This document shows, piece after piece, positions 1 to 64,000 of a stretch of DNA of 64,000 nucleotides. The notes below the pieces were generated by a model. That model had not been told where the DNA came from and did not search any database. It saw only the letters and a program-made list of their open reading frames with translations. The stretch is from the NCBI GenBank assembly GCA_016928915.1, contig JAFGJT010000017.1, positions 62,001 to 126,000 of the forward strand. The letters run 5' to 3'. Source of the stretch: Candidatus Peregrinibacteria bacterium (GTDB taxonomy: Bacteria; Patescibacteriota; Gracilibacteria; UBA1369; PNNO01). Numbering within the stretch: the first letter of the stretch is position 1; each line of letters starts with the position of its first letter. Made by a program: the position numbers and the translations under genes.

Positions 1-83
1 TAGATTTAGCAAAGCAAGGTCTTTTTTCGTATTTTTCTACTAAGGTTGCGCATGCAATATCGCATGGGGTATACTTTTCTTGT

Positions 84-248
84 ATGGTTAAAACAATAAA
101 AACAGCTCAGGATATTCAGGATGATATTTTCAGAAAGATGTCGGCCGATCAAAGACTCGAAGTCTGGGTTGGGCTATGGAGGTTAGCCAAAGAGCTTGCA
201 GATGACAAAATAACTTATGGAACAAACGGATCCAAGAGAGCTTCTTAA
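84..248 (+). CDS. small hypothetical protein (54 aa) preceding and overlapping a nucleotidyltransferase-like gene
   Basis: ORF MVKTIKTAQDIQDDIFRKMSADQRLEVWVGLWRLAKELADDKITYGTNGSKRAS*, below the size cutoff of the ORF track; TATACT box just upstream; 32 nt overlap with the next ORF. Confidence 0.6.
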   Translation: MVKTIKTAQDIQDDIFRKMSADQRLEVWVGLWRLAKELADDKITYGTNGSKRAS

Positions 249-780
249 AAATATTGCCGGTATTTTCGAAAAACTGAAACTCCCTTATTCGGTGACCGGA
301 GGCATGGCTGTTTTGATCTGGGGCAGGCCGAGATTTACAGCTGATATTGATATAGTGATTGAAATTAAACCTTCCGATGTTAAAGGTTTGGTGCAAGCTT
401 TGATGGATTTAAGCAAATCCGGTTATATCGACGAAGACATTGCAAACGAGATCGTCAGAAGAGGAGGCGAATTTAATTTTATTGACGGGCCGACGGGTGT
501 TAAGGTTGATTTTTGGGTTTCCGATAATGGAGAATTTGATTTATCCCGCCTTAAAAGACGCGTTGCAAAAGAGATTTTAGGACAGAAGATTTATTTCGTT
601 TCCCCTGAGGATTTAATTTTGAGCAAGTTAAGATGGTTCAAAGAAAGCAGATCAAACAGACATTTGGAAGATGCAGAATCGGTTTTGAAAATTTCCGGAG
701 ATAATTTGGATAAGAATTATTTAGCTGTATGGGCGAACAAACTTGGGATAAGGGATGAATTAGGAAAATTGGGAATGTAA
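217..780 (+). CDS. nucleotidyltransferase-like protein (AbiEii/DUF6036-type)
   Basis: VTGGMAVLIWGRPRFTADIDIVIE resembles the minimal nucleotidyltransferase GG-x-A...R-x-T-x-DID motif. Confidence 0.7.
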   Translation: MEQTDPRELLKNIAGIFEKLKLPYSVTGGMAVLIWGRPRFTADIDIVIEIKPSDVKGLVQALMDLSKSGYIDEDIANEIVRRGGEFNFIDGPTGVKVDFWVSDNGEFDLSRLKRRVAKEILGQKIYFVSPEDLILSKLRWFKESRSNRHLEDAESVLKISGDNLDKNYLAVWANKLGIRDELGKLGM

Positions 781-816
781 AAAAAAGTTCCAGGATAGAC
801 CCGTCCGTTTCGCCAT

Positions 817-1329
817 TTAAATCTTTCTCGCATCAACAGCCCAGTGCAGAAGCATCTGCCTTTGTTTTCGTCTGCAGTCCAAAGCAAACGGCGGGCAGTT
901 CTTTTTTATCTGTGCGATATGGCGTTTTATGGCTTTCCATCTTTTTATCTGCCTTGAGTCTTCTTCGGGAATCCTTCGCCCCATATAATACCTGCAATAC
1001 CACTGAAACCATCCGCGCGGATCCAGCGGGTAAATCCAGCCCTTTTTTTGCCATTCCTGAAGCGAAAGTGAAGCGTTTATTTTAAAGAAGTTTAACTTTG
1101 CATCATGGAACTCATGACAGAGTTTCGCTTTATTAAACCATTTTTTTGGAAATTCGCGCGCACAGTCGGTCATGTATTTGCCGCCAAAAACACCGAGCTC
1201 TAACATTTGTTTCGGACTTAGCTCAGGCTTAAACTGCGGGTCAAAATTTTTTCCTTCGGGTTCGGTTAAATAGTAGGAATAACCTTTCTGCATTAAATCA
1301 TTAACCGTGATTTTTTTATGTCTGACCAT
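817..1329 (-). CDS. conserved hypothetical protein
   Basis: 170 aa ORF, coherent composition, compact placement next to purM. Confidence 0.6.
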   Translation of the reverse strand: MVRHKKITVNDLMQKGYSYYLTEPEGKNFDPQFKPELSPKQMLELGVFGGKYMTDCAREFPKKWFNKAKLCHEFHDAKLNFFKINASLSLQEWQKKGWIYPLDPRGWFQWYCRYYMGRRIPEEDSRQIKRWKAIKRHIAQIKKNCPPFALDCRRKQRQMLLHWAVDARKI

Positions 1330-1337
1330 TTGAGTTG

Positions 1338-2447
1338 TTATCTCACCGCTAAAGATTTTCCTTCAAACTCAATTTTTTTCGGCAGAATTTTTACGCTCTT
1401 TCCTCCCGTCGATTTTTTAACATATCCCGCGTCTATCGCTTTTATTCTATTTTTTGCGCAGATTTCCAGAATTTTTTTAACATCCTTTTTGGCTGCGTAT
1501 AAAGCAAAACCGCATCCCATATTAAAAGTTCCGTACATTTCTTTGTCGCTTAAACCCGAATGTTTTTGTATGAAATCAAATACCGGAAGGGGCTTGAAAA
1601 TCTTTTCAATAACATAACTAAACGGCTCAACGGCGCGCATCAGTTTTCGCAGACCGTGCCCGGTAATATGAGAAATATAATGAAGTTTAATATTGTTTTT
1701 TATGCAGTCTTTAAGCACCGGAACATATATAAAAGAAGCATCCAGAAGCGCGTCGCCGTACATCCTTTTGTCCGCCATTTTTGTTTTGTATCCGCCTTTG
1801 AGCGAGTCCGCGATTTTTCTGCATAATGTTGCGCCGTTTGCGTGTATGCCCGCGCTTTCAAGAAGAATTATTCTGTCGCCGTCTTTTATGTTTTTTGAAC
1901 TGATTAAGTATTTTTTATCCTTGATAATCCCTACGGCCGACCCTGACAACAAAACAGAATTATCATGAATAATACCCTTTAAGGTAGGGGTTTCGCCGCC
2001 CCCCCAAATTACCGAGGATAAATCACAGGCTTTTTTCCAGCCTTTAACCAGATCCTTTTGTCTTTTTAAATCTTGAAACCAGTGCGAATCACCAACGGCA
2101 AGATGCATCGCTATTGAAACGGGCAGCGCGCCGAGAGTTATCAAATCATTCACAATCGTACCCACCGTATCCTGCGCTATTTTATCGTAATAACTTTTAC
2201 CCGTGATTTTATACATTGCATCCGCAATAAGATTTTTTGTGCCGAGACCTTCTTCAACATGAGCAAGCCAGCAGAAACCCATGTCTATCAAAAAAGCGCT
2301 TTCTCCCCGGCTTTTTGCAACTTCTTTAATCTGTAAATAATCAATGTTCCCGTCCGTTGATTTTGCCGCTTTCTGCGCCGCGATTTTAAACGGATCAAGA
2401 AGATCGTAATGAACGCCGCTTGATTTATAGTCCAATTTTTTAGCCAT
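1338..2447 (-). CDS. purM: phosphoribosylformylglycinamidine cyclo-ligase (AIR synthase)-like, PurM fold
   Basis: VEEGLGTKNLIADAMY, DTVGTIVNDLITLGALPV, GGGETPTLKGI motifs. Confidence 0.8.
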   Translation of the reverse strand: MAKKLDYKSSGVHYDLLDPFKIAAQKAAKSTDGNIDYLQIKEVAKSRGESAFLIDMGFCWLAHVEEGLGTKNLIADAMYKITGKSYYDKIAQDTVGTIVNDLITLGALPVSIAMHLAVGDSHWFQDLKRQKDLVKGWKKACDLSSVIWGGGETPTLKGIIHDNSVLLSGSAVGIIKDKKYLISSKNIKDGDRIILLESAGIHANGATLCRKIADSLKGGYKTKMADKRMYGDALLDASFIYVPVLKDCIKNNIKLHYISHITGHGLRKLMRAVEPFSYVIEKIFKPLPVFDFIQKHSGLSDKEMYGTFNMGCGFALYAAKKDVKKILEICAKNRIKAIDAGYVKKSTGGKSVKILPKKIEFEGKSLAVR

Positions 2448-2611
2448 TTTAAATAGATTTATTGTTCGCTTCTATTATAACCAAAAATTATTCAAGTGAT
2501 ATAATAAATTTCGTTCAGATTGTACTCTCAACAATTTAATATCTGAAGTCAAAAAATTTCACATCACGTTTCTGGGAAGTTGATTTCATACGCGGAACAG
2601 CGGTTGTTTTT

Positions 2612-3286
2612 ATGATCATATATCATATTTTTTTTGATCTCGGCTATCTGGGGTATATGCCCGGCATTTTAGGAAATTGGACATTAACAATCATTGGGAG
2701 ATCCGCTTTTGTAATATTCCTTGTTGTTTGTGGTGTTTCGCTTTCTTTAAGCCGTTCAAGAATTGTATCGCAGGGTCAAAAATTATTGTTCATTAAATAT
2801 TTAAAACGCGGTTTTTTTATATTTTTTCTGGGGCTGTTGATAACCTTGGCCACAAAAATATATATCGGGCAGGGCTATGTGATTTTTGGCATTTTGCACC
2901 TAATCGGACTTTCCGTAATAATTTCTTATCCGTTTTTGAAATTTACTTTTATTAATATAATAATCGGCGCGGTTTTTTTAATCTTTGGATTTTTTCTTTT
3001 GACTTTTTCATTTCATATACCATGGTTTTTATGGCTGGGCTTCAAGCCCGAAGGGTTTTACACCTTGGATTATTTCCCGGTTTTTCCTTATTTCGGATTT
3101 GTTTTAATAGGTATAGGAGCGGGGAATATATTATATAAAAATTTCAGAAGGCGATTTTCGCTTCCGGATCATGCAAAATTTTTATTAATTAAAGCAATTG
3201 AATTTCTCGGCAGAAATTCATTATATATTTATCTGGTTCATCAGCCGGTTATAATAGGAGTGATAATGATTTTAAATTATGTATAA
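2612..3286 (+). CDS. DUF1624/heparan-alpha-glucosaminide N-acetyltransferase-like membrane protein
   Basis: MIIYHIFFDLGY plus multiple TM segments; conserved coding (RFWEVDFIRGTAVVF) extends upstream of the first ATG to about 2543. Confidence 0.65.
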   Translation: MIIYHIFFDLGYLGYMPGILGNWTLTIIGRSAFVIFLVVCGVSLSLSRSRIVSQGQKLLFIKYLKRGFFIFFLGLLITLATKIYIGQGYVIFGILHLIGLSVIISYPFLKFTFINIIIGAVFLIFGFFLLTFSFHIPWFLWLGFKPEGFYTLDYFPVFPYFGFVLIGIGAGNILYKNFRRRFSLPDHAKFLLIKAIEFLGRNSLYIYLVHQPVIIGVIMILNYV

Positions 3287-4019
3287 AAAAAGAACCATAT
3301 ATGTGTTTATTTTAGCAATACTGATTGCGGTTATTTTTATATTGATTTATCTGGTCAATCAAAAAGAGGAGCGCAAATTTGCGGCTGATGGGCAAATTGA
3401 AATTGCGCCCAAGACACAGATGCAGGAAGCACAAACAGAACCAGAACCGGAACGCCAACCGGAATCCGAGTCCGAGAAAGCAACCTCGGCTTTAATATCG
3501 TATCTTTCGGAATACAATTTTGCTCAAACCTATAACGACTGCGCTCCTTATAATGCAGCGGCGGTTGTCAGAGCTTTAACGGGAACAAATGTATCGTCAG
3601 CGGAATTTGCAAGAACAATTTCTTATAGAATGGAATATAACTGGACTCTTCCGGAAGGCATCATCAAGCAGCTTAATCAAAATGATATTTCAACCCTGAT
3701 ACCCGACTTGTCCGCAATAAACGATTTGGAAAAAATCGAATATTTGCGCGACCGGCTTTTGCAAAAACATCCGGTGATTTTGCTCGTTAAAAAAGAGGAT
3801 TTTCAGCATTACATAACTATATTCGGTTTTGATTCAACAAAGGACGAATTTTATATTTACGATTCGTTAATGGAGCGTTTGGAGGGAGGTTTAACAAAAG
3901 ATGAAAACTCAGATATGCCTGGCAATAAAACTTTAACCACCGCAGAGTTGCTAAAGGCATGGTCGGGCGGCGAACTAAAGGGAAAATACAATTGGTATGC
4001 CATAGTATGTTCATATTGA
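3279..4019 (+). CDS. membrane-anchored C39-like cysteine peptidase family protein
   Basis: N-terminal TM; YNDCAPYNAAAVVRAL and late HYITIFGFD motif typical of the C39/papain-like fold. Confidence 0.6.
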   Translation: MYKKRTIYVFILAILIAVIFILIYLVNQKEERKFAADGQIEIAPKTQMQEAQTEPEPERQPESESEKATSALISYLSEYNFAQTYNDCAPYNAAAVVRALTGTNVSSAEFARTISYRMEYNWTLPEGIIKQLNQNDISTLIPDLSAINDLEKIEYLRDRLLQKHPVILLVKKEDFQHYITIFGFDSTKDEFYIYDSLMERLEGGLTKDENSDMPGNKTLTTAELLKAWSGGELKGKYNWYAIVCSY

Positions 4020-4108
4020 TAAATTCTACTTGCACCCCTCGTTTCTTCTGCTATAATAAAAGTCCATTTAAGGGTTGATTACCCAAAATTTATTCTTAAA
4101 TTTTTATC

Positions 4109-4561
4109 ATGGCGCAAACATTTTTGACTATTCATGAGGCTGCTTTGCTCTCCAGTAAATCGGTTCAGACAATCAGAAGAGCGATAAAAGGCAAAAAAAT
4201 CAAAGCGCGAAAATCAAAAACACCTCAGGGATATAATTACATGGTTGATCGCCAGAGCCTCATTTCAATATATAATTTAAAAGAAGAGCAGATTGCAAAA
4301 AATCAGGAAAACACCCAAGTTAAAGACGAAACAAAAAACGAGACTGCAAAACAACAAAAAAAACTGGCAAAGAATTTTGTGACATCCGATGACCTGAATA
4401 TTTTTAAAGATACAATGCAGAAGCTTATTGACCAGCATGAAAAAGATAAAGAGAATTTATTCAGGCTTATAAAAACTTTTCAGGACAGAATGGTTGTGCT
4501 TGAAAATCAGGTAAAAATGCTGGAGGCCCCAAAAAAGAAGTGGTTCCGGTTCTGGAGATAG
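4109..4561 (+). CDS. helix-turn-helix (MerR/excisionase-like) protein with C-terminal coiled coil
   Basis: FLTIHEAALLSSKSVQTIRRAIKGKKIKARKSKT...YMVDRQSL pattern. Confidence 0.65.
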   Translation: MAQTFLTIHEAALLSSKSVQTIRRAIKGKKIKARKSKTPQGYNYMVDRQSLISIYNLKEEQIAKNQENTQVKDETKNETAKQQKKLAKNFVTSDDLNIFKDTMQKLIDQHEKDKENLFRLIKTFQDRMVVLENQVKMLEAPKKKWFRFWR

Positions 4562-4582
4562 TAAAGCTCTGAATTTTTCCCC

Positions 4583-5233
4583 ATGAAAAAAAAACTTAAA
4601 AAAGAAATACTCCGAAAACTTTTTCATTTATATCAGCTGCCGGTAATTGTGGGATATATTGTGCTTAAATATTATTTTTCCGAAGGAATAGCGGTTTTTG
4701 CGCTGGCCATTGTTTTAATGCTTATTATTGAGCTTGAATCGCTGCGCTTGGAATGGAAAGTTAAAGTGCCGGATTTTCTTGGTATTATGCGCAAGCATGA
4801 AAGAAGCCGCGTAACCGGTTCTTTATACATGATTATTTCAACAATAATAGTTTTTTCGGTTTTTGATTTTAAAATCGCATTGGTGGCGTTGCTGCTAACG
4901 GTGTTTGGTGATCTTGCGTCCGCGATCATAGGAATAAGATTTGGTAAACACAGGCTGAAAAACGGCAAGTCATGGGAGGGATTGATAGGAGGATTGGTGA
5001 TAAATCTTCTTGTCGCAATGATATTTTTGGCTCAATACCCGTTGGTGGCAATAACAATGGCGGCTGTCGCAAGTTTTACAGAATTAACAACATATAAACT
5101 TGATGACAATTTAACAGTACCTCTTTTTTCGGCTTTTTTTGGGCATACAATAGCGTATGTGCTGGGTATAAGTTTTGTGCAGCTTACAAATCCGATGCAG
5201 GATTTATATATTTTTCTGCAGACATTTTTATAA
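4583..5233 (+). CDS. diacylglycerol/polyprenol kinase (SEC59/CTP-dependent) family membrane protein
   Basis: KEILRKLFHLYQLPVIVGY..., FGDLASAIIGIRFGKHRLKNGKSWEGLIGG motif. Confidence 0.75.
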   Translation: MKKKLKKEILRKLFHLYQLPVIVGYIVLKYYFSEGIAVFALAIVLMLIIELESLRLEWKVKVPDFLGIMRKHERSRVTGSLYMIISTIIVFSVFDFKIALVALLLTVFGDLASAIIGIRFGKHRLKNGKSWEGLIGGLVINLLVAMIFLAQYPLVAITMAAVASFTELTTYKLDDNLTVPLFSAFFGHTIAYVLGISFVQLTNPMQDLYIFLQTFL

Positions 5234-5345
5234 GATTTTGTAGTTCCAACCGAGCGCCTTTAAATGTCAATTGTTTTTTTTTGCTAATGAAATAAAAAGT
5301 GCTAATTTGTGTGTGTCAAATTTTAAGCATTAACCCCAACCCGAA

Positions 5346-6593
5346 ATGTCATTCTTCGAAAATGCAATCAAGCAGATAAACGAAGCTGCCGAAATTATGA
5401 AGCTTGATAAAGATATTGTGACAATTTTAAGCCATCCGAAGAGAATATTGACCGTGACAATGCCCGTAAGAATGGATAACGGGGAGGTAAAAGTTTTTGA
5501 AGGTTTTCGCGTTCAGCATAATGACATACCGGGTCCTTATAAAGGGGGAATAAGATACCATCAGCAGGTTGATATGGATGAGGTCAAAGCTCTCGCAACT
5601 TTGATGACAATGAAGTGCGCGGTTGTGGGCATTCCTTTGGGCGGTGGAAAAGGCGGTATCATAGTTAATCCAAAAGAACTTTCCAAAAGAGAACTTGAGC
5701 AGTTAACAAGAAAATATGTTGAAAGGATTGAGGCTTTTATAGGACCTGAAATTGACGTGCCCGCTCCCGATGTCAATACAACTCCCGAAATCATGGCATG
5801 GATAGCTGATGAGTATTCAAAACTAAAAAGAAAAAATCAACTGGGTGTTGTAACGGGCAAACCGTTAGAAGTGGGCGGTTCGCAGGGCCGCGGAGACGCA
5901 ACTTCACAGGGCGGCTGTTATGTGCTTGAAGAATTCGCAAAAGAGAGAAATGTTGATCCTTCAAAAACATCAATAATCATTCAGGGATTCGGCAATGCAG
6001 GTGCGCATATGGCAAGAATACTTTCAGGGCAGGGTTATAAAATTGTGGGAGTTTCTGATTCGCAGGGAGGTTTATACTGCGAGGCCGGGCTGGACGTGGC
6101 AAAAATATCAGCATGCAAAGCAGAACAGGGAAGCGTTACAAAATGCGACAGTATATGCACTAACGGCAAGGTTGTGGACAATGAAGGTTTGCTTGCTTCA
6201 CAGTGCGATATTTTAATACTAGCGGCGTTCGAAAATCAGGTAAGGGAAGACAATGCAAACAACATAAAGGCAAAATACATTCTTGAACTTGCCAACGGCC
6301 CCATAACCCCCGAAGCCGATAAAATTCTTGCGGGAAAAGGCGTAGAAATAATTCCCGATATTCTTGCAAACGCAGGCGGCGTTACGGTAAGTTATTTCGA
6401 ACTTGTTCAGAACCAGATGAATTATTACTGGACAGCTGAGGAAGTACAGCAAAAATTACATCCGATCATGGTTGATGCGTGGAAAAGACTTTCAGAATAT
6501 CAGAAAAAATACAGCTGCACATTAAGACAGGCTGCATTTGTTTCCGCCATGACAAGGCTGGAAAAAATGATAAAAGCAAGAGGGATCGAATAA
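5346..6593 (+). CDS. gdhA: Glu/Leu/Phe/Val dehydrogenase (glutamate dehydrogenase)
   Basis: GPYKGGIRYHQQVDMDEVKALATLMTMKCAVVGIPLGGGKGGI signature. Confidence 0.95.
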   Translation: MSFFENAIKQINEAAEIMKLDKDIVTILSHPKRILTVTMPVRMDNGEVKVFEGFRVQHNDIPGPYKGGIRYHQQVDMDEVKALATLMTMKCAVVGIPLGGGKGGIIVNPKELSKRELEQLTRKYVERIEAFIGPEIDVPAPDVNTTPEIMAWIADEYSKLKRKNQLGVVTGKPLEVGGSQGRGDATSQGGCYVLEEFAKERNVDPSKTSIIIQGFGNAGAHMARILSGQGYKIVGVSDSQGGLYCEAGLDVAKISACKAEQGSVTKCDSICTNGKVVDNEGLLASQCDILILAAFENQVREDNANNIKAKYILELANGPITPEADKILAGKGVEIIPDILANAGGVTVSYFELVQNQMNYYWTAEEVQQKLHPIMVDAWKRLSEYQKKYSCTLRQAAFVSAMTRLEKMIKARGIE

Positions 6594-6620
6594 TAAACAA
6601 TATCATTAACCCACCTCCCG

Positions 6621-6958
6621 ATGCAGTTTATCTATTCGTTCAAAGAGGGTAACCGTACTATGAAAGATACTCTGGGCGGCTCAACGGGTGAGGTGATTTT
6701 AGGAGAAGTAGCCACAATTGAACCAAAATTCACATTGAGATAATAGATTTTGAAGGTGTAGGATATTTGATGGAATTAACGGTAAAAAATGCAAAGTCCG
6801 TCAATAAGGAAATCGAAGTCGCAATCTGCGGCGAGCAGGGCGGCGACCCTAAATCAGTTGAGTTTTGCCATAAAATCGGCCTCGATTATGTAAGCTGTTC
6901 GCCGTACAGAGTGCCGATTGCAATACTTGCCGCGGCGCAGGCGAAACTTTCAGCATAG
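6621..6958 (+). pseudogene. ppdK: pyruvate phosphate dikinase remnant: N-terminal ~20 aa, swivel-domain scrap and C-terminal ~75 aa joined by deletions
   Basis: Frame 6621-6743: MQFIYSFKEGNRTMKDTLGG|STGEVILGEVATIEPKFTLR*; other frame to 6958: IIDFEGVGYLMELTVKNAKSVNKEIEVAICGEQGGDPKSVEFCHKIGLDYVSCSPYRVPIAILAAAQAKLSA*. Confidence 0.8.
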
Positions 6959-6963
6959 ATTCT

Positions 6964-7857
6964 TTAATCTTTCCCCCAGTGCAGCTTCTGCCTTAAAACC
7001 TTATAATAATTTCCTCCGGTTATGCGGAGCATATCAAAATATCTTGATGATTTTCTAAATTTTATTTCATCACCGTATGAAAGATCAAAAGTTTCCTGCC
7101 CGTCTATAGTTAGACCCACATGTTCTTTTACCCTGTGCGTCTGAACAACCACTTTTAATTGTCTGTCGTTTGGAATAATTATAGGCCGTATTGAAAGAGA
7201 AGCGGGGCAGATCGGCACTATTACAAACGAATCAACGGATGGATGAATTATAGGCCCTCCTGCGGATAATGCGTGGGCCGTTGAGCCTGTGGGTGTTGCA
7301 ACAATAATTCCGTCAGCTTCGAATTCTGTGATTTTTCTTTGATTAACTTCAAGGCGCAGGTCAATCAGGCGCGCAAAAAGTCCCTGATTAATTACAGCAT
7401 CGTTAAGCGCAAGAGAAGTAAAGGTTTTTTCATTGTCTCTGTACACAGTCACTCTTAGCAAAAATCTTCTGTCAATTACATAATGCCCCTGAAAAATTTT
7501 ATCCAGGCTGTAATACATTTTATCTTCCGTACATTCCGTTAAAAATCCTTTGGTGCCAAGATTAACACCAAGAACCGGCACTTTTTTTTTGCCGATTCTT
7601 CTGGCGGTTTTTAACAGCGTGCCGTCGCCGCCCAGAATAATGGCCATATCAGCGTTTTTTAAAAGCCATTCCTTTTTGTTGCCTTCAACGCTTCCGTCAA
7701 GAAGTTCGGCCAGATTATTATCATAAAGTATCTTTTTGTTCTTTTTTTTAAGATATTCAATAAGCCCAAGAACAACATCTTTTTTTACAATAATGTTCCT
7801 TTTCGCTATGATGGCGATTTTTTGAAGATTGTAAGGAAGTTTTGCGGTTGTTGTCAT
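6964..7857 (-). CDS. nadK: NAD kinase
   Basis: AIILGGDGTLLKTARR, VNLGTKGFLTE, EADGIIVATPTGSTAHALSAGGP. Confidence 0.95.
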   Translation of the reverse strand: MTTTAKLPYNLQKIAIIAKRNIIVKKDVVLGLIEYLKKKNKKILYDNNLAELLDGSVEGNKKEWLLKNADMAIILGGDGTLLKTARRIGKKKVPVLGVNLGTKGFLTECTEDKMYYSLDKIFQGHYVIDRRFLLRVTVYRDNEKTFTSLALNDAVINQGLFARLIDLRLEVNQRKITEFEADGIIVATPTGSTAHALSAGGPIIHPSVDSFVIVPICPASLSIRPIIIPNDRQLKVVVQTHRVKEHVGLTIDGQETFDLSYGDEIKFRKSSRYFDMLRITGGNYYKVLRQKLHWGKD

Positions 7858-7868
7858 ACGTCTTAATA

Positions 7869-8990
7869 TTAGACAGTTTCGCTGCTTTCGTCCAGCTTAT
7901 TAAAAAGTTTAACTGCTTCTTGTGCGCTTTTTTCCCATGAAAATTTTTGACACTGCTCAAGTCCCCGCCGAGTTAGTTCTTTTTTTAAATCAGAATTTTT
8001 TAACAATTTTGTTATTGCTTCGGTCAATTCTTTTTCTTTTTTGGGATTGATTTTAATCGCTGCATCACCTGCAACTTCCGGCAGAGAAGATGTGTTTGAA
8101 GTGATCACCGGGCAGCCGCATTTCATGGCTTCAAGAGGAGGAATTCCAAACCCCTCATAAAGTGAAGGATAAACAAAAATTTCCGCGAGATTGTATAATT
8201 TAATTAATTCTTCCTCAGTGACATAGCCCAAAAATTTAACCTTATCTTCAAGTTTTAACTCTTCCGCTGTTGTAAAAATTTCATCATAATACCAGCCTTT
8301 TGATCCTGCAATTATAAGTTTATAATCCGGGAATTCTTTTAAAATTTGTGCAAAACATCGTATAAGCATTGTAAAATTCTTTCGCGGTTCAAGTGTCCCC
8401 GCCGCAAAAATAAATTTTTCCGGTAGATTGTTTTTACGCTTAAAATCTTTCAATTCCTCATGCGGCATTACCTTGAAATTATTTGATGCTGCGTTATGAA
8501 CAATCGACACCAATTCATTCGGAATAAAGAACTGAGTAATCAAATCCCGCTTCGTATTGAGCGAAACCGCAAAAACACGGGATGCTTTTCCAAGAGCTTT
8601 TTTTAAGAACACTCTTTCGGTAAACAGCGCTTTCTTATTGTGGATTTCGGGGAACAGAAACGCAACAAGATCATGAACGGTCATAACAACCTTTATTTTT
8701 TGCGGATTATGCAATGCGGGAATAATATAGCTCGTGGGCGAAAAAAACACCTGTACGTTTTCTTTATAAGAATGTTTTAGAACCGCAAGATGCCATAAAA
8801 AACTTTTTTTTGTAATAATTTTTACTAAAACATTCGGGTGGCTTTCAAATTCGTGCACAGGTTTTGAAGTATATAAAACATACTGATTTTCTTTGTCTTG
8901 TTTTAAAATTTCGCTTACAAGATGATATGCGTAATATCCTTTTCCCGCACGCTTCCCGAGGGCTTCCCTGAAATCAATTCCTATTAACAT
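7869..8990 (-). CDS. glycosyltransferase family 4 (GT-B fold); ORF track start 9014, MLIGIDFREALG start at 8990 preferred
   Basis: TLEPRKNFTMLIRCF, VYPSLYEGFGIPPLEAMKCGCPVITSNTSSLPEVAGDAA. Confidence 0.9.
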   Translation of the reverse strand: MLIGIDFREALGKRAGKGYYAYHLVSEILKQDKENQYVLYTSKPVHEFESHPNVLVKIITKKSFLWHLAVLKHSYKENVQVFFSPTSYIIPALHNPQKIKVVMTVHDLVAFLFPEIHNKKALFTERVFLKKALGKASRVFAVSLNTKRDLITQFFIPNELVSIVHNAASNNFKVMPHEELKDFKRKNNLPEKFIFAAGTLEPRKNFTMLIRCFAQILKEFPDYKLIIAGSKGWYYDEIFTTAEELKLEDKVKFLGYVTEEELIKLYNLAEIFVYPSLYEGFGIPPLEAMKCGCPVITSNTSSLPEVAGDAAIKINPKKEKELTEAITKLLKNSDLKKELTRRGLEQCQKFSWEKSAQEAVKLFNKLDESSETV

Positions 8991-9009
8991 AATGATTGTT
9001 TTGTTACAG

Positions 9010-9053
9010 CTCAATTGTCAATTGTCAAATGTCAAATGTCAATTGTCAATTGT
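9010..9053. repeat. short heptanucleotide tandem repeat (GTCAATT/GTCAAAT, ~6 units)
   Basis: tcaattgtcaattgtcaaatgtcaaatgtcaattgtcaattgt. Confidence 0.85.
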
Positions 9054-9098
9054 GAACTTTACAATTCTTTACTACGTGTTATTCTTTAAAGTGTTTTA

Positions 9099-9965
9099 TT
9101 GACCAACCCAAATATGCCAACCCAAAAAATACAGGATAAATTTACAAATCTGCCTTTGCCTTACAAACTTGTGGGCATTGGTGCGTTAATAGCCTTTATA
9201 GGTGTTTTTCTTCCCTGGTATAAGGATATTGACCAGTTTAAAACCGGCGACCAGTTTAACGGAATTTCCGGTCCGCTTTATTTGATTGGATATATAGTGA
9301 TTGCTTTAAGCCTTTTTAATCTTATATTTGCGGGTTTCCATTTTCTTGAAAAGAAACTGCCTTCTTTGCCGCTAAAAGAATCATTGCTTTATATTTTAAG
9401 CGGTGCTTTTTCTTTATTTCTTTTGATTATTACCAATTCGGTTTATTTTCATCCAAAATTCGGTATTAACATTGCTTCCAAAGATGTGCAGTTCGGTATG
9501 ATTTTTGCGTTTATCGGGGCAATGCTGATTGTAATCGGGGGAGTATTGCAGAATCGCGAACGCGGAACAGCAAGAATGATCGAAGAATTCCGTTCTGAAG
9601 CCATGGATGATGAAGATATAGATGAGGTTATTACTTTAAATAATTTTCAAAAAGAACAGAAAACAGAAAAACCGTTTGTTGAAAGAGCAAAGCCCGCAAC
9701 GGGCGTAAGGGAATATAAATCAAAATCAGACTGGACTCCCGCCGAAAGACCGCAGACCGCAAACGAGCACAGAGCGGAACCCGACAGGACTTCTCCTTCA
9801 CCGTATTCGGCCCAGCCTACAACTGTGCGCCGAGAACCATATCCAGACGCTTCCCTTATAAGAAAAGAGAAAGAACCCGGCAGAATTATGTCGGCAGCGC
9901 CATCTTCCGCAAATAAAGACAAAGAGGAGATAAATCCAAATTCTGTAATCCGTATGGACCTTTGA
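9099..9965 (+). CDS. hypothetical membrane protein with four predicted TM segments and a charged, disordered C-terminus
   Basis: hydrophobic segments followed by a low-complexity tail. Confidence 0.65.
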   Translation: MTNPNMPTQKIQDKFTNLPLPYKLVGIGALIAFIGVFLPWYKDIDQFKTGDQFNGISGPLYLIGYIVIALSLFNLIFAGFHFLEKKLPSLPLKESLLYILSGAFSLFLLIITNSVYFHPKFGINIASKDVQFGMIFAFIGAMLIVIGGVLQNRERGTARMIEEFRSEAMDDEDIDEVITLNNFQKEQKTEKPFVERAKPATGVREYKSKSDWTPAERPQTANEHRAEPDRTSPSPYSAQPTTVRREPYPDASLIRKEKEPGRIMSAAPSSANKDKEEINPNSVIRMDL

Positions 9966-10186
9966 TTATGTTAAAGCCAAAAGAACCTACATTCGGGCGG
10001 CAAATAATTTATTACTGCAAAGACTGTGAAAAAATTGTTGATGCACAGCGGGTTGGTCGAAAATACGTATTCAGATGCCCGATTTGCCGTACAAAAAACG
10101 TCGCTTTCGGCACTGATAAAAGTATACGAAATTTTTTCCATATAGAGGAAGTTAAAGAGAAAATCAAGGAGCAGAAACCTGGTTGA
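9962..10186 (+). CDS. small zinc-ribbon-like protein
   Basis: YYCKDCEKIVDA...YVFRCPICRTKNVAFGT (two CxxC). Confidence 0.65.
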   Translation: MIMLKPKEPTFGRQIIYYCKDCEKIVDAQRVGRKYVFRCPICRTKNVAFGTDKSIRNFFHIEEVKEKIKEQKPG

Positions 10187-10253
10187 ATTATTTTAGAAAA
10201 AGTTTAGAAATTTATTAATTTAATGCCCTAAAATAGGACATGGAAATTTCCTA

Positions 10254-10283
10254 TTGACAGGTGAGCGCACGCTCACCTATACT
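10254..10283 (+). promoter_or_regulatory. recA promoter (TTGACA-N18-TATACT) with a palindromic operator AGGTGAGCG-CA-CGCTCACCT
   Basis: -35 at 10254-10259, -10 at 10278-10283; perfect 9-bp inverted repeat 10259-10278. Confidence 0.75.
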
Positions 10284-10322
10284 TGTGTCGACAATCAAAT
10301 TTTATTATGTAACTTAAAAAAT

Positions 10323-11348
10323 ATGGTTGAACAAAACAGCGAAAAAAGGAAAGCGATCGATCTTGCTTTGTCCCAGATTGAGAAATCATTCGGAAAGGGA
10401 TCGATAATGAAGCTCGGCGAGGCGAAAAAGATCCAGATCGAAACTATTCCTACCGGTTCATTATCTTTGGACCTTGCTCTTGGAGGCGGTATTCCGAGGG
10501 GCAGAATCATAGAAATATTCGGTCCCGAAAGCTCGGGCAAAACCACTCTTAGCCTTCACATCATTGCAGAGGCACAGAAAAAAGGAGGGCAGGCCGCGTT
10601 TATAGATGCCGAGCACGCCATGGATCCCGAGTATGCAAAAAGAATAGGAGTGGATACTGAAAACCTTCTTGTTTCACAGCCCGATTCAGGCGAACAAGCG
10701 CTTGAAATTGTTGAAACACTTGTGCGTTCAAATGCGCTGGACGTGATAGTGATAGATTCTGTTGCTGCGCTGACCCCGCGGGCCGAAATAGAAGGCGAAA
10801 TGGGAGATTCTCATATGGGGCTGCAGGCAAGGCTTATGAGCCAGGCTCTGCGTAAACTTACAGCGGCAATCAGCAAATCCAAAACCTCTGTAATTTTTAT
10901 TAACCAGCTTCGCATCAAAATCGGTGTTATGTTCGGCAACCCCGAAACAACAACCGGAGGAAACGCACTTAAATTTTATTCATCGGTCAGAATGGAAATA
11001 CGGGGCACCGGAAAAATTGAAAGCGGCACCGGAGATGAAAAAACCGTTATGGGCAGCCGCGTACGCGTAAAAATAGTTAAGAACAAAATTGCTCCGCCGT
11101 TTAAGACCGCCGAATTTGATATTATGTATAAGAGAGGTATTTCATTTGAAGGCGATCTTTTGGACCTGGCAACAAAATTCGATATAGCAAGAAAATCCGG
11201 AGCCTTCTTCAGTTATAAAGAAACTAAGATAGGTCAGGGCAGAGACAATGCCAGAGATTTCCTTGTTGCAAATCAAAAAGTCGCAAAAGCCATCGAAAAA
11301 GAGGTCCGCGATATTGTCGCAAAAGAATCACAAAATCTTCCCAAGTAA
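10323..11348 (+). CDS. recA: recombinase RecA (start at 10323; the ORF track start at 10254 lies in the promoter)
   Basis: [55 protein letters not shown]. Confidence 0.97.
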
Positions 11349-11349
11349 T

Positions 11350-11805
11350 ATGCGAACCGATTATGAAATTTTAATTGAGTATGCGCTTAAACTTCTTTCA
11401 GGAAAACGTTACACGGAAAATGAAATTCTGAAAAAATTAAGAGCAAAAAAAATCGGAGCGGGCGATGACATTTTAAACGTCATCGCCCGTTTAAAAGAAT
11501 ATAAATATATAAACGACAATGATTACGCCAAAGATTTTATAAATAACCGTGCAAAATTTGCGCCGCGCGGCAAGCGCCTTATTGCGCTTGAATTAAGAAA
11601 AAAAGGTATTTGCAAAGAAATTATAAAACATGAGCTTTCATCCGGCGGTTTAAATGAGCTCGAACTTGCGCTTGAGGTTTTAAAACGCAAAAAAAGCACT
11701 TTAAAAAAATTAACCGGACAAAAGAAAAAAGAAAAAATATTTTTAATCCTTGCGTCAAAGGGATTTGATTTCGATACTATTTACAAAGCGGTCGCACAAT
11801 GCTAA
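11350..11805 (+). CDS. recX: RecX family regulatory protein
   Basis: directly downstream of recA; IARLKEYKYINDNDYAKDFINNRAKFAPRGKRLIALELRKKGI. Confidence 0.85.
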   Translation: MRTDYEILIEYALKLLSGKRYTENEILKKLRAKKIGAGDDILNVIARLKEYKYINDNDYAKDFINNRAKFAPRGKRLIALELRKKGICKEIIKHELSSGGLNELELALEVLKRKKSTLKKLTGQKKKEKIFLILASKGFDFDTIYKAVAQC

Positions 11806-11821
11806 TATGATTATGTTTTAA

Positions 11822-11852
11822 GCAGGATAGTTTATACATCCTGTTTATTTTT
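11822..11852 (+). terminator. Rho-independent terminator-like hairpin after recX
   Basis: GCAGGAT-AGTTTATAC-ATCCTGT followed by TTATTTTTT. Confidence 0.6.
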
Positions 11853-11873
11853 TATCCTTAAAATTTTAAAAAT

Positions 11874-13139
11874 ATGCAGTCACAATTTATTGCGGCTATA
11901 AACCAGATATGTGATGAAAAAAATATTCCCAGGGACAAAGTAATAGAAACAATCAAGGCGGCTCTTCGCGCCGCATACCGAAAAGATTACGGCACCAAAG
12001 AACAGAACATCGACATTGATCTGAATGAAAATACCAATTCGGCAGTTGTTTATTTAATTAAAAATGTGGTTAAAAAAGTTGAAAACCAAGACCTTGAAAT
12101 GTCTCTTGCAGAAGCCAAAAAGTATAAGAAAAATCCCAAGGTCGGTGATGAAATCAAGATTGATGTTACGCCCATGGAATACGGAAGAATCGCCGCTCAG
12201 GCTGCAAAACAGGTTATTATCCAAAGGATTCAGGAGGCTGAAAGAGACGTGATGTACGAAAACTTTAAGGACCGTGAAAATGAGCTTATAAACGCACTTG
12301 TCCACCGCGTTGAAAACCAGCAGGTTTATGTAAATCTTGATAATAAAATTACAACAATGCTTCCGCCCGATCAGCAGATTCCCGGCGAGCAATATTATGG
12401 CGGACAGAGAATAAAACTGTATCTGGACAAGGTTATTAAAACAACAAAGGGGCCGCAGCTGATTATTTCAAGAACACATCCTAATCTTGTAAGAAAACTT
12501 CTTGAGCTTGAAATTCCCGAAATCAAATCGGGTGCTGTACTTATTAAGGGTATTGCGCGCGAACCGGGAGTAAGATGCAAGGTCGCCGTTGCATCAACCG
12601 ATGAAAAAATTGATCCCATAGGCTCATGCGTAGGTCAAAAAGGAGTTCGCGTACAGAATATTATGGATGAACTGAACGGTGAAAAAATCGATATTATTCC
12701 GTGGACCGAAAACCAGGAAGAGTATATAAAAATAGCTCTTGCGCCGGCAAAAATCGCACATATCAAGTTGGACGAGGGAGATAAACGCGCAGCATGCTAT
12801 GTAAATCCCGATCAAAGACCGCTTGCAATAGGCAAAAACGGGCAAAATGTAAGACTCGCCTCTCACTTAACAGCATGGGAAATTGATATTATGGATATCG
12901 GCGAACTGCAGGAGCAGCCAAAAACGCCGGAACAGACCGCGGAAGATGAAGAAAAAGCAAAAACAATGACCGTCGAAGAATTAAAACTGTCAAAGGAAGT
13001 TGAAGATAAGTTAAAGACTGCCAATTTAACGCTTATTGAACAGCTAAAAGGTTTAAGTGCAAAAGATCTGCAGGCGGTGGAAGGCATAGATGAAAAAGCC
13101 GCACAGGAAATCGCGGCGGCTGTTAAAAAGGTAAAATAA
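11874..13139 (+). CDS. nusA: transcription termination/antitermination factor NusA
   Basis: DPIGSCVGQKGVRVQNIMDELNGEKIDIIPW KH motif; C-terminal helix-hairpin-helix. Confidence 0.95.
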   Translation: MQSQFIAAINQICDEKNIPRDKVIETIKAALRAAYRKDYGTKEQNIDIDLNENTNSAVVYLIKNVVKKVENQDLEMSLAEAKKYKKNPKVGDEIKIDVTPMEYGRIAAQAAKQVIIQRIQEAERDVMYENFKDRENELINALVHRVENQQVYVNLDNKITTMLPPDQQIPGEQYYGGQRIKLYLDKVIKTTKGPQLIISRTHPNLVRKLLELEIPEIKSGAVLIKGIAREPGVRCKVAVASTDEKIDPIGSCVGQKGVRVQNIMDELNGEKIDIIPWTENQEEYIKIALAPAKIAHIKLDEGDKRAACYVNPDQRPLAIGKNGQNVRLASHLTAWEIDIMDIGELQEQPKTPEQTAEDEEKAKTMTVEELKLSKEVEDKLKTANLTLIEQLKGLSAKDLQAVEGIDEKAAQEIAAAVKKVK

Positions 13140-13224
13140 GATCTTATCATGATTTTTAACTATTAAGGGCTTTTTAAAGACCTGTTTTTCTGGTATAATA
13201 GAAAGATTATTGAAATAAATATAA

Positions 13225-14958
13225 ATGCCTGATACTACACCAAAAATTCAGACACAGGGAGCCGACAGTATTTCTGCTGCCGGGCAGGCAGCGGGTCCGG
13301 CATCGATGTCCGCGTCTCAGAAAGCGATGGAGTCCGGTCTTGAAACAATTGGTCGTGATTATAAAGAAAAAGCCACTCTTGAAAAAGCAAAAGAACTTGG
13401 ATTATCTTACGTCAATCTTTCAAAAACCATTATAAATCCCGACCTTTTGCGCATTTTGGAGCCCGAAACAGCTGCCCGCGCCAAAATAATGCCGTTTTTT
13501 AGAATAGGCATGCGGCTTAGGGTTGCGGTAATTGATCCGCAGAATCCTGAAACAGTTAAAGTTATTAATGATCTTAAAAAACAAAAATTTCTTATTAATA
13601 TTAATTTGTGCTCCGAAGAGGCTTTAAATAGCGCATTAAAGCTCTACGAGTCGGAGCAGTACAAGGTTAAAAAGAAAATCGAGGCAAAATATGAGGAATC
13701 AAAGGTTAAAGCCTATGAACTTGAATTAACCGAAATCGCCGGAATAAAGGAAAAAATTGAAAGCGTTTCCGCTGAAGAGGGGCTTGAGCTTATCAATATA
13801 GGCGCAATGAAAACCGGTGCGTCGGATATCCATTACGAACCCGAGGAAAAAGAAGTCAGGGTGCGTTTTAGAATTGACGGTGTGCTTCACAATGTTTTAA
13901 CGCTTGATAAAAAGACTTTTTATAATATTTCAAACCAGCTTAAATACATTTCAAAAATGAAACTGAACGTTACTAACATCCCGCAGGACGGAAGGTTTAG
14001 TTTTATTTTAAATGAAAGGAAAATCGATGTACGTGTTTCAGCAATACCCACCCAATTCGGAGAATCATTTGTCTGCAGGCTCCTTGATCCCGCACGAAGT
14101 TTATTAAACTTTCAGGATATAGGTTTTGAAGGGGATTATCTTGCAAAAATGGAGAGACTTAAAACAATGAGCCATGGAATGATCTTATGCACGGGACCAA
14201 CCGGATCAGGTAAAACAACAATGCTTTATACAATACTTGACCAGCTTAATTCGCCCGAAAATAAAATTATCACCCTTGAAGATCCGGTTGAATATAATCT
14301 TCATGGCATAGTGCAGAGTCCTATTGATGAAAAAAGAAATTTTACTTTTGCCGAGGGATTAAGGGCTATTTTGCGCCAGGATCCGGATGTTGTTATGATA
14401 GGTGAAATTCGTGATCTTGATACGGCGCATACAGCGTCACAAGCCGCTTTAACGGGACATGTTGTGCTTTCAACTCTTCATACAAACAGCGCTATTGAAA
14501 CAATTTCGCGTCTTTTAAATATGGGGCTGCCCGCTTTTATGATAGCGCCGTCACTGCATACAATAATCGCGCAAAGACTTGTTAGAAGGATTTGTGATGA
14601 CTGCAAAGTTTTAAAATCAATTCCAACTTCAATGCTTGCCGATATTAGGGCAAATGTTGAAGCAATAAAAAAGATCAAACCCGGTACACAAATAGAAATT
14701 CCCGATAAACTTCCTTTTCCCGCCGGGTGCGATAAGTGCAGCCATACCGGTTATAAAGGTCGAATTGCAGTAAGTGAAATTATTACACTTGATTATGAAA
14801 TCAGGGATATGATTTTAAAGGGGCAAAGTTCAAATAATATCCTGCTTGCGGCTCGCAGAAAAGGGCTTATTTCAATGCGTGAAGACGGGATATTAAAGGT
14901 TTTAAAAGGCCTTACAACCATTGAAGAAGTTTATCGTGTAACCAGTTTGGGAATTTAA
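13225..14958 (+). CDS. pilB: type IV pilus assembly / type II secretion ATPase (PilB/GspE)
   Basis: GPTGSGKTTMLYTIL, ILRQDPDVVMIGEIRDLDTAHTASQAALTGHVVLSTLHTN, CxxC zinc site. Confidence 0.93.
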   Translation: MPDTTPKIQTQGADSISAAGQAAGPASMSASQKAMESGLETIGRDYKEKATLEKAKELGLSYVNLSKTIINPDLLRILEPETAARAKIMPFFRIGMRLRVAVIDPQNPETVKVINDLKKQKFLININLCSEEALNSALKLYESEQYKVKKKIEAKYEESKVKAYELELTEIAGIKEKIESVSAEEGLELINIGAMKTGASDIHYEPEEKEVRVRFRIDGVLHNVLTLDKKTFYNISNQLKYISKMKLNVTNIPQDGRFSFILNERKIDVRVSAIPTQFGESFVCRLLDPARSLLNFQDIGFEGDYLAKMERLKTMSHGMILCTGPTGSGKTTMLYTILDQLNSPENKIITLEDPVEYNLHGIVQSPIDEKRNFTFAEGLRAILRQDPDVVMIGEIRDLDTAHTASQAALTGHVVLSTLHTNSAIETISRLLNMGLPAFMIAPSLHTIIAQRLVRRICDDCKVLKSIPTSMLADIRANVEAIKKIKPGTQIEIPDKLPFPAGCDKCSHTGYKGRIAVSEIITLDYEIRDMILKGQSSNNILLAARRKGLISMREDGILKVLKGLTTIEEVYRVTSLGI

Positions 14959-14963
14959 AAGGT

Positions 14964-16031
14964 TTAATTTAAATAGTATTTGCCGTCCCTGTATTTGGTA
15001 ATTAAGCCTTCCATTTCCAGTTCCGTTATTATCATATTAAGATCCTGCGCATGATACGCGGTTTTTTGGATTAATTCCTCCCTGCAGCATGGCGTTTTTT
15101 TTAAAATATTAACAATACCCGCCTGCCCCGGAGTAAATTTTAAACTTGTTTTTTGTTTGTGTAATGGGATTTTTAAAACTTCCAAAATATCTTCGCCCTT
15201 TGTAACAAGATGCGCGGAAGTTTTTATTAAATTATTTGTTCCCGCGCTTTTTTCACTGCCCACATTTCCCGGCACCGCGAAAACTTCCCTGCCCTGATCA
15301 AGAGCGTAATCCGCGGTTATCAGAGCTCCGGATTTTTCTCCGGCCTCAACAACAACAACAGCCGCCGAAAGCCCCGAAATAATTCTGTTTCTTAACGGGA
15401 AATGATATTTTTCTCCTTTTGTATCCGGAGGATATTCACTTAACAGATAACCGTTTTGCTGGATTTGTTCAGCGAATTTTTGTTTATAATAGTTAATATG
15501 ATTAAATCCGTGTCCAAGAACCGCGATTGTCGGCATGCCGCACTCAATGGCGGTCAGATGGGCAACCGAATCAACACCGTCGGCCATTCCGCTTACAATG
15601 CATACATTGTAATCCTTAAGGTCTCTAATGATTTTTTTTGTCATTGCTTCGCCGTAACCCGTCATACGGCGCGTGCCCACAACACTTATAAACAAAGGAT
15701 CGTTAAGCAGGATTCCGCCTTTAAAATAAAGCACCGCGGGCGGCAGATGATTGTTTAAAAATCTTAAAATTTTCGGGTATGCCGCAGCTCTGTTGTTTAC
15801 AATGCTTATTCCCGCATCCAGAACTTTGTTAAAATTATCCGCGGGGTTGATACTGTTTTTTAAATGAAAAAATTTTTCAATTAGCTCGGGACTTAAGCCG
15901 GCCCCAAGCAGGCTTTCAAAAGTTGCATTATTCCATGCATAACCAAGATCCGGAATTGTTTTTATAAGTTTCCAGAATGGTTTTGGCATGCCTTCAAATA
16001 CTAAATTCCATGCATGAAAATATTCATTCAT
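14964..16031 (-). CDS. dprA: DNA processing protein DprA
   Basis: VVGTRRMTGYGEAMTKKI, VSGMADGVDSVAHLTAIECG, FPLRNRIISGLSAAVVVVEAGEKSGALITADYALDQGREVFAVPGN. Confidence 0.95.
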   Translation of the reverse strand: MNEYFHAWNLVFEGMPKPFWKLIKTIPDLGYAWNNATFESLLGAGLSPELIEKFFHLKNSINPADNFNKVLDAGISIVNNRAAAYPKILRFLNNHLPPAVLYFKGGILLNDPLFISVVGTRRMTGYGEAMTKKIIRDLKDYNVCIVSGMADGVDSVAHLTAIECGMPTIAVLGHGFNHINYYKQKFAEQIQQNGYLLSEYPPDTKGEKYHFPLRNRIISGLSAAVVVVEAGEKSGALITADYALDQGREVFAVPGNVGSEKSAGTNNLIKTSAHLVTKGEDILEVLKIPLHKQKTSLKFTPGQAGIVNILKKTPCCREELIQKTAYHAQDLNMIITELEMEGLITKYRDGKYYLN

Positions 16032-16095
16032 ACATGAAACATTAGCAGATGATTCTAAAATAAATCTTAAAAAATCTTAAATTTTTCTTAAATTC

Positions 16096-16773
16096 TTATA
16101 GATAGTATCCCGCATGGGCAAGATCGCTTACTATTTTTCCTTTTTCCATCCTTATAACGCGTTTCTGTAGTTTATTTACAAGATTTTTATTGTGCGTGGC
16201 AAGAAGGACCGTAGCTCCGCCTTTATTGATTGTCACAAGCAGATCAAGAATTTCTTCGGCTGATTCCGGGTCAAGGTTTCCGGTTGGTTCATCGGCGATA
16301 ATCAGTTTTGGATCATGTGCCAGCGCCCTTGCTATTGCGGTTTTTTGCTGTTCTCCTCCCGAAAGCTGTCTCGGAAATTTATCAGCATGATTTTCAAGTC
16401 CTACTATTTTTAATACCTCTTCCACCCTTTTTTTTGTATTCTGTTTTGGAAAACCGCATGTTTCCAGCGCAAAAGCGATATTTTCAGCAACGTTTTTTTT
16501 GGCAAGCAGTTTGTAATCCTGAAAAATAATCCCCAGCTTTCTGCGGAACATCTGCAGAGCTTTTTCGGACATAATATTAACTTTAAAATCATCAACAACA
16601 ATGTTTCCATCATTGATTTTTTCAGCTCCGATAAGAGTATAAATCAATGTCGATTTGCCGGCTCCCGAAGGACCTATAACCGAAACAAACTCACTTGGTT
16701 CTATTGAAAGAGAAACTTCGTCAAGAACCGCTCTCTGCCCGTATATTTTTTTTACTTTATCAAAAATTATCAT
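16096..16773 (-). CDS. ftsE: ABC transporter ATP-binding protein, FtsE-like
   Basis: MIIFDKVKKIYGQRAVLDEVSLSIEPSEFVSVIGPSGAGKSTLIYTLIG...LSGGEQQKTAIARALAHDPKLIIADEPTGNLDP. Confidence 0.85.
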   Translation of the reverse strand: MIIFDKVKKIYGQRAVLDEVSLSIEPSEFVSVIGPSGAGKSTLIYTLIGAEKINDGNIVVDDFKVNIMSEKALQMFRRKLGIIFQDYKLLAKKNVAENIAFALETCGFPKQNTKKRVEEVLKIVGLENHADKFPRQLSGGEQQKTAIARALAHDPKLIIADEPTGNLDPESAEEILDLLVTINKGGATVLLATHNKNLVNKLQKRVIRMEKGKIVSDLAHAGYYL

Positions 16774-16795
16774 AGATATTATTATATATGTTCTT

Positions 16796-18163
16796 TTACA
16801 GTGATTCAACCCATTTTCGAAATGTTTCGCCTCTTTTTTTATAATTTTCGAACTGGTCAAAACTTGCGGAAGCCGGCGAAAGCAGCACAATGCCTTCATT
16901 TCCAGCTTCAAGATATGCCGCCATAAATGCCTCGCGGTAATTTGCCGCTTTTATGATTTTTAGCGGACAGCGCCTGGCAAAAGCAGACATTTGTATAGCA
17001 TTTTTTATAGCGGATTCAATGCGGGGACCTGTAGTCCCCATTAATACAACGGTTATTAAATTTTTTTGTTCAACAATTGCTTTGCCAAGCTCCGTATAGT
17101 CGGAATTTTTTTCAGAACCTCCGGCAATAAGCACCTCATGCTCTGTAAAGCTTTTAATCGCGGCTATACATGTTTCGGGAGTGGTGGAAAACGAATCGTT
17201 GTAAAATTCAACACCGTTGACTTTTTTTATAAACTCAAGCCTGTGAGGCAGTCCGGTAAATGCGGTAAAGACTTTCTTCATGTGTTGGGTTCTGATTTTC
17301 AAATATGTGCATGCAGCGCACGCCGCAAGTATATTTTCAATGTTATGAGGACCGCGCAGACCGATTTCTTCAATTCCGCAGATTGCGGTTTTTATATTGT
17401 TTTCAACCGAATAAATCACGCTTTTCTCGGCAAAAGCGCCGTTTGTCGGCTTTCTTGTCTGGCTCACCAGATATTTTTTTGCCGGCGTTTTGAGCAAATA
17501 TCGTAAATGATACGGATAATCAACATTGGCGATCACGGCATCATTCGCCGACTGGTGAGTTGCAATATTTTCTTTTGCTGAAAGATATTCTTCAAGGTCT
17601 TTATGATAGTCAAGATGTTCGGACGTGGTTTTTAATATCACGGCTATATGCGGGCTTTTTTCAAGGTCATGAAGCTGAAAACTGGACAATTCGAGCACAA
17701 CAAATGATGATTCTTTAAGCTTATCCAAAAAGGTCAAAGGACTTTCTCCTATGTTGCCGCCCAAATAAACATCCGCCCCCGCTTCCTGTAAGATTTTATA
17801 AATCAATGTTGATGTTGTTCCTTTGCCTTTTGTACCTGTGATACCGATTATCGGGCACGGGCACTGATCAAAAAACAGCATTGTTGAACTTATAACGCGC
17901 ACACCCTTTTTGCGTGCATTATCAAGAGCTTTGTTATCTTTGTGAATTCCCGGGCTTCTAAAAATAAAATCAAACCGGTCAAGTTCCAAAAAAGCCTTTG
18001 GCCCCTGTATTACATTAAAGGTCTCATTAAATCCGCTTAAATCCCGTTTTTCATCAACAAGAGTTATATCTTTATAACCATTTGTTTTTAGGTGTTTGGC
18101 AATGGCTTCACCTTCAACGCCAACTCCTAAAATACCAATTTTGCATTTTTTTGGTATTCTCAT
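16796..18163 (-). CDS. murD: UDP-N-acetylmuramoylalanine--D-glutamate ligase
   Basis: ITGTKGKGTTSTLIYKIL, LELSSFQLHDLEKSPHIAVILKTTSEHLDYH, NDSFSTTPETCIAAIKSF. Confidence 0.93.
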   Translation of the reverse strand: MRIPKKCKIGILGVGVEGEAIAKHLKTNGYKDITLVDEKRDLSGFNETFNVIQGPKAFLELDRFDFIFRSPGIHKDNKALDNARKKGVRVISSTMLFFDQCPCPIIGITGTKGKGTTSTLIYKILQEAGADVYLGGNIGESPLTFLDKLKESSFVVLELSSFQLHDLEKSPHIAVILKTTSEHLDYHKDLEEYLSAKENIATHQSANDAVIANVDYPYHLRYLLKTPAKKYLVSQTRKPTNGAFAEKSVIYSVENNIKTAICGIEEIGLRGPHNIENILAACAACTYLKIRTQHMKKVFTAFTGLPHRLEFIKKVNGVEFYNDSFSTTPETCIAAIKSFTEHEVLIAGGSEKNSDYTELGKAIVEQKNLITVVLMGTTGPRIESAIKNAIQMSAFARRCPLKIIKAANYREAFMAAYLEAGNEGIVLLSPASASFDQFENYKKRGETFRKWVESL

Positions 18164-18233
18164 AACCGCAAATATGCTATAATAAAAGTGTACAAAACAC
18201 TAGGACAAAAGAATTTTTAAAGAGTATGAAAAA

Positions 18234-20060
18234 ATGACAAACAAGTTAGACCGATGGATTGAGGAAAAGCTTCAAGATACGGCATCCCCAAAACACATCA
18301 TCACGCCTTCAAAAAGCGTGAAAAATATGCCGTATCGCAAAAAAAACCACCATAACAACCGGCACAACCGCAATTTCAGACCACAACGTCAAAACGAAGG
18401 GGTTAAAATTATTCCTTTCGGCGGTTTGGATGAAGTTGGGAAGAATATGATGGCCATAGAATACCGTGGCGATATTATTATTATCGATATGGGTTTTCAG
18501 TTTCCCGAAGAGGATATGCTGGGCATTGATTATGTAATCCCTGATATCAGTTATCTGGAAAAAAATATTCATAAAATAAGAGGGGTAATAATTACGCACG
18601 GGCATCTTGACCACACGGGAGCAATACCATATATACTGCCAAGGCTAAATTTTCCAAAACTTTATGCCACTAAACTGACCATGGGTCTGATTCAAAAAAG
18701 AATTGAGGAGTTTGGTATACAAAAGGATACGATTATGAGGGTTGTCAACCCTGACGACACTCTTAAACTTGGCGCTTTTACATGCAGTTTCTTTCGTGTC
18801 AACCATAGCATCCCCGACGGCGTTGGCGTCATAGTAGACACACCCCATGGAACAATTGTCCACTCCGGTGATTTCAAGTTCGATCCAACCCCGGCTGACC
18901 AAAAGCAGGCTGATTATGACAGGATTGCCGATCTTGGGCATAAGAAAAAGGCAACAATTTTATTTTCAGATTCAACAAACGCCCTAAAACCTGGAAGAAC
19001 CATGTCCGAAAAAACAATCGGAGAAACGCTGGATAAAATAATCGGGCTAACACCCGGACGTATAATAATCGCTTCTTTTTCTTCATTAATTGGACGAATT
19101 CAACAGATACTGGCATCCGCGGAAAAATGGAAAAGAAAAGTTTTCGTTAGCGGCAGAAGTCTTGTTGATAATATGGCAATTGCCGAAAAACTGGGGTATT
19201 TAAAGATTAAACCCGGTTTAATTCATGATATAAGGCATGCTGAAAAATCTCCCCCCAAAGACGCGCTTATCCTGACAACAGGAAGCCAGGGTGAATCGGT
19301 TTCAGCATTAACCCGTATTTCACTAAACGATCATAAAGATATTAAAATCCGCAAAGGGGATACGGTAATAATTTCCGCAACTCCCATTGTGGGCAACGAA
19401 AGAGCTATTTTCACGGTTATAGACAATCTTTCAAAGCTGGGGGCAAAGGTAATTTACAATAAAATAATGGATGTTCATACATCGGGACATGGTTATCAGG
19501 AAGACCTTAAAATGATGCTTGATTTTGTAAGGCCGGGTTATTTTGCGCCCATACACGGACAGTATCATATGAGGGCCGCGCACGCTGATCTGGCTCTTGA
19601 GGTTGGTGTTGACCCGCGAAACATATTCATGATCAATAACGGAGATATTCTTGAGATGAGGCAGGGCAGAGTTACTGTTGCAAAAGAAAAAGTTGAAACA
19701 AATTATATTCTTGTTGACGGTCTGGGAATGGGAGACATAGGCTCAAGAACAATATTCGAAAGGCAAATACTGGCTGAAAACGGAGTGCTGGTTGTAGGGT
19801 TAAAGATCCATAAAAAAACAAAACAGCTTTTAGGCCCCATACATATTGAAGCTCACGGTTTTGTGTATCTTGATGAATCGGATGAAGTATTAAAGGAACT
19901 TATAAGCCACGCAAAAAAACATTATGAAAAATTGCTGCAGAAGCATCAAAAACCCGGAATCCGCAATATTAAAGATTATATGATTAAGGCTTTGGATAAA
20001 GAAACGCATAAACTGATTGAAAGAAGACCGCTTATCGTGCCGGTGATAACGGAAGTGTAG
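18234..20060 (+). CDS. rnj: ribonuclease J
   Basis: IPFGGLDEVGKNMMAIEY, ITHGHLDHTGAIPYIL, HTSGHGYQEDLKMML, FAPIHGQYHMR. Confidence 0.95.
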   Translation: MTNKLDRWIEEKLQDTASPKHIITPSKSVKNMPYRKKNHHNNRHNRNFRPQRQNEGVKIIPFGGLDEVGKNMMAIEYRGDIIIIDMGFQFPEEDMLGIDYVIPDISYLEKNIHKIRGVIITHGHLDHTGAIPYILPRLNFPKLYATKLTMGLIQKRIEEFGIQKDTIMRVVNPDDTLKLGAFTCSFFRVNHSIPDGVGVIVDTPHGTIVHSGDFKFDPTPADQKQADYDRIADLGHKKKATILFSDSTNALKPGRTMSEKTIGETLDKIIGLTPGRIIIASFSSLIGRIQQILASAEKWKRKVFVSGRSLVDNMAIAEKLGYLKIKPGLIHDIRHAEKSPPKDALILTTGSQGESVSALTRISLNDHKDIKIRKGDTVIISATPIVGNERAIFTVIDNLSKLGAKVIYNKIMDVHTSGHGYQEDLKMMLDFVRPGYFAPIHGQYHMRAAHADLALEVGVDPRNIFMINNGDILEMRQGRVTVAKEKVETNYILVDGLGMGDIGSRTIFERQILAENGVLVVGLKIHKKTKQLLGPIHIEAHGFVYLDESDEVLKELISHAKKHYEKLLQKHQKPGIRNIKDYMIKALDKETHKLIERRPLIVPVITEV

Positions 20061-20080
20061 AAAAATATAATTCTAAAATA

Positions 20081-20137
20081 CGAAACCGCACCCTTTAAAA
20101 TGTAGGGGCGCTCTCGTACCCCCGCTAAGCGGGGGTA
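20081..20137 (-). repeat. tRNA-trailing double-hairpin module (copy behind tRNA-Tyr)
   Basis: minus strand TACCCCCGCTTAGCGGGGGTACGAGAGCGCCCCTACATTTTAAAGGGTGCGGTTTCG. Confidence 0.7.
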
Positions 20138-20224
20138 TGGTGGGCAGGGAGGGAATTGAACCCCCGCAGGCATAAAGCCGCCAGATTTACAGTCTGGTGC
20201 GATTGACCACTCCGCCACCTGCCC
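20138..20224 (-). tRNA. tRNA-Tyr (GTA), CCA encoded
   Basis: type II cloverleaf; anticodon loop CTGTAAA; ...CTGCCCACCA 3' end. Confidence 0.93.
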
Positions 20225-20234
20225 GTATTCATAC

Positions 20235-20310
20235 TGGAGCCACCTGTCGGGATTGAACCGACGACCTGCTGTTTACAAGACAGCCGCTCTACCAACTGAG
20301 CTAAGGTGGC
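20235..20310 (-). tRNA. tRNA-Thr (TGT), CCA encoded
   Basis: GCCACCTTAGCTCAGTTGGTAGAGCGGCTGTCTTGTAAACAGCAGGTCGTCGGTTCAATCCCGACAGGTGGCTCCA. Confidence 0.95.
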
Positions 20311-20396
20311 TTAAAAATTGCAAAATTTGCGTAAGTGATAATATTTGAAATTAATTTTGATGTCAATTTTTTTGTTTTTTTGGGTATAATTAAATT

Positions 20397-21305
20397 ATGA
20401 ATAAAAAAACAGTAGAAAATTTATTAAAAAAATTCCCTGAAACCAAAATCAATATTCCGATTTCGCCTTTAACCGCTTATAAAATCGGAGGACCGGCTGA
20501 TTTTTTTTATGAAGTTGCAAACATTAATGATTTGCCCGAATTAATAGGTTTTTGCTATAAAAACGCTATTAATTACTACATTTTAGGCGGCGGATGTAAT
20601 ACGGTTTTTTCAGATAAAGGATTTAGAGGCATGGTGATTAAAATTACTGCAAATGAAATTGAAATAGAGGGAAACAAAGTCATAGCACAGGCAGGCGCTT
20701 TACTTGGACAAGTGATTTTAAAAGCAAAGGAAAATGGTCTTGGAGGAATAACAAAACTGATAGGACTGCCCGGAACAATCGGTGGAGCGGTTTTTGGCAA
20801 TGCCGGCGCGCAGGGCATTGAAATAAAAGATTTTGTGGAGAAAGTAAAGCTTTTTGATTTAGAAAAGGGTATACATGAAGAAGGGCCAAAGTATTTTGAA
20901 TTTAATTATCGTCACAGTAGATTGAAAGATAAAAAAGAGCTTGTTTTAGAGGTAACCTTGAGTCTGCCACCATTAAACAACGAAGATTTTTCAAGCTCGG
21001 TGCTTAATTTTAGAAACTTAAAACAACCAAAAGGAAAAAGCGCCGGATCGTTTTTTAAAAATCCCGATCCGGCAAACCCTGCGGGCAAATTAATCGACCG
21101 GGCCGGACTTAAAGGAAAAAGAATCGGCGATATTCAAGTATCGGAATTGCACGGCAATTGGCTGATAAACATAGGCAATGGTACGCAAGAAGACCTTATC
21201 AAACTCGCAAAATTTATTAAAAAGGAGGTCAAAAATCGCTTTAATATTGATCTTGAACTTGAAAATATTCTTATTGATGAGTATGGCAGTTTAATTGACA
21301 TATAG
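20397..21305 (+). CDS. murB: UDP-N-acetylmuramate dehydrogenase
   Basis: TAYKIGGPADFFYE, ILGGGCNTVFSDKGF, GLPGTIGGAVFGNAGAQG, KSAGSFFKNP. Confidence 0.95.
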   Translation: MNKKTVENLLKKFPETKINIPISPLTAYKIGGPADFFYEVANINDLPELIGFCYKNAINYYILGGGCNTVFSDKGFRGMVIKITANEIEIEGNKVIAQAGALLGQVILKAKENGLGGITKLIGLPGTIGGAVFGNAGAQGIEIKDFVEKVKLFDLEKGIHEEGPKYFEFNYRHSRLKDKKELVLEVTLSLPPLNNEDFSSSVLNFRNLKQPKGKSAGSFFKNPDPANPAGKLIDRAGLKGKRIGDIQVSELHGNWLINIGNGTQEDLIKLAKFIKKEVKNRFNIDLELENILIDEYGSLIDI

Positions 21306-21361
21306 TATTATTCTATTGCAAGGCTATTGATTTAAAGTCGGTTTTTTGATAAAATATATTA

Positions 21362-21790
21362 ATGAATAAACAATATAACCAAAAACAAATGAAAAAATCA
21401 TCATTAAAGAAAGCTCTATTCCAGGCATTGTTATTCCTTGGAGTAACTTCTCTGCTGCTGCTTGCTTTTGGCAACATAGCCTTTGCGCAGCTTATCCAGC
21501 AGGGCGATGTGCCTTCAAACATTGCTTCTGCCACAGGAGGTGAAGGATCAATTCGTTCTCTTATTCTACGAATTGTTGACTTCTTCCTACTGTTTCTGGG
21601 TTTGATCGCTGTAATCATGATTATTTACGGCGGTATTACTTATGTAACTGCCGGAGGTAAAGAAGAAGCCGTTGGTAAAGCAAAAAAGATAATCATGTAT
21701 GCAATTATTGGTATCGTGATAGTGCTGATTTCATTCGCGCTTGTAAATACCGTTATCCGCGGGGCAGGCCAGGGTACAGAAACAGCTTAA
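21362..21790 (+). CDS. TrbC/VirB2-like small integral membrane pilin-like protein
   Basis: signal/TM plus IVDFFLLFLGLIAVIMIIYGGITYVTAGGKEEAVGKAKKIIMYAIIGIVIVLISFALVNTV. Confidence 0.65.
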   Translation: MNKQYNQKQMKKSSLKKALFQALLFLGVTSLLLLAFGNIAFAQLIQQGDVPSNIASATGGEGSIRSLILRIVDFFLLFLGLIAVIMIIYGGITYVTAGGKEEAVGKAKKIIMYAIIGIVIVLISFALVNTVIRGAGQGTETA

Positions 21791-21814
21791 GAAAACCGTA
21801 AATTAACATTTGAT

Positions 21815-21848
21815 AAAGGGTCTCCATAAATATATGGAGATCCTTTTT
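21815..21848 (+). terminator. Rho-independent terminator
   Basis: GGGTCTCCAT-AAATAT-ATGGAGATCC followed by TTTTT. Confidence 0.85.
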
Positions 21849-21858
21849 AATTTCCATT

Positions 21859-22392
21859 TTACGCAGCCATATCGGGATAAAAGTTCTTTAAAGGCTCTTC
21901 TTGGGCGTGTTTAACAGGTTGTTTAGCCCATTGATTTTTAACAATAACGAGTCCTTTTTTAATTCTAACAATATCTTTAGCCGGTATTATTCTTTCGGGG
22001 GTTTTAAGAAGACCGAAAAAAGACTTATAAACGACAATTTTTATTAAGCCGTAATATGAAACATCAAGATAATAATCATAGATTTTTCCCAAATACTCAC
22101 CTTTTAATGTTTCTACCCGGCTGTGCAAGATCCAGATGTCTTTTTCAATGGTTTCTTTGGCTTTAATATAATCCGAAGGGTCAATAATGTCTTCGGGGTC
22201 GCCGATTACAACAGCCTGTCCGAAAAAGAGTATATCTATGGGAGCTATAATTTTTTTTAAAGAATTGTTTACAACAAAACCTGCGACTTTTCCGTCTTTT
22301 GTGTCTATCAAAGCATCAGTAATGCGTCCTGCTCTGCCAAGACCCTCAATAATTACGGGCAGACCTATGATTTCTGAATATGGCTTTTGCAT
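21859..22392 (-). CDS. PRC-barrel domain protein
   Basis: two PRC-like repeats: LPVIIEGLGRAGRITDALIDTKDGKVAGFVVNN... and TLKGEYLGKIYDYYLDVSYYGLIKIVVYKS. Confidence 0.7.
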   Translation of the reverse strand: MQKPYSEIIGLPVIIEGLGRAGRITDALIDTKDGKVAGFVVNNSLKKIIAPIDILFFGQAVVIGDPEDIIDPSDYIKAKETIEKDIWILHSRVETLKGEYLGKIYDYYLDVSYYGLIKIVVYKSFFGLLKTPERIIPAKDIVRIKKGLVIVKNQWAKQPVKHAQEEPLKNFYPDMAA

Positions 22393-22470
22393 GATTTAAA
22401 TATAGAACAGAATTCCTTTGACTTCAAAATGGAAATTTCATATAGTAATTAAGCTGTTTTTCGAAAATTT

Positions 22471-22547
22471 CGGGGCATAGCGTAGTTGGCTAGCGCGCCT
22501 GCTTTGGGAGCAGGAGGTCGCAGGTTCAAATCCTGCTGCCCCGACCA
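22471..22547 (+). tRNA. tRNA-Pro (TGG), CCA encoded
   Basis: cggggcatagcgtagttggctagcgcgcctgctttgggagcaggaggtcgcaggttcaaatcctgctgccccgacca. Confidence 0.95.
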
Positions 22548-22606
22548 TATAGCCCGCTTAGCGGGGTACTAGAGCGCCCCTGCCTTTTAAAGGGCGCGGT
22601 TTTTGC
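22548..22606 (+). repeat. tRNA-trailing double-hairpin module (copy behind tRNA-Pro)
   Basis: TATAGCCCGCTTAGCGGGGTACTAGAGCGCCCCTGCCTTTTAAAGGGCGCGGTTTTTGC. Confidence 0.75.
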
Positions 22607-22663
22607 ATTAAACAAAACGCTCCCTGCATCAATTGCCGATAGGGCCGCATTCTTTTGCATTGT

Positions 22664-24232
22664 CTAAATATGAATACATGCCTTGATCTTCTTATCCAGA
22701 TGAAGCATTTTTGTAATCTGCTCGGGTGTAATTGCCGCAAGACATGAATCACGTTCGGTTTCCGGGTAGACAATTTTATAATTTTCAGGCATAGAAACAC
22801 TTAAAGCCTCTTTTAATGTTATTTGTTTCGCGGATTCAAAAATTGCCGGCCATGTGTTTTCATCTCCGTATAAAATTATATCAAGACCGTTTGCCTGCAG
22901 CATTTTACCATCTGAAGTGTCTAAAAAGGCCAGATGTAGATCGCCTATTAATTCTTTTGTCTGTGCCCTTGCACATACCTCAATACTGCGATAATTACCT
23001 CTGTCAGTCATCATTTTAATATACCCGTTTTTCATAAATGTAAGATAATTAACCTGATTAAAAGCCCCAAGACATTTAATCCCGTAATACAAATTAAGCG
23101 TTAGAAAAACCATTAAAAGGCTGGGTATTATTCTTTTTTCTTCAAGAGCGCGTTTTATTGAGTCGGGATTTAGTTCAATAAAAACTTCATTATTACTTGA
23201 TACCAGAGCTCCGTCTTTTTTCCATAACTGAACTCTGAAATTTTTATCTTTTGATACACCCCAGAATAAATATGTTCCATAATTATTCTTTTTAGAAAAG
23301 GCGCCTGTAATGCCGTCAAAATATTTTTGTATTAATTCGTCATATGTAGAATCAAACAGTATATGGTTAAGCACACTGTTTGAGTGTAAATGATGCTTAA
23401 TAAGCAGTTCTTTTACAACGCTTTCCTGGTCAATATATATTAAATTTGAAGGTCTTAAATTTGATTTTGAAAAAAACTTATTCCATAAATTATAATTGGT
23501 TTTCGTTATTTGCTCGTTATATGTTTTGCAGTCAAATACATCCTGCCGATTGTATACTTCGTCAATAACCTCGTTTAGTTTATCGGCGACAGAGTGTGTG
23601 ATTTCCTTTTTGTTCAGCTGATCTTTAACAACGAGTTTGATTTTTTCGATTTCTCTTTTTTGATAAGGCCTGAATCCATATACCGAACAGGCATGTGAGT
23701 TGCTTGGCAGAAACGATAATCTGTTTAAGCGCGGAAACCCGTTTGTGTATGATGTGTAGCTCAAGCCGCGCGGAAACATAAAATTATTTAACGATATATT
23801 GGAGCAGGAAAGAACAATTACATTATTTAAATCTGTTTCATAGTTGTTAAAACAGTATAAAGATGCCAGAAGGTTTGCGTTCAATAAGAACGGATTGCAC
23901 ACGGGACCGTGGTGCTCCGCCGTAGATACAAAATAATGTTTTTTAAGCTGTTTTGCGGCTGATTCGGCAATGCCTGCCCCAAGAAGATCGGTTACCATCT
24001 CCTTAAAAACACATAAAAATTCATCCTGCCTGTCTGAAACTATATTTTGCCGGTTTATATCCAGATAGTCTTTTGCGTATTCATAAAGGTTTTTATGCCC
24101 TCTTTCTTCAAATATTTCTTTGAAAATAGGTTTTTTAACAAAAACAGCATCCCGCATTCGCCTAAAAGGCTCCTCTAAACTTTTGGCATTTTCCGGGGCG
24201 CTACTCGGAGGTTCACTACTATCTGGATCCAT
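22664..24232 (-). CDS. uncharacterised 522 aa protein
   Basis: long coherent ORF; no family recognised; motifs STAEHHGPVCNPFLLNANLLASLYCFNN and NVIVLSCSNISLNNFMFPRGLSYT. Confidence 0.7.
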   Translation of the reverse strand: MDPDSSEPPSSAPENAKSLEEPFRRMRDAVFVKKPIFKEIFEERGHKNLYEYAKDYLDINRQNIVSDRQDEFLCVFKEMVTDLLGAGIAESAAKQLKKHYFVSTAEHHGPVCNPFLLNANLLASLYCFNNYETDLNNVIVLSCSNISLNNFMFPRGLSYTSYTNGFPRLNRLSFLPSNSHACSVYGFRPYQKREIEKIKLVVKDQLNKKEITHSVADKLNEVIDEVYNRQDVFDCKTYNEQITKTNYNLWNKFFSKSNLRPSNLIYIDQESVVKELLIKHHLHSNSVLNHILFDSTYDELIQKYFDGITGAFSKKNNYGTYLFWGVSKDKNFRVQLWKKDGALVSSNNEVFIELNPDSIKRALEEKRIIPSLLMVFLTLNLYYGIKCLGAFNQVNYLTFMKNGYIKMMTDRGNYRSIEVCARAQTKELIGDLHLAFLDTSDGKMLQANGLDIILYGDENTWPAIFESAKQITLKEALSVSMPENYKIVYPETERDSCLAAITPEQITKMLHLDKKIKACIHI

Positions 24233-24292
24233 AAAAAAGTTAATTATGTAATCAAATTATATATCGGGAAAGGTCTTGCGTCAAATGGATAA

Positions 24293-25603
24293 TTATTGCA
24301 GAATATCACCTTGCAAATCATAAGGAGATACCTTGGTAATTTTTATTTTTACAAATTCGTTGATATTTAATTTTTTTTTGCTTTTTACATATACCAAACC
24401 GTCTATTTCGGGAGCAAAACGTCCAATTCTTCCAATGTATATTTTTTTATCCGGATTATAATTTTCTATAAGTGCTTCAAATTTTTTCCCGATTAATTTT
24501 TTATTATTAGCAAATGAAATTTTTTGCTGAAGGAGCATAACTTCTTTTCTCCTTTTTCGCTTAATCAACCCCGATATCTGCGGTTTCAAGGAATATGAAG
24601 GAGTGCCTTTTTCTCTTGAATACTCAAAAACTCCCACATGATCAAAATTTATTTTTTCAACAAAGCTTTTTAAACGCTCAAATGCTTTTGTTGATTCTCC
24701 GGGAAAGCCTACTATTAGGCTTGTTCTTAATGTTACACCGGGCAGAGTTTTTTTTATTAAATTTATTTTTTCCAGAGTTTTTTTTGTATCAGCGGGCCTG
24801 TTCATCTTTTTTAAAACATTTGGATCCCCGTGCTGCAGCGGCACATCAAGATATCTTAATATTTTTTTTGATGATGCAATGGTTTTTAGCAATTTTTCAT
24901 CTATTGTCTCTGGATAAATATAAAGAATTCTTATCCAGAATTTTCCTTTGATTTTATCAAGTTTTTTTAATAGTTCATGAAGTTTTTTTTCTTTGTAAAG
25001 ATCAACCCCGTAGCAGCCGCAATCCTGGGCAACTAAAATAAGCTCTTTAATACCGAGATTAATTAAATATTTTGCTTCAGCCAATATATCATCCATATCC
25101 CTGCTTCTGTATTGTCCTTTTAACGACGGGATCAAACAATATGCACATTTATTGTTGCAGCCTTCGGCAATTTTTATATATGCATAGCCGGCGGAAGACA
25201 GAAGCATTTTACCGGCGGGATTTTCAAACATTGCAGGTTCCTTGGAAACGGCGAATATTCTAACATTTTTATTAATATATTTTAGAACCGAGTTTATATT
25301 TAAATAATGAGCGGAACTTACTACACCTCGGACTTGAGGATATTTTTTAAAGATTTCTTTTGTTAATTTTCCTGCAAGACAGCCGAGCAGAACAACCTTT
25401 TTGTTCTTTAGCTTATTTATATTTTCATAAACTTCAGCGCGCGCTTTTTTAAGAAAACCGCAGGTGTTCAAAAGTACAATTTTCGCCTGTTTAACCGGTG
25501 TTATATGAATATTTTGCATTGTTGAACATAGCGCTTCAAGATCAGCCAGATTTTTGGGACATCCTAAAGAAATCAATCCGATTTTTATCCGGGTTTTTTC
25601 CAT
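24293..25603 (-). CDS. rimO: ribosomal protein S12 methylthiotransferase RimO-like radical SAM protein
   Basis: IGLISLGCPKNLADLEALCSTM, IAEGCNNKCAYCLIPSLKGQYRSR, C-terminal TRAM-like region. Confidence 0.92.
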   Translation of the reverse strand: MEKTRIKIGLISLGCPKNLADLEALCSTMQNIHITPVKQAKIVLLNTCGFLKKARAEVYENINKLKNKKVVLLGCLAGKLTKEIFKKYPQVRGVVSSAHYLNINSVLKYINKNVRIFAVSKEPAMFENPAGKMLLSSAGYAYIKIAEGCNNKCAYCLIPSLKGQYRSRDMDDILAEAKYLINLGIKELILVAQDCGCYGVDLYKEKKLHELLKKLDKIKGKFWIRILYIYPETIDEKLLKTIASSKKILRYLDVPLQHGDPNVLKKMNRPADTKKTLEKINLIKKTLPGVTLRTSLIVGFPGESTKAFERLKSFVEKINFDHVGVFEYSREKGTPSYSLKPQISGLIKRKRRKEVMLLQQKISFANNKKLIGKKFEALIENYNPDKKIYIGRIGRFAPEIDGLVYVKSKKKLNINEFVKIKITKVSPYDLQGDILQ

Positions 25604-25604
25604 T

Positions 25605-26138
25605 TTAAATATCTTTATCTAAAAATACTTTGCTGCCGACGGATTTCTGCTGCCCCTGATATTTGCCGCTATAGGGTTTTTGGGCTTTCTGGTCCATTTT
25701 GCAAAAGACAAGCTGGCAAATCCTTCTGCCCGCGGTGAGTTTAATGGGAAGCGAATTTGCATTGTATAATTCCAGCGTGATTCTTCCTTCAAATCCCGGA
25801 TCAACCCAGCCCGCGTTTTGAATAAACAAACCAATCCGTCCAATTGAACTCCTGCCTTCCACAAACGCAGTTAAATCATCCGGAAGTTTTATATATTCCC
25901 GTGTTGTTGCCAGCAGAAAAGAATGCGGGGGTACTGTAATTGATTCACCCTCGATTTCTCTGTAATTTATCTCGCTGTCCAGGGTAATCGAACTCATTTT
26001 TGTGTCTTCAACAAGCAGATAATGAGTGCCGAGGCAGCAGTCCACGGATGCCGGCTGAATTGCGTGCGGAAGAACGGGATCAATAACCAAAGACCCTTCT
26101 TTAAGCATTTTTTTAATAGTTAGATCGGATAATATCAT
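25605..26138 (-). CDS. dcd: dCTP deaminase
   Basis: PASVDCCLGTHYLL, FVEGRSSIGRIGLFIQNAGWVDPGFEGRITLELYN. Confidence 0.93.
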   Translation of the reverse strand: MILSDLTIKKMLKEGSLVIDPVLPHAIQPASVDCCLGTHYLLVEDTKMSSITLDSEINYREIEGESITVPPHSFLLATTREYIKLPDDLTAFVEGRSSIGRIGLFIQNAGWVDPGFEGRITLELYNANSLPIKLTAGRRICQLVFCKMDQKAQKPYSGKYQGQQKSVGSKVFLDKDI

Positions 26139-27310
26139 TCTAAAAGTTTTTGTGTGATTTTTTTTGATAATTCTACTCCGGGCTGATTAAAAGCGTTTAT
26201 TTTGAACAATTCTCCCAAAAACGCAACCGAAGCTTCAAAAAGCATAAACAGCGCGCCCAGATTTTCTTCGTCAACTTTATCAATATTTATAATGATGTTC
26301 GGTCTTTTATAATGTGTCAGAGCCTGTATTGTGCCTTCCTGCTCGGTGTGAAAAAGCTTGTTAAACGACAAATTTTTAATATAATTCGGAATTTTTATTG
26401 TCTCACCAAGATCTTTTACTTTAATGAAAATAAAAAATTTATCATTCGGACCTTCATTGTAAAGCTGGTTTTGCGAATGCTGGTCCGTGACCCCCAGAGC
26501 GTTTACGGGGGTTATTCCAATATTTGCTTTGCCTATACTTTCGGCAAGCAGCTGTTTGTACCATTCCGTAAACTTAATTAAACGCTGTGAATATGGATAA
26601 AGCACGGTTATATTTATTCCCTTTTTATAGAGTAAAAACTGTGAAACTGCAATCTTATACGGAATATTTTTTTCAAAACTCCTGCTTAAAAAATTTTCGC
26701 GCATCTTTTTTGCGCCCAAAATTAAACCGGCGATATTAACGCCCGTTAAAGCGGCCGGTACAAGTCCGACCGGTGTTAATACCGAAAATCTTCCGCCCAC
26801 GTTTTCTGGTATGTAAAATAAGGGAATGTTTTCTTTTGAACCAATATCAAAAATCAGACCCCGACCTTTTTCCGTGATAAAAACAAAGTGATTTGAAGAT
26901 TTTAATTTTTTTTCATCGCATTTTTTTCTAAAATAAAAATACTGTGAAATCGTTTCGGGCGTTTTTCCTGATTTTGAAGCCACAATGAAAAGTGTTCGTT
27001 TGTAAGTAATTATGTCTTCAATGTCTTTAATTAATCCCGGGTCAATATTGTCAAGAACGTGCAGGCGCGGATGTTTTCTTTTATTCGCGGGCAGTTCATT
27101 TGCAAACAAATGCTTTAAGCTCTGGTATATTGTAATAGGTCCCAATGCTGATCCGCCGATTCCAAGCAGAACAATATCATCAAATCTGCCGCGAACGCTT
27201 CGTGCGAATTTCTGAATAGCCGAAATTGTTTTTTCGTCATCAATTACATTATAAAACCCCTGCTTCCTTGCATGAATTTTTTTAAGATAATAAGGGATTT
27301 TCCTTTTCAT
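26135..27310 (-). CDS. pgi: glucose-6-phosphate isomerase
   Basis: VLLGIGGSALGP, VASKSGKTPETISQYF, VGGRFSVLTPVGLVPAALTG, DQHSQNQLYNEGPNDKFFIFI. Confidence 0.9.
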   Translation of the reverse strand: MKRKIPYYLKKIHARKQGFYNVIDDEKTISAIQKFARSVRGRFDDIVLLGIGGSALGPITIYQSLKHLFANELPANKRKHPRLHVLDNIDPGLIKDIEDIITYKRTLFIVASKSGKTPETISQYFYFRKKCDEKKLKSSNHFVFITEKGRGLIFDIGSKENIPLFYIPENVGGRFSVLTPVGLVPAALTGVNIAGLILGAKKMRENFLSRSFEKNIPYKIAVSQFLLYKKGINITVLYPYSQRLIKFTEWYKQLLAESIGKANIGITPVNALGVTDQHSQNQLYNEGPNDKFFIFIKVKDLGETIKIPNYIKNLSFNKLFHTEQEGTIQALTHYKRPNIIINIDKVDEENLGALFMLFEASVAFLGELFKINAFNQPGVELSKKITQKLLE

Positions 27311-27315
27311 TTAAC

Positions 27316-27966
27316 TTATTTTAAATTTTTAACTTTTTCCCAGTCTTTTAAAAACGCTTCAACGCCTTTATCCGTCATGGGATGCTTGATAAGTTTGTCA
27401 AACACTTCCGGGGGTATGGTCGCGATATCGGCTCCCATAAGGGCGCTTTCAATTACATGCCTTGGGTGCCTTACGCTTGCAACTATCACCTTCGTTTTGA
27501 ATTCGTAATTTTTATAGATCGCCATTATTTCGGAAATTAAAGCCATGCCGTCTTCTGAAATATCATCAAGCCTGCCAACAAAAGGGCTAACAAAAGCCGC
27601 GCCGTTTTTTGCCGCAAGAAGCGCTTGTCCTGCTGAAAAAATCAGAGTTACATTGCATCTGATTCCTTCTTCTGAAAGCATTTTTAATGCTTTTAAGCCT
27701 TCTTCTGTCATCGGGAGTTTTATAACGACATTCTTGTGCCATTGTGCATATTTTTTTGCTTCTTCAACCATTTCACCGGCATTAACCGAAACAACCTCGG
27801 CGCTTATCGGTCCGTCTACAACCTCAGCAATTTCTTTTATCCTTTGTTCAAGAGAAACACCCGCTTTGGCAAGCAGACTTGGGTTTGTTGTAACACCGTC
27901 AACCACGCCCCACGCCGCATACTTTTTAATGGATTCAATATCAGCGGTGTCTAAAAAAAATTGCAT
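27316..27966 (-). CDS. tal: transaldolase / fructose-6-phosphate aldolase family
   Basis: [62 protein letters not shown]. Confidence 0.92.
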
Positions 27967-27989
27967 AACTAAAGGGTTAATAAAAATTT

Positions 27990-28511
27990 TTATGGCTGGA
28001 ATAATTCTTCGGGTATAAACACAACTTCTTTGACTTCGGGAAATTGCATTGCGGTTTTTTTGATTTGGTTCCATAAAATGCCGACCCTGCACGAACCGCC
28101 GCCTGTTTTGTTCTGCATGTCATCAAATTCAAGAGTTAATTTGCCGTCCGTTAAAACAGCTGTTTTTAAAGAAAAACCCGGCAAAGGATATTCGGTTGAA
28201 AAGCCCTGGTCTTTTTCAACCTGTGATAATTCACCTTTTAGTAAAAGATTTAAAGTATCTTCTATGATCTTGTCGGATTCGGCGATTTTTCTGTTTACGG
28301 GCAGTACGGCATTTTCGCTGCACATGGCGTTGCCGGTTTCATCCTTGTCCTGTATTTCATTATAATAATAAAGGCTGATTTCTCGCATAACGGGTTGTTC
28401 TAAGATAGGCGTTTCAGTTTCATTTTCTTCTGCCTGCGGCACGGGCACACATCCTGTTAAAACCAAAACCGTTATCATTGATGCGCAGAACACTGTAAGA
28501 ATTTTTTTCAT
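27990..28511 (-). CDS. GerMN-domain lipoprotein
   Basis: lipobox [15 protein letters not shown]...; [25 protein letters not shown]. Confidence 0.7.
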
Positions 28512-28528
28512 ATACCGACTGGTTAAAA

Positions 28529-29863
28529 TTAAATAATTTTAAGTTCTTTTTCGATTTTTTCAAGACCCAGATTTCCTGTTCCTCCCTGATGTTTTGAATC
28601 GCGCAGCAGTTTGTCGATTTCAGTGGTTGATACATGAATTTTATTAAGATTTGCTCCGACCTCAATATACGCATCGCGAAAAGGAATGCCCTTTTTAACC
28701 ATTTCAAACGCTTTATGCGCCGCAAACAGCTCGGGAGTCATTGATTTATAAAGTATGTCTTTTCGCGGGGTGATATTTTTAATAACCACACCCATGGCCT
28801 GTAACGACATTTGTGTATATTTTAAGCCTAGAAATAAAGGTCTCTTGATTTCCTGCCCGTCGCGGTGATAGCCGGAAATTTTGTGAATAATGTTCATTAC
28901 CAATTCATTTTTACACGCAAGTACGGTTGCCGTACGTCCTCTTATCAGTTCCGCCACATCAAGATTTCTTTTTTGCGGCATTATTGAAGAGCCTGTCGCG
29001 ATAGCCTCCGAAATATCAAAAAAATGAAACTCCTGCGTTGTGAAAAACAAAAGATCACAGGCAAGTTTATTTAGCGTAAGCATCAGCTGCGAACAAACTT
29101 CCAAAACCATTCCCTCAATTTTGCCTCGTGAGTTCTGGCAGTATATAACATTGTTTTGAGTTCGTTTAAAACCGAGCTGCTTTGAAAGCCAGTCACGATC
29201 AAAATTAAAAGGGGAGCCGTATCCTGCACCCGACCCCAAAGGATTCTGATCAACTATTTCATTTGCTACCGTGTTAAGAAGACGGATGTCGTCCATAAAA
29301 CTTTCAATAAATGCCGCCAGCCATGTACCGACAGTTGTAGGCATTGCTTTCTGCATATGCGTATAGCCGGGCATTGGCATAAATTTATATTTTTTTGCCA
29401 CCTTTAATAAATCTTTAACAAGGCTTAAACTTAAGGTTTTCAGCTCCCCGCATTTATCTTTTAAAAACAGCCTCATCATAACCAATACCTGATCATTTCG
29501 GGATCTAGCGGTATGAATTTTTTTGCCCGTATCACCGTATTTTTTAATAAGATATTCCTCGATTTTTGTATGAGAATCCTCATCTTCAAGCGCCAAAATA
29601 AACTCACCTTTTTTATACAGAACCAGAATTTCATCAAGGCCTTTTTCGAGCTCTTTAAGTTCTTTTTGGGTAATCACATTATGTTTTGCAAGCAGCCTTG
29701 CCCACATTCTTGAACCAAACACATCATATGGAATCATCTGCTGGTCATAAATAATATCCTCGCCGGCATTATAATTCTCAACAACAGGATCAATTTCAAC
29801 GGTTTTCTTTTTAAACCAGATTTTTCTTTTAATGGTTTTTTTTGAAGATTTGTTTGCAACCAT
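28529..29863 (-). CDS. argH: argininosuccinate lyase
   Basis: HTARSRNDQVLVMMRLFLK, NPLGSGAGYGSPFNFDR, GSSIMPQKRNLDVAELIRGR. Confidence 0.93.
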   Translation of the reverse strand: MVANKSSKKTIKRKIWFKKKTVEIDPVVENYNAGEDIIYDQQMIPYDVFGSRMWARLLAKHNVITQKELKELEKGLDEILVLYKKGEFILALEDEDSHTKIEEYLIKKYGDTGKKIHTARSRNDQVLVMMRLFLKDKCGELKTLSLSLVKDLLKVAKKYKFMPMPGYTHMQKAMPTTVGTWLAAFIESFMDDIRLLNTVANEIVDQNPLGSGAGYGSPFNFDRDWLSKQLGFKRTQNNVIYCQNSRGKIEGMVLEVCSQLMLTLNKLACDLLFFTTQEFHFFDISEAIATGSSIMPQKRNLDVAELIRGRTATVLACKNELVMNIIHKISGYHRDGQEIKRPLFLGLKYTQMSLQAMGVVIKNITPRKDILYKSMTPELFAAHKAFEMVKKGIPFRDAYIEVGANLNKIHVSTTEIDKLLRDSKHQGGTGNLGLEKIEKELKII

Positions 29864-29986
29864 ATTGTATGATTTTAAATACCGGGATTTTACCCTGCGG
29901 TATTCTATCTGCTAAAAAAATAATCGTCAATTGCTTGCAACATTGTATAATCCACATTAAAATTGGGAAGCTTTATTAATCGATAC

Positions 29987-30062
29987 GGCGACGTGGCCAA
30001 GTGGCTAAGGCAGCGGTTTGCAAAACCGTTATTCGTGGGTTCGATTCCCACCGTCGCCTCCA
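29987..30062 (+). tRNA. tRNA-Cys (GCA), CCA encoded
   Basis: ggcgacgtggccaagtggctaaggcagcggtttgcaaaaccgttattcgtgggttcgattcccaccgtcgcctcca. Confidence 0.95.
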
Positions 30063-30114
30063 ATAGCTCCGCCAAGCGGAGCTAAAAGCGGCCCCGTGCA
30101 TTTTAAGGGCCGCG
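30063..30114 (+). repeat. tRNA-trailing double-hairpin module (copy behind tRNA-Cys)
   Basis: ATAGCTCCGCCAAGCGGAGCTAAAAGCGGCCCCGTGCATTTTAAGGGCCGC. Confidence 0.75.
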
Positions 30115-30132
30115 AAGAATTTCTTTCTTCAT

Positions 30133-30209
30133 GTGCCTGTAGCTCAGCTGGATAGAGCGCAGCCCTGCGGAGGCTGAGGTCGTGGGTTCAAATCCCGCCA
30201 GGCACACCA
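30133..30209 (+). tRNA. tRNA-Arg (GCG), CCA encoded
   Basis: gtgcctgtagctcagctggatagagcgcagccctgcggaggctgaggtcgtgggttcaaatcccgccaggcacacca; anticodon loop CTGCGGA. Confidence 0.93.
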
Positions 30210-30305
30210 TATGCCCCGCGAAGCGGGGCATATCGCGCCCCGGCATTTTATAGGGCGCGATAAAATAAAAAAGCGGCTCCGGCATTTTATAGGGCGCGAT
30301 AAATT
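30210..30305 (+). repeat. tRNA-trailing double-hairpin module (copy behind tRNA-Arg) with a partial tandem duplicate
   Basis: ATGCCCCGCGAAGCGGGGCAT, TCGCGCCCCGGCATTTTATAGGGCGCGA, then CCGGCATTTTATAGGGCGCGATAAA again. Confidence 0.8.
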
Positions 30306-30329
30306 TAAAAAAACAGGCCCCTGAATTTT

Positions 30330-30797
30330 TTATTTCAGCTTATGAAGAGCCACAAAAAACAGTTTTCCTGTTGCGGGCTCAATCCAAAAATCCCCAATAG
30401 CAATATTGTTTTTATAAATACCGCGTGCACGTTCTCTCTCTAAAATCTCTCCAGTGATTTTTTTTGCATCCTTTGTAGCGGCAAATTTTTCAAGGCATAC
30501 ATAATTTCCTAAAGGTATATTTACAAGCGCCTGAGGTATCCGGTTGCCTGTATTCAGAATAATACTTAGTAATTCAACATCATCAGTAATCACCCTGTAA
30601 GCTCTTTCCCGTGTTTCTGATAAAATTTTAAGATTATCTTTTTCACCGGGTAAAAGCACGCCCAGACTATTCAAAGGACCATCCAAAGGTCCAAGAATAC
30701 GGTATTCGTCATCACTGTAAAGTACCGGAGAAGTCTCAGGGTTAAGCCCTTGTCCGACTATCAATTCTGGATTGATTTTAAACTGGTCATTGCTCAT
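30330..30797 (-). CDS. hypothetical protein
   Basis: 155 aa ORF immediately downstream of the kinase-like gene. Confidence 0.55.
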   Translation of the reverse strand: MSNDQFKINPELIVGQGLNPETSPVLYSDDEYRILGPLDGPLNSLGVLLPGEKDNLKILSETRERAYRVITDDVELLSIILNTGNRIPQALVNIPLGNYVCLEKFAATKDAKKITGEILERERARGIYKNNIAIGDFWIEPATGKLFFVALHKLK

Positions 30798-30798
30798 T

Positions 30799-32142
30799 TT
30801 AGCTGATTAACTTAAGAGTGGATCTGATATGGTTTAACAGAATGTCTTTACGGGGATTGTTCTGCAGTTTTTGATTAAAAAATTCATATGTTTCTGCAGT
30901 GCTTTTAAATTTTTTAAACTCAAGGAGGCCTATAATTCTAACAAGTTTTTTCAAATTGTCAATACTCCCCATTGATATGGCCTGCATGATTTTTGTATTT
31001 AATGCAGGGTCAGAGGCGATATTTTTTACATAATCCTCAGAGGTGATTTTTCTTTTTTTATCTGATTCAATAATTTCAAGAATTTTGCTTCTTTTTTCAC
31101 GCGCAAGTTTTTGGAGAGTCTGTTGGATTTCTCTGTCTGTTGCGGCCATTTGTTCATTTTCAGATACTGTCTGTTCTTCATCTGTTGTTTCAACAAATTC
31201 TTTTAACATCATTACAATTCCCTCATCGCGGCTAAAGCTTAAATTTGCGCCGAGCTTTAATTCTTCATATGGATTTTGGGTTGTTTTTTGAGGATCAAAT
31301 ATTGAATATGCAAAATCAATCAGCCATACCTTGTCTGCGCTGAACATAATATTCTGCGGATGCATATCTCTGTGATAAAAGCCGTTTGAATTAAGAAACC
31401 TTACAGTATTCGCAAGCGCCAAAAATAGTTCTTTTTTAATAAATTTTTTTCCGCGGATTTTGTTTAAAAGAGCTTCAAATTGCTTTAATGGATGTTGAAT
31501 TTGCTGAAGTCTGAAAATTTTTACAATAATATCGCTTAATGTTTCATCATCAAGCGCCAGCAGATCTTCTTTTTTCCAACCCTGCAGACCCCGGAAATCT
31601 TGCGCAGCAATCAGCTGTTCCATAATAATTCTCCATAATGTTTTTCCCTCAATATATTCCATAATCAACCATTCATTGCCGCCGTCAGCGCTTCTAAAAG
31701 TCATAATAGGTTTTGGAATATGCGCAAGGGGTGTCTGGCTGTTTTTTCGTGCTTCTTCAAGAAGAGCATAGGCTTCATTATGCCTGTCCACTTCTTTAAT
31801 GATGCCCGGATTGTAAACGCTTCTTGGAGTTTTTCGTACAGTCTTTTTTACGCAAAAAGCGCCGAGAGGACTGTGGCGGCACACCTGCACGTCAGCCTCG
31901 CTTCCCCGCGCGACAGTCTGAGCTGTATTCAAATATTCCTGGATCACCTGCGACTGCGCGGCGTTTTCAGCAGGAAGCTCGTAAAATATTCTGATTTTCA
32001 GATCAGATATTATTTCCGGATTTTCAGGGCTTGTTTGTTTTTGGCCGGGTCTCATTTTGTTTTGATTTATCTTTATATTATACCGCAAATTCACTATTGA
32101 ACTCAATAATTTAACATTGATAGTGTTTTTTAAATAAAACAT
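30799..32142 (-). CDS. protein kinase-like fold protein (start possibly 32055)
   Basis: EWLIMEYIEGKTL, GFYHRDMHPQNIMFSADKVWLIDFAYS (HRD...N...DF). Confidence 0.75.
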   Translation of the reverse strand: MFYLKNTINVKLLSSIVNLRYNIKINQNKMRPGQKQTSPENPEIISDLKIRIFYELPAENAAQSQVIQEYLNTAQTVARGSEADVQVCRHSPLGAFCVKKTVRKTPRSVYNPGIIKEVDRHNEAYALLEEARKNSQTPLAHIPKPIMTFRSADGGNEWLIMEYIEGKTLWRIIMEQLIAAQDFRGLQGWKKEDLLALDDETLSDIIVKIFRLQQIQHPLKQFEALLNKIRGKKFIKKELFLALANTVRFLNSNGFYHRDMHPQNIMFSADKVWLIDFAYSIFDPQKTTQNPYEELKLGANLSFSRDEGIVMMLKEFVETTDEEQTVSENEQMAATDREIQQTLQKLAREKRSKILEIIESDKKRKITSEDYVKNIASDPALNTKIMQAISMGSIDNLKKLVRIIGLLEFKKFKSTAETYEFFNQKLQNNPRKDILLNHIRSTLKLIS

Positions 32143-32173
32143 CCTGTCTTAGGCTGCCGCCAAATGCCTCAAT

Positions 32174-32200
32174 AAAAAAAAGTGACTATTTAAAGTCACT
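32174..32200 (-). terminator. Rho-independent terminator downstream of tRNA-Lys
   Basis: minus strand AGTGACT-TTAAAT-AGTCACT followed by TTTTTTT. Confidence 0.8.
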
Positions 32201-32233
32201 CAATGAACTCACTACTGTAAAAATTAAACTTTT

Positions 32234-32309
32234 TGGTGGGCCATGCTGGAATCGAACCAGCGACCTTCTCCTTAAAAGGGAGCCGCTCTACCTACTGAGC
32301 TAATGGCCC
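32234..32309 (-). tRNA. tRNA-Lys (TTT), CCA encoded
   Basis: GGGCCATTAGCTCAGTAGGTAGAGCGGCTCCCTTTTAAGGAGAAGGTCGCTGGTTCGATTCCAGCATGGCCCACCA. Confidence 0.95.
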
Positions 32310-32390
32310 ATGACTAAGTTCATTTAAAAACGCCCCAACATTTTAAATGCAGATCTCTAAACGCGCAAGATATTTTAAAAATATACTTCG

Positions 32391-32972
32391 CTATTGTGCC
32401 TCATTGGTTCTTCTTGTAGTGATTAGGCTCATAACCAGAAACGAGGCAGCCGGAAGAAGAAACCAGATGCTGTAGTGATTAACAAGAACTTTTGCAAGAT
32501 TGGACTGGTTGTAAATATCCTGAAAAGCCGGGCTTGCACCCATGCCGCCGACAATAAACGAAGCGCCGGAAATAAAAACAAGCACTATGCTTACGATCAG
32601 GCATGCGTTTAAAAAACCAAAAACCAAATTAACAAGCATTCTAACGCCGGCTGATCCGCCGTTTACAACCGATACACTGTAAGCGCCTCTTACGGATAAA
32701 ATGACAATAAACGTCATGAAAAACAGGATTTTTATTAACACAACAGCTTCAACCGGAGTATTAATATAAAATATTTTCATCAGCTTCATAAAACTGTCCG
32801 AAAGCCCAAGCGTGTTTGCAAACAAATTGCCGATAGCATCAGCGCCCAGAGCTGAAATATAAGTCGCAAGAATTACTTTTAAATTATTGTTGCGTCCGAT
32901 AATAAAGCTGTACGCAACTACAATCCCGAAGAAAACTATAATGAATAAATCCCATGATAAACGTAAATCCAT
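32391..32972 (-). CDS. hypothetical multi-TM membrane protein (CvpA-like topology)
   Basis: several hydrophobic segments; LVFGFLNACLIVSIVLVFISG. Confidence 0.55.
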   Translation of the reverse strand: MDLRLSWDLFIIVFFGIVVAYSFIIGRNNNLKVILATYISALGADAIGNLFANTLGLSDSFMKLMKIFYINTPVEAVVLIKILFFMTFIVILSVRGAYSVSVVNGGSAGVRMLVNLVFGFLNACLIVSIVLVFISGASFIVGGMGASPAFQDIYNQSNLAKVLVNHYSIWFLLPAASFLVMSLITTRRTNEAQ

Positions 32973-33058
32973 ATTTTGTCATTTTTAATCAACAATCATC
33001 GTATAATAGATTGAAAATTTTGTAAATAGGGTATCCGATACCTCCCTGGCAACCCTTA

Positions 33059-34225
33059 TCACCAGAACTTTTTCTCTGTTTTTAGCTCCAAACCCGATTC
33101 CTTTGCAAGCTGCGCATATAACTCTTTTTCTTTGCGCGATAATTTCCCGGGAACATCCAGTATCACCTTTAAATAATGGTCGCCTTTAAGATCACTGTTT
33201 AATTTCGGCATTCCATACCCTTTTAATTTAATGATTTTTCCGCTCGGTGTGCCTGCGGGAATTTTTAATACAACAGGTCCGTATATTGTTTTAACATTAA
33301 TTTCATCTCCCAGAACCCCCTGCAGAAGATGAATTTTTTGTTCGCTGTGAATATCATTACCGCTTCTTACAAAATCGCGCGACGGCTCGACCGTAATATG
33401 CAGGTACAAATCGCCGTATGCGCCGCCGTTTATTCCCGCCTCGCCCTTGCCGCTTAAACGAATAGTCGATTCATTGCTTATTCCTGCCGGAATTCTAACT
33501 TTAACTTTTTCGGTTTTGCGTACGCGCATTGTGCCGTGACAGGCTGTGCACTTTTTTTCAGGGATTTTTCCTTCGCCATGGCAGACCTCGCATGTATGCG
33601 CGGTAGCCATCTGCCCTAGCATAGTCTGCCGTATTTGCCTTATTTGTCCCGTTCCGCCGCAGTGCGCGCATGAAATAATGCGCGATCCGGGTTCAGCGCC
33701 CGTTCCGCCGCATTTTGTACACACATCGGCTTTTGTAATTTCAAGGTCCCTGTGAGTGCCTGTCACGCTTTCATCAAATTTAATTTTGATTTTTGCCTCA
33801 ATATCATCCCCTCTAACGGGACCGCGTTTGCCGCTTCCGGAACCGGATCTCCCGCCCGAGCCTCCGCCTCCGAAAAACGACTCGAAAATATCCGCAAAAC
33901 CGCCGCCAAATGATGAAAAATCAAATCCCTGTCCCGAAAATCCTCCGCCGGAAAATCCTTCAAAACCGGCACCGCCCCCCGCAGAGCTACCAAACCCGCC
34001 CGCTCCCTGAGTGCTGCCGAACTGGTCATAAAAAGAACGTTTTTGTTTATCCGACAAAGTTTCGTAAGCCTCGTTGATTTCTTTAAATTTCGCTTCTGCG
34101 CTTTTATCGCCCTTGTTTTTGTCGGGATGAAATTTTTGAGCGAGCTTTCGGTATGCTTTTTTTATCTGGTCGTCAGTGGCTCCGCGTTCAATCCCCAAAA
34201 TTTTATAAAGATCTTTTTCCGGCAT
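33059..34225 (-). CDS. dnaJ: chaperone protein DnaJ
   Basis: J-domain with HPD, G/F-rich region, four CxxCxGxG zinc motifs. Confidence 0.97.
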   Translation of the reverse strand: MPEKDLYKILGIERGATDDQIKKAYRKLAQKFHPDKNKGDKSAEAKFKEINEAYETLSDKQKRSFYDQFGSTQGAGGFGSSAGGGAGFEGFSGGGFSGQGFDFSSFGGGFADIFESFFGGGGSGGRSGSGSGKRGPVRGDDIEAKIKIKFDESVTGTHRDLEITKADVCTKCGGTGAEPGSRIISCAHCGGTGQIRQIRQTMLGQMATAHTCEVCHGEGKIPEKKCTACHGTMRVRKTEKVKVRIPAGISNESTIRLSGKGEAGINGGAYGDLYLHITVEPSRDFVRSGNDIHSEQKIHLLQGVLGDEINVKTIYGPVVLKIPAGTPSGKIIKLKGYGMPKLNSDLKGDHYLKVILDVPGKLSRKEKELYAQLAKESGLELKTEKKFW

Positions 34226-34376
34226 AAAAAGGCATAGTAATTAGATAAGTCCTTGAGCCTCTAATTTTTTCACTGAATTTTCTCTGAATCGGAATTTTCA
34301 GTCAAGATTTAAAAGACCATAACTATTATATACATCGCATTAGCACTTTCAATGTTTTATTGCTAATCGCTAATTT

Positions 34377-34433
34377 TTTTATATTGAAAAGAAGCTGTTT
34401 TTTCGCTAATTTACATCATGTTGCTCACGGTTT
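34377..34433 (+). repeat. left copy of ~55 bp imperfect direct repeat flanking the HNH ORF
   Basis: ttttatattgaaaagaagctgttttttcgctaatttacatcatgttgctcacggttt. Confidence 0.8.
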
Positions 34434-34800
34434 GGTCATTTGATGTCATTGGGTTTCACAATTGGATTTCACAAACCTGTTAATGTCCAAAAAAAAATTG
34501 GCCTAAAAAAATTCAACTTGACGCGGATATTCAGATTTTAGAATTTTTTAGATTTTGAAGGATCTGGACCGATTTAAGCGCTGGGAATGAAAATTTTATT
34601 GATTTTTGTATTCCGCATCGAAATTTGAACCTGTTTTACATGTTAAAACGATTACGAATTCACCTCTTGGCTTTCATATGTTTTTCGATTATTGTATAAT
34701 GTTATATTTGGCTACTGCAAGCCATTTACTGCTTGAAATCAAGTGTAATTTTATGGTAAGATTTTGATGTAAAAATCTTTTATAATTTAACTCAAAAATT

Positions 34801-35979
34801 ATGGGAAACTCTACATCAAATTTTACGAAATTCCATCCGTCTGATCCGGTTAAAACTTCACAAAATTTTATGCAAAATTTCAACCCGACCGATTTTGAAC
34901 AATTTTCCGATAAGGATTTGTATAAATATTGTAAAATTGTTGGATTTAACGCGAGAAAATGGCATCGAAGGTTTATTGCGATCCTGCCGGAGGTGGCGAA
35001 ACGACGTCTGTATAAGAAATACGGTTATTGTTCGATCCATGAGTTTGCCGCGAAAATGGCCGGGGTAAGCCATGCGAATATTGATGAAGTTCTAAGAGTG
35101 AATGAGAAATTCATGGAATTGCCAAAAATAAAGGCTTTAATTGGAGAGGTCGGATTGAGCAAACTAAAAGTTGTGGCTTGTATTGCAACAAAAGACACTG
35201 ACGAATTTTGGGCTGAAAAGGTCAAAAATCTTACAAAATCATCATTGGAAATTTATATAAAAGAAATGAGAATGGAAGGTCACAGAAAAAACAGTACAGG
35301 AAATTATAATAACGCAATAAACAAACAAGAACCACAAGGGCGCATAGCAGAAAAATTCCCCGGGGAATTGAACGGAGAAAATCAAGATTTTCCGCAACAA
35401 AAAGAGCAAATCGGCTTATTCGATTCCGAAAAGCCCATATCACAAAACGACAACGATGCAAGAGTTGAAAATATTCAAAATCATAATAAAAAAACATTCA
35501 CGATACAAATAGATAATGAAACGGAATTCGAGCTTCGGAAATTCAAGCAATTATTGGAAAAAGAGAAAAAAGAGCCTGTGGACTGGAATACCGCATTAAA
35601 AGAACTGGTAAAAAGAGAAAATGAAAAATTGAACATCCACAAAACGAAAATTAAAAGCGTACGAACGAATAAAAAACTTGTGGCGTTAACAAAGAAACAA
35701 ATATTATTGGGCAATAAAAAAACATCGGTAGCGCCTGTTTCCCGCCACATTCCGGTCGCCGCGAAGCGGGATATTGAACAAAAATACAACGGCCGGTGCG
35801 GATATACGGGCTGCAATAAGCCCGCCGAACAGATTCATCACCCGCAGGGATTTGCATTGCGGCCGAATCACAAAAACCTCGTCCCTCTCTGCAAAAACCA
35901 TCATGATTTCGTTCATCAAATCGCATCAAATCAACCAAATAAATTTAAATTAGAGCATGTAGCTGCCGGTTTTGAATAA
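34801..35979 (+). CDS. HNH endonuclease domain protein
   Basis: NGRCGYTGCNKPAEQIHHPQGFALRPNHKNLVPLCKNHHDFVHQ. Confidence 0.85.
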   Translation: MGNSTSNFTKFHPSDPVKTSQNFMQNFNPTDFEQFSDKDLYKYCKIVGFNARKWHRRFIAILPEVAKRRLYKKYGYCSIHEFAAKMAGVSHANIDEVLRVNEKFMELPKIKALIGEVGLSKLKVVACIATKDTDEFWAEKVKNLTKSSLEIYIKEMRMEGHRKNSTGNYNNAINKQEPQGRIAEKFPGELNGENQDFPQQKEQIGLFDSEKPISQNDNDARVENIQNHNKKTFTIQIDNETEFELRKFKQLLEKEKKEPVDWNTALKELVKRENEKLNIHKTKIKSVRTNKKLVALTKKQILLGNKKTSVAPVSRHIPVAAKRDIEQKYNGRCGYTGCNKPAEQIHHPQGFALRPNHKNLVPLCKNHHDFVHQIASNQPNKFKLEHVAAGFE

Positions 35980-36003
35980 TAATTGCTCTAAAATCAAAAT
36001 AAA

Positions 36004-36057
36004 TTTTATATTGAAATAAAGCCGATTTTTCGCTAATTTACATATTGCTCGCGGTTT
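36004..36057 (+). repeat. right copy of ~55 bp imperfect direct repeat flanking the HNH ORF
   Basis: ttttatattgaaataaagccgatttttcgctaatttacatattgctcgcggttt. Confidence 0.8.
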
Positions 36058-36074
36058 ACCGGCGGTTTGCCGCG

Positions 36075-36215
36075 GTCAAAAGTCAAACGTCAAAGGTCAA
36101 AGGTCAAACGTCAAAGGTCAAAGGTCAAAAGTCAAATGTCAAAGGTCAACTGTCAAAGGTCAAAAGTCAAATGTCAAAGGTCAACTGTCAAAGGTCAAAC
36201 GTCAAAGGTCAAACG
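36075..36215. repeat. heptanucleotide tandem repeat GTCAAAN (~20 units)
   Basis: gtcaaaagtcaaacgtcaaaggtcaaaggtcaaacgtcaaagg... strict 7-nt period. Confidence 0.95.
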
Positions 36216-36223
36216 TGCCACTC

Positions 36224-36298
36224 GGCCTCATCGTCTAGCGGCTAGGACATCGCCCTCTCACGGCGAAAACAGGGGTTCAATTCCCCTTGGGGCTACCA
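36224..36298 (+). tRNA. tRNA-Glu (CTC), CCA encoded
   Basis: ggcctcatcgtctagcggctaggacatcgccctctcacggcgaaaacaggggttcaattccccttggggctacca. Confidence 0.92.
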
Positions 36299-36300
36299 AA

Positions 36301-36370
36301 TAGCTGCTTCTTAGCAGCTAATGAGGCGGCATGGAGCCGCCGGTCTTGTATTCAAAGGGCCGCGGTTTTT
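36301..36370 (+). repeat. tRNA-trailing hairpin module (divergent copy behind tRNA-Glu)
   Basis: AGCTGC-TTCTTA-GCAGCT, GGCGGC-ATGGA-GCCGCC, ...TTCAAAGGGCCGCGGTTTTT. Confidence 0.6.
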
Positions 36371-36858
36371 AGCCGGACTTGGAAATCATTACTTTGGAAA
36401 CTTTGTTCTCAAAATGCACAGCAAAAAGATAGCAAATTTGAGAGCACCCATAAATCCATTAGTCCATCCAATCAATTCCCTTAAAACACCTTTCTTTTCT
36501 GTCAATCTGATTTTTGAAACATTTGCACGTAAAATCTGTTTTTTTTAATGAATTCTGATGAAACCGCTGATCTGATGATTTGGCTTTAACAGTAAAGAAA
36601 AAACAGCCGAACCGGATGCCGAAACAACTAAGATTAGGCAGTGATTTTCCCGCTTAAGGTATGCAAAAACAGGCTGTTAAATAAAGTTGACGCAATCTCT
36701 TCATTTGATTAAAATTCTTTTGAATATCGTGAATGTAGCTGAAAATAGCGAAAAATAGCAATAAATCAGGTGCTCTCGTATAGAGCGCATTATGTAGTTG
36801 AGTGCCAAAAATCATACGGAAAAAATTTATATAAAGCTCATTGAAAATCAGGCAAAGG

Positions 36859-36977
36859 TATATGCGGCAAACATATGCCCAATGAATTGTTCGTGCGGCA
36901 AACACGTACAATAGAACCCGTCTTCGGGTTCATTTCCCTGAATTTAAAGCATAATATACGTGAGGCAATCACGTGTA
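36859..36977 (+). other. cluster of small hairpins with shared GGCAA loop upstream of the S-layer-like gene
   Basis: ATATG-CGGCAAA-CATAT; CGTG-CGGCAAA-CACG; ATACGTG-AGGCAAT-CACGTGT; plus GAACCCG-TCTT-CGGGTTC. Confidence 0.5.
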
Positions 36978-37020
36978 TTAAAAGCTGTTTAAAGTTTAGC
37001 AATTTGTTATCCCCGTTCGT

Positions 37021-37081
37021 TTGGTCGTAAAAAACGCGCGGTGTATAACTTTAATATATATAGGCTCGAGAAATCGAGTCC
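37021..37081 (+). promoter_or_regulatory. putative promoter (TTGGTC-N17-TATAAC) and 5'-terminal mRNA hairpin of the S-layer-like gene
   Basis: TTGGTC 37021-37026, TATAAC 37044-37049; GGCTCGA-GAAA-TCGAGTC at 37063-37080. Confidence 0.5.
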
Positions 37082-37127
37082 GTGTACAGATTTTATTTTA
37101 TCAATTATTTTTTAACTTAAGAAAGCC

Positions 37128-40100
37128 ATGGATCTATCTTTGCGATCTATTCGCAGAAGCGTCTCCATTATGGGGATTGTTGGCATCCTGGCAAGCATGT
37201 TTGTAACAGCAAGTGTTGCAAATGCTGCTTGGCCTTTTCCGGATGTTCCAGCAGGCTCATATTTTGAAGACCCAGTTGAAGAAGCTGTCACTCTAAATGT
37301 AGTTGACGGCACACAGGCATATTTCCGACCAGCGGATTATGCCAACAGAGGAGAAATGTTTAAAATGATAGCCGCTTCAGTAGGTTTGACAGCGTCTACA
37401 TGCGACGAATCATTATTCCCGGATGTAAGCGCCGACGACTGGTCATGCGGCTGGTTTACAACCCTTTACAATGAGGGAATTGTAACCGGCGACGGCCCCA
37501 CATCACCAACTCCGGGATATGGGCGACCAAATGATCCGATTAACCGCGCTGAAGTAGCAAAAGTAATCACTCTTGTAAACGAGCTTACTGCTGATGCAGG
37601 AACACTCGGTTCAGATTACTTCACCGATGTTGCTGTCGGCTCTTGGTTTGATGAATACGTAGGTGTTGCCAGATACAACTGTGTTGTACTCGGCAAAACA
37701 GATACAACATTCGCACCGGAAGTAAACATCACTCGTGCAGAAGGCGTTACAATGGTAATAAGGGCTCTTCATCCCACAACGGAATGCGGACCGGTAGTAG
37801 CTGAAGGCGCTTTGACCGTTGCATTGGACGGATCAAGCCCGGATGCTGTATTTATCCCACAGAACGGGGCGAATATCCCTTACTCAGTATTTGCTTTCAC
37901 GGCATCTGCTGAAGAGGATATTAATGTTGAACAGTTGATAATCACTCGTTTAGGCTTAGGTCGTCCAGGTGATTTCAAAAACTTAAAGATTTATGTTGAT
38001 GGTGTTCAGTTAGGTGGAGAAAAAACTATCAACACTTCAACAAACTCTGCTACTTTTAATTTAACAAGTACTCCAATAGTTGTTCCTGCAGGTAAAACCG
38101 TATTGGTTGAAGTGCGCGCTGATATGAACGGCGTTACCGGTTCACAGAACCAACTTTGTGTAAATATGCCGGAAGATGTAACTGCAATGGGTGATGCTTC
38201 AAACGCTGAAGTTGCGGTAGGCGGTTCATTCGCAGTTTGCGGCGAGTTAATGAGCACAACTTCTGCAAATGTTGGAACATTAACATATACCGTTACTCAG
38301 CCATCTGTAGCTGATATTAATGTCGGTGATACCGATGTTATTTTCACAAAAGTTAAGATGGATATGATAACTGAAGATGTTAATGTAAACAGAATTACCT
38401 TTAAACAGGTGGGAAGCGCAGATCCTGAAGTATTTGGAAATGTTTCTTTATGGATGTCAGGATCTCTTTATTCTAGCAATGTTTCATGGGTAGGAGATTT
38501 CGTTACATTTGACCTGGAAGATGCTCCAATCTTTATTGCTAAAGGAAATTCAAAATCTGTTGAATTACATGCTGATGTATTAGGAGGATTAGCTTCTACG
38601 GCAGGTTTCGACATCTATCGTGACTGGCACATTGAAGGAACAGGAACTGTATACGGCTACGGCGTTAATGTCGTAGAGGATACAGTAACACCTTCAATCA
38701 CTCCGGTTTCAAGAAATATCATTGGCGGCAATGTTGCATTCTCGCTTTCTGCTAACAACCCTGTAACAGGTGATGTTAAAAAAGGCGCTAATGATCACGA
38801 ATTCACAAAATTCAATATCTCTACAGGTGGAGACGGTGTAAGCGTTAGAAAAATTTCTTTGGATGTAAACGGAACAAACTGGAATGACATCACAGATATT
38901 AAAATTTGGGCTAAGAATAAAACCGGCACATGGTATGTTGTTGCTGGACCATCCAACCCAACAGGTGCTTTGACGGAAACCATGCGATTTACTGATACAT
39001 TTGATATTCTTGCTGCAACAACTCAGGAATTCATGGTAACCGCTGACATTGCTAACGCTGCTACAGCAGGTGATGTCTATGATATAGATGTTTCTGATGT
39101 AAATGTTGCCGCAAACGTAGAACTTGAATATTTATCAGACGGCACGCCAATCAATGTTCTTACCGATGTTACAGGCGGTATGCTAAATGGTAATGTTATG
39201 ACAGTTAGAACCCCTAATGTTGATGTTACATTAGCAGCAACTCCTGGACCAAAATCTTATGTAAGAAATACACTTGATAAGGATCTTGTTGCATTTGACT
39301 TTAAAGCTTCAACTGCAGACGATATCCGCATCACAGGTATTACGTTGACTTGTGCTGATACATCTGAAGTTGTTGATTTGGTTGATAACGACGGTGACGG
39401 ATTTATAGATGAAGTATCAAGTTGTCATACAGCTTTCACTTCATTGGATCTTTTTGAAAAAGACGGATCAACATTAACTCTGCTTAAGAGTGGTGTTGCT
39501 ATGACAAACGGCGGCACAAACGATACAGCTACATTTAGTTTGAACTATGTTGTACCAAAAGGAACAACAGCAAGACTACTTGTAAGATCAGATATCTTAA
39601 GCGGTGCAGTTGGTGATGATTACTTGTTCGCCATTTTAGCCGGTGGAGTTACAGCTGAAGATTCTGATTCTTCCGCTGCAACAGTTAGCTTGCTTCCAAC
39701 TCTTGCAAACACAATCACCGTTGCTCCACAGGGCAATTCATCTGTTCAAAGCGTTACAGATTCTTCATTACAGGCAAGAATCGTTGCAGGTCTTTCAGTT
39801 GACCAGAATGTTCTAAAAGTTAAATTCTCAGCTGATGAACTTGAAGCTTGGTACATTAAGGATTTGAACTTCGACCTGGCTGCAGGTGTTGACGCCGATG
39901 TTACAAGATTAAAAGTAAGATATCTTGACAACCTTGGCGCAACTCAGACAGCAACCGGAACAGTTTCCGGTGGAACAGTTCAGTTCACAGGATTGAACAT
40001 TTATGTTCCTGCAGGCAGTTCACAGACTGTAGATATCCTTCTTGATATGGGAGATGTAGCAACCGGAGGCGCTGTCGCCGGTGACTTAGTACAGGTAACT

Positions 40101-40811
40101 TTTGATGGAACACCAGGGTTAGCAGGTGAATACAAAGCAATCGGGGCTTCATCAGCAACTTTAGTTACTGATGCCTTAATTGATGTAACTTCAAATGTAT
40201 TAAGATTAGCTAAGTCTTACCCAATCGTTTCAAGAACAGAACTTTCTACAGCATTATCTAATGGTGAAAAATCATTATATAGCGCAACAATTGCTGCTGC
40301 CGATGAAGGCAATATCGCTGTAAAACAGTTATGTTTCTCTGTTGATTACACAGCCGGATTAACCCTAACAGGTTATAAACTATTCAGAGGCAGTGAATCT
40401 AATGATTTAGCAACAACCGGTGAAGTAACTATTACTTCAGGCGCTGGCACATGTACAGGAGGCGCTATTGATGAAGTATTGGTACAGTGGGAAAATGGTG
40501 TTGTCGGTGGTGAAGATGAAGTTTCTGATGCTACAACTTATGTATTAAAAGGTACCGTAGCTGGTGCAGCTAGCGGAGAAAGCATCAACACAACTCTTCT
40601 TTCAGATGTAGCCGGTGTAACAAACAACGGCGCAATCGCTGGTCCTGCTACCCCATATGCATTTGGTGTAACCGATGCAATGTTCGTTTGGTCTGACCTG
40701 TCTGCTAGTCCGCATCTTTCTGATGAGTATGTAGCAACATCTGCAGATTTCTTAAACGGATACTTGGTAGAAGGATTATCTTCTGCCGGAGGACAAGTAT
40801 TATCTCAATAA
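37128..40811 (+). CDS. large S-layer-like protein with N-terminal SLH domains
   Basis: N-terminal signal; WPFPDVPAGSYFEDPVEEAVTLNVVDG, FPDVSADDWSCGWFTTLYNEGIVTGDG, YFTDVAVGSWFDEYVGVARYNCVVLG. Confidence 0.88.
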   Translation: MDLSLRSIRRSVSIMGIVGILASMFVTASVANAAWPFPDVPAGSYFEDPVEEAVTLNVVDGTQAYFRPADYANRGEMFKMIAASVGLTASTCDESLFPDVSADDWSCGWFTTLYNEGIVTGDGPTSPTPGYGRPNDPINRAEVAKVITLVNELTADAGTLGSDYFTDVAVGSWFDEYVGVARYNCVVLGKTDTTFAPEVNITRAEGVTMVIRALHPTTECGPVVAEGALTVALDGSSPDAVFIPQNGANIPYSVFAFTASAEEDINVEQLIITRLGLGRPGDFKNLKIYVDGVQLGGEKTINTSTNSATFNLTSTPIVVPAGKTVLVEVRADMNGVTGSQNQLCVNMPEDVTAMGDASNAEVAVGGSFAVCGELMSTTSANVGTLTYTVTQPSVADINVGDTDVIFTKVKMDMITEDVNVNRITFKQVGSADPEVFGNVSLWMSGSLYSSNVSWVGDFVTFDLEDAPIFIAKGNSKSVELHADVLGGLASTAGFDIYRDWHIEGTGTVYGYGVNVVEDTVTPSITPVSRNIIGGNVAFSLSANNPVTGDVKKGANDHEFTKFNISTGGDGVSVRKISLDVNGTNWNDITDIKIWAKNKTGTWYVVAGPSNPTGALTETMRFTDTFDILAATTQEFMVTADIANAATAGDVYDIDVSDVNVAANVELEYLSDGTPINVLTDVTGGMLNGNVMTVRTPNVDVTLAATPGPKSYVRNTLDKDLVAFDFKASTADDIRITGITLTCADTSEVVDLVDNDGDGFIDEVSSCHTAFTSLDLFEKDGSTLTLLKSGVAMTNGGTNDTATFSLNYVVPKGTTARLLVRSDILSGAVGDDYLFAILAGGVTAEDSDSSAATVSLLPTLANTITVAPQGNSSVQSVTDSSLQARIVAGLSVDQNVLKVKFSADELEAWYIKDLNFDLAAGVDADVTRLKVRYLDNLGATQTATGTVSGGTVQFTGLNIYVPAGSSQTVDILLDMGDVATGGAVAGDLVQVTFDGTPGLAGEYKAIGASSATLVTDALIDVTSNVLRLAKSYPIVSRTELSTALSNGEKSLYSATIAAADEGNIAVKQLCFSVDYTAGLTLTGYKLFRGSESNDLATTGEVTITSGAGTCTGGAIDEVLVQWENGVVGGEDEVSDATTYVLKGTVAGAASGESINTTLLSDVAGVTNNGAIAGPATPYAFGVTDAMFVWSDLSASPHLSDEYVATSADFLNGYLVEGLSSAGGQVLSQ

Positions 40812-40850
40812 TATTTTCCTTCTTTAGAATTTAGTCATTCTGAATTGAAT

Positions 40851-40889
40851 AAAAAACTCCCCTGCTGTAAAAAGCGGGGGAGTTTTTTT
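40851..40889 (+). terminator. strong Rho-independent terminator
   Basis: AAAAAACTCCCC...GGGGAGTTTTTTT. Confidence 0.93.
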
Positions 40890-40965
40890 ATGTCTGATTT
40901 TGCGGTTATTGAATTTTTTAGCTTATTGCGGTAAGCTAAAGTGCAGTAATCTTAATATTTATTTT

Positions 40966-42849
40966 ATGTTTAAAAGAAGTTTAGCCGTGTTGCTTTTGTT
41001 AAGTGTTTTTATAACGAGTGCGAATGCGTTTATTGTAAATAAAACACTGGCGGATCAGGTTGATACATTTGAAAACACAGTACTTGACGACGAAAATGTA
41101 GTGCTTGATAAAACTGGTTTAATTTTGAAGAATCTGTTTATAAATCCCAATTTTCCGACCGAAAGAGATATGTATTTGTCTACAGAAAGCGGAGTATATC
41201 TGAATAGACAATATAATGCGGATTTTAATCTGCATACAGGTTTAACACAGTTGTTCCCTAATGGTTTTACTGAAATAAAATTTGAAGGAACTTATAGTGT
41301 TACGGGGATTATGCTTGCTTATGATAAAAGCAAAATATATGTATCTAATAACCGTGGAGACACATGGATAGATGAGACCCCTGTGATAAGTGAAGATATT
41401 CTGTTTGCCAACTTCGGCCCTAAATATGCACAAAACCAGCAGATCTATTTTATAACATCAAGTGGATTATACAGAATGAACGCATCAACATTAGCCGTTG
41501 CAAAGCTTGTTACAAGCACCGAACCGGGTTCTGTAAAGAATTTCCGATTCATACCAACTCAATCGATTGATGATATTTTTTATGTTGTAAACGGCGATAC
41601 CTTATTAAAGACAGAAAATTACGGCAGCACATGGATTGAGCATAAATTTTCAGCAAAAATCAGAGATTTTGAAATTAAACAAAAAACTTTAACATCTGGC
41701 CATTTAATGGTTTTAACTGAAGGTAATGAAATTTTTTATGCAACGGACGGAATGAATTTTTATAAACTTACGCTTCCAGCTGAAATAACAACGATTTCTG
41801 CGGTTGATTATATTATTTTAACAAATGCAGGATTTTATATAACTTATAATAATGGCGAAACATGGACCAAACTTAATTATCCTTCGAGCTACACATCAAT
41901 CGCAAAAGATTATGATTTTGTAGTTGATGGTAATAGTAAGAGCTTGTATTTAATTAATGGAAACACACTTTATCGAGATACGGATTTAAATGAAGTTTTT
42001 AATGAGTATATGTCAGGGCTTGATGCAACGGAAATATATAAGGCCAGCGGGACGGTAATTTCTAAAAATTTATTAGATTTAAATGATGAGCAGTTTGCTG
42101 AAAATTATATTGTTGAAGATGCGTTTATCACTTCAACAGGTGAACTGAATGGTCAAACTATAGAGTTTTTCCTAACCGCGGACGGAATCAACTGGGAGCC
42201 GGTTAATGTTGGCATTCAACATACATTTGAAAATAAAGGACGCGATTTAAGATGGAAAGCTGTACTCTCAACTACAAATGCCGCAGTCACCCCTATTTTG
42301 AAAACAGTAAGTGTGGATTTTGGATTGGAGAAGCTCAGCGGCTGCGCAGGCTTTCCCGATATTAATGTAGATGATCCAAGGTGCCCGGCTATTGAATATG
42401 TTAAAAAGCAGGGGATTTTCATCGGTTATCCGGATGGGAATTTTCAGCCGGATAATGCCATTAACAGAGCTGAAACGGTAAAAGTAATTATAGAAGGATT
42501 CAATACTCCAATGACAGTTGCAGATGGAACAAACCTTGGGTTCAGTGATGTTGAAATTGATAGCTGGTATATGGGTTATTTAAAAACCGCGAAACAAAAC
42601 GGGATTATAGAAGGTTATCCAGATGGAACATTTAAACCCTCCGAAACAGTTATTTACGTAGAAATGCTAAAGATATTTTTTGAAGGAGCCGGCGTAACTA
42701 TTCAGGAGGATGCTGCAGCAGGAACAGCTTGGTATCAGAAATATGTTGATTATGCTAGTTCAAATAATTTAATTCCTTATAATGATGTTTCTGCCCCAAT
42801 GAAAAGGGCTGATGTAGCTCAACTTTTTTATGAATGGAGCTTGTTATAA
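40966..42849 (+). CDS. secreted BNR/YCF48-like repeat protein with C-terminal SLH domains
   Basis: signal peptide MFKRSLAVLLLLSVFITSANA; repeated TWxxE/SG..Y units; CAGFPDINVDDPRCPAIEYVKKQGIFIGYPDGNFQPDNAINRAETVKVI. Confidence 0.8.
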   Translation: MFKRSLAVLLLLSVFITSANAFIVNKTLADQVDTFENTVLDDENVVLDKTGLILKNLFINPNFPTERDMYLSTESGVYLNRQYNADFNLHTGLTQLFPNGFTEIKFEGTYSVTGIMLAYDKSKIYVSNNRGDTWIDETPVISEDILFANFGPKYAQNQQIYFITSSGLYRMNASTLAVAKLVTSTEPGSVKNFRFIPTQSIDDIFYVVNGDTLLKTENYGSTWIEHKFSAKIRDFEIKQKTLTSGHLMVLTEGNEIFYATDGMNFYKLTLPAEITTISAVDYIILTNAGFYITYNNGETWTKLNYPSSYTSIAKDYDFVVDGNSKSLYLINGNTLYRDTDLNEVFNEYMSGLDATEIYKASGTVISKNLLDLNDEQFAENYIVEDAFITSTGELNGQTIEFFLTADGINWEPVNVGIQHTFENKGRDLRWKAVLSTTNAAVTPILKTVSVDFGLEKLSGCAGFPDINVDDPRCPAIEYVKKQGIFIGYPDGNFQPDNAINRAETVKVIIEGFNTPMTVADGTNLGFSDVEIDSWYMGYLKTAKQNGIIEGYPDGTFKPSETVIYVEMLKIFFEGAGVTIQEDAAAGTAWYQKYVDYASSNNLIPYNDVSAPMKRADVAQLFYEWSLL

Positions 42850-42854
42850 GTTTT

Positions 42855-43997
42855 TTATTGGTTGCTATAACAACTTGTTGAATTTGGTTTGCACTCACGT
42901 CTTCCATTAGTATCTGTGTATTCGGTACATTGCCCATTATAGCAGGTGCCTAAAGGAGCACCCGTTAAACAGGGATCATTAGCATTTGCGCCAGCGATAC
43001 AGAGATTATGCCATTCAGCAGTACATCTTAGAGCGTTCTTACAATCAGCATCAATACAATCTATATAGGCATTAGCATTATTATCAACACCGTCATTGCA
43101 AATTTCTGTTTGTGGGCAAGCCGGATTGCCGTCACAATCCGCGTCATCGCAATCTGTATTCCCGTCTCCGTCATTATCAACTCCATCAACACAATTGGTT
43201 TCTATTATAACGCCCGGAGTGGTTGCGTCGCATGCCCAGCCGCCGATAGTATTTACATAACCTAAGCAGTTTGGGTCGTCGCAGTCAACTAAAGTATCTC
43301 CATCGTTATCTATGCCATCGCTGCATCCTGATGCGTGTTCGGTTTTTTCTCCTCCCACACAGGCGCAGCCGTTTCCGCATGATTGGTTATTACAGTTAGG
43401 ATCAGCGCAGTCGGTTAAGCCGTCAGCGTCGTTGTCATGGCCGTCGGCGCATCTTGTTTCTGTTTGGTATTCGCATATCATTCCGTTTGGCCCTGTATGG
43501 TTTACACAATCAAAGTCAGCGCAGTCGGTTTTGCCGTCGTTATCGTTATCTACTCCGTCGTTACATATGGTTTCGGTTGTGGGTTGTGCGTCCCCCGCAT
43601 CCGGATCGGTTGAGCCGTCGCCGGCATCCGTTTCCGCATCTCCGGCATCGGGGTCGGGCTGGCTGTCTCCTGCGTCTATGCTTCCGTCATTAATTGGTCT
43701 GTCGGATTCGACTTTTGCATCTGTTGTAGGTGCAAGTCCGCTTGCGTCAAATACGCATCCTTTTAGACCCGGAGCTGCTGCAACCAGCGTTGCCGCCGCT
43801 AAGGGGCCCGATGCGCGTTTTGCCAAACGTCCAACGCCGTATGAGGCGTCCATTATTTTTTTCGCGGCTGTGTTTATGCCGTTTCGTACAGCATTAACAG
43901 CCTTTGTAATCCAGCTTTCTTTTGCTTCAGGCTTTACAACCGTATATTCGGCGTAATCCTGGTTTTCAGGTAAATTTTTTGACATATTATGTGACAT
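42855..43997 (-). CDS. Cys/Asp-rich repeat protein (MopE-like/EF-like CxDGxDNDxDGxxDCxDxxC repeats) with Asp-Ala-Gly-rich linker
   Basis: five repeats incl. ETICNDGVDNDNDGKTDCADFDC and TNCVDGVDNDGDGNTDCDDADC. Confidence 0.8.
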   Translation of the reverse strand: MSHNMSKNLPENQDYAEYTVVKPEAKESWITKAVNAVRNGINTAAKKIMDASYGVGRLAKRASGPLAAATLVAAAPGLKGCVFDASGLAPTTDAKVESDRPINDGSIDAGDSQPDPDAGDAETDAGDGSTDPDAGDAQPTTETICNDGVDNDNDGKTDCADFDCVNHTGPNGMICEYQTETRCADGHDNDADGLTDCADPNCNNQSCGNGCACVGGEKTEHASGCSDGIDNDGDTLVDCDDPNCLGYVNTIGGWACDATTPGVIIETNCVDGVDNDGDGNTDCDDADCDGNPACPQTEICNDGVDNNANAYIDCIDADCKNALRCTAEWHNLCIAGANANDPCLTGAPLGTCYNGQCTEYTDTNGRRECKPNSTSCYSNQ

Positions 43998-44329
43998 AAT
44001 GAGGTGAGATTAATTAAATATAATTTATAAATTGTAGAAAATCCTTTCGCGAGTAGTTATAATAACAAAAAATAAAAAATTGTCAAGCCTTTATTGCCGT
44101 ATGATGATAAACATGTGGAGCAGCCATACGGATCCATATTATAAAACTATTTTATACCGGCTTTATTACAAAGTTGGAAATATAAATAAGAAGAATATTT
44201 TAAGAAAACTTCAGGAATTTTAAAGATTTTTTTTAAATTTATATGCTATGTTGGTTTTGCTCCCGCTATAGTTGCATTATTCAAATATTTCATATATACT
44301 TATAGTAAGAAAATAAGTAAATAAGAAAT

Positions 44330-44560
44330 ATGAACAAAATTTTAAAAGCAACATCTCGCGGACAGATTACTTTACCTAAAACCTGGAGAGATAAAATGAA
44401 TACATCAAATTTTATTGCAACAATCGAGGAAAACAGAATTATAATCCAGCCTCTATATGAAAAAAAATCACTTGAGGATATTATTGAGGATTCTTGGAAT
44501 GAATACAAAAACGGCAAAGTGATCTCTCATGAAGAAATGATAAAAAAATATGGATTATAA
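44330..44560 (+). CDS. AbrB/MazE-like antitoxin
   Basis: ILKATSRGQITLPKTWRDKMNTSNF. Confidence 0.8.
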   Translation: MNKILKATSRGQITLPKTWRDKMNTSNFIATIEENRIIIQPLYEKKSLEDIIEDSWNEYKNGKVISHEEMIKKYGL

Positions 44561-44822
44561 GATTACCTATACCAATTCAGCAGATAATGATCTTGCGAAG
44601 CTGGAGAAAGATTTAGCTAAAAGGATAATAACCAAGCTGAATTTTTTTCTGCAATCTAAAAACCCTTTAGAATATGCCAAAAAGCTAAAAGGGCTTAAAT
44701 TAGATACTTATAGATACAGGATTGGTGATTACAGGGTAATTTTTCGTTTAAATAAGGAAAACAATACAATCGTAATACTTGTAATTTTAAGAATTCTACA
44801 CAGAAAAAGCGTCTATAATTAA
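44550..44822 (+). CDS. RelE/ParE-family toxin
   Basis: ITYTNSADNDLAKLEKDLAKRIITKL...LKGLKLDTYRYRIGDYRVIFRL. Confidence 0.88.
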   Translation: MDYKITYTNSADNDLAKLEKDLAKRIITKLNFFLQSKNPLEYAKKLKGLKLDTYRYRIGDYRVIFRLNKENNTIVILVILRILHRKSVYN

Positions 44823-46093
44823 TTTGTTCCTTCTTTCCACTCTTTTAAATACCTAACCTGCTCGGGAGTCAGTTTATCTATTTTTACACCCATAACCCCT
44901 AATTGCAGAGATGCGATTTTTTGATCGATTTCCTCGGGGAGATAATGCACGCCGGGTTTTAAGGGATTTTTTCCCTTTACCCCATTATGTTGTACTAAAT
45001 ACTCGCACGCCAGAGCCTGCCCGCAGAAGCTCATGCTCATAACCTCGCTGGGGTGCCCTTCGGCCGCGCTCAAATTAACCAAACGGCCGTCGGCGAGTAC
45101 ATACACTTCTTTTCCGTGCGCACTGCCCCGTTTTCCAAACGTATAACGCGTCATAAACGGTCTTATTTGTTTTTTTTGCGTGGCGGCCTTTTTTATGCCC
45201 GCAACATCTATTTCTATGTCAAAATGACCTGAATTTGCAAGTATTGCTCCGTTTTTCATTGTATGCACATGTTCAACGCGTATTACATGTTTGTTTCCGG
45301 TAACAGTAATAAAAATATCACCTTTTGGGGCCGCATCTTTCATAGGCATCACCCTAAAACCATCCATTTGCGCCTGAAGAGCGGGAAACGCATCAACCTC
45401 AGTTACTATTACATTGGCCCCCATGCCTTTTGCGCGCATCGCACAGCCTTTTCCGCAGTCGCCGTAGCCGGCAATAACAACTGTTTTGCCCGCAAATAAA
45501 ACATTGGTGGCGCGTATAATTCCGTTAATGGTGGACTGGCCGGTGCCGTAGTAATTATCCATCAAATGCTTGGTTTTATTATCATTTACAGCAATTATCG
45601 GATATTTTAATGCACGGTCGCGCTCCATTGCACGCAGCCTGATTATGCCTGTTGTTGTTTCTTCGCATCCGCCTATTATTTCGCGCAGCAGGGTTGGTCG
45701 TTTTAAATGTATCTGTGTAACAAGATCGCACCCGTCATCAATTGTAATATTGGGCTTTATATCAAGAACCTTGTTTAAAAATGAATAATACTCGCGTCCG
45801 GTTTCGCCCTTGTAGCCATAAGCGGCAATGCCGTCGGCTTTTAACGCTTCGGCCACGTCGTCTTGTGTTGAAAGGGGATTGCATGAAGTTATTGCAACAT
45901 TGGCGCCGCCGGCAATAAATGTGCGCACCAGCGCCGCGGTTTCTTTGGTGATATGCAGGGCCATTGCTATTTTAAGGCCTTTGAAAGGTTTTAGGCGTGC
46001 AAAGTTTTCGCGCAGTTTCATAAGCGCCCCCATGTTTTTTTCGGCCAGCTCAATATTGTTTCTGCCCTGAAGGGCTAAATTTTTTTTATTCAT
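44819..46093 (-). CDS. ahcY: adenosylhomocysteinase
   Basis: ALHITKETAALVRTFIAGGANVAITSCNPLSTQDDVAEAL, VIAGYGDCGKGCAMRAKGMGANVIVTEVD. Confidence 0.95.
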   Translation of the reverse strand: MNKKNLALQGRNNIELAEKNMGALMKLRENFARLKPFKGLKIAMALHITKETAALVRTFIAGGANVAITSCNPLSTQDDVAEALKADGIAAYGYKGETGREYYSFLNKVLDIKPNITIDDGCDLVTQIHLKRPTLLREIIGGCEETTTGIIRLRAMERDRALKYPIIAVNDNKTKHLMDNYYGTGQSTINGIIRATNVLFAGKTVVIAGYGDCGKGCAMRAKGMGANVIVTEVDAFPALQAQMDGFRVMPMKDAAPKGDIFITVTGNKHVIRVEHVHTMKNGAILANSGHFDIEIDVAGIKKAATQKKQIRPFMTRYTFGKRGSAHGKEVYVLADGRLVNLSAAEGHPSEVMSMSFCGQALACEYLVQHNGVKGKNPLKPGVHYLPEEIDQKIASLQLGVMGVKIDKLTPEQVRYLKEWKEGTN

Positions 46094-46103
46094 GGAATGT
46101 TGA

Positions 46104-47270
46104 TTATTTTTTTGTTGAAGCCATTTTTTTAAGAGCTTCCGCTTTGTCGGTTCTTTCCCAGTAAAAATCCTCATCTTCCCTGCCAAAATGGCCGTAACAT
46201 GCGGTTTTGCGGTAAATGGGCCGCAATAAATTCAGCCAGCTTATTATTCCCGCAGGTGATAAATTGAATGTTTCCCAAACCAGTTCCTCGATTTTTCCCT
46301 CGGGTATTTTTTCGGTTCCGAAAGCGCTTACCTTTAAAGACAACGGATGATTGATTCCTATTGCGTACGAAAGCTGGATTTCACACTTTTTTGCCAGGCC
46401 GGCTGCAACAATGTTTTTTGCGATATACCTCGCCATGTATGTTGCGCTTCTGTCCACTTTTGTCGGATCCTTGCCCGAAAAACATCCTCCGCCGTGAGAA
46501 GCCGAACCCCCGTATGTATCGACAATTATTTTTCTGCCGGTAAGACCGGTGTCTCCCATTGGCCCTCCTATTACAAAAACCCCCGTTGGATTAATATAAT
46601 ATTTGGTTTTTTCATCAACCAGTTTTCCGCAAACAGGTTTTATTACATGCGTTTTTATATCTTTTACTATTTTTTTATGATCGGCTTCGGGATTATGCTG
46701 GGCCGAAACAACAATTTGGTCAACGCGCACGGGCTTATTGTTGCGGTATTCAATTGTCACCTGTGTTTTTCCGTCCGGTCTTAAATAGGGAATAATTTTT
46801 TTCTTGCGCACTTCAGAAAGACGCATGGCGAGTTTGTGCGCCAGTGAAATCGGCAGGGGCATAAGCTCTTTGGTTTCATCGCAGGCAAAACCTATCATGA
46901 TTCCCTGATCACCCGCCCCCAAATTTTTGCTTATCATTCGTTTTTTTCCGACACCGACCGCGATATCCGGGCTCTGCTCGTGAATTGAAGTAATCACCGA
47001 GCATGTCTCGCAGTCAAATCCGTATTTTGCCCTTGTGTAGCCTATTTCTTTAACGACTTTTCTTGCAATCACCGGGATGTCAACATAACAATCGGTTGTG
47101 ATTTCGCCCGCAATAAAAACAAGTCCCGTTGTTACAAGCGTTTCGCACGCAACGCGGGCATAAGGATCATCCTTGATAATCGCATCCAGAATCGCATCCG
47201 AAATTTGGTCCGCCATTTTATCAGGATGGCCTTCGGTAACCGATTCGGAAGTAAAAAAATGTTTATTCAT
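46104..47270 (-). CDS. metK: S-adenosylmethionine synthetase
   Basis: [76 protein letters not shown]. Confidence 0.97.
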
Positions 47271-47350
47271 AATATTGTAGATTTTGTACGTAAACGCAAA
47301 AAGTTTATCAAAGAGTTCAAGCAAAATCCAGTTTATGTTAGACTTGTGGC

Positions 47351-48376
47351 ATGAGCATAAAAGTTCCCGAAATTTCAATAGTAATCGTAGGCTTTAAATC
47401 AAAGCAGTATCTTGATTCATGCCTTACCTCGATAAAGAGGCAGTCAATTTACAATCCCCATACCGTTGAGGTTCTATATATTGATAACGGTTCTTTTGAC
47501 GGAAGCGTCCCGATTATTCAAAGGCTTTATCCATGGGTGAGTACTGTAAGAAATATGAAAAATATCGGCTACCCCGCGGCTTTGAATATAGGAGTTCATT
47601 ACTCATCCGGAGATTATATCCTTGTTATGAATGCCGATGTTGTTTTGGAAAAAAATTATCTGGAAAACGCGCTTAAAAAAATGAAACAGGATAATCATAT
47701 AGCGGCGATAGCCTGTAAAATTTATCAGTATGATTTTACAGCTTCAGCCAAGACCTCGGTTTTTGAAACGGTCGGCATACACGCAATGTGCGACAGAGAA
47801 ATGCTTTCAGCGCGCGGGGCAAATGATTTCGGCCAGCTGGACAAACAGGAGGATATTTACAGCGTAAGGGATATATGCGCTTTTTACCGCAAGAGTTCGC
47901 TTTTGGACGTGAAAATCGGAGATGAGTATTTTGATGAAGATTTCTTTTTATACTGGGAGGATCTTGATTTGTGCTGGCGTCTGCATCTTTTTGGGTGGCG
48001 CGTTATTTACTCTCCGAGCCTTGTTTCATACCACGCCGCTGAAACAAAAAATGTGCCGCTGATTTTAAAAATCAAGGAGCGCGAGAGGGATTATTTTAAA
48101 AGAAATGAACGGTTAATGATAATAAAAAATGAATTCTGCAGAAATTGCATTGGAGATTTTTTTAATGTTTTTAAAAGGCTTTTGCGCCCAAAGGGGTTTA
48201 TGGAATTTATGCGTTTATTGCCATCAATGCTAAAAAAAAGATGGTATATTATGCGCCACAAAAGGGCTTCGGCAGCTGAAATGAAAAAGTGGTTCATAAG
48301 TTCAAAAAGCAAAAAATATTTAACATATAAAGCAAAACATCTGGAAACGTATGCGCAATTTCCTCCGACTAATTAG
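47351..48376 (+). CDS. glycosyltransferase family 2 (rhamnosyltransferase-like)
   Basis: [57 protein letters not shown]. Confidence 0.9.
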
Positions 48377-49727
48377 CCAGAAAAAAATAGCCGTTTTAAC
48401 TCTTGTCCTTTCAGATCTCTGTGCTTTTTTTGTAAGTTTTTCAGCCGCTTATTCTTTAAGAAATTTTTTTGGCGAGTCCATACAGCCGTTTGATGTTTAT
48501 CTGCAGGCTTTTTTTGCCGCCTTTGTTTTGTTGATACTTGTATTTTATTTTTTCGGACTTTATGAACAAAAAATACGCATCGAGGGCACAAGTGAGATTT
48601 TTGCCATTATCAAAGGAGTTTTAATGGCTGCTGTTGTTTTTATGGCTGCATCTTTTATGTATAAATATGACTATTCAAGGGGCTTTGTGATTGCTCTAAT
48701 ATTCACTTCTCTTGTTTTTATTAATGTCGGCAGGCTCGCGGTGCGCATGTTTAACAGGTGGCTTGTTAAAAAGGGGCTTGGCATTACCAATGTGCTCATA
48801 ATCGGAGCCGGAAAACCGGGTAGAAAGCTTGCCGCTGAAATAAAAAGATATAACAATTTCGGATACAGGATAGTTGGTTTTTTAGATGATTCGGTTGTAA
48901 AAGAAAAATCCGTTTATCCGATACTGGGAAAAATTGATACAATGAACAGAATTATAAACGAAAAAAATATAAGCATGGTTTTTATTTCGGATCCAAACAT
49001 GCCGCATGAAAGAATGCTTTCGTTGATTTCGGGCTGCGAGAATACAAATATAAAATTCAAACTTGTTTCCAATCTATATGAAATATTAACCGGAAGTATT
49101 GATATAAGCGAAATAGAAGGCATTCCCTCAATTGATCTCGGAACCGGGAAAAAGCATTTAATCTACAAGTTTTTTAAGCGATTTTTGGATGTTGTTTTTG
49201 CGGTTTTCGGGGTCGTTTTATTCAGCTGGCTGTTTTTGTTAATGGGGTTTTTAATACGCGTTGATTCAAAAGGCAGAGCTTTCTTTAAACAAAAAAGAGT
49301 CGGTTTAAACGGCAGAATTTTTAATATGTACAAATTCAGAACCATGCATGCCGACACGAACATGTACGAAGAAGCACCCAGAAAAGCGGATGATAGAAGG
49401 ATTACGCGCATGGGCGGATTTCTGCGCAAAACCAGCCTTGATGAACTGCCACAGCTAATTAATATATTAAAGGGTGAAATGTCTTTTGTTGGGCCGCGGC
49501 CCGAAATGCCGTTTATTGTTGAAAAATATACAGAGTGGCAGAAAACAAGATTACAGGTTAAACCGGGTCTTACGGGACTATGGCAGATACTGGGCCGAAA
49601 AGATTTGCCGCTTCACGAGAATCTTGAATATGATTTTTATTATATTCAGAACCAATCGCTTTTACTGGACGTGGTTATTATGATAAAAACTGTATGGGCG
49701 GTAATAACCGGGAAAGGCGCGTTTTAA
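48351..49727 (+). CDS. polyprenyl glycosylphosphotransferase (undecaprenyl-phosphate sugar transferase)
   Basis: [81 protein letters not shown]. Confidence 0.93.
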
Positions 49728-49803
49728 GGATGCGCGCACATAAGCGCCGCCCGTCTCCCGTGCCCATTCCCCGCATTTTCTTCTTTCTTCAACTATCAAA
49801 ATC

Positions 49804-51744
49804 ATGTTAAATGTACTGACAAAAAAATGTGATACGCAGGCAAACTGGGCCGATAAAACCGCCCAATACCTTGTGTATGTTTCAGTCGTGCTTGTGCCCC
49901 TCATTTTTATGCCGAATATTAATTCGGTTTTTAGCTTTCCAAAATTATACGTGTTTAGGATTATCACTTTATTGATAATTTTTTTCTGGGGTTTCAGGGG
50001 GCTTTTATATGGCAATATAAAAATCAAATGGCATCCGTTTTTGTGGTTTTTAATTGCGTATGCCTGTATTTCGCTTATTAATACGGTTTTTACAATTAAT
50101 TTTTTTACTAGCTTCTTTGGAGATTACGGATATTTTATGGGGCTGTTAACAGTTTTAAATTTATTGTTCTGGGCTTATATAGTAATGTGCGAAATAAGCA
50201 CCCCCGAGAAAATAAAAACTCTTTTAAATTTGTCGGTTGCTGCGGCCTTTTTGGTTGCTGTCTACGGCATATTCCAACATCAGAACTGGATTGTTAATGT
50301 TTTTTCATGGAGCCAGAATCCGGCAGACAGGGTGTTTTCTACAATAGGTCATTCAAATCATACGGCCGCATACCTTGCCATGAACGTTATGATTCTTCTG
50401 GGCATGGTTCGTAATGCGCGGTTCGGCTGGAAAAAGATTTTATTATGGCTTGTGATGATGACCATTATTGCAACTATTCTGTTAACCGCTTCCAGAGGCG
50501 GAATTTTTGCATTATTCGTGGGATTTGTATGCTGGATTGTTTACGGATTTTCAAAAAAACACTTTATTAAAGAAATCGCAAAATATTTAAAAATTATTCT
50601 TGCTGTTGTTGGTATATTATTTCTGGGCGCAATTGTTTTTCGCGAACAAATTATGAATTCCGAAATAGTTAAAAGGACTTCAGAAACAATTGATTTTGTG
50701 TCAAAAGGAAATATCCCCGACAGGGTAAGCTGGTGGTACAGCTCTCTTGAAATGATTAAAGATAATCCCGTACTCGGACACGGGCTGTCAACGTTTCGGG
50801 ATGCGTACAACAAGTATCGCAGAACCGATTATAAACTTCCCGATGATCTTCAGGACGGCATTACGCCCGAAGCGGCTCATATGGAATATTTGAATATCAT
50901 GGCGACACAGGGCCTTTTGGGCTTTGCAATATATGCGGCAATGATAGCCGCTGTTTTTGTTTATGCCGGAAAATTTATGCAAAATGAAAAAGATGCTTGT
51001 AAGCGGGTGGTCTTGTTTTCGCTGGTTGCCGCATGTGTTGTTTTCTTAACTCAGGTGCTTTTTAGTTTTACGGTAATAGCAACCGGCTTTTTGTTTTTTA
51101 CTTTTATCGGGCTTATTTTTTCGGGCAATGTTCTGCCTTCATTTAAACTTACGGGGGCTTTACGCGTTACGGGTGCACTTGCGGCGATACTTATGCTCGG
51201 ATGCGGTTTGTTTTATTCCGTAACAACCCTTGCGGCTGAATTTCATTATAAACAGGCGCAGGTTCTTGCATTAAAACGTGATTACATAGCGGCTGTAGAG
51301 AGTTATAAAAAAGCCGTACACATGGTGCCTTATAATTACGAATACATGCAGGAATATGCTGATTTTATTTTTAATCTCGGAATAATGATGCCGGAATCGG
51401 CGCAGGGGGATTATCTTTATGATGCGATAAATCTGTACGATAAAGCTCTTTTAATAAATTCGAATTTTCCTTCGGCGCACGCAAATAAAGCCCTCGCAGC
51501 TTCACGCCTTGCCGATCTTAATAAAGGCAGTCCGCGGGAATTTGAAAATTATAAAAACATCGCGCTTGAAGAAATGGAAACAGCGGTTCAAACGGGAAAA
51601 AACAATCCTCTTTATCTTTATAAATACGGCAAGATGCTTTTGTTTTTTGATGATAAGGCAGCGGCAGCGGAGCAGTTTGAAAAAGTTCTCAAATTGCGAA
51701 ATCCGTATAAAGATACGAATGAATTACTTACGCAAATTTTATGA
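49804..51744 (+). CDS. O-antigen ligase/polymerase (Wzy/WaaL-like) with C-terminal TPR region
   Basis: multi-TM; ASRGGIFALFVGF; WWYSSLEMIKDNPVLGHGLSTFRDAYNKYRR; PEAAHMEYLNIMATQGLLGF. Confidence 0.85.
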   Translation: MLNVLTKKCDTQANWADKTAQYLVYVSVVLVPLIFMPNINSVFSFPKLYVFRIITLLIIFFWGFRGLLYGNIKIKWHPFLWFLIAYACISLINTVFTINFFTSFFGDYGYFMGLLTVLNLLFWAYIVMCEISTPEKIKTLLNLSVAAAFLVAVYGIFQHQNWIVNVFSWSQNPADRVFSTIGHSNHTAAYLAMNVMILLGMVRNARFGWKKILLWLVMMTIIATILLTASRGGIFALFVGFVCWIVYGFSKKHFIKEIAKYLKIILAVVGILFLGAIVFREQIMNSEIVKRTSETIDFVSKGNIPDRVSWWYSSLEMIKDNPVLGHGLSTFRDAYNKYRRTDYKLPDDLQDGITPEAAHMEYLNIMATQGLLGFAIYAAMIAAVFVYAGKFMQNEKDACKRVVLFSLVAACVVFLTQVLFSFTVIATGFLFFTFIGLIFSGNVLPSFKLTGALRVTGALAAILMLGCGLFYSVTTLAAEFHYKQAQVLALKRDYIAAVESYKKAVHMVPYNYEYMQEYADFIFNLGIMMPESAQGDYLYDAINLYDKALLINSNFPSAHANKALAASRLADLNKGSPREFENYKNIALEEMETAVQTGKNNPLYLYKYGKMLLFFDDKAAAAEQFEKVLKLRNPYKDTNELLTQIL

Positions 51745-52667
51745 ATTTGAGGTCGTATGCTAAAAGTCTTGGCTTTGATATTGTTAGAATATTACCGGCT
51801 ATAAATTTGAAACGCGATGGCCGGCATCTTCAAACATGGCTTAAAAAAGGTCTTTCAGCTGATCTTGGCTACATGAAAAATCAGCCGGAGAAAAGATTTA
51901 CTCCAGCTATCAATCTTGCGGGAGCAAAAAGCATTATCTGCCTTGCAATGAATTATTTTCAGCCAATGCCATTAAAAAAAGCTGATGATAAAAACAAAAA
52001 TTATGGCCGTGTTGCGCGTTATGCATGGGGCAGGGATTATCATAAAACAATAGAAAAAAAATTAAAAAAACTGCGAAAATTTATTATCGAAAAAACCAAT
52101 GCGTCTTTAAAAGATTTTAAGCTTTATTCGGATGCCGGACCTTTTTTGGACCGTGCTTATGCGGCAAAAGCCGGAATTGGTTTTATAGGAAAAAACACAA
52201 CGCTTATTACTAAAGAATACGGTTCCTGGGTGTTTTTGGCGGAAGTAATAACAACTTTAAAACTTGATTACGATAAACAAAATCTTCGGGCTCTATCATG
52301 CGGCTCCTGCAATAAATGTATTCAAGCATGTCCGACAGGGGCTCTTATCGCTCCTTATACCCTGGATACTTCCAAGTGCATTGCATATCAGACCATTGAA
52401 AATAAAAAGAAAATTCCCGCGCATATAAGATCTAAAATGAAAAACAGAATTTTCGGCTGTGATATATGCCAGGAAGTCTGCCCGCACAACATAAGGGCAA
52501 AAACAACAAAAGTAAGCGATTTTTTAAATCACATAACCGGTCCACATCTGGATGCGGCCAAGGTAAAAAAGATGACCGAAGCCGAATTTAATAAAAAATT
52601 CGCGGGATCGCCAATAAAGAGAGCGGGTTACAAAGGCATTATAAGAAACATCAAACATATGCTATAA
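51741..52667 (+). CDS. queG: epoxyqueuosine reductase
   Basis: GYMKNQPEKRFTPAINLAGAKSIICLAMNYF, CGSCNKCIQACPTGALIAPYTLDTSKCIAYQTIENKKKIP, FGCDICQEVCPHN. Confidence 0.92.
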   Translation: MNLRSYAKSLGFDIVRILPAINLKRDGRHLQTWLKKGLSADLGYMKNQPEKRFTPAINLAGAKSIICLAMNYFQPMPLKKADDKNKNYGRVARYAWGRDYHKTIEKKLKKLRKFIIEKTNASLKDFKLYSDAGPFLDRAYAAKAGIGFIGKNTTLITKEYGSWVFLAEVITTLKLDYDKQNLRALSCGSCNKCIQACPTGALIAPYTLDTSKCIAYQTIENKKKIPAHIRSKMKNRIFGCDICQEVCPHNIRAKTTKVSDFLNHITGPHLDAAKVKKMTEAEFNKKFAGSPIKRAGYKGIIRNIKHML

Positions 52668-52691
52668 TTTTTCAGGTCTTAATCTCTCTGT

Positions 52692-53042
52692 ATGAAAAAA
52701 CATTTAAGTTTATTTGCAAATATTTTATTAATATTAACCGGGCTGTTGGGGCTTCGTACAATTGATCTTTCAGTTTATATTGATAATGCTCTGCTGCAGC
52801 CTTTTTATATTGTTTTCTTGATTGCGGCTCTTTACGGCCAGATAGTAAGAATCCGTGAAACTCTAAGTTTTCTTACTCCTTTTTTAAATTTAATATTCGG
52901 CATAGTGGGTTTTATTTTTATTTTTCCGTTCAAGAATGACATAGTGGGTTATGTATCGCTTGCCGCCATTATTTTTATAATGATCTGGCCCTTGGTTAAA
53001 AAAGTGATAAACAGAAAAAAAATCGTTACAATTAAAGTGTAA
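52692..53042 (+). CDS. small hypothetical membrane protein
   Basis: 116 aa, four hydrophobic segments. Confidence 0.55.
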   Translation: MKKHLSLFANILLILTGLLGLRTIDLSVYIDNALLQPFYIVFLIAALYGQIVRIRETLSFLTPFLNLIFGIVGFIFIFPFKNDIVGYVSLAAIIFIMIWPLVKKVINRKKIVTIKV

Positions 53043-53050
53043 ACGGATAC

Positions 53051-54109
53051 ATGCACAAATGTATTCTATATAAAAAGGGGAAAGAAAAAAGCGTTCAGTG
53101 CGAGGCATGCTCATGGTACTGCAAAATTCCCGAAGGACGTACCGGTATTTGCGGTGTGCGTTTAAACGAGGGGGGGAATCTTTATCTGCTTGTTTACGGA
53201 AAGCCGGTTTCTGTGCATCTTGATAATATTGAAAAGAAGCCGTTATTTCATTTTATGCCGGGGACAAAAATATTTTCCCTTGGTACGATCGGGTGCAATT
53301 TTAGATGCGCTTTCTGCCAGAACTGGGATATCTCGCAGGCTCCGGTAATAATTAAAAGTGAATACCCGGAAGCAAAAAAACATATTGAAATGATAAAAAA
53401 AGCTGTTGATGCGTGCGAGGACTGGCCGCCCGAAAAAATTGTTAATTACTGCCTTGAAAATAAAATTCCTTCAATAGCATATACATACAACGAGCCTGCT
53501 ATTTTTTTTGAATACGCTTATGACACCGCAAGACTTGCGCATAAAAACGGCATAAAGAATGTTTATGTTTCAAACGGATACGAATCAAAGGAAAATCTGG
53601 AAAAATTTCATGAATACATGGATGCTATTAATATTGATATTAAAGGTTTTACTGAGGAGTTTTACGCAAACATATGCGGAGCCCGCCTAGCGCCGGTTCT
53701 TGAAAATGTTAAAAGATGCCATAAATTGGGTATATGGGTTGAAACAACCACATTGCTGATTCCGGGCAAAAACGATTCCGATAAAGAAATCACCCAAATA
53801 GCGGAATTTATTAAATCCGTTTCACCCGACATCCCGTGGCATGTAACCGCGTTCTATCCGGCATATAAAATGCTTGATACTCCGCCGACTCCGGCAAACA
53901 CACTTCTGCGTGCTTATAATATCGGCAAAAAAGCAGGCCTTAAATATGTATACACGGGGAATATTCCGGGGCTTGAGGGAGAGAATACCAGCTGCCCTAG
54001 ATGTGATACCGTTCTTGTTGAAAGATATGGTCTTTCATGTGAAGCAAACAAAATAAAAGGAGACGGAAAGTGCCCCGTTTGCAAAGAAAAAATTGCAGGT
54101 ATTTGGTAA
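53051..54109 (+). CDS. amrS: AmmeMemoRadiSam system radical SAM enzyme
   Basis: GTIGCNFRCAFCQNWDISQ, YTYNEPAIFFEYAYDTARLAHKNGIKNVYVSNGYES. Confidence 0.95.
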   Translation: MHKCILYKKGKEKSVQCEACSWYCKIPEGRTGICGVRLNEGGNLYLLVYGKPVSVHLDNIEKKPLFHFMPGTKIFSLGTIGCNFRCAFCQNWDISQAPVIIKSEYPEAKKHIEMIKKAVDACEDWPPEKIVNYCLENKIPSIAYTYNEPAIFFEYAYDTARLAHKNGIKNVYVSNGYESKENLEKFHEYMDAINIDIKGFTEEFYANICGARLAPVLENVKRCHKLGIWVETTTLLIPGKNDSDKEITQIAEFIKSVSPDIPWHVTAFYPAYKMLDTPPTPANTLLRAYNIGKKAGLKYVYTGNIPGLEGENTSCPRCDTVLVERYGLSCEANKIKGDGKCPVCKEKIAGIW

Positions 54110-54119
54110 CTTAAAATAT

Positions 54120-54917
54120 ATGAAAGCAATAAGAAAACCGGCAGTGGCGGGTACGTTTTATCCCGCAGATGAAAAAACTCTGGTTCAGATGATAAACGGA
54201 TTTATTAACGATTCTGTAAGCGTTAAACCTGAAGGTCAGTTAAAAGCGATCGTTGTTCCTCATGCAGGTTATGTGTATTCGGGAATAGTCGCGGCTGCGG
54301 GTTTTAAGCTGTTAAAACAGCTTGACCCTAAAAAGAAATGGAAAGTGCTTCTGCTCGGCCCCTCGCATTTTGTAATACTAAAAGGCGCTGCCGCACCTGA
54401 AGTTGAGGGATGGGAAACCCCTTTAGGCACCGTTCTTGTAAAAAATATTCTGGATGAAATGAAAAAATCGGATGTAATAAATCAAGATGAAGAAGCATTT
54501 AGGCAGGAGCATTCACTTGAAGTTGAAGTGCCGTTTTTGCAGATGGTTATGAAAAAATGGATGCTGTATCCGTTATGTTTGGGCGAGTTAAATCCCAAGA
54601 TTCTTGCAGTTGAGTTGAAGGATTTTGTAAGCCGCGACGATGTGATAACAGTGGTAAGCTCGGACTTGAGCCATTATTTCCCTTATGAAGATGCGGTGGC
54701 GATTGATGAGAATGCAAATGAATTTATTCCAAAAATTGCGATCAACGAGGTAAGATCAAAAGTTGAAGCGTGCGGAATTATGGGGATAATGACTTTGTTG
54801 CATCTTGCTGATGTTTTGGGCTGGAAAGGCCATTTTATTGATTATAAAAATTCAGGTGATACGGCGGGAGATAAAAACCAGGTGGTAGGTTACGGTTGTT
54901 ATGCGTTTACAAAATAA
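54120..54917 (+). CDS. amrB: AmmeMemoRadiSam system protein B (MEMO1 family)
   Basis: RKPAVAGTFYPADEKTL, VPHAGYVYSGIVAAAGFK, EHSLEVEVPFLQ, SSDLSHYFPYEDA. Confidence 0.95.
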   Translation: MKAIRKPAVAGTFYPADEKTLVQMINGFINDSVSVKPEGQLKAIVVPHAGYVYSGIVAAAGFKLLKQLDPKKKWKVLLLGPSHFVILKGAAAPEVEGWETPLGTVLVKNILDEMKKSDVINQDEEAFRQEHSLEVEVPFLQMVMKKWMLYPLCLGELNPKILAVELKDFVSRDDVITVVSSDLSHYFPYEDAVAIDENANEFIPKIAINEVRSKVEACGIMGIMTLLHLADVLGWKGHFIDYKNSGDTAGDKNQVVGYGCYAFTK

Positions 54918-54930
54918 CCCTATTATATAA

Positions 54931-55512
54931 ATGAAAACAGGACTAACAAAAAAGCAGAAACAGATGCTTCTTAAACTTGCCCGGAACACAATTGCGCATG
55001 ATTTGGGATTGGAAGACTTAAAATTTACAGCCGATGTTTTTAAGGAAAAAATTTTTCAGGAAAAAAGAGGCGTGTTCGTGACGCTGGAAATTTTTAAAAA
55101 TCTTCGCGGGTGCATAGGCAACATCGAGCCTGTTTATCCGCTTTATGAGGCTGTAATTCGCAACGCGCACGAGGCGGCTTTTGATGATCCCAGATTTAAT
55201 TCGTTAACAAAAGAAGAGTTCCGTGATATTGAAATTGAAATTTCCGTTTTAACGGTTCCCCAACAATTGGAATATTCAACCTTTGAGGATTTACTTAAAA
55301 AAATACGACCGGGAAAAGACGGTATAATCCTTGGCAAAGGCTTTTTTAAGGCAACATACCTGCCACAGGTCTGGGATGATCTGCCGCAAAAAGAACAGTT
55401 TCTTTCCTCACTCGCAATGAAAGCCGGCCTCGATCCCGACATATGGAAAAACGAGAAAGTTGATATTTCTGTTTATGAAGTGGAGAAGTTTACTGAAGCG
55501 GATTTAAGCTAG
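54931..55512 (+). CDS. amrA: AmmeMemoRadiSam system protein A (AMMECR1 family)
   Basis: GVFVTLEIFKNLRGCIGNIEPVYPLYEAVIRNAHEAAFDDPRF. Confidence 0.95.
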   Translation: MKTGLTKKQKQMLLKLARNTIAHDLGLEDLKFTADVFKEKIFQEKRGVFVTLEIFKNLRGCIGNIEPVYPLYEAVIRNAHEAAFDDPRFNSLTKEEFRDIEIEISVLTVPQQLEYSTFEDLLKKIRPGKDGIILGKGFFKATYLPQVWDDLPQKEQFLSSLAMKAGLDPDIWKNEKVDISVYEVEKFTEADLS

Positions 55513-56031
55513 AGTATCCCTTCCTTTGTTTGCCTGTCTTGCCATCACGAAAAGCAAATCTGACAGCCTGTTTAAATACGGCAGAGTGGGCTCAAACATT
55601 TTTTCTTTTTCAGCGAGTTTTGCGCAGTCACGTTCCGCCCGGCGCACAACTGTTCTTGCCATATGAAGCGCGCATGCTCCCTGTGAACCGCCCGGAAGAA
55701 TAAAATTCTTTAACGGAGGAAGTTTTTCTTCGATTTTATCTATAAGTTTTTCGAGTTTGTTAATCTTTGTAACTGGAAATTTAGGCAGGCCTTTTTGTGA
55801 TTTTAAAGTCGGCGAAGCAACATAAGAACCCAGTACAAACAAATCTTTCTGCAGGTCCTGAAGCACTTTTTTTGTTTTATGTTTTTTCTGCATCAAAAGA
55901 GCAAAACCGATAAATGAACTCGCTTCGTCAATTGATCCGTACGCATGAAGTCTGTCGCAGTTTTTTGAAACTTTTTCGCCTGAACAAAGCGACGTCTGCC
56001 CTTTGTCGCCTTTTTTTGTATAAATTTTCAT
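55504..56031 (-). CDS. cob(I)alamin adenosyltransferase (PduO type)
   Basis: IYTKKGDKGQTSLCSGEKVSKNCDRLHAYGSIDEASSFIGFA, ARTVVRRAERD, YLNRLSDLLFVMAR. Confidence 0.95.
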   Translation of the reverse strand: MKIYTKKGDKGQTSLCSGEKVSKNCDRLHAYGSIDEASSFIGFALLMQKKHKTKKVLQDLQKDLFVLGSYVASPTLKSQKGLPKFPVTKINKLEKLIDKIEEKLPPLKNFILPGGSQGACALHMARTVVRRAERDCAKLAEKEKMFEPTLPYLNRLSDLLFVMARQANKGRDTLA

Positions 56032-56125
56032 ATTTTGATATTATTAAGGACCAAAAAGAATATAACATAAATCTCTGGTAAAAAAAATAATGTTCTTATA
56101 GAATTTAGCCGCTAATTGTTACTTT

Positions 56126-56686
56126 ATGGATACTCAAAAAATAGAAAAACTGACCGGGGAATTATTAAAAGTTTTAGGAGACGACCCAAAACGTGAAGGG
56201 CTTAAGGATACTCCAAAACGATATGCGGCAGCATGCAAAAAATTATTTTCGGGGTATGAAAAAAAGCCCGAACAAATTTTAAAAGTTTTCGACGGCGAGG
56301 AATATGACGAAATGATTGTGGTTAAAGATATTGAGTTTTATTCAACCTGCGAGCACCACCTTCTGCCGTTTTTCGGCAAAGCGCATATAGGCTACATACC
56401 TGACGGCAAAATAATCGGATTATCAAAATTGCCGCGCCTTGTTGAGATTTTTTCCCGAAGATTACAGAACCAGGAGCGCTTGACGGTTCAAATTGCAAAC
56501 GCGGTAAACGACCTTCTTAAACCAAAAGGCGTGGGAGTTATCTTGGAGGCAAGGCACCTTTGCATGATGGCGCGGGGTGTTGAAAAACAGAATTCCGTTG
56601 TAAAAACATCATCATTAACCGGACTTTTCAAGGGCAACATGAACACGCGCTCCGAATTTTTAAGGCATATTGATAAGTCCGCATAA
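56126..56686 (+). CDS. folE: GTP cyclohydrolase I
   Basis: DIEFYSTCEHHLLPFFGKAHIGYIPDGKIIGLSKLPRLVEIFSRRLQNQERLT. Confidence 0.97.
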   Translation: MDTQKIEKLTGELLKVLGDDPKREGLKDTPKRYAAACKKLFSGYEKKPEQILKVFDGEEYDEMIVVKDIEFYSTCEHHLLPFFGKAHIGYIPDGKIIGLSKLPRLVEIFSRRLQNQERLTVQIANAVNDLLKPKGVGVILEARHLCMMARGVEKQNSVVKTSSLTGLFKGNMNTRSEFLRHIDKSA

Positions 56687-56697
56687 ACATACTAACA

Positions 56698-57294
56698 ATG
56701 CTTCCAAAATCTCTGCAAAAACTTATTGATGAGCTTTCCAAACTGCCCGGCATAGGTCCTAAAACAGCGCAGAGATTGTCCGTCTATCTGCTGCGATCCC
56801 CGCATTCACGCATTAAACCTCTCGGCGACGCTTTATTGAACTTAAAAGACGGACTGTCGTTTTGCGAAATCTGCTGGCATGTAACGGAAACAACACCATG
56901 TTCAATCTGCGGCGATCCGTCGCGCGACAAGTCAAAATTATGCGTTGTGGAGGATGTCTTGGATGTTGTCGCCATTGAAAAAACGTATCAGTTTAAGGGT
57001 GTTTATCATGTTTTGCACGGTGTATTGTCCCCTATAGACGGAGTTTCGGCAGACCAGCTAAAGCTTGCCGAACTGTTTAAACGGATTGAAACCAATCCCG
57101 AAATAAAAGAAATTATTCTTGCCACAAATCCCAGCCTTGAGGGTGAGGCAACAGCGTTGTATATAAACAAATATCTTGAAGGGAAGAGTGTTAAAATTTC
57201 AAGAATCGCACGCGGGCTGCCCATGGGTTCCGACCTTGAATATGCCGATATTGCAACACTCGGCAAAGCTCTGACAAATCGAACGGACTATTAG
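56698..57294 (+). CDS. recR: recombination protein RecR
   Basis: LPGIGPKTAQRLSVYLL, C4 zinc site, FKGVYHVLHGVLSPIDGVSADQLKL, IARGLPMGSDLEYADIATLGKAL. Confidence 0.96.
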   Translation: MLPKSLQKLIDELSKLPGIGPKTAQRLSVYLLRSPHSRIKPLGDALLNLKDGLSFCEICWHVTETTPCSICGDPSRDKSKLCVVEDVLDVVAIEKTYQFKGVYHVLHGVLSPIDGVSADQLKLAELFKRIETNPEIKEIILATNPSLEGEATALYINKYLEGKSVKISRIARGLPMGSDLEYADIATLGKALTNRTDY

Positions 57295-58024
57295 AAATGG
57301 CAAAAACAGCCGTGCCGGAGCCGCATAACAGGGCCTTCAAGGGCCCCTCTTTCAGCAGGCAAAAATCATTATGAATATTACTTATTATTTGAATAAAATT
57401 TCGATTTTTAAGCCCCTGAATAATTTTTTTTGTTTTATGTCTGTTATGTCCGCATTTTTTTAAATTCACTTTTGCATATACGTTTTTTGTTTTTTTTCTG
57501 CGGTCGGGAACAATTAACAGTTTATATAGATTTTTCCATTTTTTAAACAAATCGAGATCGGGCAGCACGGTTATTTTTTCTCCGTAATGGGTTCCCAGCA
57601 TTGTCTTTCCTTTAATGAAGCAGGGTACATCGGCGCCGATTTTTGCCCCGATTTTGCGCATCTCATCGGTACTCATGTTTAACCTTTCAAAATTGTTAAG
57701 CGCTTTTATTACGGCTGCGGCATCTGAACTGCCTCCTCCAAGACCTGCGCCAACGGGAATGTTTTTTTGAACTATAACCTCGTATGAATTTTTTATTTTG
57801 TTTTTTAATAAATCAAAAACTTGCTGTACTGTGTTTTTTTTATTATCAACTTTTGCCCCTTCCTCTCCTTTAAATTTAATTTTGAGGCGTGAGGATTTCT
57901 TTATGGAAATTATATCAAAAACAGGAATAATCTGAAAAATAGTATCAATTAAATGGTATCCGTTTTTATCTTTACCAAGGATATCGAGGGCAAGATTGAT
58001 TTTTGCCGGAGCTTTAACGATCAT
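57191..58024 (-). CDS. ispE: 4-diphosphocytidyl-2-C-methyl-D-erythritol kinase
   Basis: KAPAKINLALDILGKDKNGYHLIDTIFQ, NIPVGAGLGGGSSDAAAVIKAL; C-terminus reads 104 nt into antisense recR. Confidence 0.9.
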   Translation of the reverse strand: MIVKAPAKINLALDILGKDKNGYHLIDTIFQIIPVFDIISIKKSSRLKIKFKGEEGAKVDNKKNTVQQVFDLLKNKIKNSYEVIVQKNIPVGAGLGGGSSDAAAVIKALNNFERLNMSTDEMRKIGAKIGADVPCFIKGKTMLGTHYGEKITVLPDLDLFKKWKNLYKLLIVPDRRKKTKNVYAKVNLKKCGHNRHKTKKIIQGLKNRNFIQIISNIHNDFCLLKEGPLKALLCGSGTAVFAISNSPFDLSELCRVLQYRHIQGRNPWAARVRFLKF

Positions 58025-59204
58025 TATTTGAGCGTTTTAAGGAAGCTATACACAGGCACTGAATCCCTTTGCCGCGTCCAAAAGAAGTTAGTTTTTCACC
58101 CGATGTGGCAGTGATCCCTATACGTTTTATATCAAGACCGCTTAGTTTTGAGAGCGAATTCTTAATAAGATTTTGTATATTATCTATGCGAGGTTTCTTT
58201 GCCTCAATCATTATTCCGAGATGATTTAATGTATATTTTTTCTTTTCAGCTTTTTTAAGAACCACAGATAAATATTTTTTTGAATCCCTGATTTTTTGAT
58301 TTTTACAAAGGTCATCGGCAAACGCACCGAGAGATTTTTCACCAATTGCCTGCAAAACAGCATTACATATCGCATGTAAAACAACATCCCCGTCGGAGTT
58401 TGCGAGCAATCTGTTTTCGTACGGAAAACTTGCACCTCCCAAAACAAGCCCTTTCTTATTACAAAATTCATGACTGTCCTGACCTATTCCAAAAATATAA
58501 TCCTGCGGAATATCTCCAAGAATATGCTTTGCATGATGGTAATCCGCGGATGTTGTGATTTTAAAATTATGTTCATGTGCATCAATATACTCAACTTGAA
58601 TACCCGCTTTTTCAAACAACAGCGACTCATCGGTCATGGTCTGATAAGTTTTGCCGGCTTTTTGTAAAGCTTTTTCAAACAAAGAAAAACGAAAAGCCTG
58701 CGGCGTCTGCGCCCTTATAAAATTTTCACGCTTATGAGTTCTGACAATTTTTTTGTTTTTTATTTCTTTAAGAGTGTCTCTGATGGAATGTGCGGTAATG
58801 CACGCGCCTTTTTTTGCCGCGATATTTATACATTTATCAATTTCATCATATGTAACAAGGGGATTTGCGCCGTTATGGATAACCAAAATATCATTTTCTT
58901 TTAATTTATGCGCATTTTCCAAAAATTTTACTCCCGCCAGCACACTTTCCGATCTGCTTCGGCCCCCTAAAATTATTTGAATTTCTTTACTGTTTCCGGG
59001 AAAAAATTTTTTACATAAAGTTTTTACTTCACGCAGGATTTTTTTATTAACAATAATTACAATTTTATTGACCAGAGGATGGTCGTAAAAAGCGGCGATT
59101 GTATAGTAAATAAGGGGCTTGCCAAGAACCGGCAGAAGCAGTTTGTTTATTTTGCTTTTTATACGCAGACTTTCACCCGCGGCAGCAATTAACGCAATAT
59201 TCAT
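58014..59204 (-). CDS. ispDF: bifunctional IspD/IspF (MEP cytidylyltransferase / MECDP synthase)
   Basis: IALIAAAGESLRIKSKINKLLLPVLGKPL, RAQTPQAFRFSLFEKAL; GIGQDSHEF...LGGASFPYENRLLANSDGDVVLHAICNAVLQA. Confidence 0.94.
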   Translation of the reverse strand: MNIALIAAAGESLRIKSKINKLLLPVLGKPLIYYTIAAFYDHPLVNKIVIIVNKKILREVKTLCKKFFPGNSKEIQIILGGRSRSESVLAGVKFLENAHKLKENDILVIHNGANPLVTYDEIDKCINIAAKKGACITAHSIRDTLKEIKNKKIVRTHKRENFIRAQTPQAFRFSLFEKALQKAGKTYQTMTDESLLFEKAGIQVEYIDAHEHNFKITTSADYHHAKHILGDIPQDYIFGIGQDSHEFCNKKGLVLGGASFPYENRLLANSDGDVVLHAICNAVLQAIGEKSLGAFADDLCKNQKIRDSKKYLSVVLKKAEKKKYTLNHLGIMIEAKKPRIDNIQNLIKNSLSKLSGLDIKRIGITATSGEKLTSFGRGKGIQCLCIASLKRSNNDR

Positions 59205-59290
59205 AATTACAGTTTATAAGCTATGCTATTGTATAGAAAAAGCCCCGCAATACGCAACGATAATTCGTGCGCCGGGGCTAATGTTAAGCT

Positions 59291-59758
59291 TCAGCTCGCC
59301 TTTTTGTTTCGGAGAGTGGCGGATTTTATATCCACAACAACTCCCATTTTGTGTGTTGGCTGTTCCTTCGCTGTTTCCTCTTTTTGCAGTTCACTATCGC
59401 TTAACCGTAGTTTCAATTTTACGATTCCGGTTAAGCAGAATGCCACGATAGCCGATATCCCAAGAACTACCGCTGCTCCGTGCGTGAGTTTAACATCAAG
59501 ATAGATGAGCAGCATGAGGCCCTGTTCAGCAAGACCAACAAAAAGCAGCAAGATGGGGAAATACGACTCGGGCCAGACCATAAACAGAACGCCGCCCAAA
59601 AGCATCACCATCCCGCCAAGAAAACAGAATTTTATCATCAGATTAAGCACCTCCCAGTGTTTGTATACAAGCCAACCAAATGGGATCCCGACAGCAAGAA
59701 AAATTATAATTCCGAAAATGCACGCCAGCATTTGACGGTTTTCTTTTTGCAAATACAT
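59291..59758 (-). CDS. hypothetical membrane protein
   Basis: 155 aa, four hydrophobic segments. Confidence 0.6.
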   Translation of the reverse strand: MYLQKENRQMLACIFGIIIFLAVGIPFGWLVYKHWEVLNLMIKFCFLGGMVMLLGGVLFMVWPESYFPILLLFVGLAEQGLMLLIYLDVKLTHGAAVVLGISAIVAFCLTGIVKLKLRLSDSELQKEETAKEQPTHKMGVVVDIKSATLRNKKAS

Positions 59759-59797
59759 TTTAACCCTCCGGTTTTGTTGTTAAAGGGCGATTTTGAA

Positions 59798-59855
59798 GCC
59801 GTTTGTTTAGACGGATTTCAGCTTTATATAAAGCGAAATCGTCTAAAAACAAGGC
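59798..59855. repeat. long imperfect inverted repeat (~27 bp arms)
   Basis: GCCGTTTGTTTAGACGGATTTCAGCTTTA / TAAAGCGAAATCGTCTAAAAACAAGGC. Confidence 0.7.
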
Positions 59856-59905
59856 AAAGTATATCCTGTTGGTATTTTTTGTCAACAATACTGACCTACA
59901 CGAAT

Positions 59906-60781
59906 TTATTGCAAAATATTTTTGATGATAAAAGGCAGTTCAAGAGCAACATCCGTTGCGCTAAAGCAGTAATCTTTTTGTTTGTATAAAAAATCACCGG
60001 TATATCCAACTAAAAACGCACCGATCTGGCTGGCGACAAACGGTTCGGCTTTTTGTGCGATTAAAGACGTAATCACCCCGGCCAGTACATCGCCGGTGCC
60101 ACCCACCGTTAAGCCCGCATTTCCCGTTTTATTTAAAACAATATCTCCTTCGTGCGACGCAATAATATCCGTGGGGCTTTTTAGAACAATATTTATTTTC
60201 ATTTCAGAGGCAATCGTTCTTATCAACTTATTCAAATCCTCATCGTTTTTTAATTCTTTAATGTCACGGTCCGTAAGGTGTTCAAATTCATTTTTATGGG
60301 GGCATACGACTATCGGCTGCGGCAGAGGAACTTCTTTAACCAGTTTTAATACCTCGATAGCGGTTGAATCAAGAACCATGGGTTTATTTATGCCTTCAAC
60401 AAGCTCTAGAATCGCCCTAACAGTAACCTCCCTTTCATACATTCCCGGTCCAATCAATACTGCATCGCATTCTTTTGAAAAATCAACAATATCTTTTACA
60501 CCGGTATGAGTTAAATACTGTCCGGGGAATTTTTTAACGATAAAATCAGGATAAAGGCTGCGCGCAACATCAAAATTGGATTCGGGAACAAATATATATA
60601 TAAGATCAGCGCCTGAATATAAAGCCCCCAGAGCGCTTAAAAGAGGAGCACCGTAATACTCTATGCTGCCGCCCACAATCAAAACTTTACCGTTTTCTCC
60701 CTTGTGGGAATCCGAATTTCGAACCGGAAAAACTTTTTTAATATAACCCTTTTTTAAAATTGAAAGACCCATCGGAATCAA
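59906..60781 (-). CDS. nnrD: ADP-dependent NAD(P)H-hydrate dehydratase
   Basis: GENGKVLIVGGSIEYYGAPLLSALGALYSGADLIYIFVPE, GPGMY, LNKTGNAGLTVGGTGDVLAGVITSL. Confidence 0.92.
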   Translation of the reverse strand: MIPMGLSILKKGYIKKVFPVRNSDSHKGENGKVLIVGGSIEYYGAPLLSALGALYSGADLIYIFVPESNFDVARSLYPDFIVKKFPGQYLTHTGVKDIVDFSKECDAVLIGPGMYEREVTVRAILELVEGINKPMVLDSTAIEVLKLVKEVPLPQPIVVCPHKNEFEHLTDRDIKELKNDEDLNKLIRTIASEMKINIVLKSPTDIIASHEGDIVLNKTGNAGLTVGGTGDVLAGVITSLIAQKAEPFVASQIGAFLVGYTGDFLYKQKDYCFSATDVALELPFIIKNILQ

Positions 60782-60901
60782 ATACTAAATTAGCCCGGCT
60801 GCAATTATAAAGAAATTTGTGCTGCATAGCAACAACCCATTTTTTTGCCTTTTATAATAAAATCGAGTAAAATCACTCACGACTTTTAACAATTTAAAGC
60901 A

Positions 60902-61528
60902 ATGGAAATAATATGGCATGGTGAACTTTGCTTCACTATTAAAGGAAAAAAGACAACAGTGGTGATTGATCCCTATGCGGACGGCAAACATCTGTTGAAA
61001 AAAATTAAGGCCGATTCGGTGCTTTTAACAAACGATTATAACGAAAAAGCAAAAACCGTTGATGTTGAAAAAGCTGAAAAAATTTTTAACTGGCCCGGTG
61101 AATATGAGGTTAACGGCGCCGCGATCATAGGCATACCGACCTATACAAATCAGAAAGAGGAAGGTGACACCGCGAAAGGCAGAATAGTGATTTACAGCAT
61201 GATGATAGACGATATACGCTTGTGCCATCTGGGGCTGCTGGGTGATGAACTTGATGATGAAACGCTTTCAAAAATCGGTGATGTTGATATTTTAATGATT
61301 CCCATTGCTGGCACACACTGCCTTGATCCAAAAAAAGCGCACGCGGTAATAGAGGCTATCGAGCCCAGAGTCGTTATCCCGATGAATTATAAAGATGAAC
61401 AGATCGCGGCAATGCTTAAAGAAATGGGTATATCCGAACCGAAAAGACTTGAAATATTTGATGTAAAATCCAAATCTCAGCTTCCCGAAGAAACCACAGA
61501 TTTCATTATTTTAAATCCGGCCCCATAG
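60902..61528 (+). CDS. metallo-beta-lactamase fold hydrolase (UlaG-like)
   Basis: IIWHGELCFTIKGKKTTVVIDPYADG, HAVIEAIEPRVVIPMNYK. Confidence 0.75.
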   Translation: MEIIWHGELCFTIKGKKTTVVIDPYADGKHLLKKIKADSVLLTNDYNEKAKTVDVEKAEKIFNWPGEYEVNGAAIIGIPTYTNQKEEGDTAKGRIVIYSMMIDDIRLCHLGLLGDELDDETLSKIGDVDILMIPIAGTHCLDPKKAHAVIEAIEPRVVIPMNYKDEQIAAMLKEMGISEPKRLEIFDVKSKSQLPEETTDFIILNPAP

Positions 61529-61593
61529 TTCAATGGATAGAACGAGAGACTCCTAAGCTCTAGATGGTGGTTCGATTCCACCTGGGGTCACCA
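61519..61593 (+). tRNA. tRNA-Arg (CCT), CCA encoded; overlaps the 3' end of the upstream CDS
   Basis: ggccccatagttcaatggatagaacgagagactcctaagctctagatggtggttcgattccacctggggtcacca; A-G mismatch at 31-39. Confidence 0.88.
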
Positions 61594-61681
61594 TGGGACA
61601 AGTTATTTTGTAATGCAAACAATCCTTGACAATTATATAAAATGCGTTACAATAATACCTTTAAATTTTAGAAATAATAAT

Positions 61682-62944
61682 ATGTCGCTTGAACATAATA
61701 ACCAACCGGAAGCTGTAGAAAACGAATCAATCTTTTTGGTTGACGACCCTGAATTTAAGAATTGTATAGAGGAGGCGTTACAGGAAACAGATTACGAACT
61801 TATGATCAGGACTGATCAAAAATATGGAGATGAGAATGATTACTGGGGAAGAAGAAACGATGAGATCACTTTAACCATTGCAAAAGCCATTTTTAAGAAT
61901 GATAAAACAAGGCGTCAGGTTTTTCCTGATACGATTAAAACCGAAGAAGAGTTGGAAGATTATTTGGTAAAAGACGGAAGGAATCAAAGATTACTTGATA
62001 AATATATTCATCTGACGCTCGCCGTCTCTTTACAGTCAAAAAATAAACATAAAAAATATTTGTATGATTATATAGGGAAAAGAATCGGGAATATGCTTAA
62101 ATCCCGATTAACTAAACTTATTGAAATATTTATCAAACCTCAAACGGAACTAAGCACGGAAGAAATTAATATCAAACAAAAAATAATTGAAGTTGACTGG
62201 GCGCCTATGTTAAAACTTGTCCTTATACAGCATTTACATCAACTGGATTGTTATAAGCTGTTTAAAAGTTTTGTTTTGCGAGATATAAAATCCGATGATG
62301 ATGAAAAGGCTCAACAAGAGATACAGGATATGATAGAAATTGTTTTTAAGTATCCCGAAATTCAACAAGCCATTCAAGAATTAATGTCAAAAATTACAGA
62401 ATACCAAAGTATAATCAAAGCGCAGAACCATACAAATAATAGTGAGTATAAAAAAGCAAAAACACCGGAACCTGTAACAGCGGTTGCGCTTGCGGCCCCT
62501 CTGGACCAAACTACTGATAGTCAACCTGAAAGTGAAGGGCATGGCCGAAAAAGACGAATTACAATTAAAGGTTTTCCGCAGAAAATGCCGCAAATACTCA
62601 CCGGTAGAGAAGTTGAAGAAGTTTTTGACGGCCCGCGTAAGAATTTTAGTCCCGATGCCACAAACGAGAATCCCTTGGTTAACGAACCGCAGCCGTTGCC
62701 GGCCCCGGCAGCAGAAATACCAGAAGCTGTTGAATTGGTTGGAGATGAGGATTTTGAAGAAGAGCCAACGGAACAAAGAGGTTCCTTAAGTTCTGCTTTA
62801 AATGGAAATCTTATTATTAAGGCGGATAAATCAGTTCCTTCGGAAGCAGCGGAAGAGAAAGAAGAAAAAAACAAATTTCCAATAGAGAATTATATAAAAA
62901 TCCTCTGGCTGTTACGGCATGGGTTCTTGCTGCTGTTGCAGTAG
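61682..62944 (+). CDS. uncharacterised protein, 5' part of an apparently frameshifted large gene
   Basis: MSLEHNNQPEAVENESIFL...; ends in out-of-frame ILWLLRHGFLLLLQ* while a TM segment continues in the -1 frame. Confidence 0.7.
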   Translation: MSLEHNNQPEAVENESIFLVDDPEFKNCIEEALQETDYELMIRTDQKYGDENDYWGRRNDEITLTIAKAIFKNDKTRRQVFPDTIKTEEELEDYLVKDGRNQRLLDKYIHLTLAVSLQSKNKHKKYLYDYIGKRIGNMLKSRLTKLIEIFIKPQTELSTEEINIKQKIIEVDWAPMLKLVLIQHLHQLDCYKLFKSFVLRDIKSDDDEKAQQEIQDMIEIVFKYPEIQQAIQELMSKITEYQSIIKAQNHTNNSEYKKAKTPEPVTAVALAAPLDQTTDSQPESEGHGRKRRITIKGFPQKMPQILTGREVEEVFDGPRKNFSPDATNENPLVNEPQPLPAPAAEIPEAVELVGDEDFEEEPTEQRGSLSSALNGNLIIKADKSVPSEAAEEKEEKNKFPIENYIKILWLLRHGFLLLLQ

Positions 62945-64000
62945 TGCTTGGAACCTATGTATTAGTCAGACCCAAACATAAAGCAAAAGAAGCAGAAATT
63001 TATGGAAAACCAAAACAGGTATTAGTTCAAAAGAGCCGTGCTGCCGGTACGGAAGCAATGAAGCATATTAATATTCCGCGCGAAGTAATGCAGGCGGATA
63101 TGGATGTAATGAGTGTTCAAGCGTCTCCCGGAATGGCTCCAAGAACTGTTGCAGTTAAAAAACCCCGGCATTTAAAACCTACTCAAGTTAAACCTACTCA
63201 AGTTAAACCTGCTCAAGTTAAACCTACCCAATATAAACCAACACAGACAACCGTTAAAATAGATTTATCCCCGTCACACACGGACAAAAAAGAATTAATA
63301 GCAATTAAAACCTCAGGCCTTCAAAATCTTCCTGAGGGCAATTTTAGAAATATGTTTGCAGGACAGGGATTCGTTGTTGAAAAAGCTTCGGAAGGCTCTA
63401 TAACGGGATTTATGCAGGATGTGCTTCTTAATATTGTAAAAAACAGCCCCAACAAAAAACAAGCAAAAAAAGCTTACTTCAGGCAGTTGCAGGATCTTGA
63501 GCACGGCTGGCTTATTTATATGGAGAAACACGCGGCGGAGTTTTCCCAAAAAACCCAGGGAAACCTTACGGCAAAGCAAAAACAATCACTGGAGTACTGG
63601 AAAAACTATAAAAAAACTCATTTAAAAAGAGGCTACGCTGCTAAATATTTATTTAAAAAATTTAATAAAGCCAAACCCGGATCATCACAGTTTAATTATT
63701 ACAATAATTTATATCAAAAAGGGGCTGAATTAATGAATGGCCTTGAGGAATTAAATCCCGATATACTTGATGTAAATTCACCAGGCGGTCAGCAGGTATT
63801 TTACGCAAAAGCGGATAAAACGGGAAAATTGCATGTATTAAAAACATTATGGGATTTTGCCTCCAAAATGAAACTGCCTTTACCGGAGAGGGATTTTACT
63901 ACAACAGGGGATATTACACCCATGCAGCCGGTGAAATCCGAAGAGGTTAAAAAACTGGCTCAGAAAGATAAAACCATGGATTTCTTGGACAAGATGGTGT
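62902..64000 (+). CDS. 3' part of the same large gene (TM segment, PTQVK repeats, uncharacterised domain), open at window end
   Basis: open frame PLAVTAWVLAAVAVVLGTYVLVRPKHKAKEAEI...; no stop to 64000. Confidence 0.7.
63175..63234 (+). repeat. 15-bp coding tandem repeat (KPTQV x4)
   Basis: aaacctactcaagtt aaacctactcaagtt aaacctgctcaagtt aaacctacccaatat. Confidence 0.9.

Follow-up and report, generated by a model that had tools for sequence, protein, structure and literature searches.

REP-like double stem-loops flush with the 3' ends of tRNA and protein genes in a Candidatus Peregrinibacteria genome

What kind of element follows the encoded CCA of several tRNA genes in this genome, where two successive hairpins recur behind tRNAs of different identity? 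The window, i.e., the whole stretch of 64,000 nucleotides analysed here, corresponds to positions 62001–126000 of contig C1 in a 1.13-Mb genome of 20 contigs that is 95.6% complete. ARAGORN places eight tRNA genes within the window, at the positions given by the first-pass annotation; the genome holds 42 in total. That annotation had described one common layout behind tRNA-Pro, -Tyr, -Cys and -Arg(GCG), with a more divergent version behind tRNA-Glu, and had considered a tRNA-specific terminator or processing element, a 3'-trailer ncRNA or a repeat family homing to tRNA 3' ends as its source. The trailers of the first four tRNAs read as described: the encoded CCA is followed by a short-loop hairpin 1, then by 2–5 nt and a GC-rich hairpin 2 with the loop YTGCATTTTAAA. 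Over the window, only the eight tRNAs match Rfam families at gathering score, and the modules match none.

Behind tRNA-Pro(TGG), whose gene with its encoded CCA occupies 22471–22547 on the plus strand, the module spans 22548–22603 on the same strand; hairpin 1 lies at ~22550–22568 and the core of hairpin 2 at ~22575–22598, followed by GGTTTTTGC. The module was folded and scores 64.1 bits with the covariance model R1. The tRNA-Tyr(GTA) gene (20138–20224, minus strand) is followed by a module at 20081–20137, also on the minus strand (52.8 bits, fold z-score −6.2), with hairpin 1 at 20137–20117 and the hairpin 2 core at ~20111–20088. An RNase J-like gene at 18234–20060 of the window is convergent with this module. 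The module after tRNA-Cys(GCA) (gene at 29987–30062, plus strand) extends over 30063–30119 on the plus strand (55.8 bits, z-score −4.7) and sits inside a tRNA operon, since tRNA-Arg(GCG) (30133–30209, plus strand) starts only 13 nt beyond the end of the model match. The latter tRNA carries its own plus-strand module at 30210–30264 (53.1 bits, z-score −4.6), to which an extra tandem copy of hairpin 2, GCGGCTCCGGCATTTTATAGGGCGC, is appended at 30266–30303 on the same strand; this copy scores 23.6 bits with R1 and constitutes the direct repeat D4, which is 92% identical to the first copy.

These four complete modules reach 53–64 bits with R1 (E 2e-15 to 2e-12) in a search run with filters off; the scores are not independent, because the training set of R1 included the same copies, and independent support comes instead from the other genomic copies and from the near-absence of matches in other genomes. 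The near-identity claimed for the Pro and Tyr modules holds, as they are 86% identical, whereas no two shuffled modules exceed 74%. Likewise, tRNA-Lys is followed by an ordinary terminator and tRNA-Arg(CCT) by nothing comparable, as had been stated. The divergent copy after tRNA-Glu(CTC) (gene at 36224–36298, plus strand), delimited by sequence and fold at 36299–36370 on the plus strand, stood in part: its hairpin 1 is good (36301–36320), while hairpin 2 is rearranged (GGCGGCATGGAGCCGCC and the stem that follows), and the whole reaches only 10.7 bits with R1, at an E value of ~8 genome-wide. Other repeats and stem-loops occur in this neighborhood. A 7-nt unit (GTCAAAN) is tandemly repeated directly upstream of tRNA-Glu, at 36053–36220 of the window, and also at 8988–9071; the S13 gene (L096) is preceded by a comparable stretch. 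The leader of an S-layer-like gene at 37128 contains several stem-loops at 36850–36990 of the window (TATGCGGCAAACATA, CGTGCGGCAAACACG, GAACCCGTCTTCGGGTTC and CACGTGAGGCAATCACGTG), one of which is a weak R1 match of 17 bits.

The trailers of all 42 tRNA genes were read, and the genome was scanned with covariance models built from the copies, R1 and later R2. At E ≤ 0.01, R2 gives 26 matches, and the first S13 copy, absent as a separate R2 row, was confirmed on its own, which brings the family to ~27 copies. By this model, 17 copies stand behind 14 of the 42 tRNAs: Leu-caa, Glu-ttc, Ser-gga, Ala-cgc, Ser-tga, Pro-tgg, Cys, Tyr, Thr-cgt, Pro-cgg and Met have one each, and Arg-tct, Arg-tcg and Arg-gcg have two, the second of Arg-gcg being the hairpin 2 only. 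The remaining 10 copies follow nine protein genes, i.e., those for S12, S14, S13 (two copies), S11, L17, secY, ftsZ, dnaN and a small membrane protein of 120 residues; five of these nine hosts encode ribosomal proteins, the names having been given on inspection of protein sequence and operon order rather than by a family search. The double-hairpin family is not tRNA-specific, and that part of the first-pass annotation has to be given up in favor of its repeat-family option. Further divergent versions were recognized by eye behind Leu-cag, Leu-gag and Glu-ctc, and a hairpin-1-like stem alone behind Asp, Ser-gct, Gly-tcc, Asn and Val-tac.

The placement of the copies is narrow. At every site except dnaN, where a weak copy lies at +32, the first copy begins close to the CCA or the stop codon, at −5 to +2 nt, the only other departures being the second copies of tandem pairs, and all copies are in the sense orientation. 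Hairpin 1 of the S12, S11 and L17 copies includes the TAG stop codon within its 5' arm. Judged by spacing and strand, no fewer than seven sites fall within operons: tRNA-Cys/tRNA-Arg, S12/S7, S14/S8, S13/S11, S11/S4, L17/next gene and secY/adk. The S13/S11 interval holds two modules in tandem within a spacer of 160 nt, and the module-free spacers of the same ribosomal-protein cluster are mostly 2–25 nt long.

Both stems are variable in sequence yet keep their pairing through two-sided changes, while the hairpin 2 loop YTGCATTTTAAA is conserved. In alignment A3, which comprises 24 copies and, having been fitted to the structure, favors it, the fraction of paired cells over both helices is 85.4%; shuffles give 77.9%, and slid controls never exceed 51%. 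In A3, 20 cells carry a change on both sides, compared with 6.7 for shuffles and no more than 9 for any slid control; pairs with a two-sided change number six, and one slid control is higher, with seven. Hairpin 1 is the most variable part (AGCCC/GGGCT, ACCCC/GGGGT, ATCCC/GGGAT and AGCTCCGC/GCGGAGCT), and the stems of hairpin 2 alternate among GCGGCC, GCGCCC and CCGCCC. When seven modules were folded, five gave z-scores of −3.8 to −6.2, Glu-ctc gave −3.6 and Pro −0.65, the last value showing that the fold energy of a single copy is not decisive alone.

The similarity among copies exceeds chance and is nearly confined to this genome. Mean identity is 0.709 over 20 modules, compared with 0.564 for dinucleotide shuffles, and strict flush hairpins stand behind 15 of the 42 tRNAs, against a shuffle mean of 0.38 and a maximum of 3. 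Among the trailers examined in four genomes of the same family, such hairpins follow 1 of 37, 0 of 31, 1 of 25 and 1 of 8 tRNAs. Searches with R2 over partly overlapping sets of 99, 353 and 380 genomes, with stricter filters under which weak matches are lost, returned a single match outside this genome. One match in several hundred other genomes argues for a likeness beyond that of unrelated GC-rich terminators, and for an expansion in this lineage. In partial samples of tRNA trailers from three other genomes of the order, no repeated module was seen.

The sole outside match lies behind tRNA-Asp in a same-family genome of a different genus (G003, locus L098). Its hairpin 1 is nearly identical to the hairpin 1 behind tRNA-Asp in the present genome (GTAGACCTCTCG..CGAGAGGTCCGTCTTT), and its hairpin 2 is followed by GGTCTTTTTT, i.e., it forms a canonical terminator with a true U-tract. 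This arrangement suggests that the module family may have grown from a tRNA terminator, with the L098 locus as a possible ancestor. In four same-family genomes, the S13–S11 spacer is insert-free and measures 20–24 nt, compared with 160 nt here; these short empty spacers are too diverged to fix the insertion point by which MITE hallmarks (TIR, target-site duplication) are judged. Two genomes of the order have other stem-loops in the same spacer: in G010 (L209), three tandem stem-loop repeats of ~45 nt, CAGCACGGAGCCGAAAGGCGTAGTGC, follow right after the S13 stop codon, and in G023 (L216), a different hairpin pair, AGACCGTAGCGTAGCGAAGGTCT and ACGGGCTGAGCCCGT, is flush with it. Lineage-specific hairpins may have evolved repeatedly behind ribosomal-protein genes. 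In the same-family genome G004 (L167, L168 and L121), several tRNAs also have flush hairpins of another type behind them, and the Arg-tct and Lys-ttt trailers both contain GTCACGAGCGTAAGCGAGTGAC.

The modules have likely spread by copying between loci, as judged from their sequences, because unlinked loci have common sub-types and because tandem arrays occur. Copies with common hairpin types at unlinked loci are 88% identical for Ala-cgc and Ser-gga and 90% for S12 and S14, the latter two lying ~30 kb apart on contig C12, and the Glu-ttc and Arg-gcg modules belong to a common sub-type. Tandem arrays with similar AT-rich linkers are found at Arg-tct, Arg-tcg and S13. The genome contains two RAYT-like Y1 transposase genes (L196 and L197), whose flanks carry repeats of the CCATCGGGTGGT and ATTACTCGGTAAT types; they have flanking palindromes of their own, ATTACTCGGTAAT and ACCATCGGGTGGT. 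A search of the flanks of both genes with R2 gave no module, and mobilization by these two resident transposases is rejected, as their flanks carry other repeats; no mobilizing enzyme was identified for the modules. A phage or plasmid origin is likewise rejected, since the Pro module gave no blastn match and the hairpin 2 pattern no match in viral contigs. Among GTDB genomes, from which the own or near genomes were possibly excluded, this pattern matched once, in a Dehalococcoidia MAG, and the match proved to be an unrelated ordinary terminator.

We propose, with a confidence that we would put at about even, that the modules are REP-like double stem-loops that spread by copying to RNA 3' ends and serve there to block exonucleases or to mark a processing boundary. 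They would constitute lineage-specific, dispersed, transcribed repeats that, in one genome, were copied to sites at the immediate 3' end of tRNA genes and translation-related protein genes. In the RNA, hairpin 1 would abut the mature 3' end, i.e., the CCA or the stop codon, with hairpin 2 following after 2–5 nt. Stable stem-loops impede PNPase, while RNase R passes them; PNPase was found in the genome, and no RNB-domain RNase R/II was, which in a 95.6% complete assembly may mean a missed gene. A stable boundary of this kind could halt 3'-to-5' exonucleases such as PNPase and could separate and stabilize the single RNAs cut from polycistronic transcripts, the flush double hairpin guarding the upstream RNA after a downstream cut or termination. 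The modules might thereby mark off one cistron from the next in operons of ribosomal-protein and of tRNA genes. At the tRNA hosts, a hairpin flush with the CCA would hinder exonucleolytic trimming, so that these tRNAs would still need an endonucleolytic cut at the CCA. Since many tRNAs have no module, it is dispensable for tRNA maturation generally.

The alternative that comes nearest is that the modules are purely selfish REP- or MITE-like palindromes without host function, for which gene ends are the least harmful or the transposition-preferred place; we regard this as possible, if somewhat unlikely. The burst restricted to one lineage, with its single outside match, the tandem arrays at Arg-tct, Arg-tcg and S13 and the near-identical copies at unlinked loci would all be expected of such elements, and GTAG REPs elsewhere, as described in passages of PMC3733652, also lie close to the 3' ends of ORFs and often supply a TAG stop. 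However, no significant copy was found in antisense or in ordinary intergenic DNA away from gene 3' ends, the window has no module at any of the 54 CDS ends examined, and ribosomal-protein genes make up most of the protein hosts. The pairing kept in both helices and the different repeats at the flanks of the RAYT-like genes also speak against a purely selfish origin.

An intrinsic terminator family, amplified by gene conversion or duplication, in which hairpin 2 and a TCTTGCATTTT tail terminate transcription, would account for the T-rich tails of the Met, Pro and Ala-cgc copies and for the canonical terminator at L098, from whose like hairpin 2 might descend. On sequence grounds, the modules nevertheless do not appear to be ordinary terminators, and the operon-internal position of at least seven sites together with the scarcity of U-tracts makes a plain terminator unlikely: only 3 of 24 copies have at least five T within the 8 nt that follow hairpin 2, and the other 21 have fewer. 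Neither the U-tract after the stem nor the location at a transcript end, by which intrinsic terminators are defined, characterizes the family. Were the operon-internal copies, including the tandem pair between S13 and S11, complete terminators, the next gene would be silenced, most clearly at tRNA-Cys, where the 13 nt before tRNA-Arg would not accommodate a promoter. Moreover, the ftsZ copy has a separate classical terminator ~20 nt further on, and a conserved loop in hairpin 2 is not expected of terminators.

Two readings give the conserved loop a recognition role. It is rather doubtful that one trans-acting RNase or RNA-binding protein reads the double hairpin, including its GCATTTTAAA loop, and coordinates the maturation and stability of translation-machinery RNAs in a reduced genome without RNase R/II. 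A shared regulatory element through which a trans-acting factor co-regulates tRNA and ribosomal-protein output is very improbable: the loop is conserved and the copies are concentrated at translation genes, but ftsZ, dnaN and the small membrane protein are hosts as well, the long loop is missing in the Met, Thr-cgt, Arg-tcg and Pro-cgg copies, and there is no candidate factor. An attenuator-like switch, with the 3' arm of hairpin 1 paired to the 5' arm of hairpin 2 and the GCATTTT loop serving as the U-tract of the resulting terminator, is rejected as scarcely credible: a terminator scan did flag alternative hairpins at 22563–22580 and 30224–30242, but the alternative helix pairs in 77.9% of cells against 76.6% in shuffles, with covariation no better than in shuffles, and G-rich and C-rich arms would pair in any case.

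The proposed exonuclease barrier or processing boundary bears on a wider subject, as the making of tRNA and mRNA 3' ends is largely obscure in reduced, mostly uncultured bacteria, in which flush repeats offer a countable marker. The modules would also exemplify a way in which a terminator-like stem-loop may become dispersed over a genome and perhaps acquire a use, and would extend the REP concept to tRNA trailers.

Several known hairpin families invite comparison, and a literature search of open-access scope found no description of this particular one. Intrinsic terminators, including those built from uptake-signal repeats, are likewise GC-rich hairpins behind genes and sometimes have a repeated sequence; the modules differ in their few U-tracts, their operon-internal sites and a core motif that is not over-represented elsewhere. 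An uptake-signal (DUS/USS) repeat is rejected accordingly: CATTTTAAAGGG with at most one mismatch occurs 27 times and its reversed control 21 times, and the excess is about the modules' own contribution. In Methanopyrus kandleri, about half of the tRNA genes have a palindromic motif ~10 bp further downstream, proposed as a maturation signal in the account of PMC5217627; this motif, too, is a lineage-specific hairpin family at tRNA 3' ends. A hairpin at a fixed distance behind many tRNAs is equally present here (14 of 42 by the model, 15 of 42 by strict flush position); however, the archaeal palindrome is single, of different sequence and set 10 bp off, whereas the modules are flush, and protein-gene copies, which the modules have, are unmentioned in the passages of PMC5217627 concerned. 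The double-hairpin and repetitive hairpin-forming elements of mitochondria are dispersed, intergenic and also found beside tRNA genes, with suggested roles in mobility or RNA processing (PMC2800124, in part, for sponges); unlike the modules, they belong to another genome type, have another sequence and also occur within genes.

In passages of PMC3733652, the GTAG and CGTC REPs are described, like the modules, as short GC-rich stem-loops in tens of copies that are probably transcribed, and often as heterodimers and tandem groups. The ~27 short extragenic palindromic copies near gene 3' ends agree with this description. Two defining features differ: the modules start mostly with ATAG, ATAC, ATAT or ATGC, paired with the 3' arm, so that TAG lies within the stem rather than in an unpaired GTAG or CGTC tag, and no RAYT gene is flanked by the same repeat. 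It is because both fail that we call the modules REP-like and not REPs. Their main sites, tRNA 3' ends and ribosomal-protein operons, also set them apart, tRNA 3' ends being unmentioned in the REP passages concerned. REPs of E. coli within 15 nt of a stop codon have been reported to stall ribosomes and lower translation (work cited in part of PMC12306157), and they resemble the modules as structured repeats near a stop codon; unlike them, most modules lie behind tRNAs, a setting that rules out translation as the target. The modules are unusual in placement, yet of a known general kind.
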